From: Verrucomicrobia bacterium LW23
GTDB taxonomy: Bacteria; Verrucomicrobiota; Verrucomicrobiia; Methylacidiphilales; UBA1321
Length of the DNA stretch: 64,000 nt
Direction of reading: 5' to 3'
Assembly (NCBI GenBank): GCA_003054695.1
Contig: QAZA01000014.1
Span: 1 to 64,000, forward strand
In this document: positions 1 to 64,000 of the stretch, piece after piece
Numbering within the stretch: position 1 is the stretch's first letter
How the letters are laid out: each line of letters starts with the position of its first letter
Translations under genes and position numbers: made by a program
The notes under the pieces: generated by a model
Told to the model about the DNA's origin: nothing
The model's input: the letters and a program-made list of their open reading frames with translations, nothing else
Database searches by the model: none

Positions 1-9
1 AGCGCACAC

Positions 10-39
10 TTGACGCTCATACCTAAACCTTATTATAGC
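10..39 (+). promoter_or_regulatory. Candidate sigma70 promoter reading into the palindromic element
   Basis: A TTGACG box (10-15) and a TATAGC box (34-39) are separated by 18 bases. A start near 46 would transcribe the large palindrome that begins at 61. No coding gene is credible immediately downstream, so any transcript would be a structured RNA or an accident. This is sequence pattern only. Confidence 0.3.
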
Positions 40-60
40 TATTTCTGACTCAGGACACTA

Positions 61-512
61 GAGCGTTTTCCAGATAGCTTGTCGCGAATTTTCCAAGCTC
101 CGAGAACGGCGGCGCCGTTGACGTTCGCAAAAGGGCGAAGCCCCAGGCATAGCGCTCTGAGAACGGCGGAGCCGTTCTATACCCTAGCCCGGGGTTGCCC
201 GCAGCATTCTGATGCGAGGACTACCCCGGGAAAGTTCGCCTCAGCAACCCTACGCGAAGCGTTCTTATGTTGATCCACTCGCGCTCTTTTACCGCAAGTG
301 CGAGGCCTTCTCTGTGGCTCTGAACATGGCACGCGCGAGGAACGAGCGCGAAGGGTCCAACGGAAGAACGCTTCGCGTGGGGTTCCTGATTCCAGCCTAC
401 CCGGGGTAGTCCTCGCATCAGAATGCTGCGGGCAACCCCGGGCTAGGGTATCGAACGGCTCCGCCATTCTCGGAGCTTGGAAAACTCGCGACAAGCTATC
501 TGGAAAACGCTC
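61..512. repeat. Large imperfect palindrome (about 450 bp)
   Basis: The outer arms 61-111 and 462-512 are inverted copies of each other with about two mismatches. An inner pair continues the symmetry: about 161-230 against about 399-468, nearly identical and ending in a CCCCGGG block. The left side holds about 55 extra bases, because the segment around GAACGGCGG..GCCGTT occurs twice (near 103 and 161). Weaker symmetry continues to about 290/345. Small reading frames on both strands here encode near-identical peptides only because the DNA is palindromic; I do not call them genes. It contains no transposase. It could be a non-autonomous mobile element or a chromosomal interspersed repeat. Confidence 0.8.
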
Positions 513-601
513 TACACACAGTATCCAGTATCCTCTGAAGCGCCACAGGTGTGAAAGCCTGTAGCCCAGGCGATAGCCATGGGCGAGGATGATAGTTCGC
601 G

Positions 602-618
602 GCGTTCTTAAGGAACGC
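602..618. other. Short hairpin downstream of unknown gene
   Basis: GCGTTC and GAACGC flank a five-base loop. The hairpin lies just past the stop of the minus-strand frame ending at 621. There is no T-run, so a classical intrinsic terminator is not supported. Confidence 0.3.
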
Positions 619-620
619 GA

Positions 621-986
621 CTACCGCGTCCCACGAATCTGCTCCAAGATCGCGGGGTCGCGTATCTCGCCGTCCCTTGCCAGCAGGATGAGCTTGCTCA
701 GCAGATCCGCGGTCTTGGGGTCGCTATCCGCAAAGGGGAGGAAGATGCGGCCGCGATGCTGGCTGCGCACCGGCACAATGTAAAGGGAGCCGCCGGCGAC
801 AGTGTGTGCAATGGCGCTGCCCAGGTGCAGGCCATAGGTTGCCAGCTTGCCGGAAATGACGGCGTTCGTCGTCCGGAGTTCCACGTTCTGCAGGCGCAGC
901 AGGCGCGTCGTCTCCTCGACGAGAGCGCGGCGCATTTCCACGGTGCTTTGGCTCGCTTCGGGGTCGACGCCGCCCATGTGGGCCAC
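621..986 (-). CDS. Hypothetical protein, possibly the C-terminal part of a frameshifted gene
   Basis: The frame encodes about 121 residues from a GTG; an ATG lies three codons later. It is rich in Leu, Arg and Glu in its first half (EMRRALVEETTRLLRLQN), which suggests a helix or short coiled coil. I recognise no family. The frame is open upstream only to a TGA near 1054, while the previous minus-strand frame ends in TAG at 1028-1030. A single-base shift in 1031-1053 would join the two into one protein of about 300 residues. It may therefore be a real second cistron without a good ribosome site, or the tail of a broken or shifted gene. Confidence 0.4.
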   Translation of the reverse strand: MAHMGGVDPEASQSTVEMRRALVEETTRLLRLQNVELRTTNAVISGKLATYGLHLGSAIAHTVAGGSLYIVPVRSQHRGRIFLPFADSDPKTADLLSKLILLARDGEIRDPAILEQIRGTR

Positions 987-1027
987 GCTGACGACGTCTT
1001 CGGACGTCAGGTAGTCGGGGTCGCAGC

Positions 1028-1567
1028 CTATGGTGGTGGGCTGGCTCCCGACTCACTATCAGGCTCCGCGTAGATGGTCGGCCGCCATTGCCAGTAGTCC
1101 ATGTCCCATTTCTGCCGAACCTGGTCGTCGCTAAGGCGGGCGAAGTTGCCGAGCGTAAAATGATGTGTCCAGGCCCATATCGCGCCGTCGCTGTCGGTGA
1201 GATCCCGCTCCTTGTCGCAACCGGCGGGTGAGATGTACTTCTCGGCCCAGATGGCGTGGGCGGTCTCGGCCGTGTCGAGGGCGAGCTGTTGTTGGCGGAG
1301 CTGCAGGCCCGGCGTCTGTTGCCATTGGCTGTAGACGAGCCACTCCAGAAGAGTGGTGACAACGTTGCGGTGGACCAGGGGAATCTTTAGTTTTCGGGTG
1401 GCATTCGGCGCAAACTTGTCGGTCCACCCGATGGTTTTTACCTCTTCGCGCCGGAATGACCAGCGCAGCCCCGCCTGCGGGGCGATGGGGCCGCAGCTGG
1501 CGGCGATAACTTCGGACGCGGTCGTCCGGAGCTGGCGAATGACTTCCGCGCGGACGGGCGGCTGCAT
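1028..1567 (-). CDS. Hypothetical protein beside tRNA-Arg
   Basis: I place the start at the ATG at 1567, behind GGAGCGGG, giving about 179 residues. The open frame runs further upstream, but it crosses the tRNA at 1684-1756, so the longer version is not credible. The protein has many Trp residues (SQWQQT, AIWAEKY, DYWQWRP) and no signal peptide or membrane segment. I recognise no family. It ends next to, and may be continuous by frameshift with, the frame at 621-986. Its place beside a tRNA gene and near a large palindrome suggests an accessory region, but no integrase is visible. Confidence 0.45.
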   Translation of the reverse strand: MQPPVRAEVIRQLRTTASEVIAASCGPIAPQAGLRWSFRREEVKTIGWTDKFAPNATRKLKIPLVHRNVVTTLLEWLVYSQWQQTPGLQLRQQQLALDTAETAHAIWAEKYISPAGCDKERDLTDSDGAIWAWTHHFTLGNFARLSDDQVRQKWDMDYWQWRPTIYAEPDSESGASPPP

Positions 1568-1683
1568 CCCGCTCCACAGGTCCCATTGGCGGCTCTTTGG
1601 CGAGGGAGTTGATGTATGCTGCGCTTGTCTTTTTATGCCGTTGCTGTAGAATGGCTGGGAAGATTCGGATTTTATCTTTACAA

Positions 1684-1756
1684 GTCCCTGTAGCTCAAAT
1701 GGATAGAGCCACCCTCTCCTAAAGGGTAGATTCCAGTTCAATTCTGGACGGGGACA
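1684..1756 (+). tRNA. tRNA-Arg (anticodon CCT)
   Basis: The cloverleaf folds completely. The acceptor stem is GTCCCTG with CGGGGAC. The D stem is GCTC/GAGC. The anticodon stem is ACCCT/AGGGT, with loop CTCCTAA and hence anticodon CCT. The T stem is TCCAG/CTGGA with loop TTCAATT. The discriminator base is A, and CCA is not encoded. It reads AGG codons. It lies between two minus-strand genes and stands alone. Confidence 0.95.
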
Positions 1757-1776
1757 CTTTTGCCCGGCGGCAATGC

Positions 1777-3015
1777 TTACAGCGCCTGCGCGGCGGCGTT
1801 GGCGGAGGCCCAGGCCCACTGAAAGTTATAGCCGCCCAGCCAGCCGGTTACGTCGACGACTTCGCCGATGAAGTAGAGGCCGGGCACTTTGCGGGCTTCC
1901 ATTGTTTTGGAGGAGAGCTCGGACGTGGAGACGCCTCCCAGCGTAACTTCCGCTTTGGCATAGCCTTCCGTACCTTCCAGCGGCACGCGCCAGGCGCTGA
2001 TCGAGGCCGCCAGGGTGCGCATTTCCGCGGCACCAAGCTGGGCAAGGGGGCGGGTGGGCGCATGCAGGCGGCTCCACGTGCGCGTAAAGCGTTGCGGCCA
2101 GACGCGGCTGAGCGCCTGCTCGGCGGTGGCGCCGCCGGTGCGGTGCGAGACCAGCCACTGCTCGGCGTTCTCGCCCGGTAACAGGTTGAACTCCAATGCG
2201 TTACCTTCCCGCCAGTAGTTGGAAACCTGCAGAATGGCCGGGCCGCTGAGGCCGCGGTGGGTGAAGAGAAGGCTTTCCTCAAATGCCGGCGCTTTCTGCC
2301 CTTCAACGCGGGCGATGACGGGGAGGGAGATGCCGCTCAGCTCCACAAATGTTGCAGCATTTTCGCGGGTAAAGGTAAGGGGCACAAGTCCAGGGCGCGG
2401 CGTAACTACTTGCAGGCCAAAGTGTTTTGCGATGCGATAACCGAAATCGCTCGCACCCAGCTTAGGAAACGAGAGGCCGCCGGTTGCGATGACAAGCGAG
2501 GAGCAAGTAACTGGGCCGGAGGATGTTGCGATGGAAAAGCCTGCCTGCTTGCGGGCGTCTGCGTCAGCGGCGGCTGTTTCCGTGCGGACAATATCCCCCG
2601 GTGAGGCGACAGAGCAGCCGGTCCGTATCTCCACACCCGCCGCAAGGCACTCGGCCTGAAGCATTTCGACAATCTGGCGCGAGCTTCCGTCGCAGAACTG
2701 CTGGCCCAGCTTTTTCTCGTGATAGGCGATGCCGTGGCTCTCCACCAGGCGGACAAAGTCGCGCGGTGTGTAACGGGCCATGGCGCTTTTGCAAAAGCGC
2801 GGGGCTTCGGAGGCGCCGCCCTCGGTGCTGATGTAGTTGCGGGCCTCGGCGCCCAGGTTGGTGAAGTTGCAGCGGCCGCCGCCCGAGATCAGGATTTTGC
2901 TGCCAATGCGGTCGTTTCTCTCCAGCAGCAAAACGCGCTTGGCGCGCCGGCCGGCGATAGCGGCGCACATCAGCCCGGCGGCGCCGGCGCCGAGGATCAC
3001 GACATCGTAACGCAC
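1777..3015 (-). CDS. HI0933/YhiN-family flavoprotein (NAD(P)/FAD-dependent oxidoreductase)
   Basis: About 412 residues from a GTG at 3015. The protein opens with the FAD-binding fold motif YDVVILGAGAAGLMCA, then an E-rich second strand (LLLERNDRIGSKIL) and the family block SGGGRCNFTN. It ends with WLGGYNFQWAWASG-like sequence (GGYNFQWAWAS), which places the second glycine-rich FAD contact at the C-terminus as in YhiN and HI0933. Length is typical of the family. The reading frame stays open upstream into purH, but the sequence there is low-complexity and antisense-like, so I start at the Rossmann motif. The substrate of this family is not established. It lies 52 bases after purH on the same strand and is probably co-transcribed. 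Confidence 0.85.
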   Translation of the reverse strand: MRYDVVILGAGAAGLMCAAIAGRRAKRVLLLERNDRIGSKILISGGGRCNFTNLGAEARNYISTEGGASEAPRFCKSAMARYTPRDFVRLVESHGIAYHEKKLGQQFCDGSSRQIVEMLQAECLAAGVEIRTGCSVASPGDIVRTETAAADADARKQAGFSIATSSGPVTCSSLVIATGGLSFPKLGASDFGYRIAKHFGLQVVTPRPGLVPLTFTRENAATFVELSGISLPVIARVEGQKAPAFEESLLFTHRGLSGPAILQVSNYWREGNALEFNLLPGENAEQWLVSHRTGGATAEQALSRVWPQRFTRTWSRLHAPTRPLAQLGAAEMRTLAASISAWRVPLEGTEGYAKAEVTLGGVSTSELSSKTMEARKVPGLYFIGEVVDVTGWLGGYNFQWAWASANAAAQAL

Positions 3016-3050
3016 GGCGCGGCAGGCATGGGTGGTTGAGCGAGCGGATG

Positions 3051-3067
3051 TTGTTGATCGACAACAA
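3051..3067. other. Hairpin directly after the purH stop
   Basis: TTGTTG and CAACAA flank a five-base loop, abutting the purH stop codon at 3068-3070. No T-run follows in either direction, so an mRNA processing or stabilising role is as likely as termination. Confidence 0.3.
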
Positions 3068-4654
<1,587 letters not shown>

Positions 4655-4679
4655 GGGTATGGGAAAGGGGAAGCCCTCT

Positions 4680-4709
4680 TTTATCCCAAAAAACGAGCGC
4701 CAGGATCAA
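4680..4709 (-). promoter_or_regulatory. Candidate purH promoter
   Basis: On the minus strand, TTGATC (4704-4709) and GATAAA (4680-4685) are 18 bases apart, about 25 bases before the purH ATG. A pyrimidine-rich leader lies between. I see no purine-box-like palindrome. Confidence 0.4.
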
Positions 4710-4762
4710 TGCAAAATCGCGCCTCCGCCCCGTGCCGGCGTGCAAAGCCGGGCGCGCGGCGG

Positions 4763-5611
4763 TTACTCGTTGATGCTCAGCGTTTTAAGCATTTGCTGCA
4801 CTTGCGGGTAGAAGACGGAATCCTGCTCGGGACGCAACGCGCAGCCGATGGCGTAGCAGCGGTTACCGGCGGTAAATACCCACTGGCGCCACTTCATGCC
4901 AGATTGTGGGGCGATGGCTTCGCAGTACAGGGTCTCGATGCCGGCGATGGTTTCGGTCCGCATGTCGGCGACGCGGATGGCGGGGGTGATTTTGGCGATG
5001 AACATCGTCGCGGCGCTTTCGCGTGCGCGCTTCAGGATGTCGTCGAGCTTTTCGCCGGGGGCGGCGGAGTACTTGCCGAGCATGTAGATATCCAGCGCAT
5101 AGCTGGCGCCCTCGGGCTTGCATGCCAGGTACATGCCTTTGTCGACGCTCGTCCAGTCTGTGGGCAGCGTGATGGAGATGGGGCGCGGCGGGGCGGGAGG
5201 ATTGAGCATCCATACGCTTTTCTCCCCGTGGAACGTGAAGGTGGCGCGGGTTTGGCGCTGTACCTGGTCCAGCAGTTCCTCCACCGTCGGCTTGTAGCCT
5301 TTGTAGTGGGCGGAGGTGAGCGATTTGTCGCGCAACGCGGCGTGGGATGTGGTGACGGCCACGTCCGCCAGAGAGTAGAGACGACCGGCGAGGTCGGCGA
5401 GTGAGCCGTTAAGCTGCACGTCCAGCCGCTTTTGCAGCGCTTTCTTGGCGGCCTCGGGGAGGTTAGCCTGGTCGGTAAGCGGGGCGAGTTTTTGGGCGGC
5501 GGGTGGGGGTGACGTGCGGGATTGAGCCTGCACCTCCGCCGGGCTGCAGCCCAGCGCGAGGACTATGGCGGCGAAGAAGGCGCGTAAGGGCCGTGGGCGC
5601 AGGTTGGTCAT
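4763..5611 (-). CDS. Exported hypothetical protein
   Basis: 282 residues from an ATG at 5611. A clear signal peptide covers residues 1-29 (RPRPLRAFFAAIVLALGCS, then AEVQA|QS). A lipobox-like LGCS is also present, so a lipoprotein cannot be excluded. The mature part has an Ala/Leu-rich helical segment at about 40-115 and a compact second half. That half contains SITLPTDWTSVDKGMYLAC and a closing region with Cys-Tyr pairs (ETLYCEAIAP, NRCYAIGCAL). This resembles the small outer-leaflet domains that sense or bind ligands, but I recognise no named family. It is 15 bases downstream of the DUF4019-like gene on the same strand, so the two probably form an operon and act together outside the cytoplasm. 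Confidence 0.75.
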   Translation of the reverse strand: MTNLRPRPLRAFFAAIVLALGCSPAEVQAQSRTSPPPAAQKLAPLTDQANLPEAAKKALQKRLDVQLNGSLADLAGRLYSLADVAVTTSHAALRDKSLTSAHYKGYKPTVEELLDQVQRQTRATFTFHGEKSVWMLNPPAPPRPISITLPTDWTSVDKGMYLACKPEGASYALDIYMLGKYSAAPGEKLDDILKRARESAATMFIAKITPAIRVADMRTETIAGIETLYCEAIAPQSGMKWRQWVFTAGNRCYAIGCALRPEQDSVFYPQVQQMLKTLSINE

Positions 5612-5626
5612 AAAGGGCGGCGCCGC

Positions 5627-6394
5627 TTAGCGCGGCATCATGCGCGACGGCGACGTGCTGCGCACGGGGGGCACGGCGCCCTGGTTGTTGTGGGTGGTGG
5701 GGGCGATGGTGGTTGTGGTGGTGCGGCGAAGCGTGGTTTGCTGGCCGGGCGACGTGCGGATGGTGGTGCCGGGGGGCGGCGTCGCGCTGTCGGTTGGCGT
5801 GCGGATGGTGCCGTCCAGCCTCTGTGTTACGGGCTCCGGCGGGGTGGCGGTGCCCACGTTGGCGGCGTAGGAGGCTTTGTCCATGCTGTAGCTGCACACT
5901 TTCCAGTGCTCGCCCTCCAGCACCAGCGTTACCAGCTCGGAGACGTACTTGCGCTTCTCGTAGTGGGTCAGGTAAATCAGGTGGCAATATTTGCCGGGGG
6001 GGGCTCCGGGTATGGAGTCGACGAAGCGGCAGCCACGGGGGGTGCGGCTGTTGGTTTTGCCTGCCGTGGTGCGCACGTTGGTGACGACTTTGCTCCAGTC
6101 CTCCAGCTTGACGGTGCGCTTGAAGAGATCGGCGGAGGCGTCCATCGTGGCCGTGTCGGCGCCGGCGTCCAGCAGAATCAACCAGCGGTGTGCGGCGACG
6201 ATCGGCTTTTGCGCGCGGACGCTGTCCAGCCCTTCCTCGGGGAAGAGAACCTGGGCGCGGGCCTGAGGCACCAGGTCGGCGCCGGTAATGAGTGCGAACG
6301 CGGCGGTGCTGAGGCAAAGCCCGGTTGCGGCACGGGCCAGGGTGCGAAAACGCACGGGGAGGGGGAGGCGGAAGGTGTAAGGCATCGTGTTCAT
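5627..6394 (-). CDS. Exported protein with a DUF4019-like domain and Thr/Pro-rich tail
   Basis: About 255 residues from the ATG at 6394; a further ATG at 6385 is possible. A signal peptide ends near ARAQ|VL. The central part (about 60-165) has the layout of DUF4019: WLILLDAGADTATMDASADLF, then a Trp-centred helix (EDWSKVVTNVR), the conserved SIPGAPPGKY, and a closing EGEHWKVCSYSMD. The molecular role of DUF4019 is unknown. The C-terminal about 70 residues are low-complexity Thr/Pro (TLRRTTTTTIAPTTHNN), probably disordered and possibly a linker at the cell surface. The gene is followed after 15 bases by another exported protein. Confidence 0.75.
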   Translation of the reverse strand: MNTMPYTFRLPLPVRFRTLARAATGLCLSTAAFALITGADLVPQARAQVLFPEEGLDSVRAQKPIVAAHRWLILLDAGADTATMDASADLFKRTVKLEDWSKVVTNVRTTAGKTNSRTPRGCRFVDSIPGAPPGKYCHLIYLTHYEKRKYVSELVTLVLEGEHWKVCSYSMDKASYAANVGTATPPEPVTQRLDGTIRTPTDSATPPPGTTIRTSPGQQTTLRRTTTTTIAPTTHNNQGAVPPVRSTSPSRMMPR

Positions 6395-6677
6395 CGGGGT
6401 AAGGGAGGCCAATGTGTCGGGAAAAGAAGCTGTGCTGTGCCGCCTCCGGAGCAGGTCGAGTATCCGCCCGGCATGGCTCCCTGGGGAGGGGGCCGGGTGA
6501 TTGCGAATGATGTTGCCGACCGGCGAGAGAAGTGCAAGCCAAAAGTATAATATCTTATGTAAAAAGTGCGCTAAGATGCTGATGGTATGAATGCTCAGTG
6601 TAATTTTAGTGACATTTCACGTAAAAATACACCGCCAAACAGCGGCGCAGCCACGCGGGGCGGAGGAGCGGCGTGCG
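6395..6677. other. Divergent intergenic region, no gene seen
   Basis: About 280 bases between the DUF4019-like gene and the LacI gene. It holds an AT-rich stretch near 6540-6560 and 6600-6625, and no convincing reading frame. The only structured element I can name is the LacI-gene promoter at 6678-6706. Confidence 0.5.
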
Positions 6678-6706
6678 TTGACGTGCGACATCAAACGTGT
6701 TATAAG
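6678..6706 (+). promoter_or_regulatory. Promoter of the LacI gene, almost leaderless
   Basis: TTGACG (6678-6683), exactly 17 bases, then TATAAG (6701-6706). The ATG follows 11 bases later at 6718. A start six to seven bases after the -10 box would leave a leader of only about five bases, and there is no Shine-Dalgarno sequence. Confidence 0.65.
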
Positions 6707-6717
6707 CTGGTTGCACT

Positions 6718-7719
6718 ATGGCGTCACTCAAGCGGATCGCTGCGGACCTCGGGGTGTCTTATACACTCGTGTCCAAAGTGCTTAACGACAGACTCGGTAC
6801 CACAGGCGTCAGCGCCAAAATGCGCGCCGCCATCATCAATAAGGCGCGCGAGCTTGAGTACACGCCCAACCGCCTCGCCGTCGCCCTTAAGGCCGGGCGC
6901 CGAGGCGCGGTCGGCATCTTTCTGCACCACTTTGGCAGCCCGGGCAGCGAGATTAGCGAGCAACTGCTGCGCGGCCTGGCGGAGGGCCTGGCGCAAAGCG
7001 GGTACCGCATGTGGCTGCGCTTTTTTAACACCGACGACGAGTTTATCGCCGCGTGCGACGAGCAGCTCAAACGCGAGGTCGACGGCCTTATCGTCGCCGG
7101 CGTAACGCATGAGACCCTGCTCTCCCGCCTGCGCAAGATCGAGAAGACGCTGCCGGTGGTGAGCGTGTTTTGCGGCGCCTCCGAAAAAGCGCGCAACGCG
7201 TTGCCCAACGTGGGCAGCGATTACGAGGAGCAAGGTTACCTGGCCACCAGGCACCTGCTGGACAAAGGGTGCCGCGCTGTCGCCACCTTCTCCGTCGTGG
7301 AGTCGCGCCACGAGGGCTACCTGCGCGCCATGAAGGAGCGCGGCCTGGAAGTCAGCGCCAGCCTCATCGTGCAATCGCCCCGCTTTACCGTGGAGGACGG
7401 GGGCACCGCGCTGGAGGAGCTGGTGGCGCGCAACGTGCCGTTCGACGGTATTGTATGCCACTCGGACGCCCAGGCCGTCGGCGCGATTAACGAGCTGGTG
7501 CGGCGCGGCTACAAGGTGCCCCAGGCGGTAAAGGTGGTGGGCATCGATAACTCACCATTGGCTGAGGCGTGCATTGTGCCGATTACTTCAGTAACATCCG
7601 GCATGGCGCAAAGCGGCCTGAAGGCGGTGGAGCTGCTGCTGAAGAAAATCGGCGGCGACAAGGTGGAAACCACGGTAACCCACAGCGAGGTTGTCGAGAG
7701 GGAATCCACCCGCCCTTAG
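6718..7719 (+). CDS. LacI-family transcriptional regulator
   Basis: 333 residues, the usual LacI length. The N-terminal helix-turn-helix is SLKRIAADLGVSYTLVSKVLN (3-23), followed by the hinge segment ELEYTPNRLAVALK. The rest is a periplasmic-binding-protein-like sensor: VGIFLHHFG opens the first lobe and VKVVGIDNSPLAEACIVPITSV carries the canonical 'GiDn.....p..TsV' near the end. The inducer is probably a sugar, but this cannot be read from sequence. It is transcribed from a near-leaderless promoter. A response regulator follows 36 bases downstream and may be co-transcribed. No sugar gene is adjacent, so its target is probably elsewhere or is itself. Confidence 0.92.
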   Translation: MASLKRIAADLGVSYTLVSKVLNDRLGTTGVSAKMRAAIINKARELEYTPNRLAVALKAGRRGAVGIFLHHFGSPGSEISEQLLRGLAEGLAQSGYRMWLRFFNTDDEFIAACDEQLKREVDGLIVAGVTHETLLSRLRKIEKTLPVVSVFCGASEKARNALPNVGSDYEEQGYLATRHLLDKGCRAVATFSVVESRHEGYLRAMKERGLEVSASLIVQSPRFTVEDGGTALEELVARNVPFDGIVCHSDAQAVGAINELVRRGYKVPQAVKVVGIDNSPLAEACIVPITSVTSGMAQSGLKAVELLLKKIGGDKVETTVTHSEVVERESTRP

Positions 7720-7755
7720 CTTCCCCCCCGGCCCAGGCCCGCGCCCCCCCTTTTT

Positions 7756-8142
7756 ATGAAAAACAAGCGCGTAATGGTGGTGGACGACGAGCGCCACATG
7801 CAGCGCCTCCTCCACTTCAATCTGGAGAAGACCGGCTGCATCGTGCTGCCCGCCATGAGCGGCGAGGATGCCCTGGAGAAAGCCGCGGCGACAACCGTCG
7901 ACCTGCTGATCGTCGACGTGATGATGCCCGGAATCGACGGCTTCACCACCGTGCGGAAACTTCGCGAAGTGCCTGGCTACGAGCACCTTCCCATCATCAT
8001 GCTGACCGCCCGCGGCCAGGCGGACGTACGCGAGGCCGCCGCCGGCCTCGGCATTTCGGATTTCCTCACCAAACCGTTCAGCCCCATCGAGCTGGTAACC
8101 CGCGCGCGGGAGTTGATCGGGAGTGACAGGGAAGGATTGTAG
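7756..8142 (+). CDS. Single-domain response regulator (CheY-like receiver)
   Basis: 128 residues forming just one receiver domain. All key residues are visible: acidic pair Asp10/Asp11, phospho-acceptor Asp54 in DVMMPGIDG, Thr84 and Lys106 in TKPFSP. There is no output domain, so it probably relays phosphate or binds a partner protein, as CheY, Spo0F or DivK do. No histidine kinase lies in the window, so its partner must be encoded elsewhere. The start ATG follows a C/T-rich spacer with no Shine-Dalgarno sequence, 36 bases after the LacI gene. Read-through from that gene is likely. Confidence 0.93.
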   Translation: MKNKRVMVVDDERHMQRLLHFNLEKTGCIVLPAMSGEDALEKAAATTVDLLIVDVMMPGIDGFTTVRKLREVPGYEHLPIIMLTARGQADVREAAAGLGISDFLTKPFSPIELVTRARELIGSDREGL

Positions 8143-8302
8143 GGAAGAAGGGCAGGCATGGCGCTGGGAGTGGCGCGTGGAATTGGCACGTGGACACAGG
8201 ACACCAGAGAGCGGTTTGATTACGGATGCATACAGTCAGCAGCGCCAACACCCCGCCCCGCTTAACAACATCTCAGCGTGCTCAGCAAACTACTCTGCAT
8301 CC

Positions 8303-8746
8303 TTACTGAGACAGCGTTAATGTAAACTGTAACACCTTTCCATCTGTACTGCGTATATCCACAACAATGCGCCCCTGGGCGTCCGTTCTGGCTTCGCTCT
8401 TTAATGCAGTATTTGGCGGGATTTTTGATGGTGTTGCGACGGCATTGGTGGTTGCTGGCCTGGCGGGCATGGGCGGCGAGGGCGGGCGGCCGCCCGTGAC
8501 GCCAACGACGTGGCGCACCGTGGGGGTAGGAGGCGGCTGGGGCTTCGGGTGCGGCTCGTTCAGGCGGCGGGTCACCTCTTCGTCCGAGTAGAAGGCGACT
8601 TTGCTGGGCTGCTGGTTTCCAACGCCATCGCGCGGGGCGCCTGCGGCTCGTTCCTTTTTACCCGCCAGGGCGGGGTGGATACCGGTGCCGGCCATGATGA
8701 GCACTAACGCGCATGCTGTCTTTGCAAGGCTGGGTGAAAATTTCAT
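8303..8746 (-). CDS. Small exported hypothetical protein, proline-rich
   Basis: 147 residues from an ATG at 8746. A signal peptide covers 1-28 (KTACALVLIMAGTGIHPALA|GK). The middle is proline-rich (PHPKPQPPPTPTV, RPPSPPMPARPA), and the end forms a short predicted beta-rich segment (GRIVVDIRSTDGKVLQFTLTLSQ). No family is recognised. The proline run suggests an extended, surface-exposed or wall-spanning linker. It converges with the response regulator upstream and is flanked on the other side by an AT-rich intergenic region. Confidence 0.65.
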   Translation of the reverse strand: MKFSPSLAKTACALVLIMAGTGIHPALAGKKERAAGAPRDGVGNQQPSKVAFYSDEEVTRRLNEPHPKPQPPPTPTVRHVVGVTGGRPPSPPMPARPATTNAVATPSKIPPNTALKSEARTDAQGRIVVDIRSTDGKVLQFTLTLSQ

Positions 8747-8916
8747 GCATGTGCTTTCGCATGCAAATCGTGTTTTGTGTCAGGATACAGTAACATTCAC
8801 AAAAAACATCTGCGCCTCTATGATACAAGGTGGGTTGTTCGCTATATGCAGAGAGGGTCCTTATGATATTGAGCCTTTCCTGCTGTACAACCTCTATCCT
8901 TTAGCATGGTAATGCT

Positions 8917-10161
8917 TTACCGTCGCGGCCCGGGCGTTGTCTCGCCTTCCACCCATTCGCCTTCCACCATAACCGTGCGGGGGTGCTTGGGCACGCCGCG
9001 CTCGTTGCGGTGAAGCTGGGCGACGACGTTGTCCACCGCGGCGGCGCCGGCAACCGGCCAGTTCTGGTTAAGGCCGGAGAGGCGCAGGCCGGCAAAGTGG
9101 CTGGGCTGGCTTACGTGGGCAAAGGCGACCTCGTCAGGCACCTTCATGCCGCTGCGCAGCAGGCAGTCGAGAAGGCCGTCGTGGCCAATCACCACCTCCG
9201 GCCGGTGGCGGCGCACCCAGGCCATGATGGGAACCTCGTAGCCTTCGCCCACCTCGCCGTAGTACACGGGCACGCGGTCACGCGCGGGGCGGCGCAGCTG
9301 AAATCCCGCGGCGCAGGCCGTCCACGAGTGATCGACCTTTTCGTCCACCACCGGGTTCATGGCCAGGCCGATGCGCCGGTAGCCTTTGGCCAGCAACGTC
9401 TCGTGCATCACCATCATGCCGTGGTACTGGTGATGGGTAACGCGGTGGATGCGGGGCTCCAGCATGCTGTTGCCCAGAGCCACACTGCTCCACTCACTCC
9501 AGTCCAGCCAGTCCACACCGGCTGTCAGCGGCAGCGGCGCGATGATGACGCCCTGGATGTTGCGGGAGCGCAGCACCTTCTCCAGGCTGCCGGGGTGGGC
9601 GTGAAACTGCTCCATGTTAAGTGTGTCGACAAGGAATCCGAGCTCCTGCGCGCGGCGACTGATGCCCTCCAGCGTGTCGCGGCCAATCCACCGCTGGCGC
9701 GAGTTGCTGTGGCTGACCAGAAAGGCCAGGTTGGACTGATACGTCGTCGGCCGCACGGAGCGCAGGTGCGACATGAGTGTGGCCACCATGGGGTTGGGCC
9801 GGTAGCCGAGCTTTTGCGCCGCCGCATGCACCTGCTGCCGCGTGGCGTCCGAAATGCGCGGGTGGTTGCGTAGGGCAAGCGACACCGTCATGACACTGCA
9901 ACCCGCCGCCTGGGCGATGGTGCGCATGGTGGGCCGGCGCGCTCCGTCGCTCTCCAGGATGTCCGGCAGCGGGGCGTAGTCCGGCGAGGAAAGGGGATCG
10001 GACCCCGGCGCATGGGCGTGGCTGGGCACGGAGGCAGAGGCGGGCCCGGGACTCTGCGCGGGGCGTTTGCCGCCATTGCCGTTATTGCCGCCGCGGGCCG
10101 GGCCATCTGCCTTGTTGCTGCTGTTGGCGCCATGTGCGCTGGTTCTGCCACCTCGTGTCAC
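8917..10161 (-). CDS. LacI-family transcriptional regulator with N-terminal extension
   Basis: Up to 414 residues from a GTG at 10161. The helix-turn-helix (MRTIAQAAGCSVMTVSLAL) begins only at about residue 79, with the hinge segment KLGYRPNPMVATLMSHLR after it. The sensor part contains GVIIAPLPL and ends with FAHVSQPSHF and a proline-rich close. The first 78 residues are Gly/Ser/Pro-rich (GGNNGNGGKR) and look disordered. An internal start at Met79 would give a normal 336-residue LacI protein. A good -10 box (TACAAT, 10168-10173) lies six bases before the GTG, which supports the long form if translation is leaderless. The ligand is unknown. Confidence 0.88.
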   Translation of the reverse strand: MTRGGRTSAHGANSSNKADGPARGGNNGNGGKRPAQSPGPASASVPSHAHAPGSDPLSSPDYAPLPDILESDGARRPTMRTIAQAAGCSVMTVSLALRNHPRISDATRQQVHAAAQKLGYRPNPMVATLMSHLRSVRPTTYQSNLAFLVSHSNSRQRWIGRDTLEGISRRAQELGFLVDTLNMEQFHAHPGSLEKVLRSRNIQGVIIAPLPLTAGVDWLDWSEWSSVALGNSMLEPRIHRVTHHQYHGMMVMHETLLAKGYRRIGLAMNPVVDEKVDHSWTACAAGFQLRRPARDRVPVYYGEVGEGYEVPIMAWVRRHRPEVVIGHDGLLDCLLRSGMKVPDEVAFAHVSQPSHFAGLRLSGLNQNWPVAGAAAVDNVVAQLHRNERGVPKHPRTVMVEGEWVEGETTPGPRR

Positions 10162-10167
10162 ACGCTC

Positions 10168-10173
10168 ATTGTA
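10168..10173 (-). promoter_or_regulatory. Candidate -10 box six bases before the GTG start
   Basis: TACAAT on the minus strand fits the -10 consensus at five of six positions. The -35 region is poor. The spacing would put the transcription start at or next to the GTG at 10161. Confidence 0.35.
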
Positions 10174-10213
10174 GCGAGTCCTGCCCGTGCGGCCATCTCA
10201 AAAAGCAGGCGTT

Positions 10214-10804
10214 TCAGGCCCGGGCCGGGGCGGCGGACGTACGGGGCACGACGAGGCGGAAGAGAAACAGGGCGACGCCGCACGTGGCCCCTACGATGTA
10301 GAGCGCCGCAAAGAAGGTGGCGATGCCGCCGCCGATAACGCTGAACTTCCAGTTAGCCACCACAAACAGGCTAAGCCGTTCCTCCGCCGGGTTCTTGAGA
10401 AAAGCGCGGCATTGCTCCAGCACGCCAGGCAGGCTGGCGGGGGAGACAGAGACTTCGGCAGGCACCCCGGGCTCCGGGGGCAGAAGCACCAGAAAGCCCT
10501 GGTCCTCTGACTTGGTGCGATCGCGCGTGACGGACTCGCCATGGCGGCGGCTGGATGTAGTGCCCGATACGTTGCGCTCGCTGACGCCGATTACCGAGTC
10601 CACCACCACCGTCTTGTACGGCACAACGAAAAGAAGGCAGGTACTGGCCCGCACCGAAACTCGATCCCCCACACGCTGAAAGTTGACCCAGGAGACCGGG
10701 GCGATAGCTGTAACCAGAGCGGGGACGCCGAGAAAGACGAGCAGAGCGATGGCCTGGGTAATGAGCCATCCGGTAAGGCCGGGTTCCGCGTTATTTGCAT
10801 TCAT
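10214..10804 (-). CDS. Membrane protein of unknown function, two transmembrane segments
   Basis: About 196 residues from the ATG at 10804 (MNANNAEPGL). The open frame continues upstream across the YkgJ-like gene and is a shadow there. There are two hydrophobic segments: residues about 12-40 (LITQAIALLVFLGVPALVTA) and about 155-188 (VIGGGIATFFAALYIVGATC and following). The roughly 110-residue soluble part between them contains VVPYKTVVVDSVIGVSERNVSG and a Leu-rich LPGVLEQCRAFLKNP. No family is recognised. It is 52 bases upstream of the LacI gene on the same strand and divergent from the YkgJ-like gene. Confidence 0.65.
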   Translation of the reverse strand: MNANNAEPGLTGWLITQAIALLVFLGVPALVTAIAPVSWVNFQRVGDRVSVRASTCLLFVVPYKTVVVDSVIGVSERNVSGTTSSRRHGESVTRDRTKSEDQGFLVLLPPEPGVPAEVSVSPASLPGVLEQCRAFLKNPAEERLSLFVVANWKFSVIGGGIATFFAALYIVGATCGVALFLFRLVVPRTSAAPARA

Positions 10805-10936
10805 GGATTGGATAAGTAGTGAATGTCGGACGAACGGGTACGGCTTGTTTGGCGAAAGTGCCGAAGATTCTTGCGAAATGCAAGGCCGGGTTCGGGCCGA
10901 AACGGCCTGCTTCTCACCCCCGCCTTGCATGTACAC

Positions 10937-10966
10937 TTGTATCCGCGGGCCCTGGCGCGTTACACT
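10937..10966 (+). promoter_or_regulatory. Candidate leaderless promoter of the YkgJ-like gene
   Basis: TTGTAT (10937-10942), 18 bases, TACACT (10961-10966), and the ATG seven bases later at 10974. No Shine-Dalgarno sequence is present. The spacing predicts transcription starting at the A of ATG. Confidence 0.4.
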
Positions 10967-10973
10967 TGGGGCT

Positions 10974-11480
10974 ATGGCAAAGTCCCGCAGAGGTGCCGCG
11001 GCAGGCAACGGCGGCGGATCGGCGCGCGGCCCGTCCGCAGCGTCGGCCGCGGAGGCGCGCCGGGCGGCGCTTGCGGAGGTGCTTGCCGTGTACGCGGAGC
11101 TGGAGAAGCGGCCCGCCGAGCGGTCCTGCACCCTGCGCACGGAGTGCTGCCAGTTTCGGCTGACGGGCCGCACGCCCATGGTAACGGCCGGCGAGGCCGA
11201 GGTGGCCGCGCGCGGCGTTCGCGCAAGCGGCAGGCGCAGCGTGGAGGCGCGGCCCGATGGCGCATGCCCGCTGCTGCATCCGCGCACCGGCCGGTGCATG
11301 GCCTACGCCGCGAGGCCGTTTGGCTGCCGCACGCATTTTTGCGAGGCGGCGGGTGGTCCGCGAGATCGGTCGAGCGTACTGGATCTGATCCGCCGCCTGG
11401 AGCGCGCGGACGAAATGCTGGATGGCTGCGGCCCGCGACCCTTTCCCGCAGCCTTGCAAGAGGCGCTGGAACAGGCATAA
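10974..11480 (+). CDS. YkgJ-like cysteine-cluster protein
   Basis: 168 residues from the ATG at 10974. It carries the cysteine pattern of the YkgJ/CxxCxxCC metal-binding family: SCTLRTECCQF, then ACPLLHPRTGRCMAY and, after a short gap, GCRTHFC. The order and the block between (TPMVTAGE, YAARPFGCR) match family members. The cysteines probably bind zinc or an iron-sulfur cluster; the biological role of the family is unclear. The first about 25 residues are Gly/Ala/Ser-rich and probably disordered. The stop codon overlaps the -10 box of the next gene at 11476-11481. It is divergent from the membrane-protein gene at 10214-10804. Confidence 0.82.
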   Translation: MAKSRRGAAAGNGGGSARGPSAASAAEARRAALAEVLAVYAELEKRPAERSCTLRTECCQFRLTGRTPMVTAGEAEVAARGVRASGRRSVEARPDGACPLLHPRTGRCMAYAARPFGCRTHFCEAAGGPRDRSSVLDLIRRLERADEMLDGCGPRPFPAALQEALEQA

Positions 11481-11481
11481 T
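11454..11481 (+). promoter_or_regulatory. Candidate leaderless promoter inside the end of the previous gene
   Basis: TTGCAA (11454-11459), 16 bases, CATAAT (11476-11481), with the ATG at 11490 eight bases later. The -10 box contains the TAA stop of the upstream gene, so the next gene can be expressed separately. Confidence 0.4.
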
Positions 11482-11489
11482 GACGCCCG

Positions 11490-11951
11490 ATGAAGGATGC
11501 CACCGAGCTGCCAGCCGACGCGCCGCCAGGCGGGGACGAGCCTCTGCCGTCCGGCCCGCACCTCATGTTCGTTTACGGAACGCTTCGCCCCGGCCTGGAG
11601 AACTTTGGGGAGATGGAAGGCGGCAGCTACCTCGGCCCCGGCCGCACCCTGGAGCGCTACGCCCTGTTTGCGGACGATGAGCTTCCCTACCTGGCCCGCC
11701 AGCCCGCCATCTCGCGCATCACCGGCGACATCTTCGAGCTGACCACCGAGCACCTGCTGCGCCTGGACCGCTTTGAAGGCCACCCCTCCTGGTACCGCCG
11801 CGAGTCCGTCCCCGTCATCGACCCGGAAGGCAACAGCCTGCACTGCTGGGTTTACTTCTGCCAAACGCCCCACGGCAGCATCGTCAAATCCGGTGATTAC
11901 GTTCTGCACCGGCAGCTGCCGCGCCAGAGCATCGGCAAAGATCTGTTTTAG
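11490..11951 (+). CDS. Gamma-glutamylcyclotransferase-like (AIG2/GGCT-fold) protein
   Basis: 153 residues. The fold signature is FVYGTLRPG (27-35), which forms the substrate-binding loop. LDRFEGHPSWYRR follows, where Glu96 is the expected catalytic base, and then the strand HCWVYFC. Enzymes of this fold release 5-oxoproline from gamma-glutamyl or epsilon-glutamyl amines; which substrate applies here cannot be told. The first about 20 residues (PADAPPGGDEPLPSG) look disordered. It follows the YkgJ-like gene by nine bases but has its own promoter candidate. No Shine-Dalgarno sequence is seen. Confidence 0.85.
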   Translation: MKDATELPADAPPGGDEPLPSGPHLMFVYGTLRPGLENFGEMEGGSYLGPGRTLERYALFADDELPYLARQPAISRITGDIFELTTEHLLRLDRFEGHPSWYRRESVPVIDPEGNSLHCWVYFCQTPHGSIVKSGDYVLHRQLPRQSIGKDLF

Positions 11952-11974
11952 GATTAGACGTGCATGGACCGGGA

Positions 11975-12120
11975 ATTTCCGAGAACCTCGTTGAGGTTGT
12001 CAGAGCCTTGCGAACATCTGTTCTTGGCGAAACTTTCCGTCCTTGGCGATACTATCGCTTCGGATTTTTTTCACGCGAAGCGGGACGAAGCCGCGAAGGG
12101 GGATGGGGAATGTTGGGCAA
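11975..12120. repeat. Mosaic intergenic repeat, copy 1
   Basis: This holds CTTTCCGTCCTTGG (12033-12046), identical to a block at 32194-32207. It also holds a module with CACGCGAAGCGGGAC, GAAGCCGCGAAGGGGGA and GGGGA (about 12073-12110), which aligns with 44531-44576. No protein is encoded. Confidence 0.6.
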
Positions 12121-12133
12121 TCCCCGGCTTCAG

Positions 12134-12180
12134 TTTCGATTTCTATATCGATGTTGCTGATTCTTCGAGTAGAATCGAAA
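12134..12180. promoter_or_regulatory. Inverted repeat TTTCGATT/AATCGAAA before the dioxygenase-like gene
   Basis: TTTCGATT (12134-12141) and AATCGAAA (12173-12180) face each other in an AT-rich stretch 26 bases before the ATG at 12206. It could be an operator or a hairpin; TAGAAT (12169-12174) between the arms resembles a -10 box. Confidence 0.35.
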
Positions 12181-12205
12181 GGAAGCGGTATCGTAATGTG
12201 GGCAC

Positions 12206-13030
12206 ATGCTCCACAACATTACTGAAGCTCAATGGAAGGAATATGATGAGGTTGGCTATCTTAAGCTGGGCCGGATGGACGGCGCGCAGCTTAAGGCGAT
12301 GCAGGACCGCATCGATGCGATTATGCTGGGCGATGCCCCAGCGCCGTACGACCGGATGCTGATGCAGCTGGACAGCGAAACCGGCGCCTACGAAGACGCC
12401 GGGCAGCAGAGCAAAGGGCACAAGGGGCGCACGCTCAATTATCGCAAGATTCAGGACCTGGAATGGGATCCCACGTTCTTTGACTACCTCACCGGCTCCG
12501 TGTTTGAGGATTTGTGCGGCCGCGTGTATGGCCCGGAGAAGCGGGTGGCCGTCTTCCGCGCCATGTTTATGAACAAGCCCGCCAACAAGGGCACGTTCCT
12601 GCCCTGGCATCAGGACCGCTGGACGGCGTTTGATCGCGACCCGCTGCTGACCGTGTGGACGGCGATGGACCCCGCGACGAAGGAGAACGGATGCGTGCAG
12701 GTCATCCCCGGCAGCCACAGATACGGGCTCATCAACCCCGCGCACGGGTCGGGCTTTCTCAGCAAGGCGCAGTCTGCGGCCATATGTACACCGGATCGCA
12801 TAGTGTACGTGGAGCTGGAGCCGGGCGAGGTGGTCATCCTGCACAATCACCTGCTGCATGCCAGCGACGTCAACCGCAGCTCGCAATCCCGCCGCGCGCT
12901 CAGCGTGTGCTACATGGACGCCGACACGCTGGACAAGGGCGAGCCCAACACCCTGCCCGTTGTTTTTGGCCGTGGCGCGCTAACGCGGGCGGAGATCGAC
13001 GCCGCGGCCTCCGCGCTGGCGACGGCGTAG
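12206..13030 (+). CDS. Phytanoyl-CoA dioxygenase-like (PhyH) Fe(II)/2-oxoglutarate oxygenase
   Basis: 274 residues. The jelly-roll iron site is visible: His135 and Asp137 in FLPWHQDRW, and the distal His218 in VVILHNHLLHAS. Arg229 or Arg230 (SQSRRALSV) is the likely 2-oxoglutarate carboxylate anchor. NGCVQVIPGSHRYG (161-174) is the typical PhyH strand. Bacterial PhyH relatives hydroxylate varied small molecules, so the substrate is open. The ATG at 12206 is preceded in frame by a stop at 12194, which fixes the start. The gene stands alone between repeat copy 1 and a convergent membrane-protein gene. Confidence 0.88.
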   Translation: MLHNITEAQWKEYDEVGYLKLGRMDGAQLKAMQDRIDAIMLGDAPAPYDRMLMQLDSETGAYEDAGQQSKGHKGRTLNYRKIQDLEWDPTFFDYLTGSVFEDLCGRVYGPEKRVAVFRAMFMNKPANKGTFLPWHQDRWTAFDRDPLLTVWTAMDPATKENGCVQVIPGSHRYGLINPAHGSGFLSKAQSAAICTPDRIVYVELEPGEVVILHNHLLHASDVNRSSQSRRALSVCYMDADTLDKGEPNTLPVVFGRGALTRAEIDAAASALATA

Positions 13031-13078
13031 GCGTAGGCATTGGGCACGGGAACCGGGCGGCGCTTGCCGGGCCTGCGC

Positions 13079-13678
13079 TTAGAAGCTCGGCGCGGAGGGC
13101 GCTTGCGGTCTTGGCGCAAGCAGCGCTTTTCTGCGAAGAAGTGCGTACACAGCAATACCAGCATGCATAAGGATGGCTGCGCCAAGGCCGACGGCGTGAT
13201 GGATCAGCGTGACCCCGGGCGCGTGGTGAACCTCGGCCAGTGAGAAGGCCGCGAGCGGAAAGAAGAGAAACACCGCAGTCCAGAGGCCGGGATTATAGCA
13301 GCGCATCCTGAGCCCCTGGACGACGTGCACCACGGCGTTGACCAGCGTGGTGTACACGCCGATTAACCCAAAGCCGACGTGCACAAAGCACGCCAGCAGT
13401 ATGGAAACCGCATTGCCGCCCCACACGCCGCCAATGTTTATAACGAACACGCTCAGCGGCGTCAGGATCTCCCTGCCGCCGCCGAGCAGTTGATTGGCGA
13501 AGGTGCGAAAGCGGTCCTCGTTGTGCTCCTCAAACTGATGGATCATGTAGACGGGCAGGTGCAGGTACACCAGAATCATCGCGGAGCTCCAGCCATGGCA
13601 GGTGGCGGGCATCAGCGCCAGCAGCACAAAGCCGGCGAGAAAGCCGCCGTAAACCCAGTGGTTGAGCAAGCCTTTCAT
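13079..13678 (-). CDS. HXXEE-domain membrane protein
   Basis: 199 residues with four to five hydrophobic segments: about 10-27, 32-48, 75-105, 125-145 and 160-183. HQFEEH (47-52), near the end of the second segment, is the signature of the HXXEE family. Several more histidines sit at helix ends (HHAPGVTLIHHAVG), suggesting a membrane metal site. The family's function is unknown. The C-terminus is a short Pro/Ala-rich tail. It is on the same strand as the sugar isomerase-like gene, 33 bases downstream of it, and may share its transcript. Confidence 0.8.
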   Translation of the reverse strand: MKGLLNHWVYGGFLAGFVLLALMPATCHGWSSAMILVYLHLPVYMIHQFEEHNEDRFRTFANQLLGGGREILTPLSVFVINIGGVWGGNAVSILLACFVHVGFGLIGVYTTLVNAVVHVVQGLRMRCYNPGLWTAVFLFFPLAAFSLAEVHHAPGVTLIHHAVGLGAAILMHAGIAVYALLRRKALLAPRPQAPSAPSF

Positions 13679-13711
13679 GGTGGGGCGGGCGCGAGCGGAC
13701 GCGAGACGGAG

Positions 13712-14653
13712 TTACACGCCGGCCAGGTACGTTGCCGCGGCCATCAGCCCCGCCTTCTCGCCCTGGGTGGTGCCGTTAAAGTGCGCATCCTCCAGCTCGA
13801 TGGATACGGCGCCCTTGTAGCCAGTCTCCACCAGCTTGCGGAAGATCCGCTGCCACGGCACCTGGCCCTGCCCGGGGATAGTGTAGCGCCAGAACGGTCC
13901 GCCAAAGCCGGGCGCCGTGGCGAGGGTGGGGGGCTGCTCCGTGCCGAACTCGTACAGCGCGTCGAGGTCGATATCCGTATCCTTGCCGTGCACGTGGTGC
14001 ACCCGCGAGTGGAACTCGCCGAGGAAACGCACCGGGTCGATGCCCATGCGCAGCAGGTGCGAGGGATCGTAATTGACGCCGAACACCGGCGACGGGCAGG
14101 CGCCGAAAACGGCGCGGCAGCTCTCCGGCGTGCAGGCCAGCGCGCCGGGGCCGGGCCAGCCTTCAAACACAATGCGGCTGTCGTGCGCGCGCAGCACGGG
14201 CTCCAGGGCGTTCAGGCTCTCGCTGGCCAGGGCGAGGTTGCGGCGGCGCTCCAGGGTGGGATCCTCCGGTAACAGCACCATAAAGTACGTGCGGATACCA
14301 TAGGCTGCGCACTTGCCAACATAAGTGGTGATCTTATCGATACTTGCCTTGCGACGGCTTTCGTCCGTGGAGAGCAGCGCTTTCCAGTCCGCGCCGCCGC
14401 ACAGATCGGCCGAGCCTACCAGCAGGCCGGCCTCCAGCACGGTGGGCGCCGCGGTGTCGGCGTTGGCGCCCAGGTCAATCACGCTTAGCCCGGCGCCGGC
14501 GGCCCAGGCGGTCACGGCGGGGAGATCCTTCTGCCACTCGCTCCAGCCCAGGCGAAAGCCAATGGGGAAGGAGCCGGTGCGTGTGCGAAGAGCGGAGGCG
14601 GCGACGGGCGAAGCGGCGACCGCCGCGGCGGCACTGATCATCGAATCGAGCAT
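13712..14653 (-). CDS. Sugar phosphate isomerase/epimerase-like TIM-barrel protein
   Basis: 313 residues. The xylose-isomerase-like barrel is recognised by its expected metal-binding positions: Glu in VFEGWPG, Asp/His in GVNYDPSHLLRMG, His in HHVHGKDTDID and the closing Glu in VSIELED. A weak signal-like start (MISAAAAVAASPVAASA) could mean export, but this family is normally cytoplasmic. A second ATG lies four codons in. It is divergent from a LacI-type gene at 14926 with about 270 bases between, so that regulator is a natural candidate for controlling it. TATAGC lies five bases before the ATG. The exact substrate cannot be assigned. Confidence 0.85.
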   Translation of the reverse strand: MLDSMISAAAAVAASPVAASALRTRTGSFPIGFRLGWSEWQKDLPAVTAWAAGAGLSVIDLGANADTAAPTVLEAGLLVGSADLCGGADWKALLSTDESRRKASIDKITTYVGKCAAYGIRTYFMVLLPEDPTLERRRNLALASESLNALEPVLRAHDSRIVFEGWPGPGALACTPESCRAVFGACPSPVFGVNYDPSHLLRMGIDPVRFLGEFHSRVHHVHGKDTDIDLDALYEFGTEQPPTLATAPGFGGPFWRYTIPGQGQVPWQRIFRKLVETGYKGAVSIELEDAHFNGTTQGEKAGLMAAATYLAGV

Positions 14654-14925
14654 AAATTGCTATAGAAGAAGTGGTTAGCAAGCATGGCAACCCGGCGTCG
14701 ATACATCGGACACGGCGGAATCTCCGAGGCGGGGTTGTCGCAATTGCCATGAGATTCGCACAGGCGACCGGCCGGGGCAATGTATCTTTGGCCCTCCATG
14801 CGCGCAGGCATCGCAATAGATTGACCTGACGCGGCGGTTGATGCATGCTCGCGTGCGACGCTGCGTCGCGTCCCTCGCCATCTACCGTCGGCTCGCCTCT
14901 CCTCACCCGCTTCGTCGCTTCCCCT

Positions 14926-15963
14926 ATGGTTACGATCCGCGATCTCGCCGCGCATCTGCAGGTGGGCAAGTCGACTGTCCAGCGGGCGCTCTCCGGACAG
15001 GGCGGCATCTCCCCGCAAACGCGCGAGCGCGTGCTGGCCGCCGCCGCCGAGCTGGGCTACCGGCCCGATCCTTTGTACTCTATCCTCGGCTCTCAAAGCC
15101 GGCAGTCCCGCTCGCTCTCGCTGGCGCTGGCGTATCTGGACCGCGATATGTACAAGGACCGTCGCATCAGTATAAGTGCCGCCGGTGTAAGCAGTTATGA
15201 GCCCGCGCGCGTCCGCGCCGAGCAACTGGGCTACAGCCTGGAGCATGTGCATATCGACGAGCTCGGCGCCGGACGCCGCCTGATGGACGTGCTTTATCAC
15301 CGGGGCTACGCGGGCGTCCTTATCGGCCAGACGCGTACTCCGGATCACGAGGCGATACTGGCCAACACGCACTTGCCGGTTGTCTGCTGCGGGCGCATCG
15401 ATCCGCTGCCGCTCCACACCGTGCAGCCCGACATTGTGCAGATGGTGCGCCTGGCATGGAGCCAGACACTCGCCGCCGGCTACACACGCATCGGCGCCGC
15501 GTTTGGCTTGCACGCCGTGCCCATTGCGGACGACTGGGAACGCATCGGCACCTTCCTGGCCTGCCAGACGGAGACGGTGCCCAACAAGCGCGACCGCATT
15601 CCGCCCAACCTCAGCCCCATGCGCGACAAAGCCGCCGCCATGGCCTGGCTTCGCGAGTACAAGCCGGAGGCGGTGATAGGCTTTGGCCTTGGCAGCTACT
15701 ACGAGTTACGTGACGGCGGCGTTGACATGAGCCGCCTGGCTTTTGTCTCCCTGCACACGTCGCTCGTCACCGGGTCGGTTGGGGTGGCCGGCGTTTTAGA
15801 GGCGAAGTCGATCGCCCACGAGTCGGTGAATCTGCTGGACCAGCTGATACGGCACCGCAATGTGGGCGTTCCTGAGCAGCCGCTGCGCATTCTCGTGCCC
15901 GGCAAATGGCGGGACGGGGAGTCGCTTTTTCCCAGGGAACAGGTGTTTGGCCGGCGCAAGTAG
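14926..15963 (+). CDS. LacI-family transcriptional regulator
   Basis: 345 residues from the ATG at 14926 (MVTIRDLAAHL). The frame is open for 27 more codons upstream, but the DNA-binding domain begins here. The helix-turn-helix is VTIRDLAAHLQVGKSTVQRAL, followed by the hinge segment ELGYRPDPLYSILGSQ. The sensor lobe runs from LSLALAYLD, and the C-terminal region reads AFVSLHTSLVTGSVGVAGV. Like the protein at 8917-10161, it has the 'GYRPDP' / 'GYRPNP' hinge followed by a long first-lobe loop typical of Verrucomicrobiota LacI proteins. The divergent isomerase gene (13712-14653) and the exported protein downstream (16119) are candidate targets. Confidence 0.9.
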   Translation: MVTIRDLAAHLQVGKSTVQRALSGQGGISPQTRERVLAAAAELGYRPDPLYSILGSQSRQSRSLSLALAYLDRDMYKDRRISISAAGVSSYEPARVRAEQLGYSLEHVHIDELGAGRRLMDVLYHRGYAGVLIGQTRTPDHEAILANTHLPVVCCGRIDPLPLHTVQPDIVQMVRLAWSQTLAAGYTRIGAAFGLHAVPIADDWERIGTFLACQTETVPNKRDRIPPNLSPMRDKAAAMAWLREYKPEAVIGFGLGSYYELRDGGVDMSRLAFVSLHTSLVTGSVGVAGVLEAKSIAHESVNLLDQLIRHRNVGVPEQPLRILVPGKWRDGESLFPREQVFGRRK

Positions 15964-16035
15964 GTGCGCGGGCGGAGGCGGTTGCGGGGGGGATGAAGAG
16001 AAAATGGGCGGGGCGCTCATTCCTTGCTTGTCACT

Positions 16036-16068
16036 CGATTGCAATCGCATTATCCTGTATTGATCAAT
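16036..16068. promoter_or_regulatory. Two perfect palindromes upstream of an exported-protein gene
   Basis: CGATTGCAATCG (16036-16047) and ATTGATCAAT (16059-16068) are both perfect palindromes, with centres 22 bases apart, about 50-80 bases before the ATG at 16119. They fit operator sites for a dimeric LacI-type protein, for example the one encoded just upstream. Confidence 0.4.
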
Positions 16069-16118
16069 CGAATGCATCACGCCGGCGACCGGCTTCTCCT
16101 CCCACCGTCCTTGCTCCT

Positions 16119-17618
16119 ATGAACGTGATCTCCGCTTCTCTCCTCCCTTTCCCCAGGCCGCTGGGGCGTGCCGTAGCGCTTGCGCTGACGGCCCTGAGCG
16201 CGCTGACGGTGCTGACCGTCGCGCCCACACCTTCGGCGCTTGCCGCGCAAACCATTGATTCCAATGGCATTACGTGGACGCTGGATAAGGATTACCCGTC
16301 CGGAAAGTTCGTCACGGGCGATCCGTGGGTCGTCGGGCCCGTGAAGGTTGTGGGTATTGCCAACAAGCTTAACGACGCCAAATACAAGCCAAAGCCCGGG
16401 CAGAATGGCTCGATGCTTAACCCCGGCACCACCAACAAGCAAGGCTACGACAGCGGTTTACAGAACTACGATGCCTCGCTTAACGCCGGGCTGATCAATG
16501 GCGAGCCGGTCTCCGCCGAGCGCCCGCTGGATCTCCCCGCGGGTTCCAGCCTGGTCTCCATGGTCAGCTGGCTCTACAACTCCGCCGATGACCGCGAGCC
16601 GGACTGCCCCAAGTTTGGCGGCGGCGCCACTGCGCCCCGGCCGGCCACACGCAGCGCGGGCATTCTTACCGTGCTGGACAAAGCGCCGGCGGAGGGGAGC
16701 TTCCGCCCGCCCTACTGCGGCACCGATAAGACGGTGCGCTTTAACATCAGCGCGCTGGATTACAGCAAGCTGCCCAACATTGCCCCGGTGGAGGGCGCGC
16801 CGACAACGCAAAGCCTGCAGGATGCCATGGCCAGGCCCTGGGTGGACCATGTGAATGGGTGGTTGGGCGCGCACGTCCATCCCTCCGAGCACATGCCCAA
16901 TTATGGTCGGGATCTCGCACGCATTGTGGCCAACTGTACGCTGGTTACCCTGTTTGGCGGGCAAAAGCCCGGCGAGGACCCGGCTCGTGACAAGGTCATC
17001 CACAATCTCGTCCAGTTTGGAATTGACCTTACCGGCATTGCCGACAACGGCGGCGGCTGGCAGGCGGACGGTGGCCATGGCCTTGGCCGCAAACTCCCGA
17101 TTCTTTACGCCGGCCTGCTGCTTAACGACAAGCACATGCTCAACGCCGGCCAGTGGAAAACGCGGTTTCAGGAGAACGAGCAGACGTTCTATGTAACTCA
17201 GGCCGAAGTGGATATGACCAACAGCCCGAAATGGGATCCCGACAAGCGCGCCGAGAAAGTGCCCTACACAGCCGAGGATATCGGCATGGCCGACTGGGGC
17301 ATCCGCCACGCCTACAAGCCGGAGGCCGACAACAAGTCGTGGGACGCCACCTACCGCGAGGTCAACGGCGCGGTTATCCCCGCCTTTGCGCTGGCCGCGC
17401 GCCAGCTGGGGCTGAAAGAGGCATGGAATCACCCCGCGTTTTTTGACTACTGCGACCGCTACATGGCGTGGATCAGCGGCCCCGAAGGCCCGCGCGCCAA
17501 AACGGGCAAGCGCCTCTCCAACGAGCCGACGCCGTTCTTCTACGCCATGTGGGCCGCCTACCCGCCCCCGGTCAAGGCGGAAGCGCCGGCCGCAGCCCCT
17601 GCGCCGGCCACAAAGTAG
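16119..17618 (+). CDS. Exported protein of unknown function, probably glycan-related
   Basis: 499 residues from the ATG at 16119. A signal peptide covers about 1-42 (RAVALALTALSALTVLTVAP, ending SALAA|QT). The mature protein opens with a domain containing ITWTLDKDYPSGKFVTGDPWVVGPV. A helical half follows with GGWQADGGHGLGRKLPILYA and EDIGMADWGIRHAY, which recall alpha/alpha-barrel lyases and hydrolases acting on sugars. I cannot name the family. The C-terminus is an Ala/Pro-rich tail (KAEAPAAAPAPATK). It stands just downstream of a LacI-type gene and two palindromes, and upstream of an exported serine hydrolase, so it may belong to a sugar-responsive unit. Confidence 0.72.
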   Translation: MNVISASLLPFPRPLGRAVALALTALSALTVLTVAPTPSALAAQTIDSNGITWTLDKDYPSGKFVTGDPWVVGPVKVVGIANKLNDAKYKPKPGQNGSMLNPGTTNKQGYDSGLQNYDASLNAGLINGEPVSAERPLDLPAGSSLVSMVSWLYNSADDREPDCPKFGGGATAPRPATRSAGILTVLDKAPAEGSFRPPYCGTDKTVRFNISALDYSKLPNIAPVEGAPTTQSLQDAMARPWVDHVNGWLGAHVHPSEHMPNYGRDLARIVANCTLVTLFGGQKPGEDPARDKVIHNLVQFGIDLTGIADNGGGWQADGGHGLGRKLPILYAGLLLNDKHMLNAGQWKTRFQENEQTFYVTQAEVDMTNSPKWDPDKRAEKVPYTAEDIGMADWGIRHAYKPEADNKSWDATYREVNGAVIPAFALAARQLGLKEAWNHPAFFDYCDRYMAWISGPEGPRAKTGKRLSNEPTPFFYAMWAAYPPPVKAEAPAAAPAPATK

Positions 17619-17715
17619 GCGAGAAGGAAGCGAGCAATAAGCGAGCGCGACAGAAAAGCCTCCCCGCAGTCCCTCGCGTCCCCACCCACCCTGCCTTTAT
17701 ACGAAGCGATCTCCT

Positions 17716-18945
17716 ATGCTCCTTCCCGCACGCATCCGCAGCAGCCGAAGCCCATCCCGTCGCATCGCCATGACATCCGCCCTGATCGCCGCCACGCTTA
17801 CCGCAGCAGCCCCGTCGACCGCCGTGCTTGCCCAGGCGCCGGTCGCGCCCGCCGCGCCGATCGTCGCGGCGAAGTCGCCGGACAAATCGCCGGGCAAGGC
17901 GCCTGCTCCGGCGCCGCGCACGGCGGCTGCCGGGGATGTCGTCTTCCCCGGTAAGGATTGGGCGACGAACCCGCCCGTCGCGTCGGCTATCCCCGCGGAA
18001 AAGGTGGAGGAGGCGATGGCGCTGCTGAAAACCGTGCTGGGCAAAGACGGCACGAGCCAGACTGTGGTGATCCACAACGGCTACATGATCTGGGCGGGCG
18101 AGGATATTGATAACAAACACATCATCTGGTCCTGCACCAAGTCGTTCATGAGCACCTGCTTTGGGCTGCTGTGGGACGACGGTAAATGCGCGCCGGACGA
18201 CCTGGCCAGCAAGTACCTGCCCGAGCTGGCCAAAGATTACCCGGCCGTGACGGTGCGCCACCTGGCCACGTTTACCAGCGGCGTCAAAGTACCCAAGGAC
18301 ACGATCGACTTTACGGAGCCCGACTACCCCGTGGGCACCGCTATGCACTACTCGGCGCAGTCCGATCTGCTGGCGCGCATCCTCACCAAAATTGCGGGGG
18401 AGCCGCTGCAGGAGCTCTTCCGCCGCCGCATTGCGGAGCCGATCGGCATGGACCCGGCGCAGTGGGAGTGGAAGCACGTGCACATTATCGACGGCGTCAT
18501 CGTCAACGGCGGCGCGGGCCATCCCACCTCGGGTATCCACACCAATGCGCGCAACCTGGCACGCTTTGGCTGGCTGTACGCCAACGGCGGCAACTGGAAC
18601 GGCAGGCAGCTCATCAGCAAACGCTATATCGACTTTGCCACGCGCAATAAGGTGGACCCCGCCCTGCCGCCGCACGATCCCAAAGGCTGGTACACCTGCC
18701 TGCCCGGCCGGTACGGCTTTAACTGGTGGACCAACGGTGTGGATGCCAAGGGCGAGTGGCTGTGGCCGGATGTTCCCGCCAGCAGCTTTGCCGCCCAGGG
18801 CAACCGCAACAATATATGCATTATTGTGCCGGAGTGGAAGCTGGTGCTGGTGCGTATGGGTAACGATAACGGCAACGTCGGCAAGTTCAACGGCCCGCTG
18901 AAGATCCTCGGCGAGGCCATCCCCGGCAATGCACCCAGAAAGTGA
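17716..18945 (+). CDS. Exported serine hydrolase, class C beta-lactamase/penicillin-binding fold
   Basis: 409 residues. A signal peptide ends near VLAQ|AP (about residue 40), or a shorter one starts at Met19. An Ala/Pro/Lys-rich linker (45-70) follows. The active-site SxxK is Ser139-Cys-Thr-Lys142 (IWSCTKSFMST). The second motif reads YSAQSD, where most relatives have YSN. The family's helix LLARILTKIAGEPLQELFRRRI and NLARFGWLYANGG are present. Such proteins are esterases, amidases or peptidases far more often than true beta-lactamases. It sits 97 bases after the exported protein at 16119 and converges with the GH95-like gene. Confidence 0.88.
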   Translation: MLLPARIRSSRSPSRRIAMTSALIAATLTAAAPSTAVLAQAPVAPAAPIVAAKSPDKSPGKAPAPAPRTAAAGDVVFPGKDWATNPPVASAIPAEKVEEAMALLKTVLGKDGTSQTVVIHNGYMIWAGEDIDNKHIIWSCTKSFMSTCFGLLWDDGKCAPDDLASKYLPELAKDYPAVTVRHLATFTSGVKVPKDTIDFTEPDYPVGTAMHYSAQSDLLARILTKIAGEPLQELFRRRIAEPIGMDPAQWEWKHVHIIDGVIVNGGAGHPTSGIHTNARNLARFGWLYANGGNWNGRQLISKRYIDFATRNKVDPALPPHDPKGWYTCLPGRYGFNWWTNGVDAKGEWLWPDVPASSFAAQGNRNNICIIVPEWKLVLVRMGNDNGNVGKFNGPLKILGEAIPGNAPRK

Positions 18946-18967
18946 GGTTTGCGCGCGGCCGGCACAC

Positions 18968-21331
18968 TCAGAGTGACGCGCCCGTTAACTCAATCTCCTC
19001 GCCTGGCAACATGTCGCGCTCGTAAAAGGCAAATCCACCCTCGCACGCGTTTTCCACGGGCGCAAGGCGGTCAGGCTCCTTGCCGCCGGTGCCTGTCACC
19101 GTGGCGCCCTGCGTAAAGGGATGGCGCAGACGCAGCAGGCCGCCTTGCTCGCTGCGGATGCGGATGACCCTGGCCCGGCCGCGCTGCACCTCGCCGCCGA
19201 CAAAGAACGCGCCTTCGGTTCGAATGCCGGAGAAATGGAACTCCCTCCAGCCGCGGGGGATACGCAGGAGCGTGCTGATCGTGTCCTCGCGGCTTTGCAC
19301 CAGCATCTCCAGGATGGCGGTGACGGCCGCCATCGCGGCGTCCATCTGCATGATTTCGCGAAAGTGCGACGGGGCGGGGAAGCCCTGGGTGCGCAGCGAG
19401 CGATCGCCAAAGCCGCCGCCGGCGCCGCTGAAATCTGCGTCGTGCAGCGTTCCATGTCCCACATTGGTAAAGACATAGCGCCACCATTTGAGCCATGCCA
19501 CCGCAGCGTCGGGCAATCCGCAGCGCGTGCACAGAATCGACGCCCAGGGCAGGCACCAGCCCGTCCAGTTGCCCGCGCCCATTCTGCCCCAGTGGTGCAG
19601 GCTGCGGCCGATAACACGCCAGTGCGCATCATCATGCGGCTGAAGGGTTTGGAAGGGCCAGACGGACGCGAGGTGCGAGTGATGGCGATGACTCTGCGCC
19701 AGATCCTGCCCCTGCCACAAAGCAATGCGCAGCTCCTGCGCGGCTGCACCCGGCGCACCGGTGGGGCCGCAGGGAACCGTGGTATACTGCGGCAGGCGGG
19801 CGCTCACCTCCGCCCAACGGGGATCCACCGGCAGGCCCAGGATGGCCGCGGCCTGGGGCAGGGCGCGCGCCACGCAGTGCCAGGCGGCCAGCTGAAAGCT
19901 CGGATCGCGGCCGCAGGCGTCAAGGCCGGAGCCATTGTACTCCGGGCTGGTGCTGAGCGGGATGCTGAGGCGGCGGCCTCCGGGCCACGCGGGGTCGTCG
20001 ATCTCCTCCGCCATGGCCCAGTAGCCCTCGAAGGCGCCGGTAAGCACGGGCCAGGCGATATCGCGCAAGATGTTGATATCCAGCGTGTAACGGTAGTGCA
20101 GCCAGGCCATCTGGCCCACCCACGCGGTGCACGCGTGGTCGATGGTGCCGGCCCAGAAGGTGCCGATGACATTGCACCGGTCGTCCACCGCATGCGGCAG
20201 CATCATGGCGCCGGGGCGGCCAAAGAAAACCTCTCCCCGCGCGCGCAGAGCGGGAAGCCATGCCCGCACCATATCCCACAGCGGCGCAAGGTGTTGCGCG
20301 CGGTTGGCGGGCAGGGCGGGGCCGTAGACCAGCTGCACGTTGATGTTAAAGTGATAGTCGTTGCTCCAAGGCGGTATGGCGTCGTCTTCCATCCACGGGC
20401 CCTGCAGCGTGGCGGCCACCCCGCCGGGGGTGGACATGCCGGCCATCTTGTACAGGCCCAGCAGATACGCATGCTGCAGCTCGGCGTCGGGCAGCGCGAG
20501 GCGCGGCACGGAGGCCCAGTAGTCCGCCCACCAGCCGTCGGCGGCACGGGCCATGCCGTCCACGCCACGGGTGTGAAGGTGCCCGTTGCCCATGGAGAGC
20601 GCCGGCGCCTGGAAGGGGGGCTCGCCCAGTGCGGTGGAGATGAGCAGGCAGCCTTCGAAGCGGATGTAGTTCGCCTCGACGGAGAGCGATTCGTCGAGCG
20701 GCATGGCCTGCGTAAAGCGGTGCAGCTCTATGTCCGGCACGGGGCCCTTGAATGGCCGGTGCGAAAACTCCAGGTGATCCTCCGAATAGTGGCGCCTGGG
20801 CTCGCTCAGGCCGAGCGAGGCGAGTTGCTCGCGCTGGAAATCCCGGGCGGGGATCAGCTTGATGGAGGTGTCGTAGGGCAGCCTCTGCATCCACGCAAAC
20901 TCCGCATCCATGGACTGGCGGATGGAGATGACCTCCTCCTCCCCGGCTGGGTTGCGCAGGGTAACCTCCAGAGTTGCGTTGGCCAGGTGCAGTTCGGCGC
21001 GATCCGGGCGGAAACCGCGGCCAAACTCCAGCACCAGGCGGCCGCCGCCCAGCTGAAACGGCCGCTGCGCCGCGCCCGCGCCGTCCTTGCCTACAAACAG
21101 GGTCTTCAGCGCTTCCTCATCGCCCGCCTCCCACAGGCGCCGCACGTCCGCATAGGTGGCCGCCGTTGGGGAGGCGCTGCGGCCTCCGTGGTGCCAGAAA
21201 CCGGCGCGGGAGATGGTGATATGCAAGTGCTCATCCCCCCACACAAGCAGGCCCTGCACCCCGTTGCCGAGGAGTATGCCTGTGTGGCAGCGCGGGAGGG
21301 GGAAATGCCAGTGGAGCGAATCGGGGGACAT
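18968..21331 (-). CDS. Glycoside hydrolase, GH95-like (alpha-L-fucosidase/galactosidase type)
   Basis: 787 residues. The N-terminal beta domain has LGNGVQGLLVWGDEHLHIT, matching the GH95 opening. The (alpha/alpha)6 barrel region contains SNDYHFNINVQLVYG, where an Asn-x-Asn pair is expected to help activate water. The C-terminal part has QMDAAMAAVTAILEMLVQS (Asp664), the counterpart of the GH95 QIDGNFG block, then LLRIPRGWREFHFSG and beta strands. GH95 enzymes remove terminal alpha-1,2-fucose or alpha-galactose by inversion. No signal peptide is seen, so it probably acts inside the cell on imported oligosaccharide, unlike most relatives. Sequence is divergent from well-studied members, so specificity is open. 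Confidence 0.75.
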   Translation of the reverse strand: MSPDSLHWHFPLPRCHTGILLGNGVQGLLVWGDEHLHITISRAGFWHHGGRSASPTAATYADVRRLWEAGDEEALKTLFVGKDGAGAAQRPFQLGGGRLVLEFGRGFRPDRAELHLANATLEVTLRNPAGEEEVISIRQSMDAEFAWMQRLPYDTSIKLIPARDFQREQLASLGLSEPRRHYSEDHLEFSHRPFKGPVPDIELHRFTQAMPLDESLSVEANYIRFEGCLLISTALGEPPFQAPALSMGNGHLHTRGVDGMARAADGWWADYWASVPRLALPDAELQHAYLLGLYKMAGMSTPGGVAATLQGPWMEDDAIPPWSNDYHFNINVQLVYGPALPANRAQHLAPLWDMVRAWLPALRARGEVFFGRPGAMMLPHAVDDRCNVIGTFWAGTIDHACTAWVGQMAWLHYRYTLDINILRDIAWPVLTGAFEGYWAMAEEIDDPAWPGGRRLSIPLSTSPEYNGSGLDACGRDPSFQLAAWHCVARALPQAAAILGLPVDPRWAEVSARLPQYTTVPCGPTGAPGAAAQELRIALWQGQDLAQSHRHHSHLASVWPFQTLQPHDDAHWRVIGRSLHHWGRMGAGNWTGWCLPWASILCTRCGLPDAAVAWLKWWRYVFTNVGHGTLHDADFSGAGGGFGDRSLRTQGFPAPSHFREIMQMDAAMAAVTAILEMLVQSREDTISTLLRIPRGWREFHFSGIRTEGAFFVGGEVQRGRARVIRIRSEQGGLLRLRHPFTQGATVTGTGGKEPDRLAPVENACEGGFAFYERDMLPGEEIELTGASL

Positions 21332-21780
21332 ATGATATGAATGATTGAAGATGCTGGACTATAAGAGATAGCGGGGAGATCCTCCTGCCGCAAGAACAAA
21401 GAAAATAGCGATTCCCTTCTGTTCGCGATCTATGGCCGGGGGATTGGGTGCGACACGTGGACCTGATTTTGCGCAAAGGGCGCGAAAGACGCAAAGTACG
21501 CGAAGGGGGAGGGGGATGACAGAGGAGACTGGTAAAATCATTCAAGATTCTTTCTGATCCGCCTTCCCCCTTCGCGCCCTTTGCGCGAGAAGCGGCTGCG
21601 ACATTGCTCAGCAAAACGGGGGGGGGCGACGCGCAAATCCCACATCATACAAAGGAAACTTACTTCTCTTGGTTCTCAGGAAGCAGGAGAAATAGGTCGG
21701 TGCCCAAAAAGTGATACTATGCATCAATATGCAGTGACATCCGATTGTCACCCGCAAACATTCTATGCAATTGTACTTTT
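21332..21780. other. Intergenic region of 449 bases: repeat plus AT-rich cassette leader
   Basis: It holds repeat copy 2 (21471-21590) and an AT-rich stretch (21690-21780) before the cassette's first gene. No reading frame is credible. TTGTCA occurs near 21747, but I see no well-spaced -10 box. Confidence 0.5.
21471..21586. repeat. Mosaic intergenic repeat, copy 2 (inverted arms)
   Basis: GCGCAAAGGGCGCGAA (21471-21486) is a perfect inverted match to 21571-21586. The inner parts (GCGAAGGGGGAGGGGGA and CTTCCCCCTTCGCG) extend the symmetry. It belongs to the same GC-rich repeat family as the copies near 12073 and 44531. Confidence 0.65.
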
Positions 21781-22332
21781 ATGAATTTACGCAGCATATT
21801 CCGCCGCCGCACCGCACAGGGGGCTTTCAGTCTGGTGGAGCTTACCATCGCCATCGGCATCACCGCTTTTGGCGGGCTGACGATGATGGGGCTGCTCACG
21901 GTGGGCCTCTCCAACTTCCGCAATGCGGTCGATATGTCTGTGGGTGCGCAGATTGTGCAGCAGGTGGTAGCGGATGTTCAGCAATCCAGCTTCTCGGCCA
22001 TTGGCGGTGGCGGCGGCAGTGCGTCGCCCGCAGCGGCGGCGGCGCCAGGCACCGGCATCCCCGTGGCGTTGCCCGTGCGTTATTTTGATGATCAGGGCAC
22101 CGAGGTGGATGCCCCGGGCTCGACCGGCGGCCAGCCGGCGCTGTACCATGTGGCGGTGGGCGTTACCGTAAATGCCTCCGGCAACCTGGCCACGGTGGTG
22201 GTGGATATCGTCAACAACCCGGGCGGCCAGCTGGCTTTGCAGCGCGATGGAGCGACGGGCGGCTTTGCGAGCGACTCGGCGACTGCGCTTAAGCCGGTGC
22301 GGTATTCGTTCTACGTCTCCAAAACGCAGTAA
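21781..22332 (+). CDS. Verru_Chthon cassette protein B: pseudopilin, GspI-like position
   Basis: 183 residues from the ATG at 21781. The prepilin signal is RRRTAQGAFSLVELTIAIGI: basic leader, Ala at -1, Phe at +1 and Glu at +5, followed by one hydrophobic helix (about 16-38). The rest is a small globular domain with a Gly/Ala-rich loop (GGGGGSASPAAAAAPG) and the close PVRYSFYVSKTQ. Cassette B proteins are known only as prepilin-like proteins of unknown role in Verrucomicrobiota. The short length and single-helix layout match the GspI minor pseudopilin. First gene of the B-C-A-D cassette, 116 bases before C. Confidence 0.85.
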   Translation: MNLRSIFRRRTAQGAFSLVELTIAIGITAFGGLTMMGLLTVGLSNFRNAVDMSVGAQIVQQVVADVQQSSFSAIGGGGGSASPAAAAAPGTGIPVALPVRYFDDQGTEVDAPGSTGGQPALYHVAVGVTVNASGNLATVVVDIVNNPGGQLALQRDGATGGFASDSATALKPVRYSFYVSKTQ

Positions 22333-22432
22333 GCTGAGCAGCCGCAAGGGGTTGCAACCAGGCGCGGCGCGCCGCGGCAGCAGCAGAAGCAGCAGCAAGC
22401 GCAGAGAGCGAGCAGGTTAGTTTTTTTCCCGC

Positions 22433-22438
22433 AAGGAG
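22433..22438 (+). promoter_or_regulatory. Shine-Dalgarno site that fixes the start of cassette gene C
   Basis: AAGGAG lies ten bases before the ATG at 22449. The TTG at 22440 is only one base away from it and cannot be the start. Confidence 0.6.
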
Positions 22439-22448
22439 ATTGCGATCG

Positions 22449-23531
22449 ATGAGTGTTCCTCCCATCCAAGCCCGCGCCATCCCGGCGGCGCCGCGACCGC
22501 GCCCCGCACGGGCTACCGGCTTTAGCCTTGTGGAGATGATGGTGTCCATGGCCATCCTGAGTATGTTGCTGGTGGTGTTGCTGGGCATTCTTAACCAGAC
22601 AAGCACGACGTGGCGCTATACGTCAGGCAAAATCAAGCAGTTCCGCGCGGCGCGGGATGCGTATGACTCCATCACGCGGCGCCTCGGCCAGGCCACGCTC
22701 AACACGTACTGGGATTACGATAGCCCCACAGCGCCAACACGTTACCAGCGGCAGTCGGAGCTTCGCATCCTGACCGGGCCGATGGCCACTATCGCCGGCA
22801 CGGCGCCCGCGGGCAAGGCGTGGACGACGCACGGCGCGTTCTTTCAGACGCCGGTGGGCTTTACGGCAACCGCTGCCGGCGGCGGGCCGGATGCCACAGG
22901 GCTGGAGAATCTCCTTAACACCTGGGGCTACTTTGTGGAGTTTGGCGACGACGCGGCGATGCGCCCGCCTTTCCACACCGCCCCTGCACGCTACCGCTAC
23001 CGCCTGTGCGAGTTTATGCAGCCCTCCAACCAGCTCACCATCTACCGGCACACTAGCGGCAACCCGGGCTACACGGGGCGCGACTGGTTTACGGAGGGCC
23101 TCAACGCCGCCCCCGGCGCCGGGAGGCCGGTGCATGCGCTGGCGGATAACGTGATTGCCCTGGTCTTCATCCCCAAGCTTTCCGTGCAGGACGACGCGAC
23201 CGAGACGCGCCTGGCGCCCACGCTGGTGTACGACTCCACCACGGCCGTGACGGATGCGGCGGTCAATCCCAAACATCAGCTGCCGCCGGTGGTGGAGGTG
23301 ACGATGGTGGCGATCGACGAGGCCTCCGCCGCACGCCTGGCGCAGGGGACCACGGCGCCCGATGTGGGCCTGACCGGCCTTTTCGTCGCCGGCCCCGGGG
23401 CGGCTGCGAGGGTGCGCGACGACCTGCGCACGTTGCAGGAGCGGCTGACGCAGCGGCGCATCCAGTTCCGCGTGTTTACCTCCGATGTGGTGATTCGCGG
23501 CGCCCGCTGGAGCACGGAGCAAAGCAACTGA
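22449..23531 (+). CDS. Verru_Chthon cassette protein C: pseudopilin, GspJ-like position
   Basis: About 360 residues. The prepilin signal is RARATGFSLVEMMVSMAILS, with Gly at -1, Phe at +1 and Glu at +5, preceded by an unusually long Pro/Ala/Arg leader of about 24 residues. The helix continues as MLLVVLLGILNQTSTTWRYT, and then RAARDAYDSITRRL, which is how GspJ minor pseudopilins begin. The remainder (TYWDYDS, YRYRLCEFMQPS, LADNVIALVFIPKLS) is cassette-specific. The end (LRTLQERLTQRRIQFRVFTSDVVIRGARWS) is typical of cassette C proteins. Translated from an internal Shine-Dalgarno site. Confidence 0.87.
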   Translation: MSVPPIQARAIPAAPRPRPARATGFSLVEMMVSMAILSMLLVVLLGILNQTSTTWRYTSGKIKQFRAARDAYDSITRRLGQATLNTYWDYDSPTAPTRYQRQSELRILTGPMATIAGTAPAGKAWTTHGAFFQTPVGFTATAAGGGPDATGLENLLNTWGYFVEFGDDAAMRPPFHTAPARYRYRLCEFMQPSNQLTIYRHTSGNPGYTGRDWFTEGLNAAPGAGRPVHALADNVIALVFIPKLSVQDDATETRLAPTLVYDSTTAVTDAAVNPKHQLPPVVEVTMVAIDEASAARLAQGTTAPDVGLTGLFVAGPGAAARVRDDLRTLQERLTQRRIQFRVFTSDVVIRGARWSTEQSN

Positions 23532-23620
23532 CGGGCACGGCCAGCCAGGCAGCGGGACAACGGAAGCGCTGTAAGGCATTACATTTCCATATCTCCGCAC
23601 TACCGCACGGACTACTTTCC

Positions 23621-26600
23621 ATGAAACGACTTTCCTCTCTCTCCTCAGCCCGGCGCGGCTTTGCGCTGGTGGTGGTGCTCTCCGTGCTGGCCATTGTCAC
23701 GGTGCTGACCATCGCGTTCCTCGGCAGCACAATGACCGAGGTGGCCACCTCCCGCACGCAGGCCAACACGGGGCGCGTGCAGTTGCTGGCGGACTCGGTG
23801 CCGCAGATCGTCATCTCCCGCATCAGCGATGCCACGACGGGACTGGTCGACCCCTCGACGCCGGCATCTGGCCGCCTGGCCTGGGCCTCGCAGCCGGGGA
23901 TGATCCGCACCTACCGCGAGGACGGCACCCCCGCCACCTACCACCGCCTGTACTCGGGCGACGAGCCGACGATCGCCGGCGCCTCATTTATTCAGGACGC
24001 CGAGGTGCCTCCGCCCAACTGGGATAAGCAGCGCGGCGTCTTTGCGGACCTCAACAGCCCCGTGGTGCGCGTCGATTCCGTCACCGGCGCCCGCTCGATA
24101 CAGTTCCCGGTGGTCGATCCTCGCGCGCGCACCACGGACGACGCCACGAGCGTGGCCGGGTTCAGCTACGCCAATGCAATCAACGGCGTCGTGCAACCCG
24201 CCGCGGCCGCGGCGGACAGCCAGCGCCTGCCGATGCCGGTGAGATGGATGTATGTGCTTGCGGATGGCACCTTTGCGCATCCCATTGAAGGCGTTACCGG
24301 CACCGTCGCCTTCTCCGGCGGCGCGCCCACGGAGGCCAACCCGATTGTTGGCCGCATTGCCTTCTGGACGGACGACGAGACCAGCAAGGTCAACATCAAC
24401 ACGGCGTCGGAGGGCATTTACTACGACATCCCCCGCTACACGGGCGCGCCGGATTTTGTGCTCTCCATGTACTCCCCGGCCCTGGGCGAGTACTACCGCT
24501 ACCCCGGCCACCCGGCCACCACGTGCCTGAGCGCCGTGCTTCGCCCCTGGCTGCCCTCGCCCAACGAGCTGGCTATCTCCTACGACACGAGCTACGCGCC
24601 GCCCGGCCTGGCCATCAGCCCGCGCCTCAGCCCCAGCGTGGCGACGGAGCTGCAGACGCGTCTGGACGCCTACCTGGGGTTGTCGCCGCGCTCTCGCTTT
24701 GGCGGAAGCAAGGGAGGCACGGTGCTGACCGCGGCGGCGCCCAACGGCACGGTGCCGTCCGTCGCACCCAAGTCGGAGCGGCTGTACAGCTCGGTGGATG
24801 AGCTCCTTTACGGCGCCGCGATGCCAGGCACGGAGCGTGCCGCCTCTCACGCCGCGCTGGATAAAGCCGCGCTGGAGAAGGCGCGCTTCTTCCTCACCGC
24901 CAACAATCGCGCGCCGGAGGTGAATCTCTTTGGCCTGCCGCGCGTTACGGTATGGCCCATCCACCGCAACACGGCGGCCACGCACCGCACCACGCAGGAC
25001 ACGCTCATCGCGTTCTGCTCCACGCTGGGCAGCATGACGTCGGCGGCCACGCAGTTTCCCTTCTACTTTCAGCGTGGCAACCCCAAAAGCGCTACGGACG
25101 ACTACACGGGCATTGCGCGCAATGGCCTGCTGTACAGCTATTTGCAGTCGGTTACGGGCATGACGATTCCCGGTTTCGGCAAGTCGCTGCTGACCAAGTA
25201 CGGGCCGGCGGAGCGCGACCAGATTCTGACGGAAATCTTCGACTACATCCGCGCCGTTAACCTTAACGATCCCAACCTGCCCGCCGCCGGCCGCTATACG
25301 GACGACTACGCCACCTCCGGCGGCACCTACGGCAACCCGAGCAGCTCGCCATACCGCTCGCCGGGCATTGTGGTGCCAATCAAGATCGCCAACACCAAAG
25401 GGGCGGGCCGCTGGCCGGTGATCGACCAGGCGTTCCTGGTCTTCTACACCCCGGCGTTTCCCGTGGCGGGCGCGACGCCGGAGCTTACGGAGACCCGTGT
25501 GCGGGCCGCGCTGATGTTCAATTTCTTCTACCCCAGCCAGGGCTTTATGGTGTGCTTTACCAACGCGCAGCTGGAGGTAACGTCGGCCGGCGATTTTCGC
25601 TGCGAGCCGGTGAGCAACGCCAACCCGGCGCTCTCGGCCTCGCTCGCCTCGCCCACGGGGGAGTTCTCCTTCTTTAACGACGGCACCACCGTCACGCAAT
25701 GGGCTAACGCCAACGAGCGCGGCAACGGTGCGGGCTCGCCGCGCAACTTTGGGGGAAATCACGGCTTCGCCTCTCTGCTGTCGCATCAGATCTCCAATGC
25801 CGATCCGCGCAAAAAGTTCACGCTGGTCTCTCGCAACATCCCGGTGATTCGCGGCGACCCGACGAAGGCGAAGTGGAACTTCCGTGGCGGGACGTTCCGC
25901 GTCAACCTGCGGGCCGATCCGTACCCGGCTTCGGGCCTGGGCGAGGTGATACAGTCCTACGAGTTTGAGTTTCCGGACTCGCTCAACAACCCTATCCCCA
26001 CGGCGGGGGCCATCCACAACCCCACCAGCAACAAGTACACGCCGGCGGCGGCGGATATCGAGAACGGCGGTAAGGGGCAGGCGGGCGGCATTTACATGAT
26101 AAGCCGCAAGGCGGACCCCGTGACGCAGAACGGGCAGGACGGCGGCGACGTCGTGCGGTCGATCCAGCTGGCCGACAAGCCCGGCACGGGCGGCTACATC
26201 GGCGGCGATATCCGTCGGCTGTGCTACGTTACCACCGTGCCGAAGGAGTGGTACTCCAAGCACAAGAACTACGACCTGGGCGGCTACAAAGCGCACTCCC
26301 TGCGCGACGGCGTGGGCGCCAACTTGAGCGACGCTTTGAACGCCGGAGCTGTGGTGCCCGGCATGTCCTTCGCAGGCGGCGCCAACTATAACCCGTACGT
26401 GCGCAACGAGATAAACGGTGTCTACGCCTCCAGAACCGGCGTCACCAGCGACGCCCCCGGCGACTGGAACAACAGCTTTGGCAACGGTCCCGACGGCCCC
26501 TACACCAACCGCCCCGACGAAGGCACCGCCGCCGCACCCGGCGCCGGCAGCGAGCCCTATTACGAGTGGAACGGCGTTCCGCAGAACAAGAATCTCACCT

Positions 26601-27475
26601 CGCCCAACCGGCAGTTCCCCTCGGCCGGCATGTTCGGATCGCTCTCCACGGGCACCACGCAGGGCTTCAGCTGGCAAACGCTGCTCTTTCGGCCGGACCA
26701 CACCGGCAAGCACCCCGGCCGCGCGGGCGTAGCCGTGGATGGCACCCCAAGTGCCTCCGCCGCAGCGGATTACATGTGGCTCGACCTCTTCCACATGCCG
26801 GTGGTGGAGCCCTATGCGATCGGCGAGCCCTTCTCCACGGCCGGCAAGGTGAATCTCAACACGCAGATCATGCCGTTCACCTACATCACCCGCAACACGG
26901 GCATATGGGCGGTGCTGATGAGCGAGCGCGTGCTGGGCATCCCGAGTACGACGCCCTCGCAATCCAAATTCTACACCAACAAGCTGACGAATCCTGACTG
27001 GCGCTTCCCGGTCAACATCCCCGAGACGCTCAAGGGGCTGCAGGCGCGCTTTGCCGCCGGCGATATTTTCCGCTCCGCCGCCGAGATCTGCTCGCTCGAC
27101 ATCATCCCGAAGGACCCGGCCGACGCCAACGCCAAGTACGGCACGATGGGTGCCTACTGGAACAACCGCAAGCTTAGCGGCGACAACGTGCGTGAGCGGC
27201 CCTACACCACCATCTACCCGCGCATCACCACCAAATCCAACACCTACACCGTGCACTATATCGTGCAGGCGCTGAAGAAATCGCGCGGCACGGTCGAGGA
27301 CGTGTGGGTGGAGGACCGCGATCAGATAGCCGGCGAGTACCGGGGCAGCGCGATGATCGAGCGCTACGTGGACCCGAGCGACCCACGCGTGCCGGACTTT
27401 GCCACCGCCACGGACAAGACAATCGAGAGCTTTTACCGCTGGCGCATTACCACCACCAAACGCTTTGCCCCCTAG
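23621..27475 (+). CDS. Verru_Chthon cassette protein A: giant GspK/PilX-like protein
   Basis: 1284 residues, the expected size for cassette A. The N-terminus RRGFALVVVLSVLAIVTVLT is a prepilin-like helix with Gly-Phe but no Glu at +5, a feature shared with GspK and PilX, the pilus-tip subunits. FWTDDETSKVNINTAS (Lys256-Ser263) resembles the GspK 'N(I/L)NTA' motif. A second copy, GKVNLNTQ, starts at Lys1076, which suggests an internal repeat or two related domains. Most of the protein is extracytoplasmic, Gly/Asn/Pro-rich and largely beta-like. Function is unknown in the literature I know. I infer a tip or adhesin role in a pilus-like structure. Confidence 0.88.
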   Translation: MKRLSSLSSARRGFALVVVLSVLAIVTVLTIAFLGSTMTEVATSRTQANTGRVQLLADSVPQIVISRISDATTGLVDPSTPASGRLAWASQPGMIRTYREDGTPATYHRLYSGDEPTIAGASFIQDAEVPPPNWDKQRGVFADLNSPVVRVDSVTGARSIQFPVVDPRARTTDDATSVAGFSYANAINGVVQPAAAAADSQRLPMPVRWMYVLADGTFAHPIEGVTGTVAFSGGAPTEANPIVGRIAFWTDDETSKVNINTASEGIYYDIPRYTGAPDFVLSMYSPALGEYYRYPGHPATTCLSAVLRPWLPSPNELAISYDTSYAPPGLAISPRLSPSVATELQTRLDAYLGLSPRSRFGGSKGGTVLTAAAPNGTVPSVAPKSERLYSSVDELLYGAAMPGTERAASHAALDKAALEKARFFLTANNRAPEVNLFGLPRVTVWPIHRNTAATHRTTQDTLIAFCSTLGSMTSAATQFPFYFQRGNPKSATDDYTGIARNGLLYSYLQSVTGMTIPGFGKSLLTKYGPAERDQILTEIFDYIRAVNLNDPNLPAAGRYTDDYATSGGTYGNPSSSPYRSPGIVVPIKIANTKGAGRWPVIDQAFLVFYTPAFPVAGATPELTETRVRAALMFNFFYPSQGFMVCFTNAQLEVTSAGDFRCEPVSNANPALSASLASPTGEFSFFNDGTTVTQWANANERGNGAGSPRNFGGNHGFASLLSHQISNADPRKKFTLVSRNIPVIRGDPTKAKWNFRGGTFRVNLRADPYPASGLGEVIQSYEFEFPDSLNNPIPTAGAIHNPTSNKYTPAAADIENGGKGQAGGIYMISRKADPVTQNGQDGGDVVRSIQLADKPGTGGYIGGDIRRLCYVTTVPKEWYSKHKNYDLGGYKAHSLRDGVGANLSDALNAGAVVPGMSFAGGANYNPYVRNEINGVYASRTGVTSDAPGDWNNSFGNGPDGPYTNRPDEGTAAAPGAGSEPYYEWNGVPQNKNLTSPNRQFPSAGMFGSLSTGTTQGFSWQTLLFRPDHTGKHPGRAGVAVDGTPSASAAADYMWLDLFHMPVVEPYAIGEPFSTAGKVNLNTQIMPFTYITRNTGIWAVLMSERVLGIPSTTPSQSKFYTNKLTNPDWRFPVNIPETLKGLQARFAAGDIFRSAAEICSLDIIPKDPADANAKYGTMGAYWNNRKLSGDNVRERPYTTIYPRITTKSNTYTVHYIVQALKKSRGTVEDVWVEDRDQIAGEYRGSAMIERYVDPSDPRVPDFATATDKTIESFYRWRITTTKRFAP

Positions 27476-27487
27476 ATCCCAGGCGCC

Positions 27488-28138
27488 ATGATAATGCTTT
27501 ACCCGAACGCCCCGCACCGCCGCACCCGTGCCGCCTTCACACTCTTTGAGCTGCTGATGGTGATGGGCATTGTCCTGATTATTGGCGTGCTGGCCATCCC
27601 CGCGCTCAGCTCCGTAAAGCGCAGCACCGCCCTTACGCGGGCGGAGGACGAGATCCTGGGCGAGCTAAGCCTGGCGCGGCAGCACGCCATCTCCGTTAAC
27701 CGCGACGTGGAGGTGCGCTTTTACCGCGTGCGCGAAAGCGCCGCGCCTTCCGCGCCCTGGCGTTTCCGCGCCGTGCAGGCGTACACCTACGACGCCGCCG
27801 GCGCAGCCACCCCGCTGCGCATCGTGCGGATGCTCCCGCGCGAGGTGGTCATCGACTCGGGCACCACACTCAGTACCCTGCTGGCCGCCGCGCGCAAAAA
27901 GGCGTGGTCCGCCGATGATCCGCAGCCGGTCGTCCCCGGCTACGGCACGGATTACGAGGCATGGGCCTTCCGCTTCCGCCCCGAAGGCGGCACGGATTTG
28001 ACGCCCTTCCCCGCCACGCCCTGGTTCATTACCCTGCATGACGCCGGCCTCGGCGACAGCCTCGCCACGCCGCCCGCCAATTACGCGAGCATTGTGGTGG
28101 ATCCGGTCAGCGGGCAGATGTCGAGCTTTCGCCCGTAG
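27488..28138 (+). CDS. Verru_Chthon cassette protein D: pseudopilin, GspH-like position
   Basis: 216 residues. The prepilin signal is RTRAAFTLFELLMVMGIVLI (Ala at -1, Phe at +1, Glu at +5). LGELSLARQHAISVNRDVEVRFYRV after the helix is the GspH hallmark of an Ala/Arg helix followed by a beta strand. FRPEGGTDLTPFP and PPANYASIVVDPVSGQMSSFRP at the end are cassette-D features, shared with the stand-alone paralogue at 38673-39326. The start could also be the ATG two codons later. It follows gene A by 12 bases and closes the cassette; an SDR gene converges from the other side 32 bases away. Confidence 0.87.
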   Translation: MIMLYPNAPHRRTRAAFTLFELLMVMGIVLIIGVLAIPALSSVKRSTALTRAEDEILGELSLARQHAISVNRDVEVRFYRVRESAAPSAPWRFRAVQAYTYDAAGAATPLRIVRMLPREVVIDSGTTLSTLLAAARKKAWSADDPQPVVPGYGTDYEAWAFRFRPEGGTDLTPFPATPWFITLHDAGLGDSLATPPANYASIVVDPVSGQMSSFRP

Positions 28139-28170
28139 CGCGGAAGGAAGGGGGGAGCAGTGCGGAGCGC

Positions 28171-28917
28171 TTAGCGAGCGCCGCCGCTGGCCAGCAGTTG
28201 CTCGCCGGTCAGCCACGCGGAGTCGTCGGAGGCGAGGAAGACGGCGATTGTCGCGATGTCGTTGGGCTGGCCGACGCGGCCCATGGGGGTGGTTGAGATG
28301 GCCCACTTTTCCATGTCCGAGCCGTGGATGCCCTGGCCGTGCGTGCCTTCCGTCTCCACCATGCCCGGGTTCAGCGCGTTTACGCGGATCTGGCGCGGGC
28401 CGAGCTCGCGGGAGAGCACGCCGGTGATCGCGTCCACCGCGCCTTTGGTGCCGGTGTAAACCGCGCTTAAGGGGGGCGTCATGCGGGTGACGACGGAGCC
28501 GATGTTGATGATGCTGGCGCCCTGGCCCATGTGCTTTACCGCGGCGCGCGTGGTAAGGAGTACGCCTAACACGTTGATGTCGAACATCCTGCGATAGGAC
28601 TCCACGGTAAACTCCTCAATCGGCGCAAACGCGTAGACGCCGGAGTTATTGACGAGCACGTCAAGGCGCCCGAAGTTGGCGATCGCCGCATCGATAAGCC
28701 CCTGCGCGTCGGCCTCCTTCGAGACGTCGCCGCCCACCGCCACAGCTTTGCCGCCCGCCGCGGTGATGTCGGCCACCACCTTGTCCGCGCCCGCCTTGCT
28801 GGAGGCATAGTTGACGACAACCGCCGCCCCCGCCGCAGCCAGCGCTCTGGCAATAGCCGCACCAATGCCCTTGGAGGCGCCCGTGACAACCGCGACTTTC
28901 CCTGTAAGCTTGCTCAT
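28171..28917 (-). CDS. Short-chain dehydrogenase/reductase (FabG-like)
   Basis: 248 residues, classical SDR length. The cofactor loop is TGASKGIG (13-20). The Asn-Asn-Ser-Gly block follows (VLVNNSGVYA), then the catalytic Ser in INIGSVVTR and YTGTK with Tyr and Lys. The end has NALNPGMVETEG and LASDDSAWLTGEQLLASGG, typical of FabG-like enzymes. The basic residue after the Rossmann beta-2 strand (YASSKAGA) favours NADPH. The substrate cannot be assigned: fatty-acid, sugar and secondary-alcohol reductases all share these motifs. It is convergent with cassette gene D. Confidence 0.92.
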   Translation of the reverse strand: MSKLTGKVAVVTGASKGIGAAIARALAAAGAAVVVNYASSKAGADKVVADITAAGGKAVAVGGDVSKEADAQGLIDAAIANFGRLDVLVNNSGVYAFAPIEEFTVESYRRMFDINVLGVLLTTRAAVKHMGQGASIINIGSVVTRMTPPLSAVYTGTKGAVDAITGVLSRELGPRQIRVNALNPGMVETEGTHGQGIHGSDMEKWAISTTPMGRVGQPNDIATIAVFLASDDSAWLTGEQLLASGGAR

Positions 28918-29087
28918 GGTAAGAATGTAATAAGTGGAGTGAAGTTGCGAAACCGGCGCGCCGTTTTCGATCGGCGCGCACGCAGTTCCTTAGTTCACAA
29001 ACTACGAACAAAAGGCAGGCCGTCAACTGCACTTTTTATACTGCTCGATAGCGGGGATTGTCTGCATCCCGCTACCGCTGTTCTCTC

Positions 29088-30884
29088 TTACTTCGCCTCG
29101 TGCGCCCGCACCTTTGCTTCGTCGCAAAGCCTGCTGTTGAAGGGCGAGGCGGGCAGGCCCTCCTTGTTGTACAGGTTGGAGTGGGGGTAGTTGGCCCACG
29201 CGTAGCGCGCCTCTTTGGGCTCGGGCACGGCTTCGCTGGTCAGTACAAGGGTCGTGGCGTCTACAATTTCCGCCGTGGCGGGGTGGAACTTGCCGTCCGC
29301 GCCGGCCAGCTCAAAGCCGACGACTTTGTCGGTCGGGACATTCTCGGCCGGATGCGGGGCGGCGGGTTTCGGCGGCTCGGCGGCGGGGGCGTTGGTGGGG
29401 GCCGGCGCGGGCGTCTCGGGCGGCACGGGCGCTCCCGGAGGGGGCCCGATCGCGCCGCCGCCCAGTTTGGCCACAAAACGATAGGGCTCCGGCGGTTTGC
29501 CGATGGCCAGGCCGCTGCCGGTTTCGCGGAAGGTGACGCGCATCTTGTTGCCCTCAACGGTGCTGGAGGCGTAGATGGGGCCGCTGGCGACGAGGCCGGC
29601 GTTGCCGTACGCATCACGCAGCGCCAGCAGCGCCAGGCGGCGACCCACTTCCGTCTTGTTGGAGGGGTGCAGGTCGTCCTCGGGGTTAAGATCGAGGATG
29701 ATGGCCATGCCGGTGTTGGGCGTGTTCAGCGTCTCCAGCATGGCCTGGCGAATCTCCGGCCAGTTACCGCGGCTGAAGGCGGGCAATTGCACGTACAGGA
29801 AGGGGAAGTCGCCCTGCTTCCACTTGCCGCGCAGGGACTTGGCCAGCAGAGGCAGCAGCTCCGCGTACTCGCGCCCCTGGCCGGCGTTGCTCTCGCCCTG
29901 GTACCACAGCACGCCCTTGATGCCGTACGGGATGAGCGGGTGCACCATGCCGTTGTGGATGGCGGAGGGCAGGCCGGATTGCATGTCCGGCTGCGTGGGG
30001 CGATCGGGCGCCTTCGGCTTTTTGGCTTTGGGGTCCGGCTTGTAGTCGGCGGGGCGATTGGCCTCGGCGGCCGCCTGCTCGTCCTTCCACTTTTGCAGCC
30101 TGGCCTCGTACTCGGGGATTGTTTTCTCGTTGTACTCCTTAATCGCTTCGGGCAGGCGATCGCGCAGGGCCTGCACGCTGGCGGCGTTGTTGTCCAGGCG
30201 AGGGTTGCCCTTAAAGTAAGTCAGGTCGATCCACGGCTTGATGGCCGTGCCGCCCCAGGCGGTCTGGATAATGCCCACGGGCACTTTCAGCTCCTTCTCC
30301 AGCACCACGGCAAAGTTATAGCCCACGCCGGTGAACTTGCGGCCGACTTCCGCCGGATCGCACACCACCCACTCGCCCTTAACATTCTCCTGAGGAAAGA
30401 TGTTGGCGACGTTGGCCACCTTAAACACGCGGATGCGTTTGGATGCCTCGGCATCGGCCTTAAGCATGTGCTTGCCGCAACCCTGCGCCATGTTGGACTG
30501 GCCGGAAGCGACCCACACCTCGCCCACCATGACGTCCTCAAACACCACCTGGTTGTTGCCCTTGATGGTCATCGTCAGCGGCTTGCCGGTGGGGGCGACG
30601 GCGGGGAGCGTTACCTTCCAGTCGCCCTTGTCGTCGGCGGTGGTCTCCTCGGTTTTACCGTCAAGCGTAACGGAGACTTTCTCGCCGGGATCGGCCTTGC
30701 CCCAGACGGGGAGGGGGATGCCCTGCTGGAGCACCATGTGGGTGCCAAAGATGGTGGCGGGCTTCACGTCCGCGCGTAAGTCGCCGGGGCTGAGGAGGCT
30801 AAGCGCTGCGGCGATGGCGGCGGTGCCGAGGAGCGGAGCGCGGACTTGACGGTAAAGGCGAGGCAGGAGATCGAGTCGCATCAT
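29088..30884 (-). CDS. Exported sialate O-acetylesterase-like SGNH hydrolase
   Basis: 598 residues from the ATG at 30884. The signal peptide is RAPLLGTAAIAAALSLLSPG, ending near LRA|DV. A beta domain (THMVLQQGIPLPVWGKADPGEKV) precedes the catalytic domain, as in SIAE-type esterases. Ser130 in VASGQSNMAQG is the nucleophile, and DDLHPSNKTEVGRRL supplies the Asp-His pair. A Pro/Ala-rich insert (PAPAPTNAPAAEPP) lies inside the C-terminal beta domain and looks like a local expansion. Such enzymes deacetylate sialic acid or acetylated plant polysaccharides such as xylan and pectin; here a plant-type substrate is more likely. It is 127 bases downstream of the ABC importer operon on the same strand. 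Confidence 0.88.
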   Translation of the reverse strand: MMRLDLLPRLYRQVRAPLLGTAAIAAALSLLSPGDLRADVKPATIFGTHMVLQQGIPLPVWGKADPGEKVSVTLDGKTEETTADDKGDWKVTLPAVAPTGKPLTMTIKGNNQVVFEDVMVGEVWVASGQSNMAQGCGKHMLKADAEASKRIRVFKVANVANIFPQENVKGEWVVCDPAEVGRKFTGVGYNFAVVLEKELKVPVGIIQTAWGGTAIKPWIDLTYFKGNPRLDNNAASVQALRDRLPEAIKEYNEKTIPEYEARLQKWKDEQAAAEANRPADYKPDPKAKKPKAPDRPTQPDMQSGLPSAIHNGMVHPLIPYGIKGVLWYQGESNAGQGREYAELLPLLAKSLRGKWKQGDFPFLYVQLPAFSRGNWPEIRQAMLETLNTPNTGMAIILDLNPEDDLHPSNKTEVGRRLALLALRDAYGNAGLVASGPIYASSTVEGNKMRVTFRETGSGLAIGKPPEPYRFVAKLGGGAIGPPPGAPVPPETPAPAPTNAPAAEPPKPAAPHPAENVPTDKVVGFELAGADGKFHPATAEIVDATTLVLTSEAVPEPKEARYAWANYPHSNLYNKEGLPASPFNSRLCDEAKVRAHEAK

Positions 30885-31011
30885 GGGAATAAGGCGTGGC
30901 CGCGAGCGGCGCGGGTGCTGTGTGCTGGAGAGCAACAACATTGCACCCGCCCGCCGCGCGGCGTCAACCCAAACATGGGCGAAAGCGACGATTGTGGGGA
31001 TCGGCACCCGC

Positions 31012-32118
31012 TCAGGACCCGGCCGGCGGCGTCAGCAAATGGCACGAGGCCTGGCAGCCGCTGGGCGCAACCTTTTGCAGCACAGGCTCTTGCTTATCGC
31101 ACGGGGCAAACTTTTTCGGGCAGCGCGGATGGAAGGCGCAGCCCGGCGGCAGGTTGCCGGTGTCCGCCACCTCGCCGGCCAGGGCAAACTGCATGGGGAT
31201 GTCCGGGTCGATATTGGGCTCGGCGGCCATCAGGCCCTGCGTGTAGGGGTGGCGCGGGTTGGAGAAAAGTTCCTCGGTTTCCGCCAGCTCCACAATGCGG
31301 CCGGCGTACATAACGGCGACGCGGTTGCAGATGTGGCGCACCACGCTAAGGTTATGCGCCACAAAGATATACGTCAGATTGAACTCCTGCTGCAAGTCCA
31401 TCAGCAAGTTAATAACCTGCGCCTGTACGGAGACGTCGAGCGCCGACACCGCTTCGTCCGCCACGACCAGGGAGGGCCGCATAATCAGCGCCCGGGCGAT
31501 GCCGATGCGCTGCCGCTGGCCGCCCGAGAAGGCGTGTGGATAGCGGTTCATGTGCTCCGGCTTCAGGCCGACTTTACGCAGGATGGCCACCACCTTGTCC
31601 TTGCGCTCCGCCGGCGTGCCGATGTTGTGGATGAGCAGCGGCTCGGAGATGATGTCGCCCACCGTCATACGCGGGTTGAGCGAGGAATAGGGATCCTGGA
31701 AGATCATCTGCATCTGCGTGCGCAGCGGCTTCAGGTCGCGGTCGGGCAGGGTAGCCAGGTCGACAACGCGGTGGCCGCCGGGGGCAGAGGGATCCTTGGC
31801 ACGAAAGTGGGCCGTGCCGCTGGTGGGGCTGAGCGCGCGCAGGATGGTGCGTGCACAAGTTGTTTTGCCGGAGCCACTTTCGCCGACAAGGCCGAGCGTC
31901 TCGCCGGGGTAGAGGTCGAACGAGGCGTTATCGACCGCCTTTACCTTGCCAATCACGCGCGAAATAATGCCTTTGCTCTTGATCGGGAAGTACTTGCACA
32001 GATTGCGCACGCGCAGCAGCGGCTCGGACGTAATCGTCTGCCCATGCGGAGCCACGCCGTTGGCATCGGCCAGGTTGGGGTGTGCGACGGAGATGGAGGA
32101 AAGGGTGGAGCTGGACAT
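31012..32118 (-). CDS. Oligopeptide/dipeptide-type ABC transporter ATPase (OppF/DppF class)
   Basis: 368 residues from the ATG at 32118, which has GAGG nine bases upstream. An ABC domain runs from about 28: Walker A GLVGESGSGKTT, signature FSGGQRQRIGIARAL, Walker B LVVADEAVSALDVS, and the switch His in FVAHNLSVV. The C-terminal extension has the oligopeptide-type CAFHPRCPKKFAPCDKQEP cysteine block. It pairs with the OppD-class ATPase upstream. The frame opens 23 codons earlier, but that stretch lies in the repeat. A 210-base gap containing a mosaic repeat separates it from oppD, unlike the tight spacing elsewhere in the operon. Confidence 0.93.
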   Translation of the reverse strand: MSSSTLSSISVAHPNLADANGVAPHGQTITSEPLLRVRNLCKYFPIKSKGIISRVIGKVKAVDNASFDLYPGETLGLVGESGSGKTTCARTILRALSPTSGTAHFRAKDPSAPGGHRVVDLATLPDRDLKPLRTQMQMIFQDPYSSLNPRMTVGDIISEPLLIHNIGTPAERKDKVVAILRKVGLKPEHMNRYPHAFSGGQRQRIGIARALIMRPSLVVADEAVSALDVSVQAQVINLLMDLQQEFNLTYIFVAHNLSVVRHICNRVAVMYAGRIVELAETEELFSNPRHPYTQGLMAAEPNIDPDIPMQFALAGEVADTGNLPPGCAFHPRCPKKFAPCDKQEPVLQKVAPSGCQASCHLLTPPAGS

Positions 32119-32193
32119 CGTGTTAATCCTCAAGCGGAAAGTGGCTGGGAAAGTGTAAGGTCGGTGGGAAAGTTCAAACTTGCCCATGGCTAT

Positions 32194-32303
32194 CTTTCCG
32201 TCCTTGGTGTCTTTGTGCCTTGGTGGTAAATCTGCCTTCCGTTACTCTTGGCCACAGGGTGTAGTGGAAGAAATTCTAACCACCAAGTCACCAAGGCACC
32301 AAG
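32194..32303. repeat. Mosaic intergenic repeat, copy 3 (inverted, inside the ABC operon)
   Basis: Arm 32203-32227 (CTTGGTGTCTTTGTGCC and TTGGTGGT) faces arm 32279-32303 (ACCACCAAGTC and ACCAAGGCACCAAG). The left edge carries CTTTCCGTCCTTGG, shared with 12033-12046. The CTTGGTG/ACCACCAAG type of repeat is found in many bacterial phyla. Confidence 0.75.
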
Positions 32304-32328
32304 TTTCAGAGGGGAAAGGGATTCAAGA

Positions 32329-33483
32329 TCAGTGATTATGGCGTCCTGCGGGTGCCGCAGTTACTTCTGCTGCAAGTGTATCCGCCGCGGCAACTTCCGC
32401 CGCCGTCAGCTCGCGCACGGTGGGGTGGATCTCCTCAATGCGAACGCAGGCGGCCTTGCGGTTGCCCGTAAACGTGCGCAGGGCGGGCGGGCCGCCCACG
32501 TCGCAGCGGCCGCGCACGGCGTGCTCGCAGCGCGGGTGAAAGGGGCAGCCGGGCGGGATGTTGGTGAGCGACGGCACGCTGCCGCGGATGGCCGGGAGGC
32601 GCGCGCCGCGGGTACCAAGGCTGGGTATGCTCTTGAGAAGTGCCTGCGTGTAAGGATGTAGCGCGGATTTCAGCACCTGCCGCACGCTGCCGTTCTCCAC
32701 CACGCGGCCCAGGTACATCACCGCCACGTCGTGCGCAATCTGCGCCACCACGCCCAGGTCGTGCGTGATAAACACGACGCTGGTGCCGCGCGAGGCCTGT
32801 AAGTCCTTGATCAGCTTGAGGATCTGCGCCTGGATCGTGACGTCCAGCGCCGTTGTCGGCTCGTCGGCAATCAGGATGTCGGGATCGCATACCAGCGCCA
32901 TGGCAATAACCACGCGCTGCCGCATGCCGCCGCTCATCTCGTGCGGGTACTGGTCGATCCGTCGCTCCGCGCCGGGGATGCCGACTTTGCGCAACATCTC
33001 AATGGCCTTCTCGCGCGCCTGCGCGGGCGTCAGTTTCTGGTGGAGCAGGATGGCCTCGGAGATCTGATTGCCGACCGTGTGGACGGGGCTGAGCGCGGTC
33101 ATCGGCTCCTGGAAAATCATGCTGATGTAGCCGCCGCGCACGCGATACAAATCGTCGCTTTTCTCGTTAAGCTTCGCGATATCAATCGGCCGCGTGCCAT
33201 CGCCGGGATAGTACATAATGCTCCCATCCACAATCTGCCCCGGAGGGCGGATGAGGCGTAGGATGGAATAGGAGGTAACGCTTTTGCCGCAGCCGCTCTC
33301 GCCCACAATGGCAAGAACCTTGCCGCGGGAGAGTGAAAGCGACACACCGTCAACCGCCGGGATCGCCCCGTCGTCGGTCATAAAGTGCGTCTTGAGATTC
33401 TCGATCCGCAGCGCGCACGGGCTGACGGCGCCCGAGGGGGCCTGCACGGTGGAGGTGGAAGCAGGGAGTGTGGCGGTAGGCAT
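32329..33483 (-). CDS. Oligopeptide/dipeptide-type ABC transporter ATPase (OppD/DppD class)
   Basis: 384 residues from the ATG at 33483, five bases after the stop of the permease gene. Walker A is AIVGESGCGKS, the signature EMSGGMRQRVVIAMAL, Walker B DILIADEPTTALDVT, and the switch His lies in FITHDLGVV. The close PPGCPFHPRCEHAVRGRCDV is the oligopeptide-type C-terminal cysteine block. The Asp/Glu-rich Q-loop region (ISMIFQEPMTALSPVHTVG) is normal. The frame runs further upstream but overlaps the permease gene. It forms the importer with the fused binding protein-permease, the second permease and the OppF-class ATPase. Confidence 0.94.
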   Translation of the reverse strand: MPTATLPASTSTVQAPSGAVSPCALRIENLKTHFMTDDGAIPAVDGVSLSLSRGKVLAIVGESGCGKSVTSYSILRLIRPPGQIVDGSIMYYPGDGTRPIDIAKLNEKSDDLYRVRGGYISMIFQEPMTALSPVHTVGNQISEAILLHQKLTPAQAREKAIEMLRKVGIPGAERRIDQYPHEMSGGMRQRVVIAMALVCDPDILIADEPTTALDVTIQAQILKLIKDLQASRGTSVVFITHDLGVVAQIAHDVAVMYLGRVVENGSVRQVLKSALHPYTQALLKSIPSLGTRGARLPAIRGSVPSLTNIPPGCPFHPRCEHAVRGRCDVGGPPALRTFTGNRKAACVRIEEIHPTVRELTAAEVAAADTLAAEVTAAPAGRHNH

Positions 33484-33488
33484 GGTCG

Positions 33489-34982
33489 TCAGCGGGAGGC
33501 GTAGGGGTCGGCGGCGTCGCGCATGCCGTCGCCCAGGAAGTTGAAGGCGAGCACGGTGACGACGATCATGACGACCGGCATCAGCAGCCACGGGTAGTTC
33601 GCCACGATGTCGAGGTTAAAGCAGTCCTGCAGCATCACGCCCCAGCTTACCACGGGCGGGCGCAGGCCCAGGCCCAGGAAGCTCAGCGCCGTCTCGCCGA
33701 GGATCATGCCCGGCACGCTCATGGTGAGCGACACAATGATGTGGCTGGAGAAGCCCGGCAGCAGGTGCACAAACAGGATGCGCGAGTCGCTGGCGCCCAG
33801 CAGGCGCGCGGCCACGGCGTAGTCTTCGTCGCGGAGCGAGAGGATTTTGCCGCGCACCACGCGGGCCAGGCCGGTCCAGTTAAGAAGGCTCAGCACCACC
33901 GTAATGGCAAAGTAGGTTTGCACCGGCCCCCACGAGGCGGGCATGACGTTGGCCAGCGCCAGCCACAGCGGCAGGTTGGGCAGCGAGTTAATCACCTCGA
34001 TAAAGCGCTGGATAAAGCCATCCACACTGCCGCCCATGTAGCCGGAGATGCCGCCCACAATGGCGCCCAGCACAAAGGTCACGACAATCGACACCAGGCC
34101 GATGGAGAGCGAGATGCGCCCGCCATAGCACAGCCGGCTCCACAAGTCGCGCCCGAAGCCGTCGGCGCCGAGGAGGAAGAACGTGTGCCCGCTTTGCGCG
34201 TGGGCCTTCTCAAAGTCGGCCACACCGAAGAAGCGCGTCTCCATGGGGATAAAGCCCCACATGTGGTAGGGCTCGCCTTTCACAAAAAAGCCGAGAGGCA
34301 CTTTCTCCCCGGTGCGGATGAAGTAGTTTTGCTGGGTAATCGGCTCGATCTTGCGCTCCAGCTTGTCGGTGTAAAAGCCGTCCGCCATGCTGAAGCGGAT
34401 GCTCTGGGGAGGGGCAAAGATCATGTTCACGTCCTTCCACGTGCTGGAGTAAGGCGCGAAGAACTCCGCAAACAGCCCCATGGTGTAGAGCGCCACGAGC
34501 ACGTACAGCGAGATAACCGCCAGCTTGTGCTTGGCAAACCGCCGCTGAATCAGCTCCCACTGCGAGCGCGTGGAGCCCGCGCCTTTCATGTCGCCTTCGT
34601 CGTCCGGGGTAAGCGGTGTCGTCTCGCCCGGTATGGACGCGGCGCCGCCGCCCGGCGCATGCGGGTCGATGCCTGTGTCGTTGGGCATGACCGCGGGGAG
34701 CGGCAGCAGGTCGTGCAGGATCGGTGCCGGCGCCGGGGTCTCCTGGGCGGCCGGGGCGGCGGGGGCCGGGGATGCGTGCCGCTCGGGCCCGGGCGCGGGG
34801 GATACCTGTGCGGGGCGGGCGGATGTCTCTGCGGGTGAGGCAGATGCGCTCGCCTCCCTGGGCGCGATTGGGGACGGCAGCGGATCTGCCGCGAGCGTTT
34901 GCCCGGAAGCGGGGCCTTGCCCGGCGCTGGAGGGACGGCGTGGTGCGGAATCGGCGGGCGGGGGAGTCGTACGGCTGCTCAT
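33489..34982 (-). CDS. Oligopeptide-type ABC transporter permease (OppC class) with long N-terminal extension
   Basis: 497 residues, longer than the usual 280-350. The first about 150 residues are Pro/Ala/Ser-rich and low-complexity, so they are probably a disordered cytoplasmic extension. The OppC core follows: first membrane segment LAVISLYVLVALYTMGLFAE, a large outside loop, then five more segments. The EAA loop, which contacts the ATPase, is LRDEDYAVAARLLGASDSRI. The closing LGDGMRDAADPY is typical of OppC/DppC. Its ATG overlaps the stop of the upstream fusion gene as ATGA (34979-34982), with AAGGAGG six bases upstream, so the two are translationally coupled. Confidence 0.92.
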   Translation of the reverse strand: MSSRTTPPPADSAPRRPSSAGQGPASGQTLAADPLPSPIAPREASASASPAETSARPAQVSPAPGPERHASPAPAAPAAQETPAPAPILHDLLPLPAVMPNDTGIDPHAPGGGAASIPGETTPLTPDDEGDMKGAGSTRSQWELIQRRFAKHKLAVISLYVLVALYTMGLFAEFFAPYSSTWKDVNMIFAPPQSIRFSMADGFYTDKLERKIEPITQQNYFIRTGEKVPLGFFVKGEPYHMWGFIPMETRFFGVADFEKAHAQSGHTFFLLGADGFGRDLWSRLCYGGRISLSIGLVSIVVTFVLGAIVGGISGYMGGSVDGFIQRFIEVINSLPNLPLWLALANVMPASWGPVQTYFAITVVLSLLNWTGLARVVRGKILSLRDEDYAVAARLLGASDSRILFVHLLPGFSSHIIVSLTMSVPGMILGETALSFLGLGLRPPVVSWGVMLQDCFNLDIVANYPWLLMPVVMIVVTVLAFNFLGDGMRDAADPYASR

Positions 34983-37900
34983 TTGCTGCCTCCTTCAAAG
35001 CGAATGCGGGGATCGAGCCAGAGGAGCATCAGGTCGCTCATCAGGGTGCCAAGCACGCTCAGCATGCTAAGGATCATCAGCATGGAGGCGGCCATATTTA
35101 CGTCTTCGGTCTGCAGCGCGTCCAGCAACAGCGGGCCCACCAGCGGCAGGCTCAGGATAATCGCCACCAGCGCGCCGCTGGAAATCAGGCCGGGCAGCAG
35201 CCCGCCGATGTTGGAGATAAACGGGTTAAGCGCCATGCGCACCGGGTATTTAATCAGCAGGGGGAACGGCTTCTTGCCCTTGGCCATGGCGGTGGTGACG
35301 TAGGGCTTGCGCAACTCGTCCAGCAGATTGGCGCGCATCACACGGATAAGGCCCGCCGTGCCGCCCGCCGCGATGACGATGACCGGCACCCATATGTGCT
35401 TGAGCATGTCGATAACCTTGCCGACCGACCAGCCCGGCTGGGTGAGATACTCCGGCGAGAAAAGGCCCGTTACGTTCATGCCCAAATACTTGCCGCTGAA
35501 GTACATAATCAGAATGGCCAGCACAATGTTGGGGATACACATGCCGATAAACGCGATAAACGTCATCACATAATCCCCCACCGTGTACTGCCTGACGGCG
35601 GAGTAAATGCCGACGGACATCGCCACCGCCCAGGTAAACACAATCGTGGCCAGCGAGACGACGATCGTCAGCAGGATGCGGTCGCCAATCGAGTCGTTAA
35701 CCGAGCGCTGCGTGGCCATGGATTTGCCAAGCTCGCCCTGCAGCAGGCCGCGGTCCACGGGGTTAAGCGTGGTGAACCAGAGCAGGCCGCTCCAGCGCAG
35801 GTACTGCTTCCATATCGGGTCGTCGACGAAGAACGCGTCGCGCAGGCGCTCGATGTTCTCCACCGCGTTTTCGTCGCCCATAGTACGGGCTTCCAGGATA
35901 CGCGTCTGGATAAAATCGCCGGGCGGCATCTGGATGATGTAAAACGTGGAGACCGACATGATGGCCAGGGTCGGGATCATGACCAGCAGGCGCCGGCCGA
36001 TGAAGGGGTATTTCACCCCCGCGTACACAATGCCCAGGGCCATAGCGCCCAGCACCATCTGCCAGATCACGCCGCTCCAGCCTTCCGTGCGGGCCTTCAT
36101 CGTTTTGGCGTTGAAGGTGAAGGGTGCGGGCGTGACGGTCATCACTTCCTTTTGAATCTGCTTTTCCGCTTCGGGCGTGTCGTTCGTTTTCTCAAAGTAA
36201 AACGTCTCGATACCCGCCGTAGAGGGCGTCGCAAAGTTGTAGCCGCTGATGGCGTTGCGCGGCACGTTGCGGAAGCCGTTCTTCACCACCACCAGCTGCG
36301 GCGAGGGCGTAGCCACGCTGATGGACCATACGTTCTCGGCGGCGATGTCGAAGATCTGGTTAAAGAGGCGCACCTGCTCGGCGCGGTCGGCCGTCTTCAG
36401 CACCTGCTCGTAAAGAGTGTGGCCCTTGTAGACATCGCTGTCCTTGGGCGGCGCCAGCTCGGGGCGTGCGGTGGGATCGCCATAGTAGCCGCCGCGGCTG
36501 TACCAGTTGCCGTGCGCGGGGGCCCAGTGCGCCTCGGAGTTACTTGCGACAAAACTGCGCGGCTCGACGATCGGGTTGAACTCGCCCTCGCCGATCCACA
36601 CCGTAAAGTCGTGCTTGAAGGTGTTTTTCTCCACGGAGAACAGCTGGCGCGCCCGGTTGCGCTGTACGGCACGCACGCCCACTTTGGCCCAGTCGTCGGT
36701 GATAAACTGCACGGGGCCTTCGCCCGCAAAGTCGGTCATGTCGATGGAAAACTGCATGCGTGTGCCGTCCGCAAAGCAGCGCATGCCGTCGCTGTCGCGC
36801 TGGGTCAGGCCTAGTTCGTCCAGCATCTTGTTGGCGCGGGCGGGATCGTAATCCGTGTAGCTTTTGGCCAGCTTCTCGTTGTGGAACTCCGAGTCCTTGC
36901 CGGGGGCGATCTGCGAGGGCTCGCCCATGCCGTTGTAGATGGCCTTGATGATCTCCGGCCGGTTGATCGCCAGCGACAGCGCCTGACGGAACCGCTTGTC
37001 GGAGAGCAACTTCTTCTTGTTGCCACTGGCCGGATCCTCCGGCAGCACGGCGCGGTTGATGTTGGGATAGAGCGCCCAGTTGGAGCGCGCGGCGGGGAAC
37101 CAGTGGTACACCTCGTACCCGTTCTTCTTCCGGTTATCCATCAGCATTGTGTAGCTCTCAAAGCCGATAAAGCGCTCCTGCAACGTCAGGTCGCCCGCCG
37201 CCGCGGAGAGGGGGATGAGCTTGGGATTCTTGACGTCGAACAGAATGCGGTCCACGTACGGCAACTGATTGCCCTTTGTATCCACCACAAAATAGTAGGG
37301 GTTGCGCACCACGGACTCCGGCGGGCTGCTGCGGAAGGTGCGGTACACCCACGGCCACAGCCGCGGGTGCTCCGGATTGCGCGCATCCTTTTTGGCGAAG
37401 TAGAGGCCGCGCGCTGTCAGGCTGCCTTCCGCCTTCATCGTGGCGGCGATGAGCTCCTTGTTGCCCTTGGTGGGGTGATACTGCGCCAGGTAGTGGCGGG
37501 GCGTCAAAAAGCCCTGCGCGTAGTTGGCCGTCAGCGTCTCCAGAAACGTGCCGTAGGGGCCGGGGAAGGTGAACTTGATGGTGTAGTCATCCACCTTGGT
37601 AATGTTGCCCAGCTTGCCCTCCACCGTCAGCCACTTGGGCTGGCCTTTGCTCAGCGGGCGCTCCTCGTCCCACCAGTACATAATGTCGTCGGCCGTAAAG
37701 GGATGGCCGTCGCTCCAGCGCACGCCTTTGCGCAGGTAAATCGTCCATTCGCTCTTGTCCGCATTGGTGCTCCAGCCCCTGGCCAGATGCGGGCGGATGG
37801 GGTAGCCGAGCGGCGACCACCGCACCAGGCCGCAGCCGGAGAGACGCGGCGAGAGCGTGCCGCCAATATCGCCGGCCGAGTTGGTGACGCGGATCCACGT

Positions 37901-38275
37901 GCCGCCGTAGGTGCCGATGCCTTCGCAGCCTTCCATCACCAGCGGCTCCGGGCCGGTGCGCTCCGCCACGGGGGGGAGTTTGCCTTCCTTCACCAGCTCG
38001 CTCAGCAGGGGGGATTCGCCCTTGGGATACCACGGCGCCGCGGGGCCCTGGGCGTAGTCCACATCCCGCTGCAGCACGGGCATGTTGTTACGGTCGATCG
38101 TGGTGTCGCGCAGCTTGAGCTCCGCCGCCAGCTGCGCTGCGTCAATGGGCAGTGGCTCCGTGCGGAGTGAGGGGCTGAACCACATCCCCAGGGCCACCAG
38201 GCCCAAAACCAATGCGGTTGCGATGAGCGCCAGGCGGCCGAGGAAGCGCAGGAGAGGAAGGACAAATGCAGGCAT
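34979..38275 (-). CDS. Fused solute-binding protein and ABC permease (SBP_bac_5 plus OppB class)
   Basis: 1098 residues from the ATG at 38275 (MPAFVLPLLRF). An N-terminal membrane helix (about 3-34) anchors a family-5 binding domain, about 60-700. Hallmarks are WTIYLRKGVRWSDGHPFTADDI, LTLQERFIGFE and RQALSLAINRPEIIKAIYNG. A second helix near 736-755 leads into a complete OppB-type permease: FIGRRLLVMIPTLAIMSVST, a periplasmic loop, ISDRIL-like helices and the EAA loop region near 968-1000 (RANLLDELRKPYVTTAMAKG). The usual free binding protein is thus covalently tied to the channel, at one copy per permease. No frameshift or internal start is needed to read it. The ligand is probably a peptide or oligosaccharide. 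Confidence 0.93.
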   Translation of the reverse strand: MPAFVLPLLRFLGRLALIATALVLGLVALGMWFSPSLRTEPLPIDAAQLAAELKLRDTTIDRNNMPVLQRDVDYAQGPAAPWYPKGESPLLSELVKEGKLPPVAERTGPEPLVMEGCEGIGTYGGTWIRVTNSAGDIGGTLSPRLSGCGLVRWSPLGYPIRPHLARGWSTNADKSEWTIYLRKGVRWSDGHPFTADDIMYWWDEERPLSKGQPKWLTVEGKLGNITKVDDYTIKFTFPGPYGTFLETLTANYAQGFLTPRHYLAQYHPTKGNKELIAATMKAEGSLTARGLYFAKKDARNPEHPRLWPWVYRTFRSSPPESVVRNPYYFVVDTKGNQLPYVDRILFDVKNPKLIPLSAAAGDLTLQERFIGFESYTMLMDNRKKNGYEVYHWFPAARSNWALYPNINRAVLPEDPASGNKKKLLSDKRFRQALSLAINRPEIIKAIYNGMGEPSQIAPGKDSEFHNEKLAKSYTDYDPARANKMLDELGLTQRDSDGMRCFADGTRMQFSIDMTDFAGEGPVQFITDDWAKVGVRAVQRNRARQLFSVEKNTFKHDFTVWIGEGEFNPIVEPRSFVASNSEAHWAPAHGNWYSRGGYYGDPTARPELAPPKDSDVYKGHTLYEQVLKTADRAEQVRLFNQIFDIAAENVWSISVATPSPQLVVVKNGFRNVPRNAISGYNFATPSTAGIETFYFEKTNDTPEAEKQIQKEVMTVTPAPFTFNAKTMKARTEGWSGVIWQMVLGAMALGIVYAGVKYPFIGRRLLVMIPTLAIMSVSTFYIIQMPPGDFIQTRILEARTMGDENAVENIERLRDAFFVDDPIWKQYLRWSGLLWFTTLNPVDRGLLQGELGKSMATQRSVNDSIGDRILLTIVVSLATIVFTWAVAMSVGIYSAVRQYTVGDYVMTFIAFIGMCIPNIVLAILIMYFSGKYLGMNVTGLFSPEYLTQPGWSVGKVIDMLKHIWVPVIVIAAGGTAGLIRVMRANLLDELRKPYVTTAMAKGKKPFPLLIKYPVRMALNPFISNIGGLLPGLISSGALVAIILSLPLVGPLLLDALQTEDVNMAASMLMILSMLSVLGTLMSDLMLLWLDPRIRFEGGSK

Positions 38276-38672
38276 GAAGGGGAGGGGAATCCGGTGCGGT
38301 GCGGCGCGAGGGTCGGCTGCGGCGATGGAGGTTGATGGGCGGGGTGGCAAGCGGTCGATAAATCGCTGTAAGGAGAGGTAGGGGAAACGGAAGGGACGGA
38401 GCGAGCGAGGTTACGTCAGGAAGTGGCGGGAGAGCGGGCGGGCGCGAGGCGCGCCGAGGATGATGCAAAGGTTTGAATTCAGCTAAGCGGAAATTGTCGT
38501 AACGTCAATTTCATTTACTGGAGATAGGTTTGATTGCTCCATTTTGCCTCTGAGGTTTCCGCTCCGTCGCACACCTGCCGTATCTACGGAGATTTTGCAG
38601 GTGAAATGCGATAAGGGCAACAGCTTTGAATTTCTTTTCGTGGTCAAACTGTAGAATGATCCTCCGCCCCTC
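38276..38672. other. Intergenic region of 397 bases, promoter region of the ABC operon
   Basis: There is a GC-rich leader next to the fusion gene and an AT-rich half at 38470-38660. The only element I can support is a weak promoter at 38480-38508. No gene is seen. Confidence 0.5.
38480..38508 (-). promoter_or_regulatory. Candidate promoter of the ABC importer operon
   Basis: On the minus strand, TTGACG (38503-38508) is followed after 17 bases by TAGCTG (38480-38485). It predicts a leader of about 200 bases before the ATG at 38275. The -10 box is poor. Confidence 0.3.
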
Positions 38673-39326
38673 TCACGAGCCCGGCCGGAAAATCTTCGTG
38701 CGCCCCGTCACCGGATCCAGCTGCACCGTCGCGTAGTTGGCCGGCGGCGCGCTCTCTGTCGGCGGGCGGGTGGCCAGGTGAAGCATCACGTGCCAGGTGT
38801 CATCGCCAGGCGCCGTGGCGGCCAGATTGGTGCTGCCGTCGGGGCGGTACTGAAAGTAGTGGTACGGGTACGTCGTCGCGCCGGTGGGGTCGAGCGGCGT
38901 CAGCGGCCCGGAGGCAGTCTGCGTTCCCGTCAGCAGAGAGGCAAAGCGCTCGGTGGTGGCCATGCGCACGCGCTTCTCCAGCCAGGCCAGCTGGCGGATC
39001 TGCGTCGGCCCGCTGTCATCGATGCGAAACAGACCGACCGCGATGGTGGTGCCGGGTGTTCCCTTGGGCGCGGGCACCGTGTAAAAGCGCACCTCCACGG
39101 GACGGTTGGAGCTCAGCGCCGTTTGCCGCGCCAGGCTGAGGGTGTCGGCCACAGTGGTTGCGGAGACGCCAAGCTCCACGCCCGCCGAGACGCCGATGAA
39201 GGCGGGCGCCGCCAGCACGGTGACGACTGCGATGACAGCAATGACGGAGATCAGCTCGATAAGCGAGAACCCGCCCCGGGCACGGGTGGCCCGGCATCGG
39301 GACGGGGAGGAGAGAATGGCGCTCAT
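38673..39326 (-). CDS. Stand-alone GspH-like pseudopilin, paralogue of cassette protein D
   Basis: 217 residues from the ATG at 39326. The prepilin signal is RARGGFSLIELISVIAVIAV, with Gly at -1, Phe at +1 and Glu at +5. DTLSLARQTALSSNRPVEVRFYTV aligns with the same block in the cassette-D protein, as do YRPDGSTNL and PPANYATVQLDPVTGRTKIFRP. The first half of the mature part is otherwise different. It has no B, C or A partner beside it; the neighbours are an ABC operon and a large exported protein. It may feed into the same structure as the cassette or serve another copy elsewhere. Confidence 0.85.
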   Translation of the reverse strand: MSAILSSPSRCRATRARGGFSLIELISVIAVIAVVTVLAAPAFIGVSAGVELGVSATTVADTLSLARQTALSSNRPVEVRFYTVPAPKGTPGTTIAVGLFRIDDSGPTQIRQLAWLEKRVRMATTERFASLLTGTQTASGPLTPLDPTGATTYPYHYFQYRPDGSTNLAATAPGDDTWHVMLHLATRPPTESAPPANYATVQLDPVTGRTKIFRPGS

Positions 39327-39744
39327 GGCCGGGGGAGAGGAGAGAGAGGGGATTGCGGAGCGGGGGCGAGCGGCGGGCGGGGTGTAACCGCGGCGGTTGA
39401 TCCGCATGACAATGATGCTTAAATTGCCGCGCTGGAGCAAAGCATTCCTTTGCGCGAGCAGGTTTAATCGTAAACAAGGGGATCTTCCGAGTCTTTCCGC
39501 AGGGTAACAGATTATGCGCTTGCATCGCGATCGCGGTTATTATTATGATTGATATGATAGGCATGCATGCGATTTTGCCTCTGCACAGACGCTCCAGCTG
39601 TATGCATCCTGTATAGTGTTAATTGGCATTGCGACTGCCTCCCCGTCCGCTACAACAGATTGTGCCGCAACGTATCACCCGATTCCCCCGCACGCATCCG
39701 CTCCCGATAGCAGCTCCTCGCACCTCCGCACCTCCGCAACGCCT
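39327..39744. other. Intergenic region of 418 bases with palindromes
   Basis: There is an AT-rich centre (39480-39620). CGCGATCGCG (39526-39535) and GCATGCATGC (39561-39570) are perfect palindromes with centres 35 bases apart, possible operators between two divergent genes. TATAGT (39612-39617) resembles a -10 box but has no partner -35 box. No gene is seen. Confidence 0.45.
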
Positions 39745-42700
39745 ATGAAATCCTCCATCCATCGCCTCCGCACGACGCTGGCCCTGGCCTGCACCCTCGG
39801 CCTCTCCGTCGCCGCCGCCGCGCCCGTCAGCCATGCGGCGCCGCCGGCGCCGGCCCAGGCCAAAGCCGACGCAAAGTCGGGGTCCGCGGCCGCTCCGTCC
39901 TCCGCGCTGTTTGTCACGCACATTACGAAGGACGACCTGGACCCGGAGACCTACACCCACTGGGTGGACGGCAAGGAGGAGCCCCGCCCTAATGGCCTGA
40001 CGGACAAGGAGATGCGTGCCTTTATGCCGGATAACCTCGTCTACACCTCCAACTCGCAGACCAGCCACGGCAACTACGCGTTCGGCGATTCCAAAAACCC
40101 CGGCCCGCGCCACCTGCGCATCGGCTTTCACAATCCGGTGGCGGTCGGTACCGTCATCGTCAACGGCACGGGCACGGTCAGCGCGCTGAAGAAGGACGCG
40201 AAGTATCCCGGCGACCTGGGGAATGACTCGCAGTGGATCCCCGCCCAGCGCCTGGAGGACGGCGCCGTCAGCAGCCAGGGCGCCAATGGCCTGGCCGTGT
40301 GGGTGCTGCCCCCCGGCACGGAGACGACCGCGCTGCGCCTGACGCACGTGGCCGAAGCGAAGGACCGTAAGTACAATGGCAACTTTGGGGGCATGTGCAT
40401 ACTGAAGGAGCGCCTGGCCAACATCGCGCCGCAGGCCATGCCCATCGCCATGTCCAACAACCAGCACGCCGCCCGGCTTATTAACGAGAAGTCGGACGGC
40501 TGGGGGTCCTGGGAAAACGCCTCCGTGGAAGGCGCGCCCGCCCGCGGACAGACCGTTGCCGAGGCCCCGGAATGGATGATGCTGGTTTGGCCTAAAGCCG
40601 TCAGCATCAACGGCTTTGCGTTTACCTTTACCGGCTTTGGCACGGCCGAGGTGCAAACCTACGCGGGCCCGGACTCCACCCACCCGCGCGACGCCGCCGA
40701 CTCCGCCTGGAAGACGGTGGGGACCGCCGACAAGCTGGAGAGCCAGTATCCGCGCCAGTTGGGCCTGGAGTTCTTTGACTTTGGCAAGGCGGTAAGCACC
40801 CGCGCCGTGCGCCTTCGCATCACCGCTACTAACGACAGCAATCACCCGCACATGAAGTCCCGCCCGGCCGGCGGCAAGCGCGTGTGGCTGGGCGAGTGGA
40901 TGGTGCTGAGCGATCTGAAGGCCGCGCCCGTCGCCACCCTGGCCGGTATTTCCGCCCCCGCCCGGCCAAAGAAGGCCGAGGCGCCCCCCATTGGCATCCC
41001 CATCACACTGCCCGAGGACGGCTTTGTGACGCTGGTTATTGAAGACAGCACCGGCAAGCGCGTGCGCAATCTCGTCTCGGAGACACCCTTTCCCAAAGGC
41101 AAAAGCGTGGTGGAGTGGGATGGCACCGACGACCTCGGCCGCGACCTGGATGCCGCCAAACACGGCCTCTACCGCATCCCCGCGCAGGTGGTCGCGCCCG
41201 GCAGCTACAAGGTGCGCGGCATCTGGCGCAAGGCGATTGACCCGCGCTATGAGTTCTCCGTCTACGTCACCGGTAACCCGCCGTGGAACACGCCGGACCA
41301 CACCGGCGCGTGGCTCGCCAACCACTCGGCACCCCAGGCCGCCGCGTTCGTCCCCGCCGCCAAGTCGCCCACGGGCGAGCCGGTGGTTTTCCTGGGCGCC
41401 TACGTTACGGAGGGGCCGGACGGCTTTATCTGGGTGGATATGAACGGCAAGAAGGTTGCAGGCAAAAAGTGGATCGGCGGCAACTGGACCGCCGCCCCGT
41501 TCATCGCCGCCGATAACGGCCCGCAGGCCATTGCCGACCATTGCGTGTACGTCGCCAGCACGTGGAAGGAAAAGGTCAAAAAGGGCAGCAAGGACGTGCC
41601 CGTTGGCGAGCTGCGGATCACCGCCCAGGCGCTCAACCCCAACAAGCTGGCCGAGGGGACACAGCGCCTTGTCGATACCCCGATCTATCGCGGCCCCATC
41701 CCCGACATCAAAGGCGAAGGTGTTGCGGCGGAAGAAGATGCGGACCCCGACCACGACGTGGTGGCCGCCAACGCCAGGCCCGATCCCACAAAAATCAGCG
41801 GCCTGGCCGTGCACAACGGCCTCATCGCGGTCAGCTTTGTGGGCCAGGATGGCGTGGCGCTGCTCAACGCCCGTGACGGCGGCAAGCAGGTGGGCCAGAT
41901 CACCATCAAGGCACCCACCGGCGTGGCGTTTGACGGCAAGGGCCGTCTGCTCGTGCTGAGCGGAAACCGGCTGGTCCGGTACGAGCCGGTAGGTAGCGAT
42001 CCGGGCAAAATCCCCGCCCCGGCCACCGTCATCGCGGCCGGGCTGGAGGAGCCGATCGCGCTTACCATCGACGCTGCCACCGGCAATATCTATATCAGTG
42101 ATCGCGGCCAGAGCCACCAGGTCAAAGCATTCTCGGCGGACGGCAAGCCGTTCCGCACCATCGGCACCGCCGGTGCGCCCAAGGCCGGGCCGTACGATCG
42201 CAACCACATGAACAACCCCTACGGCATTGCCGTGGATGGTACCGGCCGCCTCTGGGTGACGGAGTGCGACTTCCTGCCCAAGCGCATTAGTGTGTGGACC
42301 GCCTCCACCGGCACGCTGGAGAAGGCGTTTTACGGCCCCGCCAAGTACGGCGGCGGCGGCACGCTCGATCCGCAGGACCGCAACCGCTACTACTACGCCG
42401 ACGAAGGCAAGGGCGCCATTGCCTTTAAGCTGGACTGGGAGAACGGCACCTACGAGCCCGAGGCCATCTACATCCGCCGCACGCCGGAGACGATGAAGAT
42501 GCCGTTCCGCTCCGCCGCCGCCGAGACTCCGCTGTACCACAACGGCCGCCGCTACTTCACCAACTGCTACAACGACAACCCCACCGGCGGCAGCGGCACC
42601 ACCGTACTGTATCTGGAAGGCAAGGACGGCGTGGCCCGCCCCGTCATCATCGCCGGCAAAGCCGCAAACTGGGACCTGCTGAAAACCGACGAGATGAAGC

Positions 42701-44361
42701 CCCACCTGCCCGAGGGCCTGGACTTTAACGCCAAAAACCCGAAGGCCGGACGCGCGTTCTTTCTGTGGACCGACGCGAATGGCGACGAGAAGATGGTGCC
42801 CGAGGAGCTAAGCTGGCTCCCCGGTGTCGACAGCGGCGGCATGACCGTCATGCCCGACCTGAGCCTGTGCGTGGCGCGGCTTGACGGTAAAGCCGTGCGC
42901 TTCGCCCCCACCGGCTTCACCGAAAGCGGCGTGCCAAAGTACGACCTGACGAAGCCCGAGGTGCGGGCAGAGGGCGTGGAGAGCTCGCGCAGCAGCGGCG
43001 GCAATCAGATGCTGATGACCGACGACGGCCATACCATCGTGTCGCTTGGCATGGCGCCCTTCAGCCCGTACTCGCTCAGCGGTGCCAAGGATGGCAAGGC
43101 GACGTGGAGTTACCCCAATCCGTGGCCCGGTCTGCACGCCAGCCATCACGCGGCGCGGCCGGATCGCCCCGGGCAAGTGATTGGCGCTACGCGGCTTATG
43201 GGCGGGCTGTTTACGCCGAGGGGAAGCGATGCCGGGCCCATGTGGGCCATCAATGCCAACATGGGCAACTGCTACATCTTTACGGCGGACGGCCTGTTTG
43301 TGACGACGGTATTTCACGACGTGCGCAAGGCGCCCGTGTGGGGCATGCCGCAGGCAGTGCGTAACATGCAGGTCGGCAACCTCTCGCTGCACGACGAAAA
43401 CTTCTGGCCTACCATCGCGCAAACTTCGGATGGCAAAGTGTATATGACGGACGGCGCCCGCTCGTCGCTCGTCCGCCTGGACGGCCTGGAGACCGTAAAG
43501 CGCCTGCCTGACTCCACCATCACCATCACCGCCGACGACCTGAACAAGGCCCGCGTTGCGCTCATGGCCCGCGAGGCCGAACGCCAGGCCGAACGCGGCA
43601 CGGGCATCCTGAAGGTGGCCTTGCCGAGCGCCGCGCCCGTGGTGGACGGCAAGCTGGAGGACTGGAGCAAAGCGGCGTGGGTCGACATCGAGAAAGCCGG
43701 CGCCGGCGCCAACTTTAACAGCGACGCCCGCCCCTACGACGTGCGCGCCGCCGTGGCCGTGGCGGACGGAAAACTGTTTGCGGCGTGGAAAACCGTTGAT
43801 GATGAGGATCTTCTGCGTACAAACAGCGGCGAGATTGCCGAAGCGCCCTTCAAGACAGGCGGCGCGCTCGACATCATGATCGGCACCAACCCATCCGCCC
43901 CCGCCGACCGCAAGGCGGCCGCGCCCGGGGATGTGCGTCTGCTGATCACCCGCAAGCCGGAAGGGGCCACCGCAAAGGATGCCAAGAAGCAGCACTACAA
44001 GACGATGGCCGTGCTCTATCGCCCCGTCGTGCCCGGCACTCCGGCGGAGAAGCGCGTGCCCTTCAGCAGCCCGTGGCGCACCTTCCACTTTGACCAGGTG
44101 ACGGACATCAGCGACAAGGTGCAGGTGGCCGACGACGGCAAAGGCGCGTTTGAGATCTCGGTCCCCCTCGACATCCTGGGCCTCAAGCCCCAGCCCGGAG
44201 CGCGCCTGCGCGGCGACATCGGCGTGCTGCGAGGCGTACCCGGCCAGACAACAGCGCGCGTCTACTGGAGCAACAAAGGCACCGCCATCGTGTCGGACGT
44301 CCCCAGCGAAGCCGAACTCCTGCCCGCCCTCTGGGGCGACTGGGAGTTTGACCGGCCGTAG
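39745..44361 (+). CDS. Very large exported beta-propeller protein with FlgD-like Ig and CBM9-like domains
   Basis: 1538 residues from the ATG at 39745. The signal peptide is 1-31 (LRTTLALACTLGLSVAAAAP, ending SHA|AP). Order of parts: a discoidin-like beta region (to about 400); a FlgD-type Ig domain (VTLVIEDSTGKRVRNLVSE and GLYRIPAQV); NHL-type propeller blades (GVAFDGKGRLLVLSGNRLVRYE, NPYGIAVDGTGRLWVTECD); and a C-terminal CBM9/DOMON-like domain (VVDGKLEDWSKAAW, FEISVPLDILGLKP). No catalytic signature is obvious. Such multidomain proteins are common in polymer-degrading Verrucomicrobiota and Planctomycetota. It may bind polysaccharide at the cell surface or be an unrecognised enzyme. Confidence 0.82.
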   Translation: MKSSIHRLRTTLALACTLGLSVAAAAPVSHAAPPAPAQAKADAKSGSAAAPSSALFVTHITKDDLDPETYTHWVDGKEEPRPNGLTDKEMRAFMPDNLVYTSNSQTSHGNYAFGDSKNPGPRHLRIGFHNPVAVGTVIVNGTGTVSALKKDAKYPGDLGNDSQWIPAQRLEDGAVSSQGANGLAVWVLPPGTETTALRLTHVAEAKDRKYNGNFGGMCILKERLANIAPQAMPIAMSNNQHAARLINEKSDGWGSWENASVEGAPARGQTVAEAPEWMMLVWPKAVSINGFAFTFTGFGTAEVQTYAGPDSTHPRDAADSAWKTVGTADKLESQYPRQLGLEFFDFGKAVSTRAVRLRITATNDSNHPHMKSRPAGGKRVWLGEWMVLSDLKAAPVATLAGISAPARPKKAEAPPIGIPITLPEDGFVTLVIEDSTGKRVRNLVSETPFPKGKSVVEWDGTDDLGRDLDAAKHGLYRIPAQVVAPGSYKVRGIWRKAIDPRYEFSVYVTGNPPWNTPDHTGAWLANHSAPQAAAFVPAAKSPTGEPVVFLGAYVTEGPDGFIWVDMNGKKVAGKKWIGGNWTAAPFIAADNGPQAIADHCVYVASTWKEKVKKGSKDVPVGELRITAQALNPNKLAEGTQRLVDTPIYRGPIPDIKGEGVAAEEDADPDHDVVAANARPDPTKISGLAVHNGLIAVSFVGQDGVALLNARDGGKQVGQITIKAPTGVAFDGKGRLLVLSGNRLVRYEPVGSDPGKIPAPATVIAAGLEEPIALTIDAATGNIYISDRGQSHQVKAFSADGKPFRTIGTAGAPKAGPYDRNHMNNPYGIAVDGTGRLWVTECDFLPKRISVWTASTGTLEKAFYGPAKYGGGGTLDPQDRNRYYYADEGKGAIAFKLDWENGTYEPEAIYIRRTPETMKMPFRSAAAETPLYHNGRRYFTNCYNDNPTGGSGTTVLYLEGKDGVARPVIIAGKAANWDLLKTDEMKPHLPEGLDFNAKNPKAGRAFFLWTDANGDEKMVPEELSWLPGVDSGGMTVMPDLSLCVARLDGKAVRFAPTGFTESGVPKYDLTKPEVRAEGVESSRSSGGNQMLMTDDGHTIVSLGMAPFSPYSLSGAKDGKATWSYPNPWPGLHASHHAARPDRPGQVIGATRLMGGLFTPRGSDAGPMWAINANMGNCYIFTADGLFVTTVFHDVRKAPVWGMPQAVRNMQVGNLSLHDENFWPTIAQTSDGKVYMTDGARSSLVRLDGLETVKRLPDSTITITADDLNKARVALMAREAERQAERGTGILKVALPSAAPVVDGKLEDWSKAAWVDIEKAGAGANFNSDARPYDVRAAVAVADGKLFAAWKTVDDEDLLRTNSGEIAEAPFKTGGALDIMIGTNPSAPADRKAAAPGDVRLLITRKPEGATAKDAKKQHYKTMAVLYRPVVPGTPAEKRVPFSSPWRTFHFDQVTDISDKVQVADDGKGAFEISVPLDILGLKPQPGARLRGDIGVLRGVPGQTTARVYWSNKGTAIVSDVPSEAELLPALWGDWEFDRP

Positions 44362-44415
44362 GGGAGGGCGAAGGCGGAAGGGGCAACCACGCATAACCGA
44401 ATCGCACGAATAAGG

Positions 44416-44458
44416 GAGGGGGAAGCTGTGCATGGATAACATGCACAGCTTCCCCCTC
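44416..44458. terminator. Perfect 19-bp hairpin after the propeller gene
   Basis: Arms 44416-44434 and 44440-44458 are exact inverted copies around the loop GATAA. This is strong enough to stop transcription in either direction, but it has no clear T-run. The right arm's TCCCCCTC is also the start of the next, larger palindrome. Confidence 0.5.
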
Positions 44459-44576
44459 TATCCCCCTTAGCGGCTTTGTCCCCCTTCGTGCGAAATATTC
44501 CCCTCTGTAAGCAACACGGCTACACAGATTTATTTCGCGCGAAGGGGGACAAAGCCGCTAAGGGGGGATAGAGGGG
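44452..44576. repeat. Mosaic intergenic repeat, copy 4 (46-bp inverted arms)
   Basis: Arm 44452-44497 and arm 44531-44576 match in inverted orientation with few mismatches, around a 33-base centre. The arms contain the AAGGGGGACAAAGCCGCTAA module also recognisable at 12073-12110. It overlaps the preceding hairpin by seven bases. Confidence 0.75.
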
Positions 44577-44843
44577 AGATGAACTGGCAGGGCGAGGGGG
44601 AGGGCTGCAGTAAGTTCCCGTCCCCTTCCGTGAAATCTGTGTGATCCGTGGTTAAAAGGATCCCCTCCGCTTCGATTTGGAGTCGTGACAGTGGTGGTTG
44701 CACTCCCTCTTTTATCGCGAACGATCACACCATTGATCTTGCGCTCGGGGCGCGATTCTGTAACTATCGCTTCGATGCGGGCAATCGATCGCGACGCGCG
44801 GCGAGTCTCCATCTCGCTCCGTTGCCCTGCCTCTTTCCTCGCT

Positions 44844-46334
44844 ATGTTCCGACTTTTCCGCTCCCGCTTCCGGCTTACCATTGCCGCTGCACTCTCCGTC
44901 GCGCTTGTCGCGCCCTCGCCTCTCCCCGTTGCGGCGCAGGATTCCCCCGACGGCACGGCCGCCACCGCCGATGCTCCGCCCGTCGCCATCCCCAAAAAGC
45001 GCTACAAGCTGGAGGACCTGCCGCGCGATGCGAACGGCTATCTGCTTCCCGCTGTTTGGGATATCATGGAGGAGCAGGCCAAGGCGGCGCCCCGCTCCAA
45101 CGAGGCGCGGGTATTTGCGGAGCGGCATGTGTACCAGCAGTACTACAAGCAGTACGCCGGGTGGACGGCACCCGCCCCACTCCCCGTCACCGCCGGTCGC
45201 CTGCGCAACCTGCCGGACATCCCCACGCAACCCCGCTTTGCCATTACGGACCCGGTATGGCCGGAGAAGGCCGGCCAGGCCGCCGTGTGCATGTGGGAGG
45301 ACGACAAGCTGGCGGCTATCAGCGTGGGTGTGGACGACAACAACGCGATGGATTTGCCCTACTGGCGCCTGCTCTCTAAAAAGTACAACGGCATCAAGAT
45401 AACCTGGTACCTCATCACCCACAACATCGGCGGCGTGGTAAGCAAGGGCCGCGTGGTGGGGGCCGGCAAGTGGGAGACGTGGCAGGCGATGCTGGATGAA
45501 GGCTATCACCTTGGATCGCACAGCGTTACCCATAACCATTGTCCGGTGCCTGCGGATGGCTGGCCCGGCCCGGACTTTGAGGCGGCCGAATCGGCGCGCT
45601 CTCTGGACGCCAACCTGAAGGGCCAGCGCACGCTGGTGTTTGCCTATCCCGGCAGCGGCGTGCAAGTGTTTGCGCCGCATCGTGTTAAGGGGCAGAACTA
45701 TATGCGCCCGTCCGTCGCCAAATATTATATTGCGGCGCGCGGCGGCGGCGGCAAGGCGATCAACCGCGCCAACATGATCGACTACATGAGCGTGGCCTCC
45801 ACCACCGGCGCGGTTCCGCTGCTGCTCGATCCCAACAACAAGACGGCGCCGGATCAGAATCTGCACAATCTTTTTGCGGCGGATCCCAAGCACACCTACC
45901 ACGATTTCTATCGCGGCTGGGCGGATGTGTTTATTCACTTCATCAACAACGGCAAGGACTTCGAGAAGAATCCCTTTAACGTGGCGTTTGAAAAAATCTT
46001 CGCCTTTATCGACGCCAATCGAGATAAGCTCTGGCACGCGTACTTCGACGAAATCGCTCGCTACGCCGCGGAGCGCGATGCGGCCACGCTGACGGTCGAC
46101 GAGGCGACCGACGCCGTCATCAAGCTCACCCTTGTCACCAAAATGGAGCCCGCGCTTTTTGACTACCCGCTAAGCGTAAAAGTGCGCCTGCCCGCCACGT
46201 GGAAAGGCTTCAGCGCCAAACAGAACGGCAACCTGGTGACCGGCGTGGAACTGCAGCACGAGGGAGGCTCCTTTGCCATGCTCAAAATCGTGCCCGATCG
46301 CGGCCAGGTGACGCTGACGCCGGCCGGCAAGTAA
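44844..46334 (+). CDS. Exported polysaccharide deacetylase-like (NodB-type) protein
   Basis: 496 residues from the ATG at 44844. The signal peptide is about 1-34 (LTIAAALSVALVAPSPLPVAA|QD). The NodB-type barrel is marked by AISVGVDDNNAMD (metal Asp pair), then HLGSHSVTHNHCP with the two metal histidines, then FAYPGSGVQVF. An N-terminal about 100-residue segment precedes it and a beta-rich tail (VKVRLPATWKGFSAKQNG) ends it. Family members remove N- or O-acetyl groups from chitin, peptidoglycan or xylan. The extended middle region with many Tyr and Asn residues is unlike standard chitin deacetylases, so the substrate is open. The neighbours also point to plant-type polysaccharide. Confidence 0.8.
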   Translation: MFRLFRSRFRLTIAAALSVALVAPSPLPVAAQDSPDGTAATADAPPVAIPKKRYKLEDLPRDANGYLLPAVWDIMEEQAKAAPRSNEARVFAERHVYQQYYKQYAGWTAPAPLPVTAGRLRNLPDIPTQPRFAITDPVWPEKAGQAAVCMWEDDKLAAISVGVDDNNAMDLPYWRLLSKKYNGIKITWYLITHNIGGVVSKGRVVGAGKWETWQAMLDEGYHLGSHSVTHNHCPVPADGWPGPDFEAAESARSLDANLKGQRTLVFAYPGSGVQVFAPHRVKGQNYMRPSVAKYYIAARGGGGKAINRANMIDYMSVASTTGAVPLLLDPNNKTAPDQNLHNLFAADPKHTYHDFYRGWADVFIHFINNGKDFEKNPFNVAFEKIFAFIDANRDKLWHAYFDEIARYAAERDAATLTVDEATDAVIKLTLVTKMEPALFDYPLSVKVRLPATWKGFSAKQNGNLVTGVELQHEGGSFAMLKIVPDRGQVTLTPAGK

Positions 46335-46460
46335 GCGTGGGCGCGTGCTCAGGCGTTCCCACTGGACAGAAGCCGCGCAGGTGCGCTATGAGCAAAAGCG
46401 GGACGAGCATCGCAACGCCTGGGCGGGTTGCCAGTCGCCCGCCCAAAACCGCGCACGCCT

Positions 46461-47477
46461 ATGCCCGACGACACGCCGCCCCGCTCCATCTACTCGCCCG
46501 TAAAGCCGGAGAACGAAGCCGCGCCCCGCAAGGGCCGCAAAAGCGGCGGCCCGGCGCCGGAGCAAATGGTGGCCTGGTGGCAGCGCCTGCTGATGTGGGT
46601 GCTGTGGCTCGGATTTCTGGCGCTCGCGTTCTCCAACACGGAGAGTGGCGACGGCTTTACGGTAATGGAGAGCCTGCTGCTTTTTGCCGCGGCCGGCGTT
46701 ACCATCTGGTCGTACATCGATCCTCGGGGCGGCGACGCCATCTTTTTTGAGAGCGCGGCGGACCTGGAAGGCGAGTTTGAGTCGCGCACCAACTGGGCGA
46801 TGATGCTGCTCGGCGCCCTGCTCACCCTCGGCGGCGTGGCCGGCTTTATGCGCACCGCGTTTGACTATTTCCGAGGTTTCAGCACGCTGTGGGGTATCCT
46901 GGAGGACATGGGGACCTTTGTCGTCAAGTTCTGGCTGCAGTTTGTGGTGGGGGTTATCGGCGTGGACTGCACCGAAGGCTCGCGTTTGTATATCCTTATG
47001 GTTCTGCTACTTCCGGGCGGAATCCTCTTTCTCGCCACGCTTATCCCGTTCCTTTGCCGGGGCGTGCCGTACCGCATCTCGGCTGACGCGCCGGCGGGCA
47101 AGGAAGGGGAGGGGGGCGCGCAACTGCTGGAGTTTTGGCACCGCGGCAAGTGGCTACCCCTTGCGCCCGAGCACTTTGGCAAGATAGTAGCCGATTCGGA
47201 GGAGATCGTTTTCTCGGAGCCCACAGTGTCGACGCCGGATGCCGTGACGGAGGTCGGCCTTCCCCTGGGCCGCGTCTTCTCCCGCAAGCTGGGCACGCGT
47301 GTCAAGCCGGGCGTCCTCTCTCGCTTCTTCCACAAAAAGCTGGTCGCATCCGGCTATAAGATCAGGTTTGCCGACGGGGAGGAGGACAGCCTGTCGTGGA
47401 CGGCGACGAAGGCGGATGCGGTGGCAGGCACGCCTTCCCTTTCCGCGGAGGCTGCTCCGCCCATTCCGCAAGGTTGA
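46461..47477 (+). CDS. Integral membrane protein of unknown function
   Basis: 338 residues from the ATG at 46461. A basic, Pro-rich cytoplasmic start (PPRSIYSPVKPENEAAPRKG) is followed by four hydrophobic segments: about 40-58 (LLMWVLWLGFLALAF), 67-84, 112-135 and 155-205 (VVKFWLQFVVGVIGV, LYILMVLLLPGGILFLATLI). The last about 130 residues are soluble and contain LLEFWHRGKWLPLAPEHFGK, a small beta-type domain. No family is recognised. It lies between the deacetylase-like gene and an oligogalacturonate-lyase-like gene, all on the plus strand. Confidence 0.65.
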   Translation: MPDDTPPRSIYSPVKPENEAAPRKGRKSGGPAPEQMVAWWQRLLMWVLWLGFLALAFSNTESGDGFTVMESLLLFAAAGVTIWSYIDPRGGDAIFFESAADLEGEFESRTNWAMMLLGALLTLGGVAGFMRTAFDYFRGFSTLWGILEDMGTFVVKFWLQFVVGVIGVDCTEGSRLYILMVLLLPGGILFLATLIPFLCRGVPYRISADAPAGKEGEGGAQLLEFWHRGKWLPLAPEHFGKIVADSEEIVFSEPTVSTPDAVTEVGLPLGRVFSRKLGTRVKPGVLSRFFHKKLVASGYKIRFADGEEDSLSWTATKADAVAGTPSLSAEAAPPIPQG

Positions 47478-47508
47478 GCATGGAAATGGGCGCATGCAGG
47501 TAAAGTTA

Positions 47509-47537
47509 TTGCATAGCATTATAGCTTTTGCTTTAAT
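47509..47537 (+). promoter_or_regulatory. Leaderless promoter of the lyase-like gene
   Basis: TTGCAT (47509-47514), exactly 17 bases, TTTAAT (47532-47537; five of six consensus positions), then six bases to the ATG at 47544. Transcription should start at the ATG itself. No Shine-Dalgarno sequence is present. Confidence 0.6.
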
Positions 47538-47543
47538 CGCTGC

Positions 47544-48686
47544 ATGAACCTGAAGACTCCGGAGACGTCCCGCCTGTTCACGCGCTGGCAGAATCCCGCC
47601 AACGGGGTAGAGAGCTACATCCTGACGGAGAGGCCGGCGCCGGTGCAAAAGTCCCTCTACTACATCAACCGCAGCTTTACCGATTGCGGACGGTATCTCT
47701 GGGTCTCCTGCATGTTTGTGCCGAAGGGCGGGCGCCTGGTGAACCCCGTGTATGGCGTCGTGGACTTTGAGCGCGACGAGTTTCGCGTGTACCACGAGAC
47801 GCAGTCGCCCGCCACGGCAGCAGTGGATTTGAAGACGGGCGAAGTGTACTGGATCAACGGCCTGGAGATCTGGAAGCGCGGTCCGCTGGAAGGCGACGAG
47901 CCGGTGCGCGTCAACACCATCCCGGCGGAGATCGCGAAGGGGCGCTTTCCCGAGCAGATCGCGACGCACATGACCTTCTCGGCGGACGGGAAGTCGCTGA
48001 ACCTGGACGCCCGGTTTTACCGCGATTGCTACATCGGCGAGATTCCGCTCGATGGCTCCCCCGTCAAAGTGTGGGAGCAGCGCCCCGGCTGGTACAACCA
48101 CGCGCAGTTCAGCCCCACGGACCCGGGCGCCATCCTGTTTGCCAACGAGTTTTGGCAGGAGAACGCGGCGATCCCCTTCGACGGCCTGCGCCCCTACCAC
48201 CGCATGTGGCTTATCCGCCGCGGCAAGCCCGCGCGCCCTGTGTTAAACGAGCCGGTAAGCCACAGCGGCCACGAGTGGTGGGACGCGGATGGCAAGCACA
48301 TCTGGTACCTGCACTACGGCGTGGGCATCAAAAAGGTGGAGGTAGCCACCGGCGCCGAAACGCTCGTGTGGGCCGACAACAAGGCGAAGTATCCCACCCT
48401 CTCCCACGCCTACACGGACGCCGCCAGCCGCTACCTGGTGGCCGACGCGATGCATTTGCCCGCCCCCGCGGATTGCATTGTCTGTTTCCGCAACATCGCA
48501 ACCGGCAAGGACATCGAGATCGTGAACCGCCCCCCGCTCGCCGCCCACCTGCTGCAATGCGGCCACCTGCATCCGCACCCGCAATTCTGTTGCAGCGACA
48601 AATACATCTGCCACACCACCACCGTCCACGACCGCGTGGACATAGCCCTCGTCCCCACCGCCCCGCTGGCCGAACGCACGGCTTAG
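47544..48686 (+). CDS. Oligogalacturonate lyase-like (PL22) beta-propeller enzyme
   Basis: 380 residues, the normal length for this family. There is no signal peptide, fitting a cytoplasmic oligogalacturonide lyase. It is a seven-bladed propeller with HSGHEWWDADGKHIWYLHYG (His243), LSHAYTD (His288) and a C-terminal QCGHLHPHPQFC. The spacing Gln338, His341, His343 matches the Gln-x-x-His-x-His metal site I recall from characterised PL22 enzymes. Oligogalacturonate lyases split unsaturated digalacturonate in pectin breakdown. The preceding exported enzymes suggest a pectin- or hemicellulose-use locus. Expressed from its own leaderless promoter. Confidence 0.83.
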   Translation: MNLKTPETSRLFTRWQNPANGVESYILTERPAPVQKSLYYINRSFTDCGRYLWVSCMFVPKGGRLVNPVYGVVDFERDEFRVYHETQSPATAAVDLKTGEVYWINGLEIWKRGPLEGDEPVRVNTIPAEIAKGRFPEQIATHMTFSADGKSLNLDARFYRDCYIGEIPLDGSPVKVWEQRPGWYNHAQFSPTDPGAILFANEFWQENAAIPFDGLRPYHRMWLIRRGKPARPVLNEPVSHSGHEWWDADGKHIWYLHYGVGIKKVEVATGAETLVWADNKAKYPTLSHAYTDAASRYLVADAMHLPAPADCIVCFRNIATGKDIEIVNRPPLAAHLLQCGHLHPHPQFCCSDKYICHTTTVHDRVDIALVPTAPLAERTA

Positions 48687-49649
48687 GGGAAGGGCAGGGG
48701 AAGGTGGCGGCAAATGCGTGAAACCAGTATCGCGCTCCACCACGGGTTGCCGCGAGGCAAAGCCACGTGCCTGATTTCACGCAAAGGCCGCGAACGGGGG
48801 AAGCTGAATAGCCATAACAGGAAGCTTGCTTATTCTATTTCCGATCCCCCGTTCGTCCCCTCTGTAAATTTCGTGTGTTTCGTGGGTAAAAAATCTCCTT
48901 TTCCACAGCGGGCGATCAATTTATCACTTTCTTTACGAATCCGCTTGCATAACGCCACTCGTTCCGTATCGTGGGGAGCGTCGCTTTACAGCCTTTGCTA
49001 TTGCACGGGCGGCGGCATTGTCGTCTCGTTTGGGCGCTTTCCCATTAAGCGCAGCAGACCGATGGCATTCTCAATCAACAACTTAAACCTTGGTCGTCAA
49101 GGTGATGACGACAGGCTGACTGACTGGGCTTCACGCGCTTTTCACGGAAGATTTTCGTGTATTAACCTAAACCCACGTTGCGCTGCTCCTTTTGCTGCGC
49201 CGCGTTTGTGATTCGCGCCACGGTTCCGGTTTTTCAGCATCGTGCTTTATTGTTCAGGGAGCTTTGTCGGAGGGTAACAGACGTTCGTCTTTGCCCGTGC
49301 AGTTGAGATTATCCGGCCTCTTCCGTTCTTCCTCACCAGCTTCGCGCGGCAATACCGCAGCATAGCCTGGCCACTGGTCCATCTTTTCCTCATTTTCACG
49401 ACATACTAAGTCAAGCTGTTGGCACCGTTAAGGTTACGCAATGCCGCGGCGCACTGTTTCCCGGTTTTACCGTGGGCGGCGTGTCGACATCGCAATGCGC
49501 CGCCTCCATCACCGCCAGCCGGGCAAGATGCTGAAAGAGAGGAGGTTAGAGCCAGCCAGCGACAGGGAAAGCAAAGCAAGCCGGATCGACGACCGCCCGC
49601 ATCTCCTCCCCCCAGTAACGCACCCGCATTCCCCCCTCATTATTCCCCC
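48687..49649. other. Intergenic region of 963 bases before rpsA: repeat copy 5 and no clear gene
   Basis: A repeat occupies about 48775-48905. The remaining 740 bases are AT-richer than the surroundings. An open frame at 48714-49211 runs straight through the repeat and resembles no protein. A long rpsA leader with regulatory structure is possible, but I cannot fold it reliably. No Shine-Dalgarno sequence precedes the rpsA ATG. Confidence 0.5.
48781..48900. repeat. Mosaic intergenic repeat, copy 5
   Basis: CGAACGGGGG (48791-48800) faces CCCCCGTTCG (48846-48855) exactly. The right side (CCCTCTGTAAATTTCGTG and TTTCGTGGGTAAAAAATCTCC) is shared in outline with 63370-63405 and 44625-44665. Confidence 0.65.
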
Positions 49650-51335
49650 ATGAGCACAGTGATGGCAGAACTGCTCGGTAAGTCCCTCCGTACTTACTCC
49701 GAAGGCAGCATTGTTAAAGGTCGCATCATCGAAAAGCGCGCCAGCGAAGTCCTCGTCGACATCGGCTACAAGTCCGAAGGCGTGATCTCCCTCGGCGAAT
49801 TCGATGACTCCCAGGCCCTCCAGGTCGGCGACGAAGTCGAAGTGCTCCTCGAGCGCCTGGAAAACGACGAAGGCATGGTCGTTCTCTCCAAGGAGAAGGC
49901 CGCCCAGAAGCAGAACTGGGAGAAGATCGTCAAAATCTACGAAGAAGGCGGCCTTATCACCGGTAAGGTGAAGGCAGTCGTCAAGGGCGGCCTGATGCTC
50001 AACGTCGGCGTCGAGGCGTTCCTGCCCGGCAGCCAGATCGACATCGTGGCGCCGAAGAATCTCAAGGAATTTGAGAACCAGACGCTGACCTGCAAAGTCG
50101 TCAAGATCAACGAAGAGCGCAAGAACGTCGTGCTCTCCCGGCGCGAGATCATTGAGGCCGAACGCGCCGAAAAGCGCGCCCGCCTGCTCGGCCAGATCGA
50201 GAAGAACAGCATCGTCAAGGGCACCGTCAAGAACATCACCGACTTCGGTGCGTTCATCGACCTCGACGGCCTGGACGGCCTGCTCCACATCACCGACATG
50301 TCATGGAGCCGCCTCAACCATCCTTCGGAGATCCTGAAGGTGGGTGCGGAGATCGAAGTGATCGTGCTCGACATCGACCGCGAGAAAGAGCGCGTTTCCC
50401 TGGGCCTGAAGCAGAAGAGCGAAAACCCGTGGGACAAGATCATCGAGAAGTACCCCGTGGGCATGAAGGTCAAGGGCAAAGTCACCAACCTCGTCCCCTA
50501 CGGCGCCTTCATCGAGCTCGAGCCCGGCATCGAAGGCCTCGTGCACGTCTCCGAGCTCTCGTGGACCAAGCGCATCGCCCGCCCCGCGGACGTGCTCACG
50601 CTTGGCCAGGAGATCGACGCGCAGGTCATCGGCGTCTCCAAGGACGACCAGAAGGTCTCCCTCTCCGTCCGCCAGGTGGACACCAACCCGTGGGAGGAAG
50701 TCTCCGCCAAGTACCCTGTGGGCACCACCGTTAAGGGTAAGGTCCGCAACCTCACCGCCTACGGCGCTTTCATCGAGATCGAAGAAGGCATCGACGGCAT
50801 GATCCACGTGTCCGACCTCTCCTGGACGCGCAAGATCAATCACCCGAGCGAAATGCTGAAGAAGGGCGACGAAGTGGAAGCGCTTGTCATGGAAATCGAC
50901 AAGAGCAACCAGCGCATCTCCCTCTCCATGAAGGCTTTGGCTGATGATCCGTGGAAGAGCATCGAGCAGAAGTACAAGATGGGCGACGTCGTCTCCGGCA
51001 AGGTCAGCAAGGTCGCCAGCTTTGGCGCCTTCATCCAGCTGGAAGAAGAAATCGATGGCCTGGTGCACATCTCGCAGATCTCCAACGAGCGCGTGGAAAA
51101 GGTGAAGGACGTGCTGAAGGTCGGTCAGGACGTGACCGCCCGCGTCATCAAGGTGGACAAGGGCGAGCGCCGCATCGGCCTCTCCATCAAGGCCGCCGAC
51201 TACACCCCCGAGCAGCTGGAGCGCGAGAAGCTCACCCTCGAAGCCCTCAAGCCCGGCGAAGACCTCGGCTCCCTGGAGCACGCCTTCGACAACGCCGGCC
51301 TGGAAGACTACCGCCCCGGCGAAAAGAAGCGCTAG
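49650..51335 (+). CDS. rpsA: 30S ribosomal protein S1
   Basis: 561 residues from the ATG at 49650 (MSTVMAELLG), with six S1 RNA-binding repeats as in full-length bacterial S1. Repeats begin near SEGSIVKGRIIEK, GGLITGKVKAVVKGG, NSIVKGTVKNITDFGAFIDL, VGMKVKGKVTNLVPYGAFIEL, VGTTVKGKVRNLTAYGAFIEI and MGDVVSGKVSKVASFGAFIQL. The DFGAF/YGAF and 'GL(L/V)H' blocks are intact. S1 unwinds and holds mRNA for the 30S subunit. This matters here because S1 helps recruit mRNAs that lack Shine-Dalgarno sequences. The gene's own ATG has no such sequence, so autoregulation through its leader is plausible. Confidence 0.97.
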   Translation: MSTVMAELLGKSLRTYSEGSIVKGRIIEKRASEVLVDIGYKSEGVISLGEFDDSQALQVGDEVEVLLERLENDEGMVVLSKEKAAQKQNWEKIVKIYEEGGLITGKVKAVVKGGLMLNVGVEAFLPGSQIDIVAPKNLKEFENQTLTCKVVKINEERKNVVLSRREIIEAERAEKRARLLGQIEKNSIVKGTVKNITDFGAFIDLDGLDGLLHITDMSWSRLNHPSEILKVGAEIEVIVLDIDREKERVSLGLKQKSENPWDKIIEKYPVGMKVKGKVTNLVPYGAFIELEPGIEGLVHVSELSWTKRIARPADVLTLGQEIDAQVIGVSKDDQKVSLSVRQVDTNPWEEVSAKYPVGTTVKGKVRNLTAYGAFIEIEEGIDGMIHVSDLSWTRKINHPSEMLKKGDEVEALVMEIDKSNQRISLSMKALADDPWKSIEQKYKMGDVVSGKVSKVASFGAFIQLEEEIDGLVHISQISNERVEKVKDVLKVGQDVTARVIKVDKGERRIGLSIKAADYTPEQLEREKLTLEALKPGEDLGSLEHAFDNAGLEDYRPGEKKR

Positions 51336-51365
51336 CAACGCGGGGTGTCGCATCCCTGTTGCTGA

Positions 51366-51387
51366 CGGGCCCTTCGGGGGCCCGTCG
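51366..51387 (+). other. GC-rich hairpin after rpsA
   Basis: GACGGGCCC and GGGCCCGTC flank a short TTCGG-type loop just downstream of the rpsA stop. No T-run follows. It may protect the rpsA mRNA end ahead of the terminator at 51436. Confidence 0.45.
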
Positions 51388-51435
51388 CGGCGGAGGGGAT
51401 GGCGCCTCTCGTGGTCTTACCTGCAGTTATTCACG

Positions 51436-51475
51436 ACAACCGTCGGCAGCGATGCCGGCGGTTGTTTTGCTTTTT
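51436..51475 (+). terminator. Rho-independent terminator of rpsA
   Basis: ACAACCGTCGGC pairs with GCCGGCGGTTGT (twelve base pairs, one G-T) around a six-base loop, followed by TTTGCTTTTT. This is the clearest intrinsic terminator in the window. Confidence 0.8.
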
Positions 51476-51543
51476 CGGGGCGATGCTCCGAAAGGATGTG
51501 GATACCATTTACATTTCATCTCACCTTTGATATAGATGCGGAC

Positions 51544-52458
51544 GTGAAATTCCTCTCCCAAGTGGCGTTCATGGCGCTGGTGCTGATGACGGGAACGGCT
51601 CAGGCACAACAACCCGCAGGTGCGACGGCATCGCCAACTCCTGCTTCGCCAAAGCCGGCCGTCAGGCTGCCGGACGTTGTCCTGGAGGTTACGCTGAAGG
51701 ATGGGCGCGTCTTCAAGAACTCGGTAGTGAAGGAGATACGGCAATACGGTGTCCTGCTGGCCAACGTTAAGGGAGCCGAAGAGATCCCGGCCGATATGTT
51801 ACCCGACGATCTTCGCAAGCGGTACGGGCTGGATACAAAAGAAGTTGCGGACTACTGGGTAAAGAAGCGTGCTGAAGGGGCGGAGAAGGCTTTGGAAGAT
51901 GAGATTCTGAAGGAGGCAGCTGCTGATGCTAAAGAGCGAGAGGATGCGAAGAATGCTACGCGTAGGTACATTCAGGGCAAGGTCGTTGAAAAGTACGAAA
52001 GCGGGCGCATCCTCGTTCGATTCGAGGAGAGCCATCGCGTAACCTACTTTAGGTCTCGCAACGTTCAGGCAAGGGTAAATCCATTGCAAGCCACGCCCAT
52101 GGACGGATGGTATGCAGTTGTGCGTGGCACGGGCGATCGCTTTTCCTTAAATCAGTACGTTTATATGTACGGGTTTACTACTCCGTATAAAGACGATAAC
52201 GACTATCATATCTATGATTTTGAACGCGTTATTGAACCTAAGACAGTCAAAGACTATTACGCCAGCTTGCCCCCCGCCGAGCGCGCAGCTAAAAAGAGGG
52301 AGCTTCTGGCGAAGGCCCGAGATCTCCGTTCAAAGGCATACGACAAGAAGATGGAAAGTATGAAACTAAGCGAAAGCTATAGAGATACTGCCGCAAACAG
52401 CGCCAAGAGCTTGATAGCGGAAGCCGAAGCGCTGGAGAAGGAAGCGGAGTCCCTGTAG
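51544..52458 (+). CDS. Exported hypothetical protein, AT-richer than its neighbours
   Basis: 304 residues from a GTG at 51544; an in-frame ATG at 51496 is the alternative. The signal peptide is VKFLSQVAFMALVLMTGTAQAQ. A Pro/Ala linker follows, then a small beta domain (VVLEVTLKDGRVFKNSVVKEI). Next comes a long charged helix region (about 110-150, KKRAEGAEKALEDEILKEAA), a second beta part (RRYIQGKVVEKYESGRILVRF, NQYVYMYGFTTPYKDDN) and a C-terminal coiled-coil-like helix. Its base composition is visibly more AT than the neighbours, a hint of more recent acquisition or a lineage-specific gene. No family is recognised. Confidence 0.7.
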   Translation: MKFLSQVAFMALVLMTGTAQAQQPAGATASPTPASPKPAVRLPDVVLEVTLKDGRVFKNSVVKEIRQYGVLLANVKGAEEIPADMLPDDLRKRYGLDTKEVADYWVKKRAEGAEKALEDEILKEAAADAKEREDAKNATRRYIQGKVVEKYESGRILVRFEESHRVTYFRSRNVQARVNPLQATPMDGWYAVVRGTGDRFSLNQYVYMYGFTTPYKDDNDYHIYDFERVIEPKTVKDYYASLPPAERAAKKRELLAKARDLRSKAYDKKMESMKLSESYRDTAANSAKSLIAEAEALEKEAESL

Positions 52459-52530
52459 ATCGCCCTGGACTCATGCTCCTTGGGCAGGCGGCACCGCCGT
52501 TGCTGTGCCACCCCCTTTGTCGGCTTCCGC

Positions 52531-54965
<2,435 letters not shown>

Positions 54966-55011
54966 GCGGCCGGCCTTGTGAGGAGCCGAACGCGAGGGCA
55001 ATGTGGCATAA

Positions 55012-55521
<510 letters not shown>

Positions 55522-55570
55522 GCGGTTTAGAGCGGGGCGGTCTCGCGTTCTTGAGTTCTGGCGTGCTTGC

Positions 55571-56896
55571 TTACGCCACACGCGCCTGCAGGGGCAAGGC
55601 CAGGGGGGCGGAGATGGTGGCGGGCGAGTGTGCGGTTTCCTCAAAGCACAGGTTGAGGTTCATGCTCTGCATGGACTTCTGCAGCAACAGGTTATCACGG
55701 GTGCCGCCGCAGGTGGAGCGGACGAGGAGATCGAGCGACGGGGCCTCGGTGGACTGCTGGATTCTGCCCGCCGCCAGGGCGCGTGTGCAGGTCAACATCC
55801 AGCGGCCGATGTAGTCGAAATTTTGCCGCACGGTGCTGAGCGGGGGATCGCTGAACTGGCTGGCGTCGGTGTTATTATAGCCCACGATGACAAAATCGAT
55901 CGGCGCGCTGAGCCCCAGCTTGTGCATGGCGGTGAGAAAGCGCAGGGCATGCTCGTCGTCGTAGCTGACGACGGCCAGCTCGCCGCGAAACTCCTTCCAC
56001 TGGCGCGCCAGCTCGTCCATGGGGCGGGAGCCACGCTGCACGAGGCCGGCGTGCGTCGGCAGGCCCTCGCGGGAGAGGTAGCAGGAGTAGGCGCTGAGCT
56101 TTTGCTGTAGCATTTTGTCCATCGGCGTGGACGGCCCGAGAAACGCGATGCGGCGATGGCCCATCAGGGCAAAGTAATGGCATAGCGCTTCGGTAGCGCT
56201 TAGCATGGTGGCGCCGAAAAGCTCGCGCACTTCAAAGCACCGGTGCTCCAGCCCGGGCAGGGGGAGGGGCAGGCTGAGGGGGATGGGGCTGTACTGAACC
56301 AGTTGGTGCATCTCGCTGGAGCGCTGGAGGGGAAACCAGGGTACGGCGGCAGCGCGGCAGCCTTCGTCGGCCAGCTTCTGGATTTGGCGCAACGCGTTGT
56401 CGCCAAAGTCGTTAATCCAGCCCAGGCGCAGCTCAACGCCTTCGCGCGCGGCGGCGGTGGTAATGGCGTGCACCACAGAGAACGCATAGCGATCGCTCTC
56501 GCTGAAGACAACGATGCCGATTTTCTCGTGAAGGCGCCGCCCGGTCATGTTGCCGGAAGGCACTGCCTGAGCGACCGCCCGCGTAAAATTGGCGGCGGCG
56601 GTGTCTCCTTCCGAAGTGCCTGATTCCACGGAGGTTGCGGTGCGTGCGGTGCCGGAAGCTGCGCTCTCTCCAGAGGATGGCGCGCTCTTGGCCACGTAGG
56701 TGCCGTTGCCGATAAGGCGGACGATCTTGCCTTCGTCGGTGAGTATCTTCAGTGCTTTACGCACGGTGAGAAAGTTGCACTTGTAGACGACCGCAAGATC
56801 TCTCTCGGCAGGCATGCGGGCGCCGGCGGGCAGGGAGACGATCAGCCTGCGCAGTTGCTGCTCGATCTTTTTGTGTTTGGGCTGCTTCCGTTTCAC
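55571..56896 (-). CDS. GntR-type HTH fused to a LacI-type sugar sensor (AraR-like regulator)
   Basis: 441 residues from a GTG at 56896. A GntR winged helix is at about 8-70: KIEQQLRRLIVSLPAGARMPAERDLA, then FLTVRKALKILTDEGKIVRL. A Ser/Ala/Thr-rich linker (about 72-120, SAPSSGESAASGTARTATSV) follows. The rest is a periplasmic-binding-protein-like sensor: IGIVVFSESDRYAFSVVHA, LMGHRRIAFLGPSTPMD, DFVIVGYNNTDASQFSDPPLSTVRQN. This architecture is that of AraR-type regulators. The ligand is probably a sugar. It lies upstream in the same direction as no obvious target; the next gene, LacI-type, is also on the minus strand, suggesting a small regulator cluster. Confidence 0.87.
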   Translation of the reverse strand: MKRKQPKHKKIEQQLRRLIVSLPAGARMPAERDLAVVYKCNFLTVRKALKILTDEGKIVRLIGNGTYVAKSAPSSGESAASGTARTATSVESGTSEGDTAAANFTRAVAQAVPSGNMTGRRLHEKIGIVVFSESDRYAFSVVHAITTAAAREGVELRLGWINDFGDNALRQIQKLADEGCRAAAVPWFPLQRSSEMHQLVQYSPIPLSLPLPLPGLEHRCFEVRELFGATMLSATEALCHYFALMGHRRIAFLGPSTPMDKMLQQKLSAYSCYLSREGLPTHAGLVQRGSRPMDELARQWKEFRGELAVVSYDDEHALRFLTAMHKLGLSAPIDFVIVGYNNTDASQFSDPPLSTVRQNFDYIGRWMLTCTRALAAGRIQQSTEAPSLDLLVRSTCGGTRDNLLLQKSMQSMNLNLCFEETAHSPATISAPLALPLQARVA

Positions 56897-57039
56897 GTGG
56901 GCCGGGCGGGTAAAGGTATGCGTTCCTGCAGATGGAACCTAGCATTCCTGGCGCGCGGTGTATAGCAAAAATGAAGCGAATGCTCGCATTTAAGCCAAAA
57001 GTATTGCTTTGCTATGTATCAGGCTCTCGCATGGCCGCT

Positions 57040-58149
57040 CTACACGTCCCGGCGCGAAGCCTCGGCGGTTGACGCCCTCACGATGAGCTCCGCCGGCAGG
57101 CTGAAACGCCGCGGGGGGCCGACGAGAATGCCCGCTGTGCGCTCCAGCGCGGCCTGCGCGGCCTTTTGCCCCACGGCGTAGCCATCCTGCCGCACGGTGG
57201 TGAGGGGCGGCGTAAAGTACTTCGCCTCCAGCAGGTTACCCACGCCCGCGATGCTAAGCCGCCCGGGCACGCTCAGCCCCAGGCGCGCGGCGGCCGTGTA
57301 GGCGTGCTCGGCCAGGTGGTCCGTGGCGCCGATAACGGCGGTGACCGACGGCGTGGCGGCCAGCCGTTCGGCCACCAGGTGGGAGGGATCGCCGCTCAGC
57401 GGCACTCGCAGGAAGTCGGCGGCAATGTGGTGGCGGGCGCGTTCCGCCCCAGGTGAGGCGCACTTGCCGTTGCCATTGTGCCCGGCGGCGGATATTCCGT
57501 TTGCCATGGCCAGCTCTTGGGCAATCGCGGCGCAGCGGTCGTCGGCCCAGCCCAGCTGCTCCGGCCCGGCCACCACCAGCAGGTAGCGGTGCCCCAGCGC
57601 GGCCAGATGCCTCACCAGGGCGCCGGCAATCAGCGCTTCGTCGTGGCCCACGGTATCCACCGCAAAGCCGGGCACCGCGTGGTCGATAAGGACGACGGGG
57701 ATGTTACGGCGTTCAAACTCGTGCAGGTGGCGCGCGTAATAGTTGGCAAACTCGGGCCACAAAATCACAGCGTCCACCCAGCGGTCCAGCAGGCGGTGAA
57801 TCTGCGCCAGCGCGTAGGTCTCGCGCGGCTCGGTGTGGCGCTCTGTGTCCCACAGAAACAGCGGCAGGTGGTCGGCCTCGGTCAGCCGGTCGTGAATGCC
57901 GTAGCATACCTCCTGCCAAAAGCTGTCGTGCGGCGGCACCAGCACCCCCATCGTCCGGCTTTTGCCGCTGCGGATGCTCCGCACCAGCGCGTTGGGCCGG
58001 TATCCCATCTTCTCCGCAGCCGCCATCACACGTGCACGCGTTTTCTCGGAGGACCCGGTAGCGCCGCGCAGGATGAGGGAGACCGTGGCGCGGGAGACGC
58101 CGGTGGCGGCGGCTATGGCCTGCTGGCTAAGGCGTTTAGGCTGAGGCAT
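57040..58149 (-). CDS. LacI-family transcriptional regulator
   Basis: 369 residues from an ATG at 58149. The helix-turn-helix is LSQQAIAAATGVSRATVSLIL (8-28), followed by the hinge segment KMGYRPNALVRSIRSGKS. The sensor starts at MGVLVPPHDSFWQEVCYG, and the late block SIAGVGNLLEAKYFTPPLTTVRQDG is standard. Its middle holds an extra Gly/Asn-rich loop (GISAAGHNGNGKCASPG). It is divergent from the GH50-like gene at 58484 with about 330 bases between, so that glycosidase gene is its most likely target, with itself. The inducer would then be an agar- or galactan-type oligosaccharide, by inference only. Confidence 0.9.
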   Translation of the reverse strand: MPQPKRLSQQAIAAATGVSRATVSLILRGATGSSEKTRARVMAAAEKMGYRPNALVRSIRSGKSRTMGVLVPPHDSFWQEVCYGIHDRLTEADHLPLFLWDTERHTEPRETYALAQIHRLLDRWVDAVILWPEFANYYARHLHEFERRNIPVVLIDHAVPGFAVDTVGHDEALIAGALVRHLAALGHRYLLVVAGPEQLGWADDRCAAIAQELAMANGISAAGHNGNGKCASPGAERARHHIAADFLRVPLSGDPSHLVAERLAATPSVTAVIGATDHLAEHAYTAAARLGLSVPGRLSIAGVGNLLEAKYFTPPLTTVRQDGYAVGQKAAQAALERTAGILVGPPRRFSLPAELIVRASTAEASRRDV

Positions 58150-58483
58150 TGGTGTGGATGCGTGATGCTGGATGGAGATGCAAAGGAGCGGAACGAAACG
58201 CGAGCGGGGACCGGCGTACCTTTGGGGGAAGTTGCTATCCTATTTATCAGATGCTAATCCGCCGGGCAAGGGAAAGGTCGCCGGTGTGACTGTCAAGTAA
58301 ATGGTCCCGCCCGCCTGTCAAGGCGGCTTAAACCCACCGCGCCATGCTTCCGCTTTGCTGTTCTTCAGAGACAAAAGCGCTTGCTTATGCTTTCCGGAAC
58401 GCTGCCTGCCACCCGCCGCAATGTTTCCTTGGGCGAGAATAAAAGCATTGATAATTCTCATATGATAAATTAGGCTCACCAAC
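58150..58483. other. Divergent intergenic region between LacI and GH50-like genes
   Basis: 334 bases. The half near the LacI gene is GC-rich; the half near the GH50-like gene is AT-rich (58430-58475) and includes the promoter listed separately. I see no convincing dyad operator. Confidence 0.45.
58448..58476 (+). promoter_or_regulatory. Candidate leaderless promoter of the GH50-like gene
   Basis: TTGATA (58448-58453), 17 bases, TAGGCT (58471-58476), then seven bases to the ATG at 58484. The -35 box is good and the -10 box weak. An alternative -10, TATGAT (58461-58466), lacks a -35 partner. Confidence 0.4.
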
Positions 58484-61471
58484 ATGATGATTCTCCCGCC
58501 CAACGTCGCCGCCCCCTCCGCCGCACCGCCCCGCGGCAAGGCGCCGCGCTTTCTCGCCGGAATCCGCTCTGCCGTCCGCGTGACCGGACTGCTGATTCTC
58601 ACCGCAACCTGTTGCGTCGCAAGCGCGTACGCAGGCAAGGATCCTAAGCTTTCCCTTTCCGAAAAAGGCATCCAGATCAACGCCGGCCCCGCCGGTACCT
58701 TCACGATGCAGGTGCCCGGCCTGCGCGTTAATGACAAAGACTACACGGGCGAAAAGCCGGTGACGGAGCTGACCGGCGACACGCTCGTCGCCAAGTACCC
58801 GAGCGGCGCGGAGGTCAAAATCACGCTCGACTCCAGCACGGCGGAGATCTCCGTTATCGGCGCCCCGGCCTCGGCCAAGGCGCTGGTTTTTGTGACGATG
58901 ATCCCCATCCAGTTTAACGGAGGAGGCAAGGCGGCCATCGGCAAAAAGGGGCAGGTGGCATTTCCCGAAGAAAAGGACAAGCAGCTGATTACGGATGGCT
59001 GGGGCGAAACGTTCACGCTGATCGATCCCTCCGGCGAAGGATACGCGATTGCGATGCCGGGCGACTATCAGCAGGTGCAGGACAATCGCGTGTTCAACTG
59101 GGCCGTTTTTGCCCACATCTATAACTACAGCTTTGCCGCGCAAAAGGGGAAGACCAACTTTACCCTGCGCTTTGGCGGCGTCGACGGCGCCACCGCATCC
59201 AAGCCGGCCCCCGCCGCCAAAAAGCCGGCCGCCTCGGCTGCCGCACCCCCTGCGGCCGTGCCCAGGCCCGGCGCCGGCTCGGGCGAAGCTCGCAAGTTTA
59301 TTGTGGATCGCTACGGGCAGAGCGTGCGCAAGGACTTTCCCGGCAAGGTGAAGGACGACGCCGAGCTGAAGGCCGACGGCGAGCGCATGACGGCCGAGCT
59401 GGCCGCCTACAAGCCCAACCCGGCCCTCGACATTTACGGCGGCCTGGCCGGCAGCGGCAAGCAGTACGGCCTTGCCAAAACGGGCTTCTTTCACCTGGGC
59501 AAGGTAAACGGCCGCGATGTGCTGGTAACGCCCGAAGGCAACATGTTCTTCCAGCTCGGCATGTGCGGCATCGCCAGCACGGATGACTACACCAAGGTGG
59601 GTGGGCGCGAGAAAATCTACGAGTGGCTGCCCGCCAAAGACGACGAGCGCTTTACCACCGCCTGGCGCGAAAAGAAGCCGGAATGGGGCATCTTCTCCTA
59701 CTACATTGCCAACTGGATACGCAAGTTTGACCGCCCCTTTACCTCCGAGGAATGGAACGCGCAAGCCGTCACCCGCCTGCGCTCCTGGGGCTTTAACAGC
59801 GCCGGCGCCTTCTCCAACTATGGCGAGGCGATGAAGGCCGCGAATTTTCCCACAGTTACCTTTCTGCCGCTGGGCGAGGGCGGGGGCGTGCAGGTGTTGC
59901 CCGATAAACTGGGCGCGGGCAGCCTGATCGATCCCTTTGTGCCGGGCACCGAGGAGGCGCTGGACGCGCGCTTTGCCAAGTCCGTGGCGCCCAAGGCCAA
60001 CGATCCGCTTATCATCGGCTTTTTCCTGAGCAACGAAGTGCACGTGGAGCTGTTGCCGAAGAAAATCCCCACCTACAAGGCCAGCAAAGTGGCCGCCAAG
60101 CGCAAGCTGGTGGAGACGCTGCAGGCCAAATACAAGGACATCGCCCGCTTTAACGAGGCGTGGAAACCCGCCCGCCCCTACGCCAGCTTTGAGGATTTGA
60201 AGGAAGAGCCTCTTTTTGTGCGATCGCAGGAGGCCGCGGCGGACATGACAACGTTTTACATCGAGTACATGGAGGCTTACTCCAGCATGGTGCAGCGCCT
60301 GTTTCGCAAGCATAACCCCAACCACCTGCTCATCGGCAGCCGCCTGACGCCGGGCACCGCGACGAACGAGATTGCCGTGCGCATCAGCGGCAAATACACG
60401 GATATCGTCAGCATCAACTACTACACCTACGCCATTGAAGAGAGCTTTTTGAAGCGCGTGCACGAGTGGAGCGGCGGCAAGCCGATGATCTTTAGCGAGT
60501 GGTACTACGCGGCCACCGACCACGGGCTGAACGGCGGTAAGGAGCTGAAGGATCAGGCCGAACGCGCCAAAGGATACCGCAACTACATCGAGCAAAGTGC
60601 CGCGTTGCCGTTTGTTGTTGGCTCGCAGTGGTTTATCTATACGGACCAATCCATCACCGGCCGCTTTTTCGAGGGCTTTAACGGCGAAGGCGCCAACACC
60701 GGCCTGGTCGATGTAACCGACCGCCCCTACCAGCCCGTGGTGGACGCCGCGAAGGAGACTCACGCCCGCGTGTACGACGTGATGCTGGGCAAAACCCCCG
60801 CCTTTGCCTACGACGACCCCCGCTTTAACGGCAAGAGCGGCGGCGGCGCCGATAAAGTCGTCGTCGTGCCCCGCGCCCTGCCAGGCATGAAGATGGACGG
60901 CAGCACCACCAACTGGCCCGGCCGTCCCGCGGAGCCGATAGAGTCGAGCCGCGTGGTGCATGGCGGCGTTAATCCGGCGCTGCGTGGGGATTTCCGCCTA
61001 TGCTGGGACGACGACAACCTGTATTTTCTTGTGCAGGTAAAGGATCCCACGCCTCTGAAAACCAACAAGGGCGACAAGCACCTGTGGGCTGCCGACTGCG
61101 TGGAGCTTTTCATCGGCGTTCAGGATGTAGACACTCCCGGGACGATGATCTTCAGCGACAAACAGGTGCTGATCGGCGCCAGCGAGTCGCCCAAGATGTA
61201 CATCGCCGACAACACCGACGGCGCCAGTGCCAGGCAATGCCAAAGCCTTGTGACGCCGGAAGTTACGGGTGATGGCTACGTGCTGCAGTGCTCCATTCCC
61301 TGGAAGGTGCTGGGTGTAACGCCCAAGGGTGGCATGCAGCTGCTGTTTGACGTAGCGATTGACAACAGCGACGACGGAGACTACCGCAAGCAACAGCTTG
61401 TGTGGAATGGTACCAGCAAGAACAGTACGGATCGCGGAGCCTGGGGCCGGGCCAAGCTGGTAGATAATTGA
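58484..61471 (+). CDS. Exported GH50-like glycosidase (beta-agarase type) with CBM9-like C-terminus
   Basis: 995 residues. A long signal region reaches about residue 50 (TGLLILTATCCVASAYA|GK). A beta-rich N-terminal domain is followed by an Ala/Pro linker (PAPAAKKPAASAAAPPAAVP). The GH50 part begins VDRYGQSVRKDFPGKVKDDAE, the usual GH50 entry block. Expected catalytic residues are Glu518 in FFLSNEVHVE (acid/base) and Glu672 in MIFSEWYYAATDHG (nucleophile). SQWFIYTDQSITGR and VDVTDRPYQP follow as in agarases. The last about 190 residues (LCWDDDNLYFLVQVKDPTPL and WAADCVELFIG) are CBM9-like. GH50 enzymes cut agarose, but a land or gut relative may use another galactan. Confidence 0.83.
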   Translation: MMILPPNVAAPSAAPPRGKAPRFLAGIRSAVRVTGLLILTATCCVASAYAGKDPKLSLSEKGIQINAGPAGTFTMQVPGLRVNDKDYTGEKPVTELTGDTLVAKYPSGAEVKITLDSSTAEISVIGAPASAKALVFVTMIPIQFNGGGKAAIGKKGQVAFPEEKDKQLITDGWGETFTLIDPSGEGYAIAMPGDYQQVQDNRVFNWAVFAHIYNYSFAAQKGKTNFTLRFGGVDGATASKPAPAAKKPAASAAAPPAAVPRPGAGSGEARKFIVDRYGQSVRKDFPGKVKDDAELKADGERMTAELAAYKPNPALDIYGGLAGSGKQYGLAKTGFFHLGKVNGRDVLVTPEGNMFFQLGMCGIASTDDYTKVGGREKIYEWLPAKDDERFTTAWREKKPEWGIFSYYIANWIRKFDRPFTSEEWNAQAVTRLRSWGFNSAGAFSNYGEAMKAANFPTVTFLPLGEGGGVQVLPDKLGAGSLIDPFVPGTEEALDARFAKSVAPKANDPLIIGFFLSNEVHVELLPKKIPTYKASKVAAKRKLVETLQAKYKDIARFNEAWKPARPYASFEDLKEEPLFVRSQEAAADMTTFYIEYMEAYSSMVQRLFRKHNPNHLLIGSRLTPGTATNEIAVRISGKYTDIVSINYYTYAIEESFLKRVHEWSGGKPMIFSEWYYAATDHGLNGGKELKDQAERAKGYRNYIEQSAALPFVVGSQWFIYTDQSITGRFFEGFNGEGANTGLVDVTDRPYQPVVDAAKETHARVYDVMLGKTPAFAYDDPRFNGKSGGGADKVVVVPRALPGMKMDGSTTNWPGRPAEPIESSRVVHGGVNPALRGDFRLCWDDDNLYFLVQVKDPTPLKTNKGDKHLWAADCVELFIGVQDVDTPGTMIFSDKQVLIGASESPKMYIADNTDGASARQCQSLVTPEVTGDGYVLQCSIPWKVLGVTPKGGMQLLFDVAIDNSDDGDYRKQQLVWNGTSKNSTDRGAWGRAKLVDN

Positions 61472-61518
61472 TACGCAACGTATTAGCAATACGTCAGAAA
61501 CTGCTTAGCGCCATCCCA

Positions 61519-61582
61519 GGCCAGGGACATGGCATGTCCCAGGGACACAAAATGTCCCCGGAGACATGCAATGTCCCTGGCC
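61519..61582. repeat. Three tandem 17-18-bp palindromes enclosed by a larger inverted repeat
   Basis: Units: GGGACATGGCATGTCCC (61524-61540), GGGACACAAAATGTCCC (61542-61558) and GGAGACATGCAATGTCCC (61560-61577), spaced at 18 bases. The outer arms GGCCAGGGACAT (61519-61530) and ATGTCCCTGGCC (61571-61582) are exact inverted copies. The block lies between the GH50-like and aldehyde dehydrogenase genes. It could be an operator array, a structured RNA or a small repeat element. Confidence 0.7.
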
Positions 61583-61687
61583 ATTTCCGTATGCGCGGGC
61601 ATGGTCACACCATCAATCGCGCTGGTGGTGGCGCTCTTCGTTCCCTTTGTGATCGTTTTGGGTGGTCCAAAGCGCCACAATCTCCAC

Positions 61688-63151
61688 ATGCTTAAGCTCA
61701 ACGATCCCTCCCTCCTGCGCGACGCCTGCCTGATTAATGGCGTCGGTCGGTACGCTTCCTCTGGCGACAAGATTCAAGTCACCAACCCGGTGGACGGCGC
61801 GCTGATTGGCACGGTGCCCAGCCTCTCCGAAGAGGAGACGGAGGAGGCGATTGCGGGGGCCGAGGCGGCGTTTGCGGGATGGGCGCGGCTGGCGGCAAAG
61901 GAGCGCTCCGCCATTCTGCGCCAATGGTTTACGCTGATTGTCGCCGCTGCGGACGACCTGGCCGCGCTGATGACCGCCGAGCAGGGTAAACCGCTGGCGG
62001 AGGCCCGCGGGGAAATCACCTACGCGGCGTCGTTCATCGAGTGGTTTACGGAGGAGGGCAAGCGCGTGTACGGGGAGGTTATCCCCGCACCGCAAAGCGA
62101 CCGCCGTATTGTGGTGCTGAAGCAGCCCGTCGGCGTGTGCGCGGCTATTACGCCCTGGAATTTCCCCGCGGCGATGATCACCCGTAAAGCTGCGCCCGCC
62201 CTGGCCGCGGGTTGCACGATGATCGTAAAGCCCGCCGAGCAGACGCCCCTGACCGCGCTGGCGCTGGGCGAGCTTGCGGTGCGCGCAGGCGTGCCCCGAG
62301 GCGTGCTGCAGATCATAACCGGCGACGCGCCGCGGCTGGGCAAAGTGCTTACCGACAGCCCGCGCGTGCGCAAGCTCTCCTTCACGGGCTCCACGGCCGT
62401 GGGCCGCAAGCTGATGGCGCAATGCGCGCCGACGCTCAAGCGGCTGTCGCTGGAGCTGGGCGGCAACGCCCCGTTTATCGTGTTTGACGACGCGGACGTG
62501 GATGCCGCCGTAACGGGCGCCATCGCCTCCAAGTACCGCAACGCGGGGCAGACGTGCGTGTGCGCCAATCGCTTTTACGTGCAAGCTGGTGTGTACGAGG
62601 AGTTTGCGCGACGCCTGACCGCAAAGGTGCGGGAGCTGCCCGTCGGCGCCGGCACGGAGAAAGGCGTGCTGATCGGCCCGCTGATCGACGAGAAAGCGGT
62701 GGCAAAGGTGGAGCTGCATGTAGCTGATGCCGTGCGACTTGGCGCTACCGTGGCGCTTGGCGGCGCGCGGCACAGCCGGGGCGGCCTGTTCTTCCAGCCC
62801 ACCGTCATTACCGGGCTGACGAGCGAGATGCTTATCACCCGCGAGGAAACCTTCGGCCCGGTTGCCGCGCTTATGCGCTTTGAGACGGAGCAGGAGGTGA
62901 TTGCCCTGGCCAACGCCACGGAGTTTGGCCTGGCCGCCTACTTTTACACGCGCGATGCCTCCCGCGCCTGGCGGGTGAGCGAGGCGCTGGAGTATGGCAT
63001 GGTCGGCCACAATACGGGGGTTATCTCCAATGAGGTCTCGCCGTTTGGGGGCGTCAAGCAGTCCGGCTTTGGGCGGGAGGGCTCGCATCACGGCATTGCG
63101 GAGTACCTTAGCCTGAAGTATGTGTGCACGGCGGTCGAAGGGGCCTCCTGA
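61688..63151 (+). CDS. gabD: Aldehyde dehydrogenase, succinate-semialdehyde type
   Basis: 487 residues from the ATG at 61688, the usual GabD length. It oxidises an aldehyde to the acid with NAD(P)+. Landmarks are ITPWNFPAAMITRKAAPALAAGCT (oxyanion Asn, cofactor site), FTGSTAVGRKL, the general base Glu256 in LELGGNAPF, and the nucleophile Cys290 in AGQTCVCANRF. A second Cys at 292 matches the redox-pair position in GabD-type enzymes. EETFGPVAALMRF and FGGVKQSGFGREGSHHGI close the protein. The frame is open further upstream across the tandem palindromes, but the family start is here. The substrate may be another semialdehyde. It stands alone downstream of the GH50-like gene. Confidence 0.9.
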   Translation: MLKLNDPSLLRDACLINGVGRYASSGDKIQVTNPVDGALIGTVPSLSEEETEEAIAGAEAAFAGWARLAAKERSAILRQWFTLIVAAADDLAALMTAEQGKPLAEARGEITYAASFIEWFTEEGKRVYGEVIPAPQSDRRIVVLKQPVGVCAAITPWNFPAAMITRKAAPALAAGCTMIVKPAEQTPLTALALGELAVRAGVPRGVLQIITGDAPRLGKVLTDSPRVRKLSFTGSTAVGRKLMAQCAPTLKRLSLELGGNAPFIVFDDADVDAAVTGAIASKYRNAGQTCVCANRFYVQAGVYEEFARRLTAKVRELPVGAGTEKGVLIGPLIDEKAVAKVELHVADAVRLGATVALGGARHSRGGLFFQPTVITGLTSEMLITREETFGPVAALMRFETEQEVIALANATEFGLAAYFYTRDASRAWRVSEALEYGMVGHNTGVISNEVSPFGGVKQSGFGREGSHHGIAEYLSLKYVCTAVEGAS

Positions 63152-63489
63152 GTAAGCCGGCCCCATGCTGCGCTTGCGGCGCAGGAATCGCGCGCCTGGA
63201 TCTCTCCATCCCCCTCTGTGTTATCAGAGGGGAGCTTGTTAACCACGGAGCACACGGAGGGGAAAAGGGGCCAGTGAAGGCGTTTACTCAACTGACCACA
63301 GATGACGAGGGAGCTGAATGTCAACAGACTCCAGCTCGGTTCCGTTACGTTTCGTACCTTCAGCCCTTCGTGGCTTCGTGACTTTGTGGTGAAAAATCTC
63401 CTGCCCCTTTGGCTTTCTGTTCACAGGGGTAACATGATCCCGCGACGCAAACTTTTTTCGCTTAGTTTACGATTAAATCATGGCGCGCG
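63152..63489. repeat. Intergenic region of about 340 bases with mosaic repeat, copy 6
   Basis: ACCACGGAGCACACGGAGGGG (63242-63262) and, in the other direction, CTTCGTGGCTTCGTGACTTTGTGGTG (about 63367-63392, written here in parts) form the arms. AAAAATCTCCTGCCCCTTT follows. The elements belong to the same repeat family as copies 3-5. No gene is seen. Confidence 0.55.
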
Positions 63490-63518
63490 TTGATCCTCAG
63501 ACTTGCAGAGCTTATATA
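63490..63518 (+). promoter_or_regulatory. Leaderless promoter of the last gene
   Basis: TTGATC (63490-63495), exactly 17 bases, TATATA (63513-63518), then seven bases to the ATG at 63526. Transcription should start at or within a base of the ATG. Confidence 0.6.
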
Positions 63519-63525
63519 GCTATTA

Positions 63526-64000
63526 ATGCATAGCTCACTTATCATTCGCGGCCTGCTTCTCGCGGGACTTGTTACCGCGGTATACCCGGCCGGCGCTCGC
63601 GCTCAGGACGCGGCAAAGTCTGCGGAGCCGGTGACCGTTCCGCTTGTTAACACCACTTTCAAGGACGAAGACAAGAACGGCATACCCGACGGCTGGAAGG
63701 ACTACCCCGGCGTGGTGGGTAACACCGCCATTACGCCGGATGCCGCCGGCGGCGTCAAGCTTAAGGACGATGATGAAGGCAATGGCATCGGCCTGGCGCA
63801 GTGGATCCCCGTAACGCCTGGCGCCGACTACATGGCCGCCGTGGAGCTGGAGGGCACGGGAAGTGTCTCGCTCAATCTCATTTTTGTGCCCAGCATCCCC
63901 GCCAAGGAGGCGATGGTCGGCCAGATCCAGCTCTCCACGGTGCGCGAGTTTTACCCCTCGGCCGGCGGCAAACAGGTGACAGCCAAGGCGCCGGAGGGCT
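63526..64000 (+). CDS. Exported protein, partial (runs off the window end)
   Basis: 158 codons are visible from the ATG at 63526; the 3' end is missing. The signal peptide is residues 1-26 (MHSSLIIRGLLLAGLVTAVY, ending ARA|QD). The mature start reads VPLVNTTFKDEDKNGIPDGW, which resembles calcium-binding Asp-rich loops and the opening of carbohydrate-binding jelly-roll domains (FKDEDKNGIPDGWKDYPG). GADYMAAVELEGTGSVSLNL supports a beta-sandwich. Many secreted glycan-active proteins of Verrucomicrobiota begin this way. The full length and any catalytic domain lie beyond the window. Confidence 0.75.
   Translation, partial: MHSSLIIRGLLLAGLVTAVYPAGARAQDAAKSAEPVTVPLVNTTFKDEDKNGIPDGWKDYPGVVGNTAITPDAAGGVKLKDDDEGNGIGLAQWIPVTPGADYMAAVELEGTGSVSLNLIFVPSIPAKEAMVGQIQLSTVREFYPSAGGKQVTAKAPEG

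Follow-up and report, generated by a model that had tools for sequence, protein, structure and literature searches.

The palindrome and its internal structure

What kind of element forms a long palindrome at the very edge of a contig is the question raised by the DNA analysed here, a stretch of 64,000 nucleotides (the window) that opens contig C14, its start being the contig edge. The host genome belongs to the Verrucomicrobiota (6.61 Mb, 56 contigs, 95.4 % complete), and the closest relatives of its PurH (~61-62 %) are Verrucomicrobiota MAGs, several of them labelled Opitutales.

Alignment of the arms confirmed the near-identical long palindrome that an earlier note had described at positions 61-512, an element of 452 bp. 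The outer arms (61-111 and 462-512) are identical at 49/51 positions, and at 58/61 paired positions when the bordering TA dinucleotides are included (59-119 and 454-514). The inner arms are identical at 67/70 positions between 154-223 and 407-476, while identity drops to 125/148 over their full extent (154-301 and 329-476), and the description as near-perfect thus applies to the outer parts (58/61) but not to the inner arms overall. The extra piece on the left side only also exists, with a length of one 57-bp period rather than the 55 bp given previously, as is evident from the direct repeat at 97-119 and 154-176. The limits 61-512 are the exact ends of the element, provided that the TA at 59-60 and at 513-514 is counted as the target duplication. 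Among ORFs of ≥100 aa, a mechanical one (105 aa) is the sole entry for the 452-bp element, and no transposase gene lies inside. The features are collected in Table 1.

Table 1. Features of the palindrome and its left border, in window coordinates
Feature	Position	Strand	Evidence
End of a different insertion sequence	1-58	.	Interior beyond contig edge; inserted at CTAG beside the palindrome
TA, left copy of target duplication	59-60	.	Edge comparison, empty sites
Left terminal inverted repeat, cassette A	61-96	+	39 sites with ≤3 mismatches, reversed control 0; 50 model matches
Joint kernel GAGAACGGCGGAGCC, here with one mismatch	102-116	+	Kernel test
Cassette B1, left side only	120-153	+	With one kernel forms the extra 57-bp unit; B1 also at 7 other loci
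Joint kernel	159-173	+	Kernel test
Cassette C, left half of inner hairpin	178-301	+	Arm alignment, cassette map
Centre between inner arms, 27 nt	302-328	.	Arm alignment
Cassette C, right half	329-453	-	Arm alignment, cassette map
Joint kernel, inverted	457-471	-	Arm alignment, kernel test
Right terminal inverted repeat, cassette A	477-512	-	Arm alignment, arm-pattern search
TA, right copy of target duplication	513-514	.	Edge comparison, empty sites

Copies and distribution of the palindrome family

A search with window positions 40-540 produced 106 alignments in the own genome, the copy number being a lower bound as the best 40 of 104 first-look candidates were scored. The pattern of the cassette A arm occurs genome-wide at 39 sites with ≤3 mismatches (reversed-pattern control, 0) and that of a diverged arm, A2, at seven sites (control, none), while an arm model gave at least 50 matches genome-wide (best 150 of 5597 candidates scored). 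Cassettes of the family were mapped at 56 loci within the fetched stretches, which cover ~0.52 Mb, include the window and were chosen mostly for holding matches. Together with four weak arm-model matches outside the mapped stretches (C45:288856, C45:808388, C9:257239 and C30:52349), these amount to about 60 full or partial loci in all. Many loci are one-armed or partial, and most copies thus look old and decayed. The copy at C50:324210, which lies inside a 604-kb contig, shares the cassette order of the window copy, including the left-only B1, at 92 % identity, although its outer right end is truncated; the flanks of the two copies look unrelated. One further copy (L013; C45:683775-684184) has, in place of part of cassette C, a sequence similar to a different repeat (ACCAATGTACCGGTTTATTCCGATAATTGGTCTTA), and this repeat also flanks a copy of the palindrome family at a second locus (L011).

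A lack of other copies in the genome or its relatives, which the earlier note had named as counting against it, was not what the searches showed; dozens occur in the own genome, while none were found in the relatives searched. The family was not found in the 39 other relatives searched, nor in 386 genomes of the same phylum besides the own (at most two candidates scored per genome), nor in the plasmids or phages searched. One exact 21-mer had no matches across contigs from 84,980 species, from which the own genome was perhaps left out. The palindrome family is lineage-restricted. No report of the repeat was found in a literature search, and an exact-string search of two pieces returned no papers.

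Element ends and target site

The ends of the element are constant whatever the interior, reading TA·GAGC...GCTC·TA or a decayed form thereof, and constitute terminal inverted repeats like those of a MITE. The end sequence is GAGC(A/G)TTTTCCAGATAGCTTGTCGCG, with A2 as a diverged alternative. Among the intact AGAGC ends which do not abut an insertion sequence (IS), a T precedes in 19/27, against a background of 12.7 % of 841 AGAGC sites. For all ends not abutting an IS, T-A precedes in 24/48, and the base at position -2 is C or T in 41/48, which gives YTAR as the preferred target.

Two empty sites provide the target-site duplication of a MITE, with edges TA/TG and TA/TA, respectively. When the flanks of the element at C45:268476-268635 (TA/TG) are joined, they give a sequence which is uninterrupted at seven other loci. 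The element at C20:65-224 (TA/TA) lies at a TA between an IS end and a second repeat, and this junction of IS end, TA and repeat is found uninterrupted elsewhere, although it is uncertain which of the nested C20 insertions came first. Four of the thirteen elements for which both edges were examined have TA on both sides, and in two of these (the window and C20 copies) the left TA adjoins an IS end; the remaining 9/13 have at least one mutated or truncated edge. The proposal that a TA inside cassette A marks the edge of an older element was dropped, with no clear support in the copies.

Three ORFs, 1025, 772 and 506 codons long, terminate precisely at a TAG that belongs to the element (C1:70622, C30:79135 and C39:231170; loci L039, L034 and L010, respectively), and the insertion thus supplies the stop codon at these three loci. 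TAG-ending edges closing an ORF of at least 100 codons number 7/23, compared to 24.5 % of random TAGs, which represents no clear excess.

Sequences adjoining the palindrome

Window positions 1-58 are the end of a multi-copy, CTAG-targeting insertion sequence. The inverted end of this IS, at 28-58, reads outward CTTATTATAGCTATTTCTGACTCAGGACAC, and 28-60 recurs at twelve contig ends (C14, C5, C39, C34, C26, C56, C30, C2, C24, C16, C1 and C20) with two end types, five of the type in the window and seven of the other. TA follows the IS end in 12/12 of these, while TAG (CTAG) is read in 11/12, and 5/12 IS ends adjoin cassette A of the palindrome family. The body of this IS was not found in the sequence searched. 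A promoter-like sequence previously proposed at 10-39 lies inside the IS end, to which it belongs, and is not listed by a promoter scan. The IS, which differs from the palindrome family, probably inserted later at the TA/CTAG on the left edge of the window copy.

Just to the right of the palindrome, a GTAG-type REP is located at 536-590. The IS200-like Y1 transposase gene at C25:144746 stands between two inverted 48-bp copies, perfectly matched to each other, of a REP that closely resembles this one (L071, 1343-1390 and 2003-2050). This gene and its flanking REPs form a REPtron-like unit, and a similar unit is present at C50:245252.

Origin of the palindrome

The palindrome at 61-512 is most probably a full-length MITE, the ends of which would be recognised in trans by a putative TA-duplicating DDE transposase. 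This reading is based on the size of the family, the constant inverted ends, the TA duplication and the variable interior. The earlier suggestion of a non-autonomous mobile element is thus borne out by the many copies, their constant inverted ends and the TA duplication at two empty sites. A DDE transposase acting in trans would insert the element at TA, preferably within pyrimidine-TA-purine or CTAG, and duplicate the TA, with cut-and-paste transposition possibly performed by an enzyme of the IS5 or the IS630/Tc1-mariner type.

An unlikely alternative is that the palindrome is a chromosomal repeat retained for its role at the RNA or DNA level, such as a terminator, RNase III, nucleoid or gyrase site, and spread by recombination rather than transposition. 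Its very strong fold (-354 kcal/mol as a single strand; z -25.5; 0/100 dinucleotide shuffles equal) would suit such a function, as would the 6/137 pairs in six full inner hairpins which have changes on both sides with pairing kept, although these double-sided changes could also stem from arm-to-arm conversion and the RNAalifold covariation term for the six copies is unfavourable (+6.95). Furthermore, the order of the inner cassettes varies widely and a duplicated TA goes with the ends, while no terminator-like site occurs in window positions 1-1000 and no Rfam family covers the palindrome. The strong RNA fold noted previously follows from the palindrome, and covariation lends selection no support. 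A selfish element is enough to account for the palindrome, and selection on RNA is without support.

Movement of a REP/REPIN-like element by a Y1 (IS200-type/RAYT) transposase appears very improbable. The palindrome is multi-copy, and the Y1 genes of the genome are flanked by inverted GTAG-type REPs, one of which type stands at 536-590; however, the REP flanking the Y1 genes differs in sequence from the palindrome, the arms of which were not found beside Y1 genes in a flank comparison. The ends are also of the form TA·GAGC with a TA duplication, which one would not expect of a Y1 transposase. Finally, the position of the window start at a contig edge would fit a one-off inverted duplication or assembly artefact, but this can practically be discounted, given that the whole arrangement, left-only B1 included, recurs inside the 604-kb contig (C50:324210) and the arms are found at dozens of loci.

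Search for a partner transposase

For the preferred reading, that of a MITE mobilised in trans, a partner IS was sought in the own genome. The lack of a transposase reported earlier was corroborated, with none inside the element and none with its ends among the own-genome matches searched. Comparison of the flanks revealed no IS with the ends of the family among 5 Y1, 13 DDE_3, 7 DDE_Tnp_1_2 and 7 DDE_Tnp_1 matches. Considering that the genome is 95.4 % complete and that repeats break contigs, the partner IS may be unassembled or lost. A TA duplication, as in IS630/Tc1-mariner derivatives, was found, and on this basis the transposase was at first taken to lean towards IS630. The IS630-type ends nevertheless differ from those of the family in the three elements with clear ends, while the remaining DDE_3 matches gave none; likewise, the ends of the family are not shared with IS5-family ISs among the matches compared. 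Small hairpin repeats carry the ends of the genome's own IS630-type elements (TTAGACCAATT... and TAAACAGAGCGTCAT...) in the right flank of one locus (L016) and around 1090-1206 of another (L100).

A second palindromic repeat, R2 (TA·GAGGCTGTCGACATT), shares its exact ends with a CTAG-flanked IS5-type IS at C10. A transposase fragment at C41, beside an R2 end, is related to the C10 IS and passes the NCBIfam IS5 cut-off. R2 was noted at L192 (1076-1766) and at 29 listed sites, and in several loci it adjoins cassette A with a single TA between them. The ends shared by R2 and an IS5-type IS show that the genome carries MITE/IS pairs, and the type of transposase for the palindrome family is on this account left between IS5-like and IS630-like.

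Cassette mosaic and joint kernel

At least seven arrangements of cassettes occur between the constant ends, ranging in size from 91 to 500 bp. These include A-A', A-B2'-A', A-B1-B2'-A', A2-B3-A', A2-C-C'-A' and A2-C-C'-B2'-B1'-A', as well as A-B1-C-C'-A', which is the order of the window copy and of C50:324210. The left-only B1, being shared by these two copies, can thus be considered an ordinary cassette difference rather than a recent tandem duplication. A 15-nt kernel, GAGAACGGCGGAGCC, is present within three mismatches at 37/40 joints between mapped neighbouring cassettes (C1-C1 neighbours were left out), compared to 0.9 % of random 45-mers. The kernel and its neighbours read GCTCCGAGAACGGCGGAGC, the ends of which are complementary, and a small hairpin could thus form.

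Cassettes are presumably added, dropped or inverted when recombination or template switching takes place at this kernel, and fold-back at the same site presumably makes the palindromes. It may tentatively be proposed that the family is a self-assembling MITE, in which hairpin cassettes are swapped, amplified and flipped at the 15-nt kernel and a TA-duplicating transposase spreads the new palindromes which fold-back or template switching makes there, although this is less likely than not.

Comparison with known repeat systems

Elements of this kind are known, but both the family and the way its cassettes are put together seem to be novel. Bacterial interspersed mosaic elements (BIMEs) are mosaics of short palindromic units which go with Y1 transposases, and the present family resembles them in its mosaic make-up. 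The TA duplication and long terminal inverted repeats, however, belong to the present family and are not known from BIMEs.

The RUP element of Streptococcus pneumoniae is a MITE for which IS630-Spn1 is the presumed mobiliser (PMC2229807). RUP is likewise small and non-coding, with terminal inverted repeats, TA in its target and a high intergenic copy number, and tends to insert in or beside IS elements (PMC2229807); however, RUP is uniform (107 bp) and has a proposed partner IS, whereas the present family is modular (91-500 bp) and its partner was not found among the matches searched. MITEPsy1 of Pseudomonas syringae, an IS5-family MITE, inserts after CTAG or YTAA with a 4-nt duplication (PMC3189936). 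The target of the present family similarly contains CTAG/YTAR, and its sister repeat R2 has IS5-type ends, but the end sequences of the family differ from those of MITEPsy1. Beyond the TA, the two edges of a single copy carry different bases, and the duplication thus fits TA (2 bp) better than the 4 bp of MITEPsy1. GTAG-tagged REPs, abundant in Opitutus terrae, are also palindromic repeats in the Verrucomicrobiota, but are 20-40 bp in length with a GTAG tag, an appearance shared by window positions 536-590 and not by the palindrome (PMC3733652).

Implications

An odd palindrome at a contig edge thus becomes a transposon family, one which shows how long palindromes, normally unstable, can arise and diversify. 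A CTAG-targeting IS lands in the palindromic MITEs, and copies of this IS lie at contig ends of the assembly. The cassettes with their common joint form a natural record of exchange at hairpins which can be tested in the laboratory and, if the self-assembly proposal is true, the family would represent a mobile element that carries its own joint for recombination.

Follow-up and report, generated by a model that had tools for sequence, protein, structure and literature searches.

A Verru_Chthon cassette of Verrucomicrobia bacterium LW23 probably encodes a minor-pseudopilin tip complex with an enlarged GspK-like subunit

The cassette locus

The window analysed here, a stretch of 64,000 nucleotides from contig QAZA01000014.1 of Verrucomicrobia bacterium LW23, carries four adjacent genes on the plus strand, where a preliminary description made from the sequence had placed them. 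In order, they encode cassette protein B, a candidate GspI-like minor pseudopilin (21781-22332, 183 aa), protein C, probably GspJ-like (22440-23531, 363 aa), protein A, apparently an enlarged GspK-like subunit with a large insertion (23621-27475, 1284 aa), and protein D, probably GspH-like (27488-28138, 216 aa). All four exceed the curated NCBIfam cut-offs for membership of the Verru_Chthon cassette families: B scores 52.2 against 51.4 (TIGR02598), C 317.8 against 256.5 (TIGR02599, E 1e-94), A 942.2 against 332.3 (TIGR02600, E 5.8e-283) and D 130.9 against 70 (TIGR02596, E 6.2e-38). The intergenic gaps of 107 (B-C), 89 (C-A) and 12 bases (A-D) give an operon-like spacing.

Three of the proteins begin with a prepilin signal with Phe at +1 and Glu at +5 (B, QGA/FSLVE; C, ATG/FSLVE; D, RAA/FTLFE), and A lacks the glutamate (ARRG/FALVVVL), both as previously described. 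Across the family, and with a start finder that favours Glu at +5, this residue is present in 76 of 76 B, 75 of 80 C and 76 of 76 D proteins; with the same bias, it is not among the common residues at +5 of 94 A proteins, and all 17 cassette A proteins of the LW23 genome are devoid of it. This is the signal pattern of a type II secretion system (T2SS) tip, with Phe+1 and Glu+5 in the H-, I- and J-like proteins (D, B and C) and no Glu+5 in the K-like protein A. Residue -1 is Ala, not Gly, in B and D, as it is in the I and J proteins of the genome's own T2SS.

Around the cassette, neither an ATPase nor a platform or secretin gene was recognised, in agreement with the preliminary description, and the cassette is not placed within a gspC-M operon, the T2SS operon of this genome being on another contig. 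The proteins do not reach the NCBIfam equivalog cut-offs for GspH, I, J and K (GspK 19.3 of 130, GspH 20.2 of 80, GspJ 13.6 of 64.85), and are thus relatives of the Gsp subunits, not members of these curated families. The genome's own GspK and GspJ are also below their equivalog cut-offs.

Relationship to the Gsp minor pseudopilins

We compared profiles built from cassette proteins only (LW23 genome and 80 related loci) with GspG to GspK of LW23 and of E. coli K-12, the T2SS operon of LW23 being the internal yardstick for the H/I/J/K assignment. In this panel, the best match of each of the four profiles was the expected partner: GspK for A (8.7e-5 and 9.9e-5; next match 0.017), GspI for B (2.2e-8 in its own genome and 6.4e-5 in E. 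coli, carried by the N-terminal helix only), GspJ for C (1.1e-10 and 9e-7) and GspH for D (2.3e-13, with GspG second). The similarity to the Gsp proteins sits mostly in the N-terminal helix. With the helix removed, the D profile had its own GspH (3.6e-4) and that of E. coli (0.011) as the two best matches of the panel, and the A, B and C profiles retained no match among GspG to GspK. Since only the D-GspH relationship survives helix removal, sequence alone would not settle the H/I/J/K assignment. Other searches gave little: the Pfam GspH model (PF12019) matched D under its cut-off (E 0.0037), a Pfam scan of A returned PilX_N at E 0.049 and nothing else, a GspK profile without the helix found no significant match in A, and PDB sequence profiles gave no match for A, nothing meaningful for B and pilin matches at the level of the helix for C and D. 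A viral structure library searched with A yielded nothing.

We modelled C from 60 sequences (pLDDT 90.2). Its ten highest-scoring matches, at Z scores of 9.7-11.0, comprise only GspJ-type proteins (XcpW, EpsJ, GspJ; 5vtm_W 10.8, 3cfi_B 10.7, 3ci0_J 10.6) and the Thermus pilin TTHA1219, the next unrelated row being at 4.8; Foldseek gave weak support to the GspJ type (E 0.3). The model gives C a GspJ fold, and the profile without its helix gives D a probable GspH globular domain. For B, identity with GspI is made plausible by the N-terminal helix and gene order.

Protein A: a predicted GspK fold with a probable large insertion

With 1272 mature residues against about 300-340, A is indeed about four times the size of GspK, and the VNINTA and VNLNT motifs to which attention had been drawn are found near mature residues 248 and 1066, in strongly conserved blocks. 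We modelled A from mature residue 73 onward (1200 residues, 66 sequences, pLDDT 80.2, pTM 0.88). The two solved GspK structures rank first and second among its PDB matches (3ci0_K, Z 8.3; 6utu_I, Z 8.1), and the alignment with 3ci0_K covers 226 of 280 GspK residues at 3.8 A rmsd, spread over model residues 1 to 1200. Foldseek also ranked 3ci0_K first, at a weak E of 1.0. The next family, a C2-type beta sandwich (Z 6.2), matches model residues 517-810 only. The model thus points to a GspK fold in A. Together, the predicted folds of A and C match GspK and GspJ above all the unrelated chains examined; folds unrelated to the Gsp subunits, which the preliminary description had named as a refutation, were thus not seen for these two proteins.

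The two NxN motifs are separated by 108-118 residues in six GspK proteins versus 652-982 (median 810) in 91 A proteins, and A therefore looks like a GspK with some 700 residues inserted between the motifs, including a variable beta-sandwich. The best-conserved parts of A are the two blocks around the motifs: the first (24338-24418, plus strand; model residues 156-182, ...FWTDDETSKVNINTASEG) has 83% mean majority identity among 66 relatives and the second (26753-26887, plus strand; model residues 961-1005, ...STAGKVNLNTQIMPFTYI) 79%. Between them, the beta-sandwich region (25418-26302, plus strand; model residues 516-810; weak C2/Ig-type matches, Z 4-6) has 31% among the 66 relatives, the lowest value of all segments. 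The simplest reading is that a large insertion, bearing a variable head, entered the alpha domain of a GspK. How the A motifs pair with those of GspK is inferred, and the exact insertion point is uncertain, as hhalign, driven by the helix, pairs the first NxN motif of A with the second of GspK.

Copies, gene order and co-inheritance

Of the 32 A-type genes of the LW23 genome, 17 belong to the cassette family and the other 15 are divergent. Among the 15 divergent sets, nine are complete and read D-B-C-A, which corresponds to gspH-I-J-K. The assignment of B to I, C to J, A to K and D to H made in the preliminary description is supported by this order, by the best profile matches and by the predicted folds of A and C; as a structural reading it has good support for A, C and D, and is plausible for B. 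The 15 divergent large K-type genes (L063-L083), outside the cassette-family cut-off, are apparently an undescribed sister group of the cassettes.

In most of the 80 related loci the cassette genes lie together, in several orders: B and C nearly always adjoin, A and D change place, and orphan A, C and D genes exist. A lone second D paralogue, with no B, C or A beside it, is present in the window itself (38673-39422, minus strand; TIGR02596 115.1 bits, cut-off 70), and about 1.2 kb past the window end a second B-C-A cassette without D (L053, 5191-11035, on C14) lies beside a polysaccharide lyase. Across 69 loci, the pairwise distances of the four proteins correlate at 0.76-0.80 (A-C, r 0.77). 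Within the LW23 genome, the correlation is 0.66 for A-C (p 0.0005), 0.46 for C-D (p 0.005) and 0.37 for A-D (p 0.03), and is not significant for the pairs with B. A and C behave most clearly as one unit.

Hand counts from merged matches gave between about 2 and 24 A-type genes in each of seven relatives. Chthoniobacter flavus Ellin428, a cultivated relative, carries cassettes. In the phylum, 157 of 289 genomes have A-type matches to the N-terminal part, most of them in frames of 700-1400 residues, and only 8 have full cassette A proteins over the cut-off. We did not use PF03934 (T2SSK) as a marker for such a count, as it is contaminated by matches like that at C53:17630, in a Tex-like frame with an S1 domain and a ComEA helix-hairpin-helix.

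Secretion and pilus cores

The LW23 genome contains, elsewhere than at the cassette, a prepilin peptidase and both T2SS and type IV core genes, which the preliminary description had proposed to search for and whose absence would have spoken against its reading. There is one prepilin peptidase match, and six of the seven relatives also have a single peptidase frame (hand counts from merged matches). The one T2SS operon, on contig C17, comprises GspD, E and F, then G-H-I-J-K at 78330-81821; L and M were not recognised beside gspK, and the next gene translates to a nuoB-like protein, recognised by eye. The type IVa pilus core comprises two tandem PilB/GspE-like ATPases, four PilT-type ATPases and two Amuc_1098-type secretins. 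Tad-like ATPases are also present, as is a type III secretion type secretin (L067, 8400-11306; SctC, 456 bits, over the cut-off). T2SS-like secretins and GspE/PilB-type ATPases occur in all eight genomes, and in each they represent more than one set; co-occurrence thus does not discriminate between T2SS and type IVa pilus as the core used by the cassette.

Neighbouring genes

Giant PATR (autotransporter-repeat) proteins are encoded directly upstream of ABCD cassettes at L189, L191, L193, L198, L203, L221 and others, in relatives such as Chthoniobacter and Verrucomicrobium. A search of the LW23 genome found no PATR, and the link between PATR and cassette therefore rests on the relatives. In the window, the lone D paralogue and the gene for a secreted NHL-repeat protein of 1538 aa are arranged head to head (38673-44361), and at L059 a protein 47% identical to this NHL protein comes directly after A, with a frame that begins at the end of A. 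A two-partner secretion (TPS) domain occurs in a 1633-aa protein encoded downstream of a cassette (L057, 13529-18430). Also in the window, a 1098-aa open reading frame (34979-38275) fuses a family 5 solute-binding protein (PF00496) to an ABC permease (PF00528), with two adjoining ABC ATPase genes. As to function, the cassette neighbours (PATR proteins, carbohydrate enzymes, and NHL giants twice) are leads only.

A probable minor-pseudopilin tip complex

The cassette probably specifies a tip complex of minor pseudopilins, belonging to the type IV filament superfamily, in which B, C and D correspond to GspI, J and H, and A to an enlarged GspK. The single recognised prepilin peptidase would cleave all four proteins; the I, J and K counterparts would form the tip, which the H counterpart would join to the filament. 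This complex would start the assembly of a filament made by a shared core, either the T2SS on C17 or the type IVa pilus machine. In the XcpUVWX complex, GspK/XcpX is topmost, and substrate recognition is attributed to the tip (PMC6211770); GspK is proposed to meet them (PMC6211770, PMC7541494). By analogy with XcpUVWX and with the Myxococcus tips (PMC7541494, PMC12075869), A is expected to carry its head on the outside, where it would determine specificity; at the extreme end of the filament, the head may decide what is bound, an export protein or a surface polysaccharide. With about thirty related sets, a genome would then provide one or a few machines with many specificities. These thirty sets, together with one recognised processing enzyme, suggest many exchangeable tips on few shared machines, an arrangement with precedents at smaller scale. 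One might tentatively go further, with somewhat less than even confidence, and see in LW23 some thirty exchangeable tips on one or a few cores, with the head built into K and specificity set by tip swapping, possibly switched with the polysaccharide at hand.

The strongest competing reading, to which we also give rather less than an even chance, is that the cassette caps a type IVa pilus and not a T2SS pseudopilus, as a FimU-PilV-PilW-PilX-like set in which A combines PilX and the PilY1 adhesin in one chain. The type IVa ATPases and secretins of this genome would suit such a cap, PilX also lacks Glu5, the T2SS already owns its H-I-J-K, and in M. xanthus a single type IVa machine works with three minor pilin/PilY1 clusters (PMC7541494). 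However, the alignment of A to GspK extends over almost all of its fold, and A shares with GspK the presence of two NxN motifs, whereas its PilX_N match is marginal and the Pfam scan found no PilY1 domain in it; C likewise matches GspJ, though no PilW structure was among the compared rows.

Each cassette might also serve one export substrate encoded next to it, namely the PATR giants in relatives, and the NHL-repeat giants or polysaccharide enzymes in LW23. This is doubtful, although compatible with a tip complex, for which it would specify the ligand. PATR-type giants are beside the cassette and on the same strand in 14 related loci, some of which are near-duplicates, and make up 17 of 167 next neighbours versus 17 of about 340 further genes, but the LW23 genome has none. 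There, the evidence consists of the two NHL giants, adjoining A at one locus and the lone D at the other, and of glycoside hydrolases, a lyase and a deacetylase near the cassettes, the neighbours scanned having been chosen by eye. Finally, A to D might be surface proteins, prepilin-like and anchored in the membrane, that do not enter a filament at all. This would agree with the orphan A, C and D genes, with the lack of core genes beside the cassettes and with homology evidence that leaves assembly to inference, but is improbable given that H, I, J and K are each represented by one relative in the set, that Glu+5 is kept in the first three and absent only in K, as in filament tips, and that A and C distances correlate.

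Comparison with known systems

The Verru_Chthon cassette proteins A to D are full members of families whose models (TIGR02600, TIGR02598, TIGR02599 and TIGR02596) carry no role, and our literature search found no paper using these family names; the tip complex presented above proposes a role for four curated families previously without any. With the T2SS tip GspH-I-J-K (XcpU-V-W-X) the cassette shares four prepilin-like subunits, a K without Glu5, the predicted J and K folds (C and A), the relatedness of H and I, and, in the divergent sets, the gene order. It differs in that the K-like A is about four times larger, that the cassette stands alone and in tens of copies, that its order in the window is I-J-K-H, and that the Gsp equivalog cut-offs are not reached. 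Substrate choice by the T2SS is an open question, with GspK at the tip as a proposed contact point. It becomes directly testable in a phylum that has tens of paralogous tips with an enlarged K, few cores and one recognised prepilin peptidase.

The Kil/Tad tips KilLMN of M. xanthus are likewise interchangeable, and their largest minor pilin bears an exposed variable domain, but they are TadE/F/G-type trimers on a Tad pilus, described without mention of GspK (PMC12075869). The PilY1/FimU/PilV/PilW/PilX clusters 1-3 of M. xanthus are also alternative tips for apparently one machine; they are three sets, in which PilX goes with a separate PilY1 adhesin (PMC7541494), whereas in LW23 the sets number some thirty and the head is part of the K-like subunit itself. 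Multiple exchangeable tips are thus already known in Myxococcus, and what is new here is the scale and the enlarged K.
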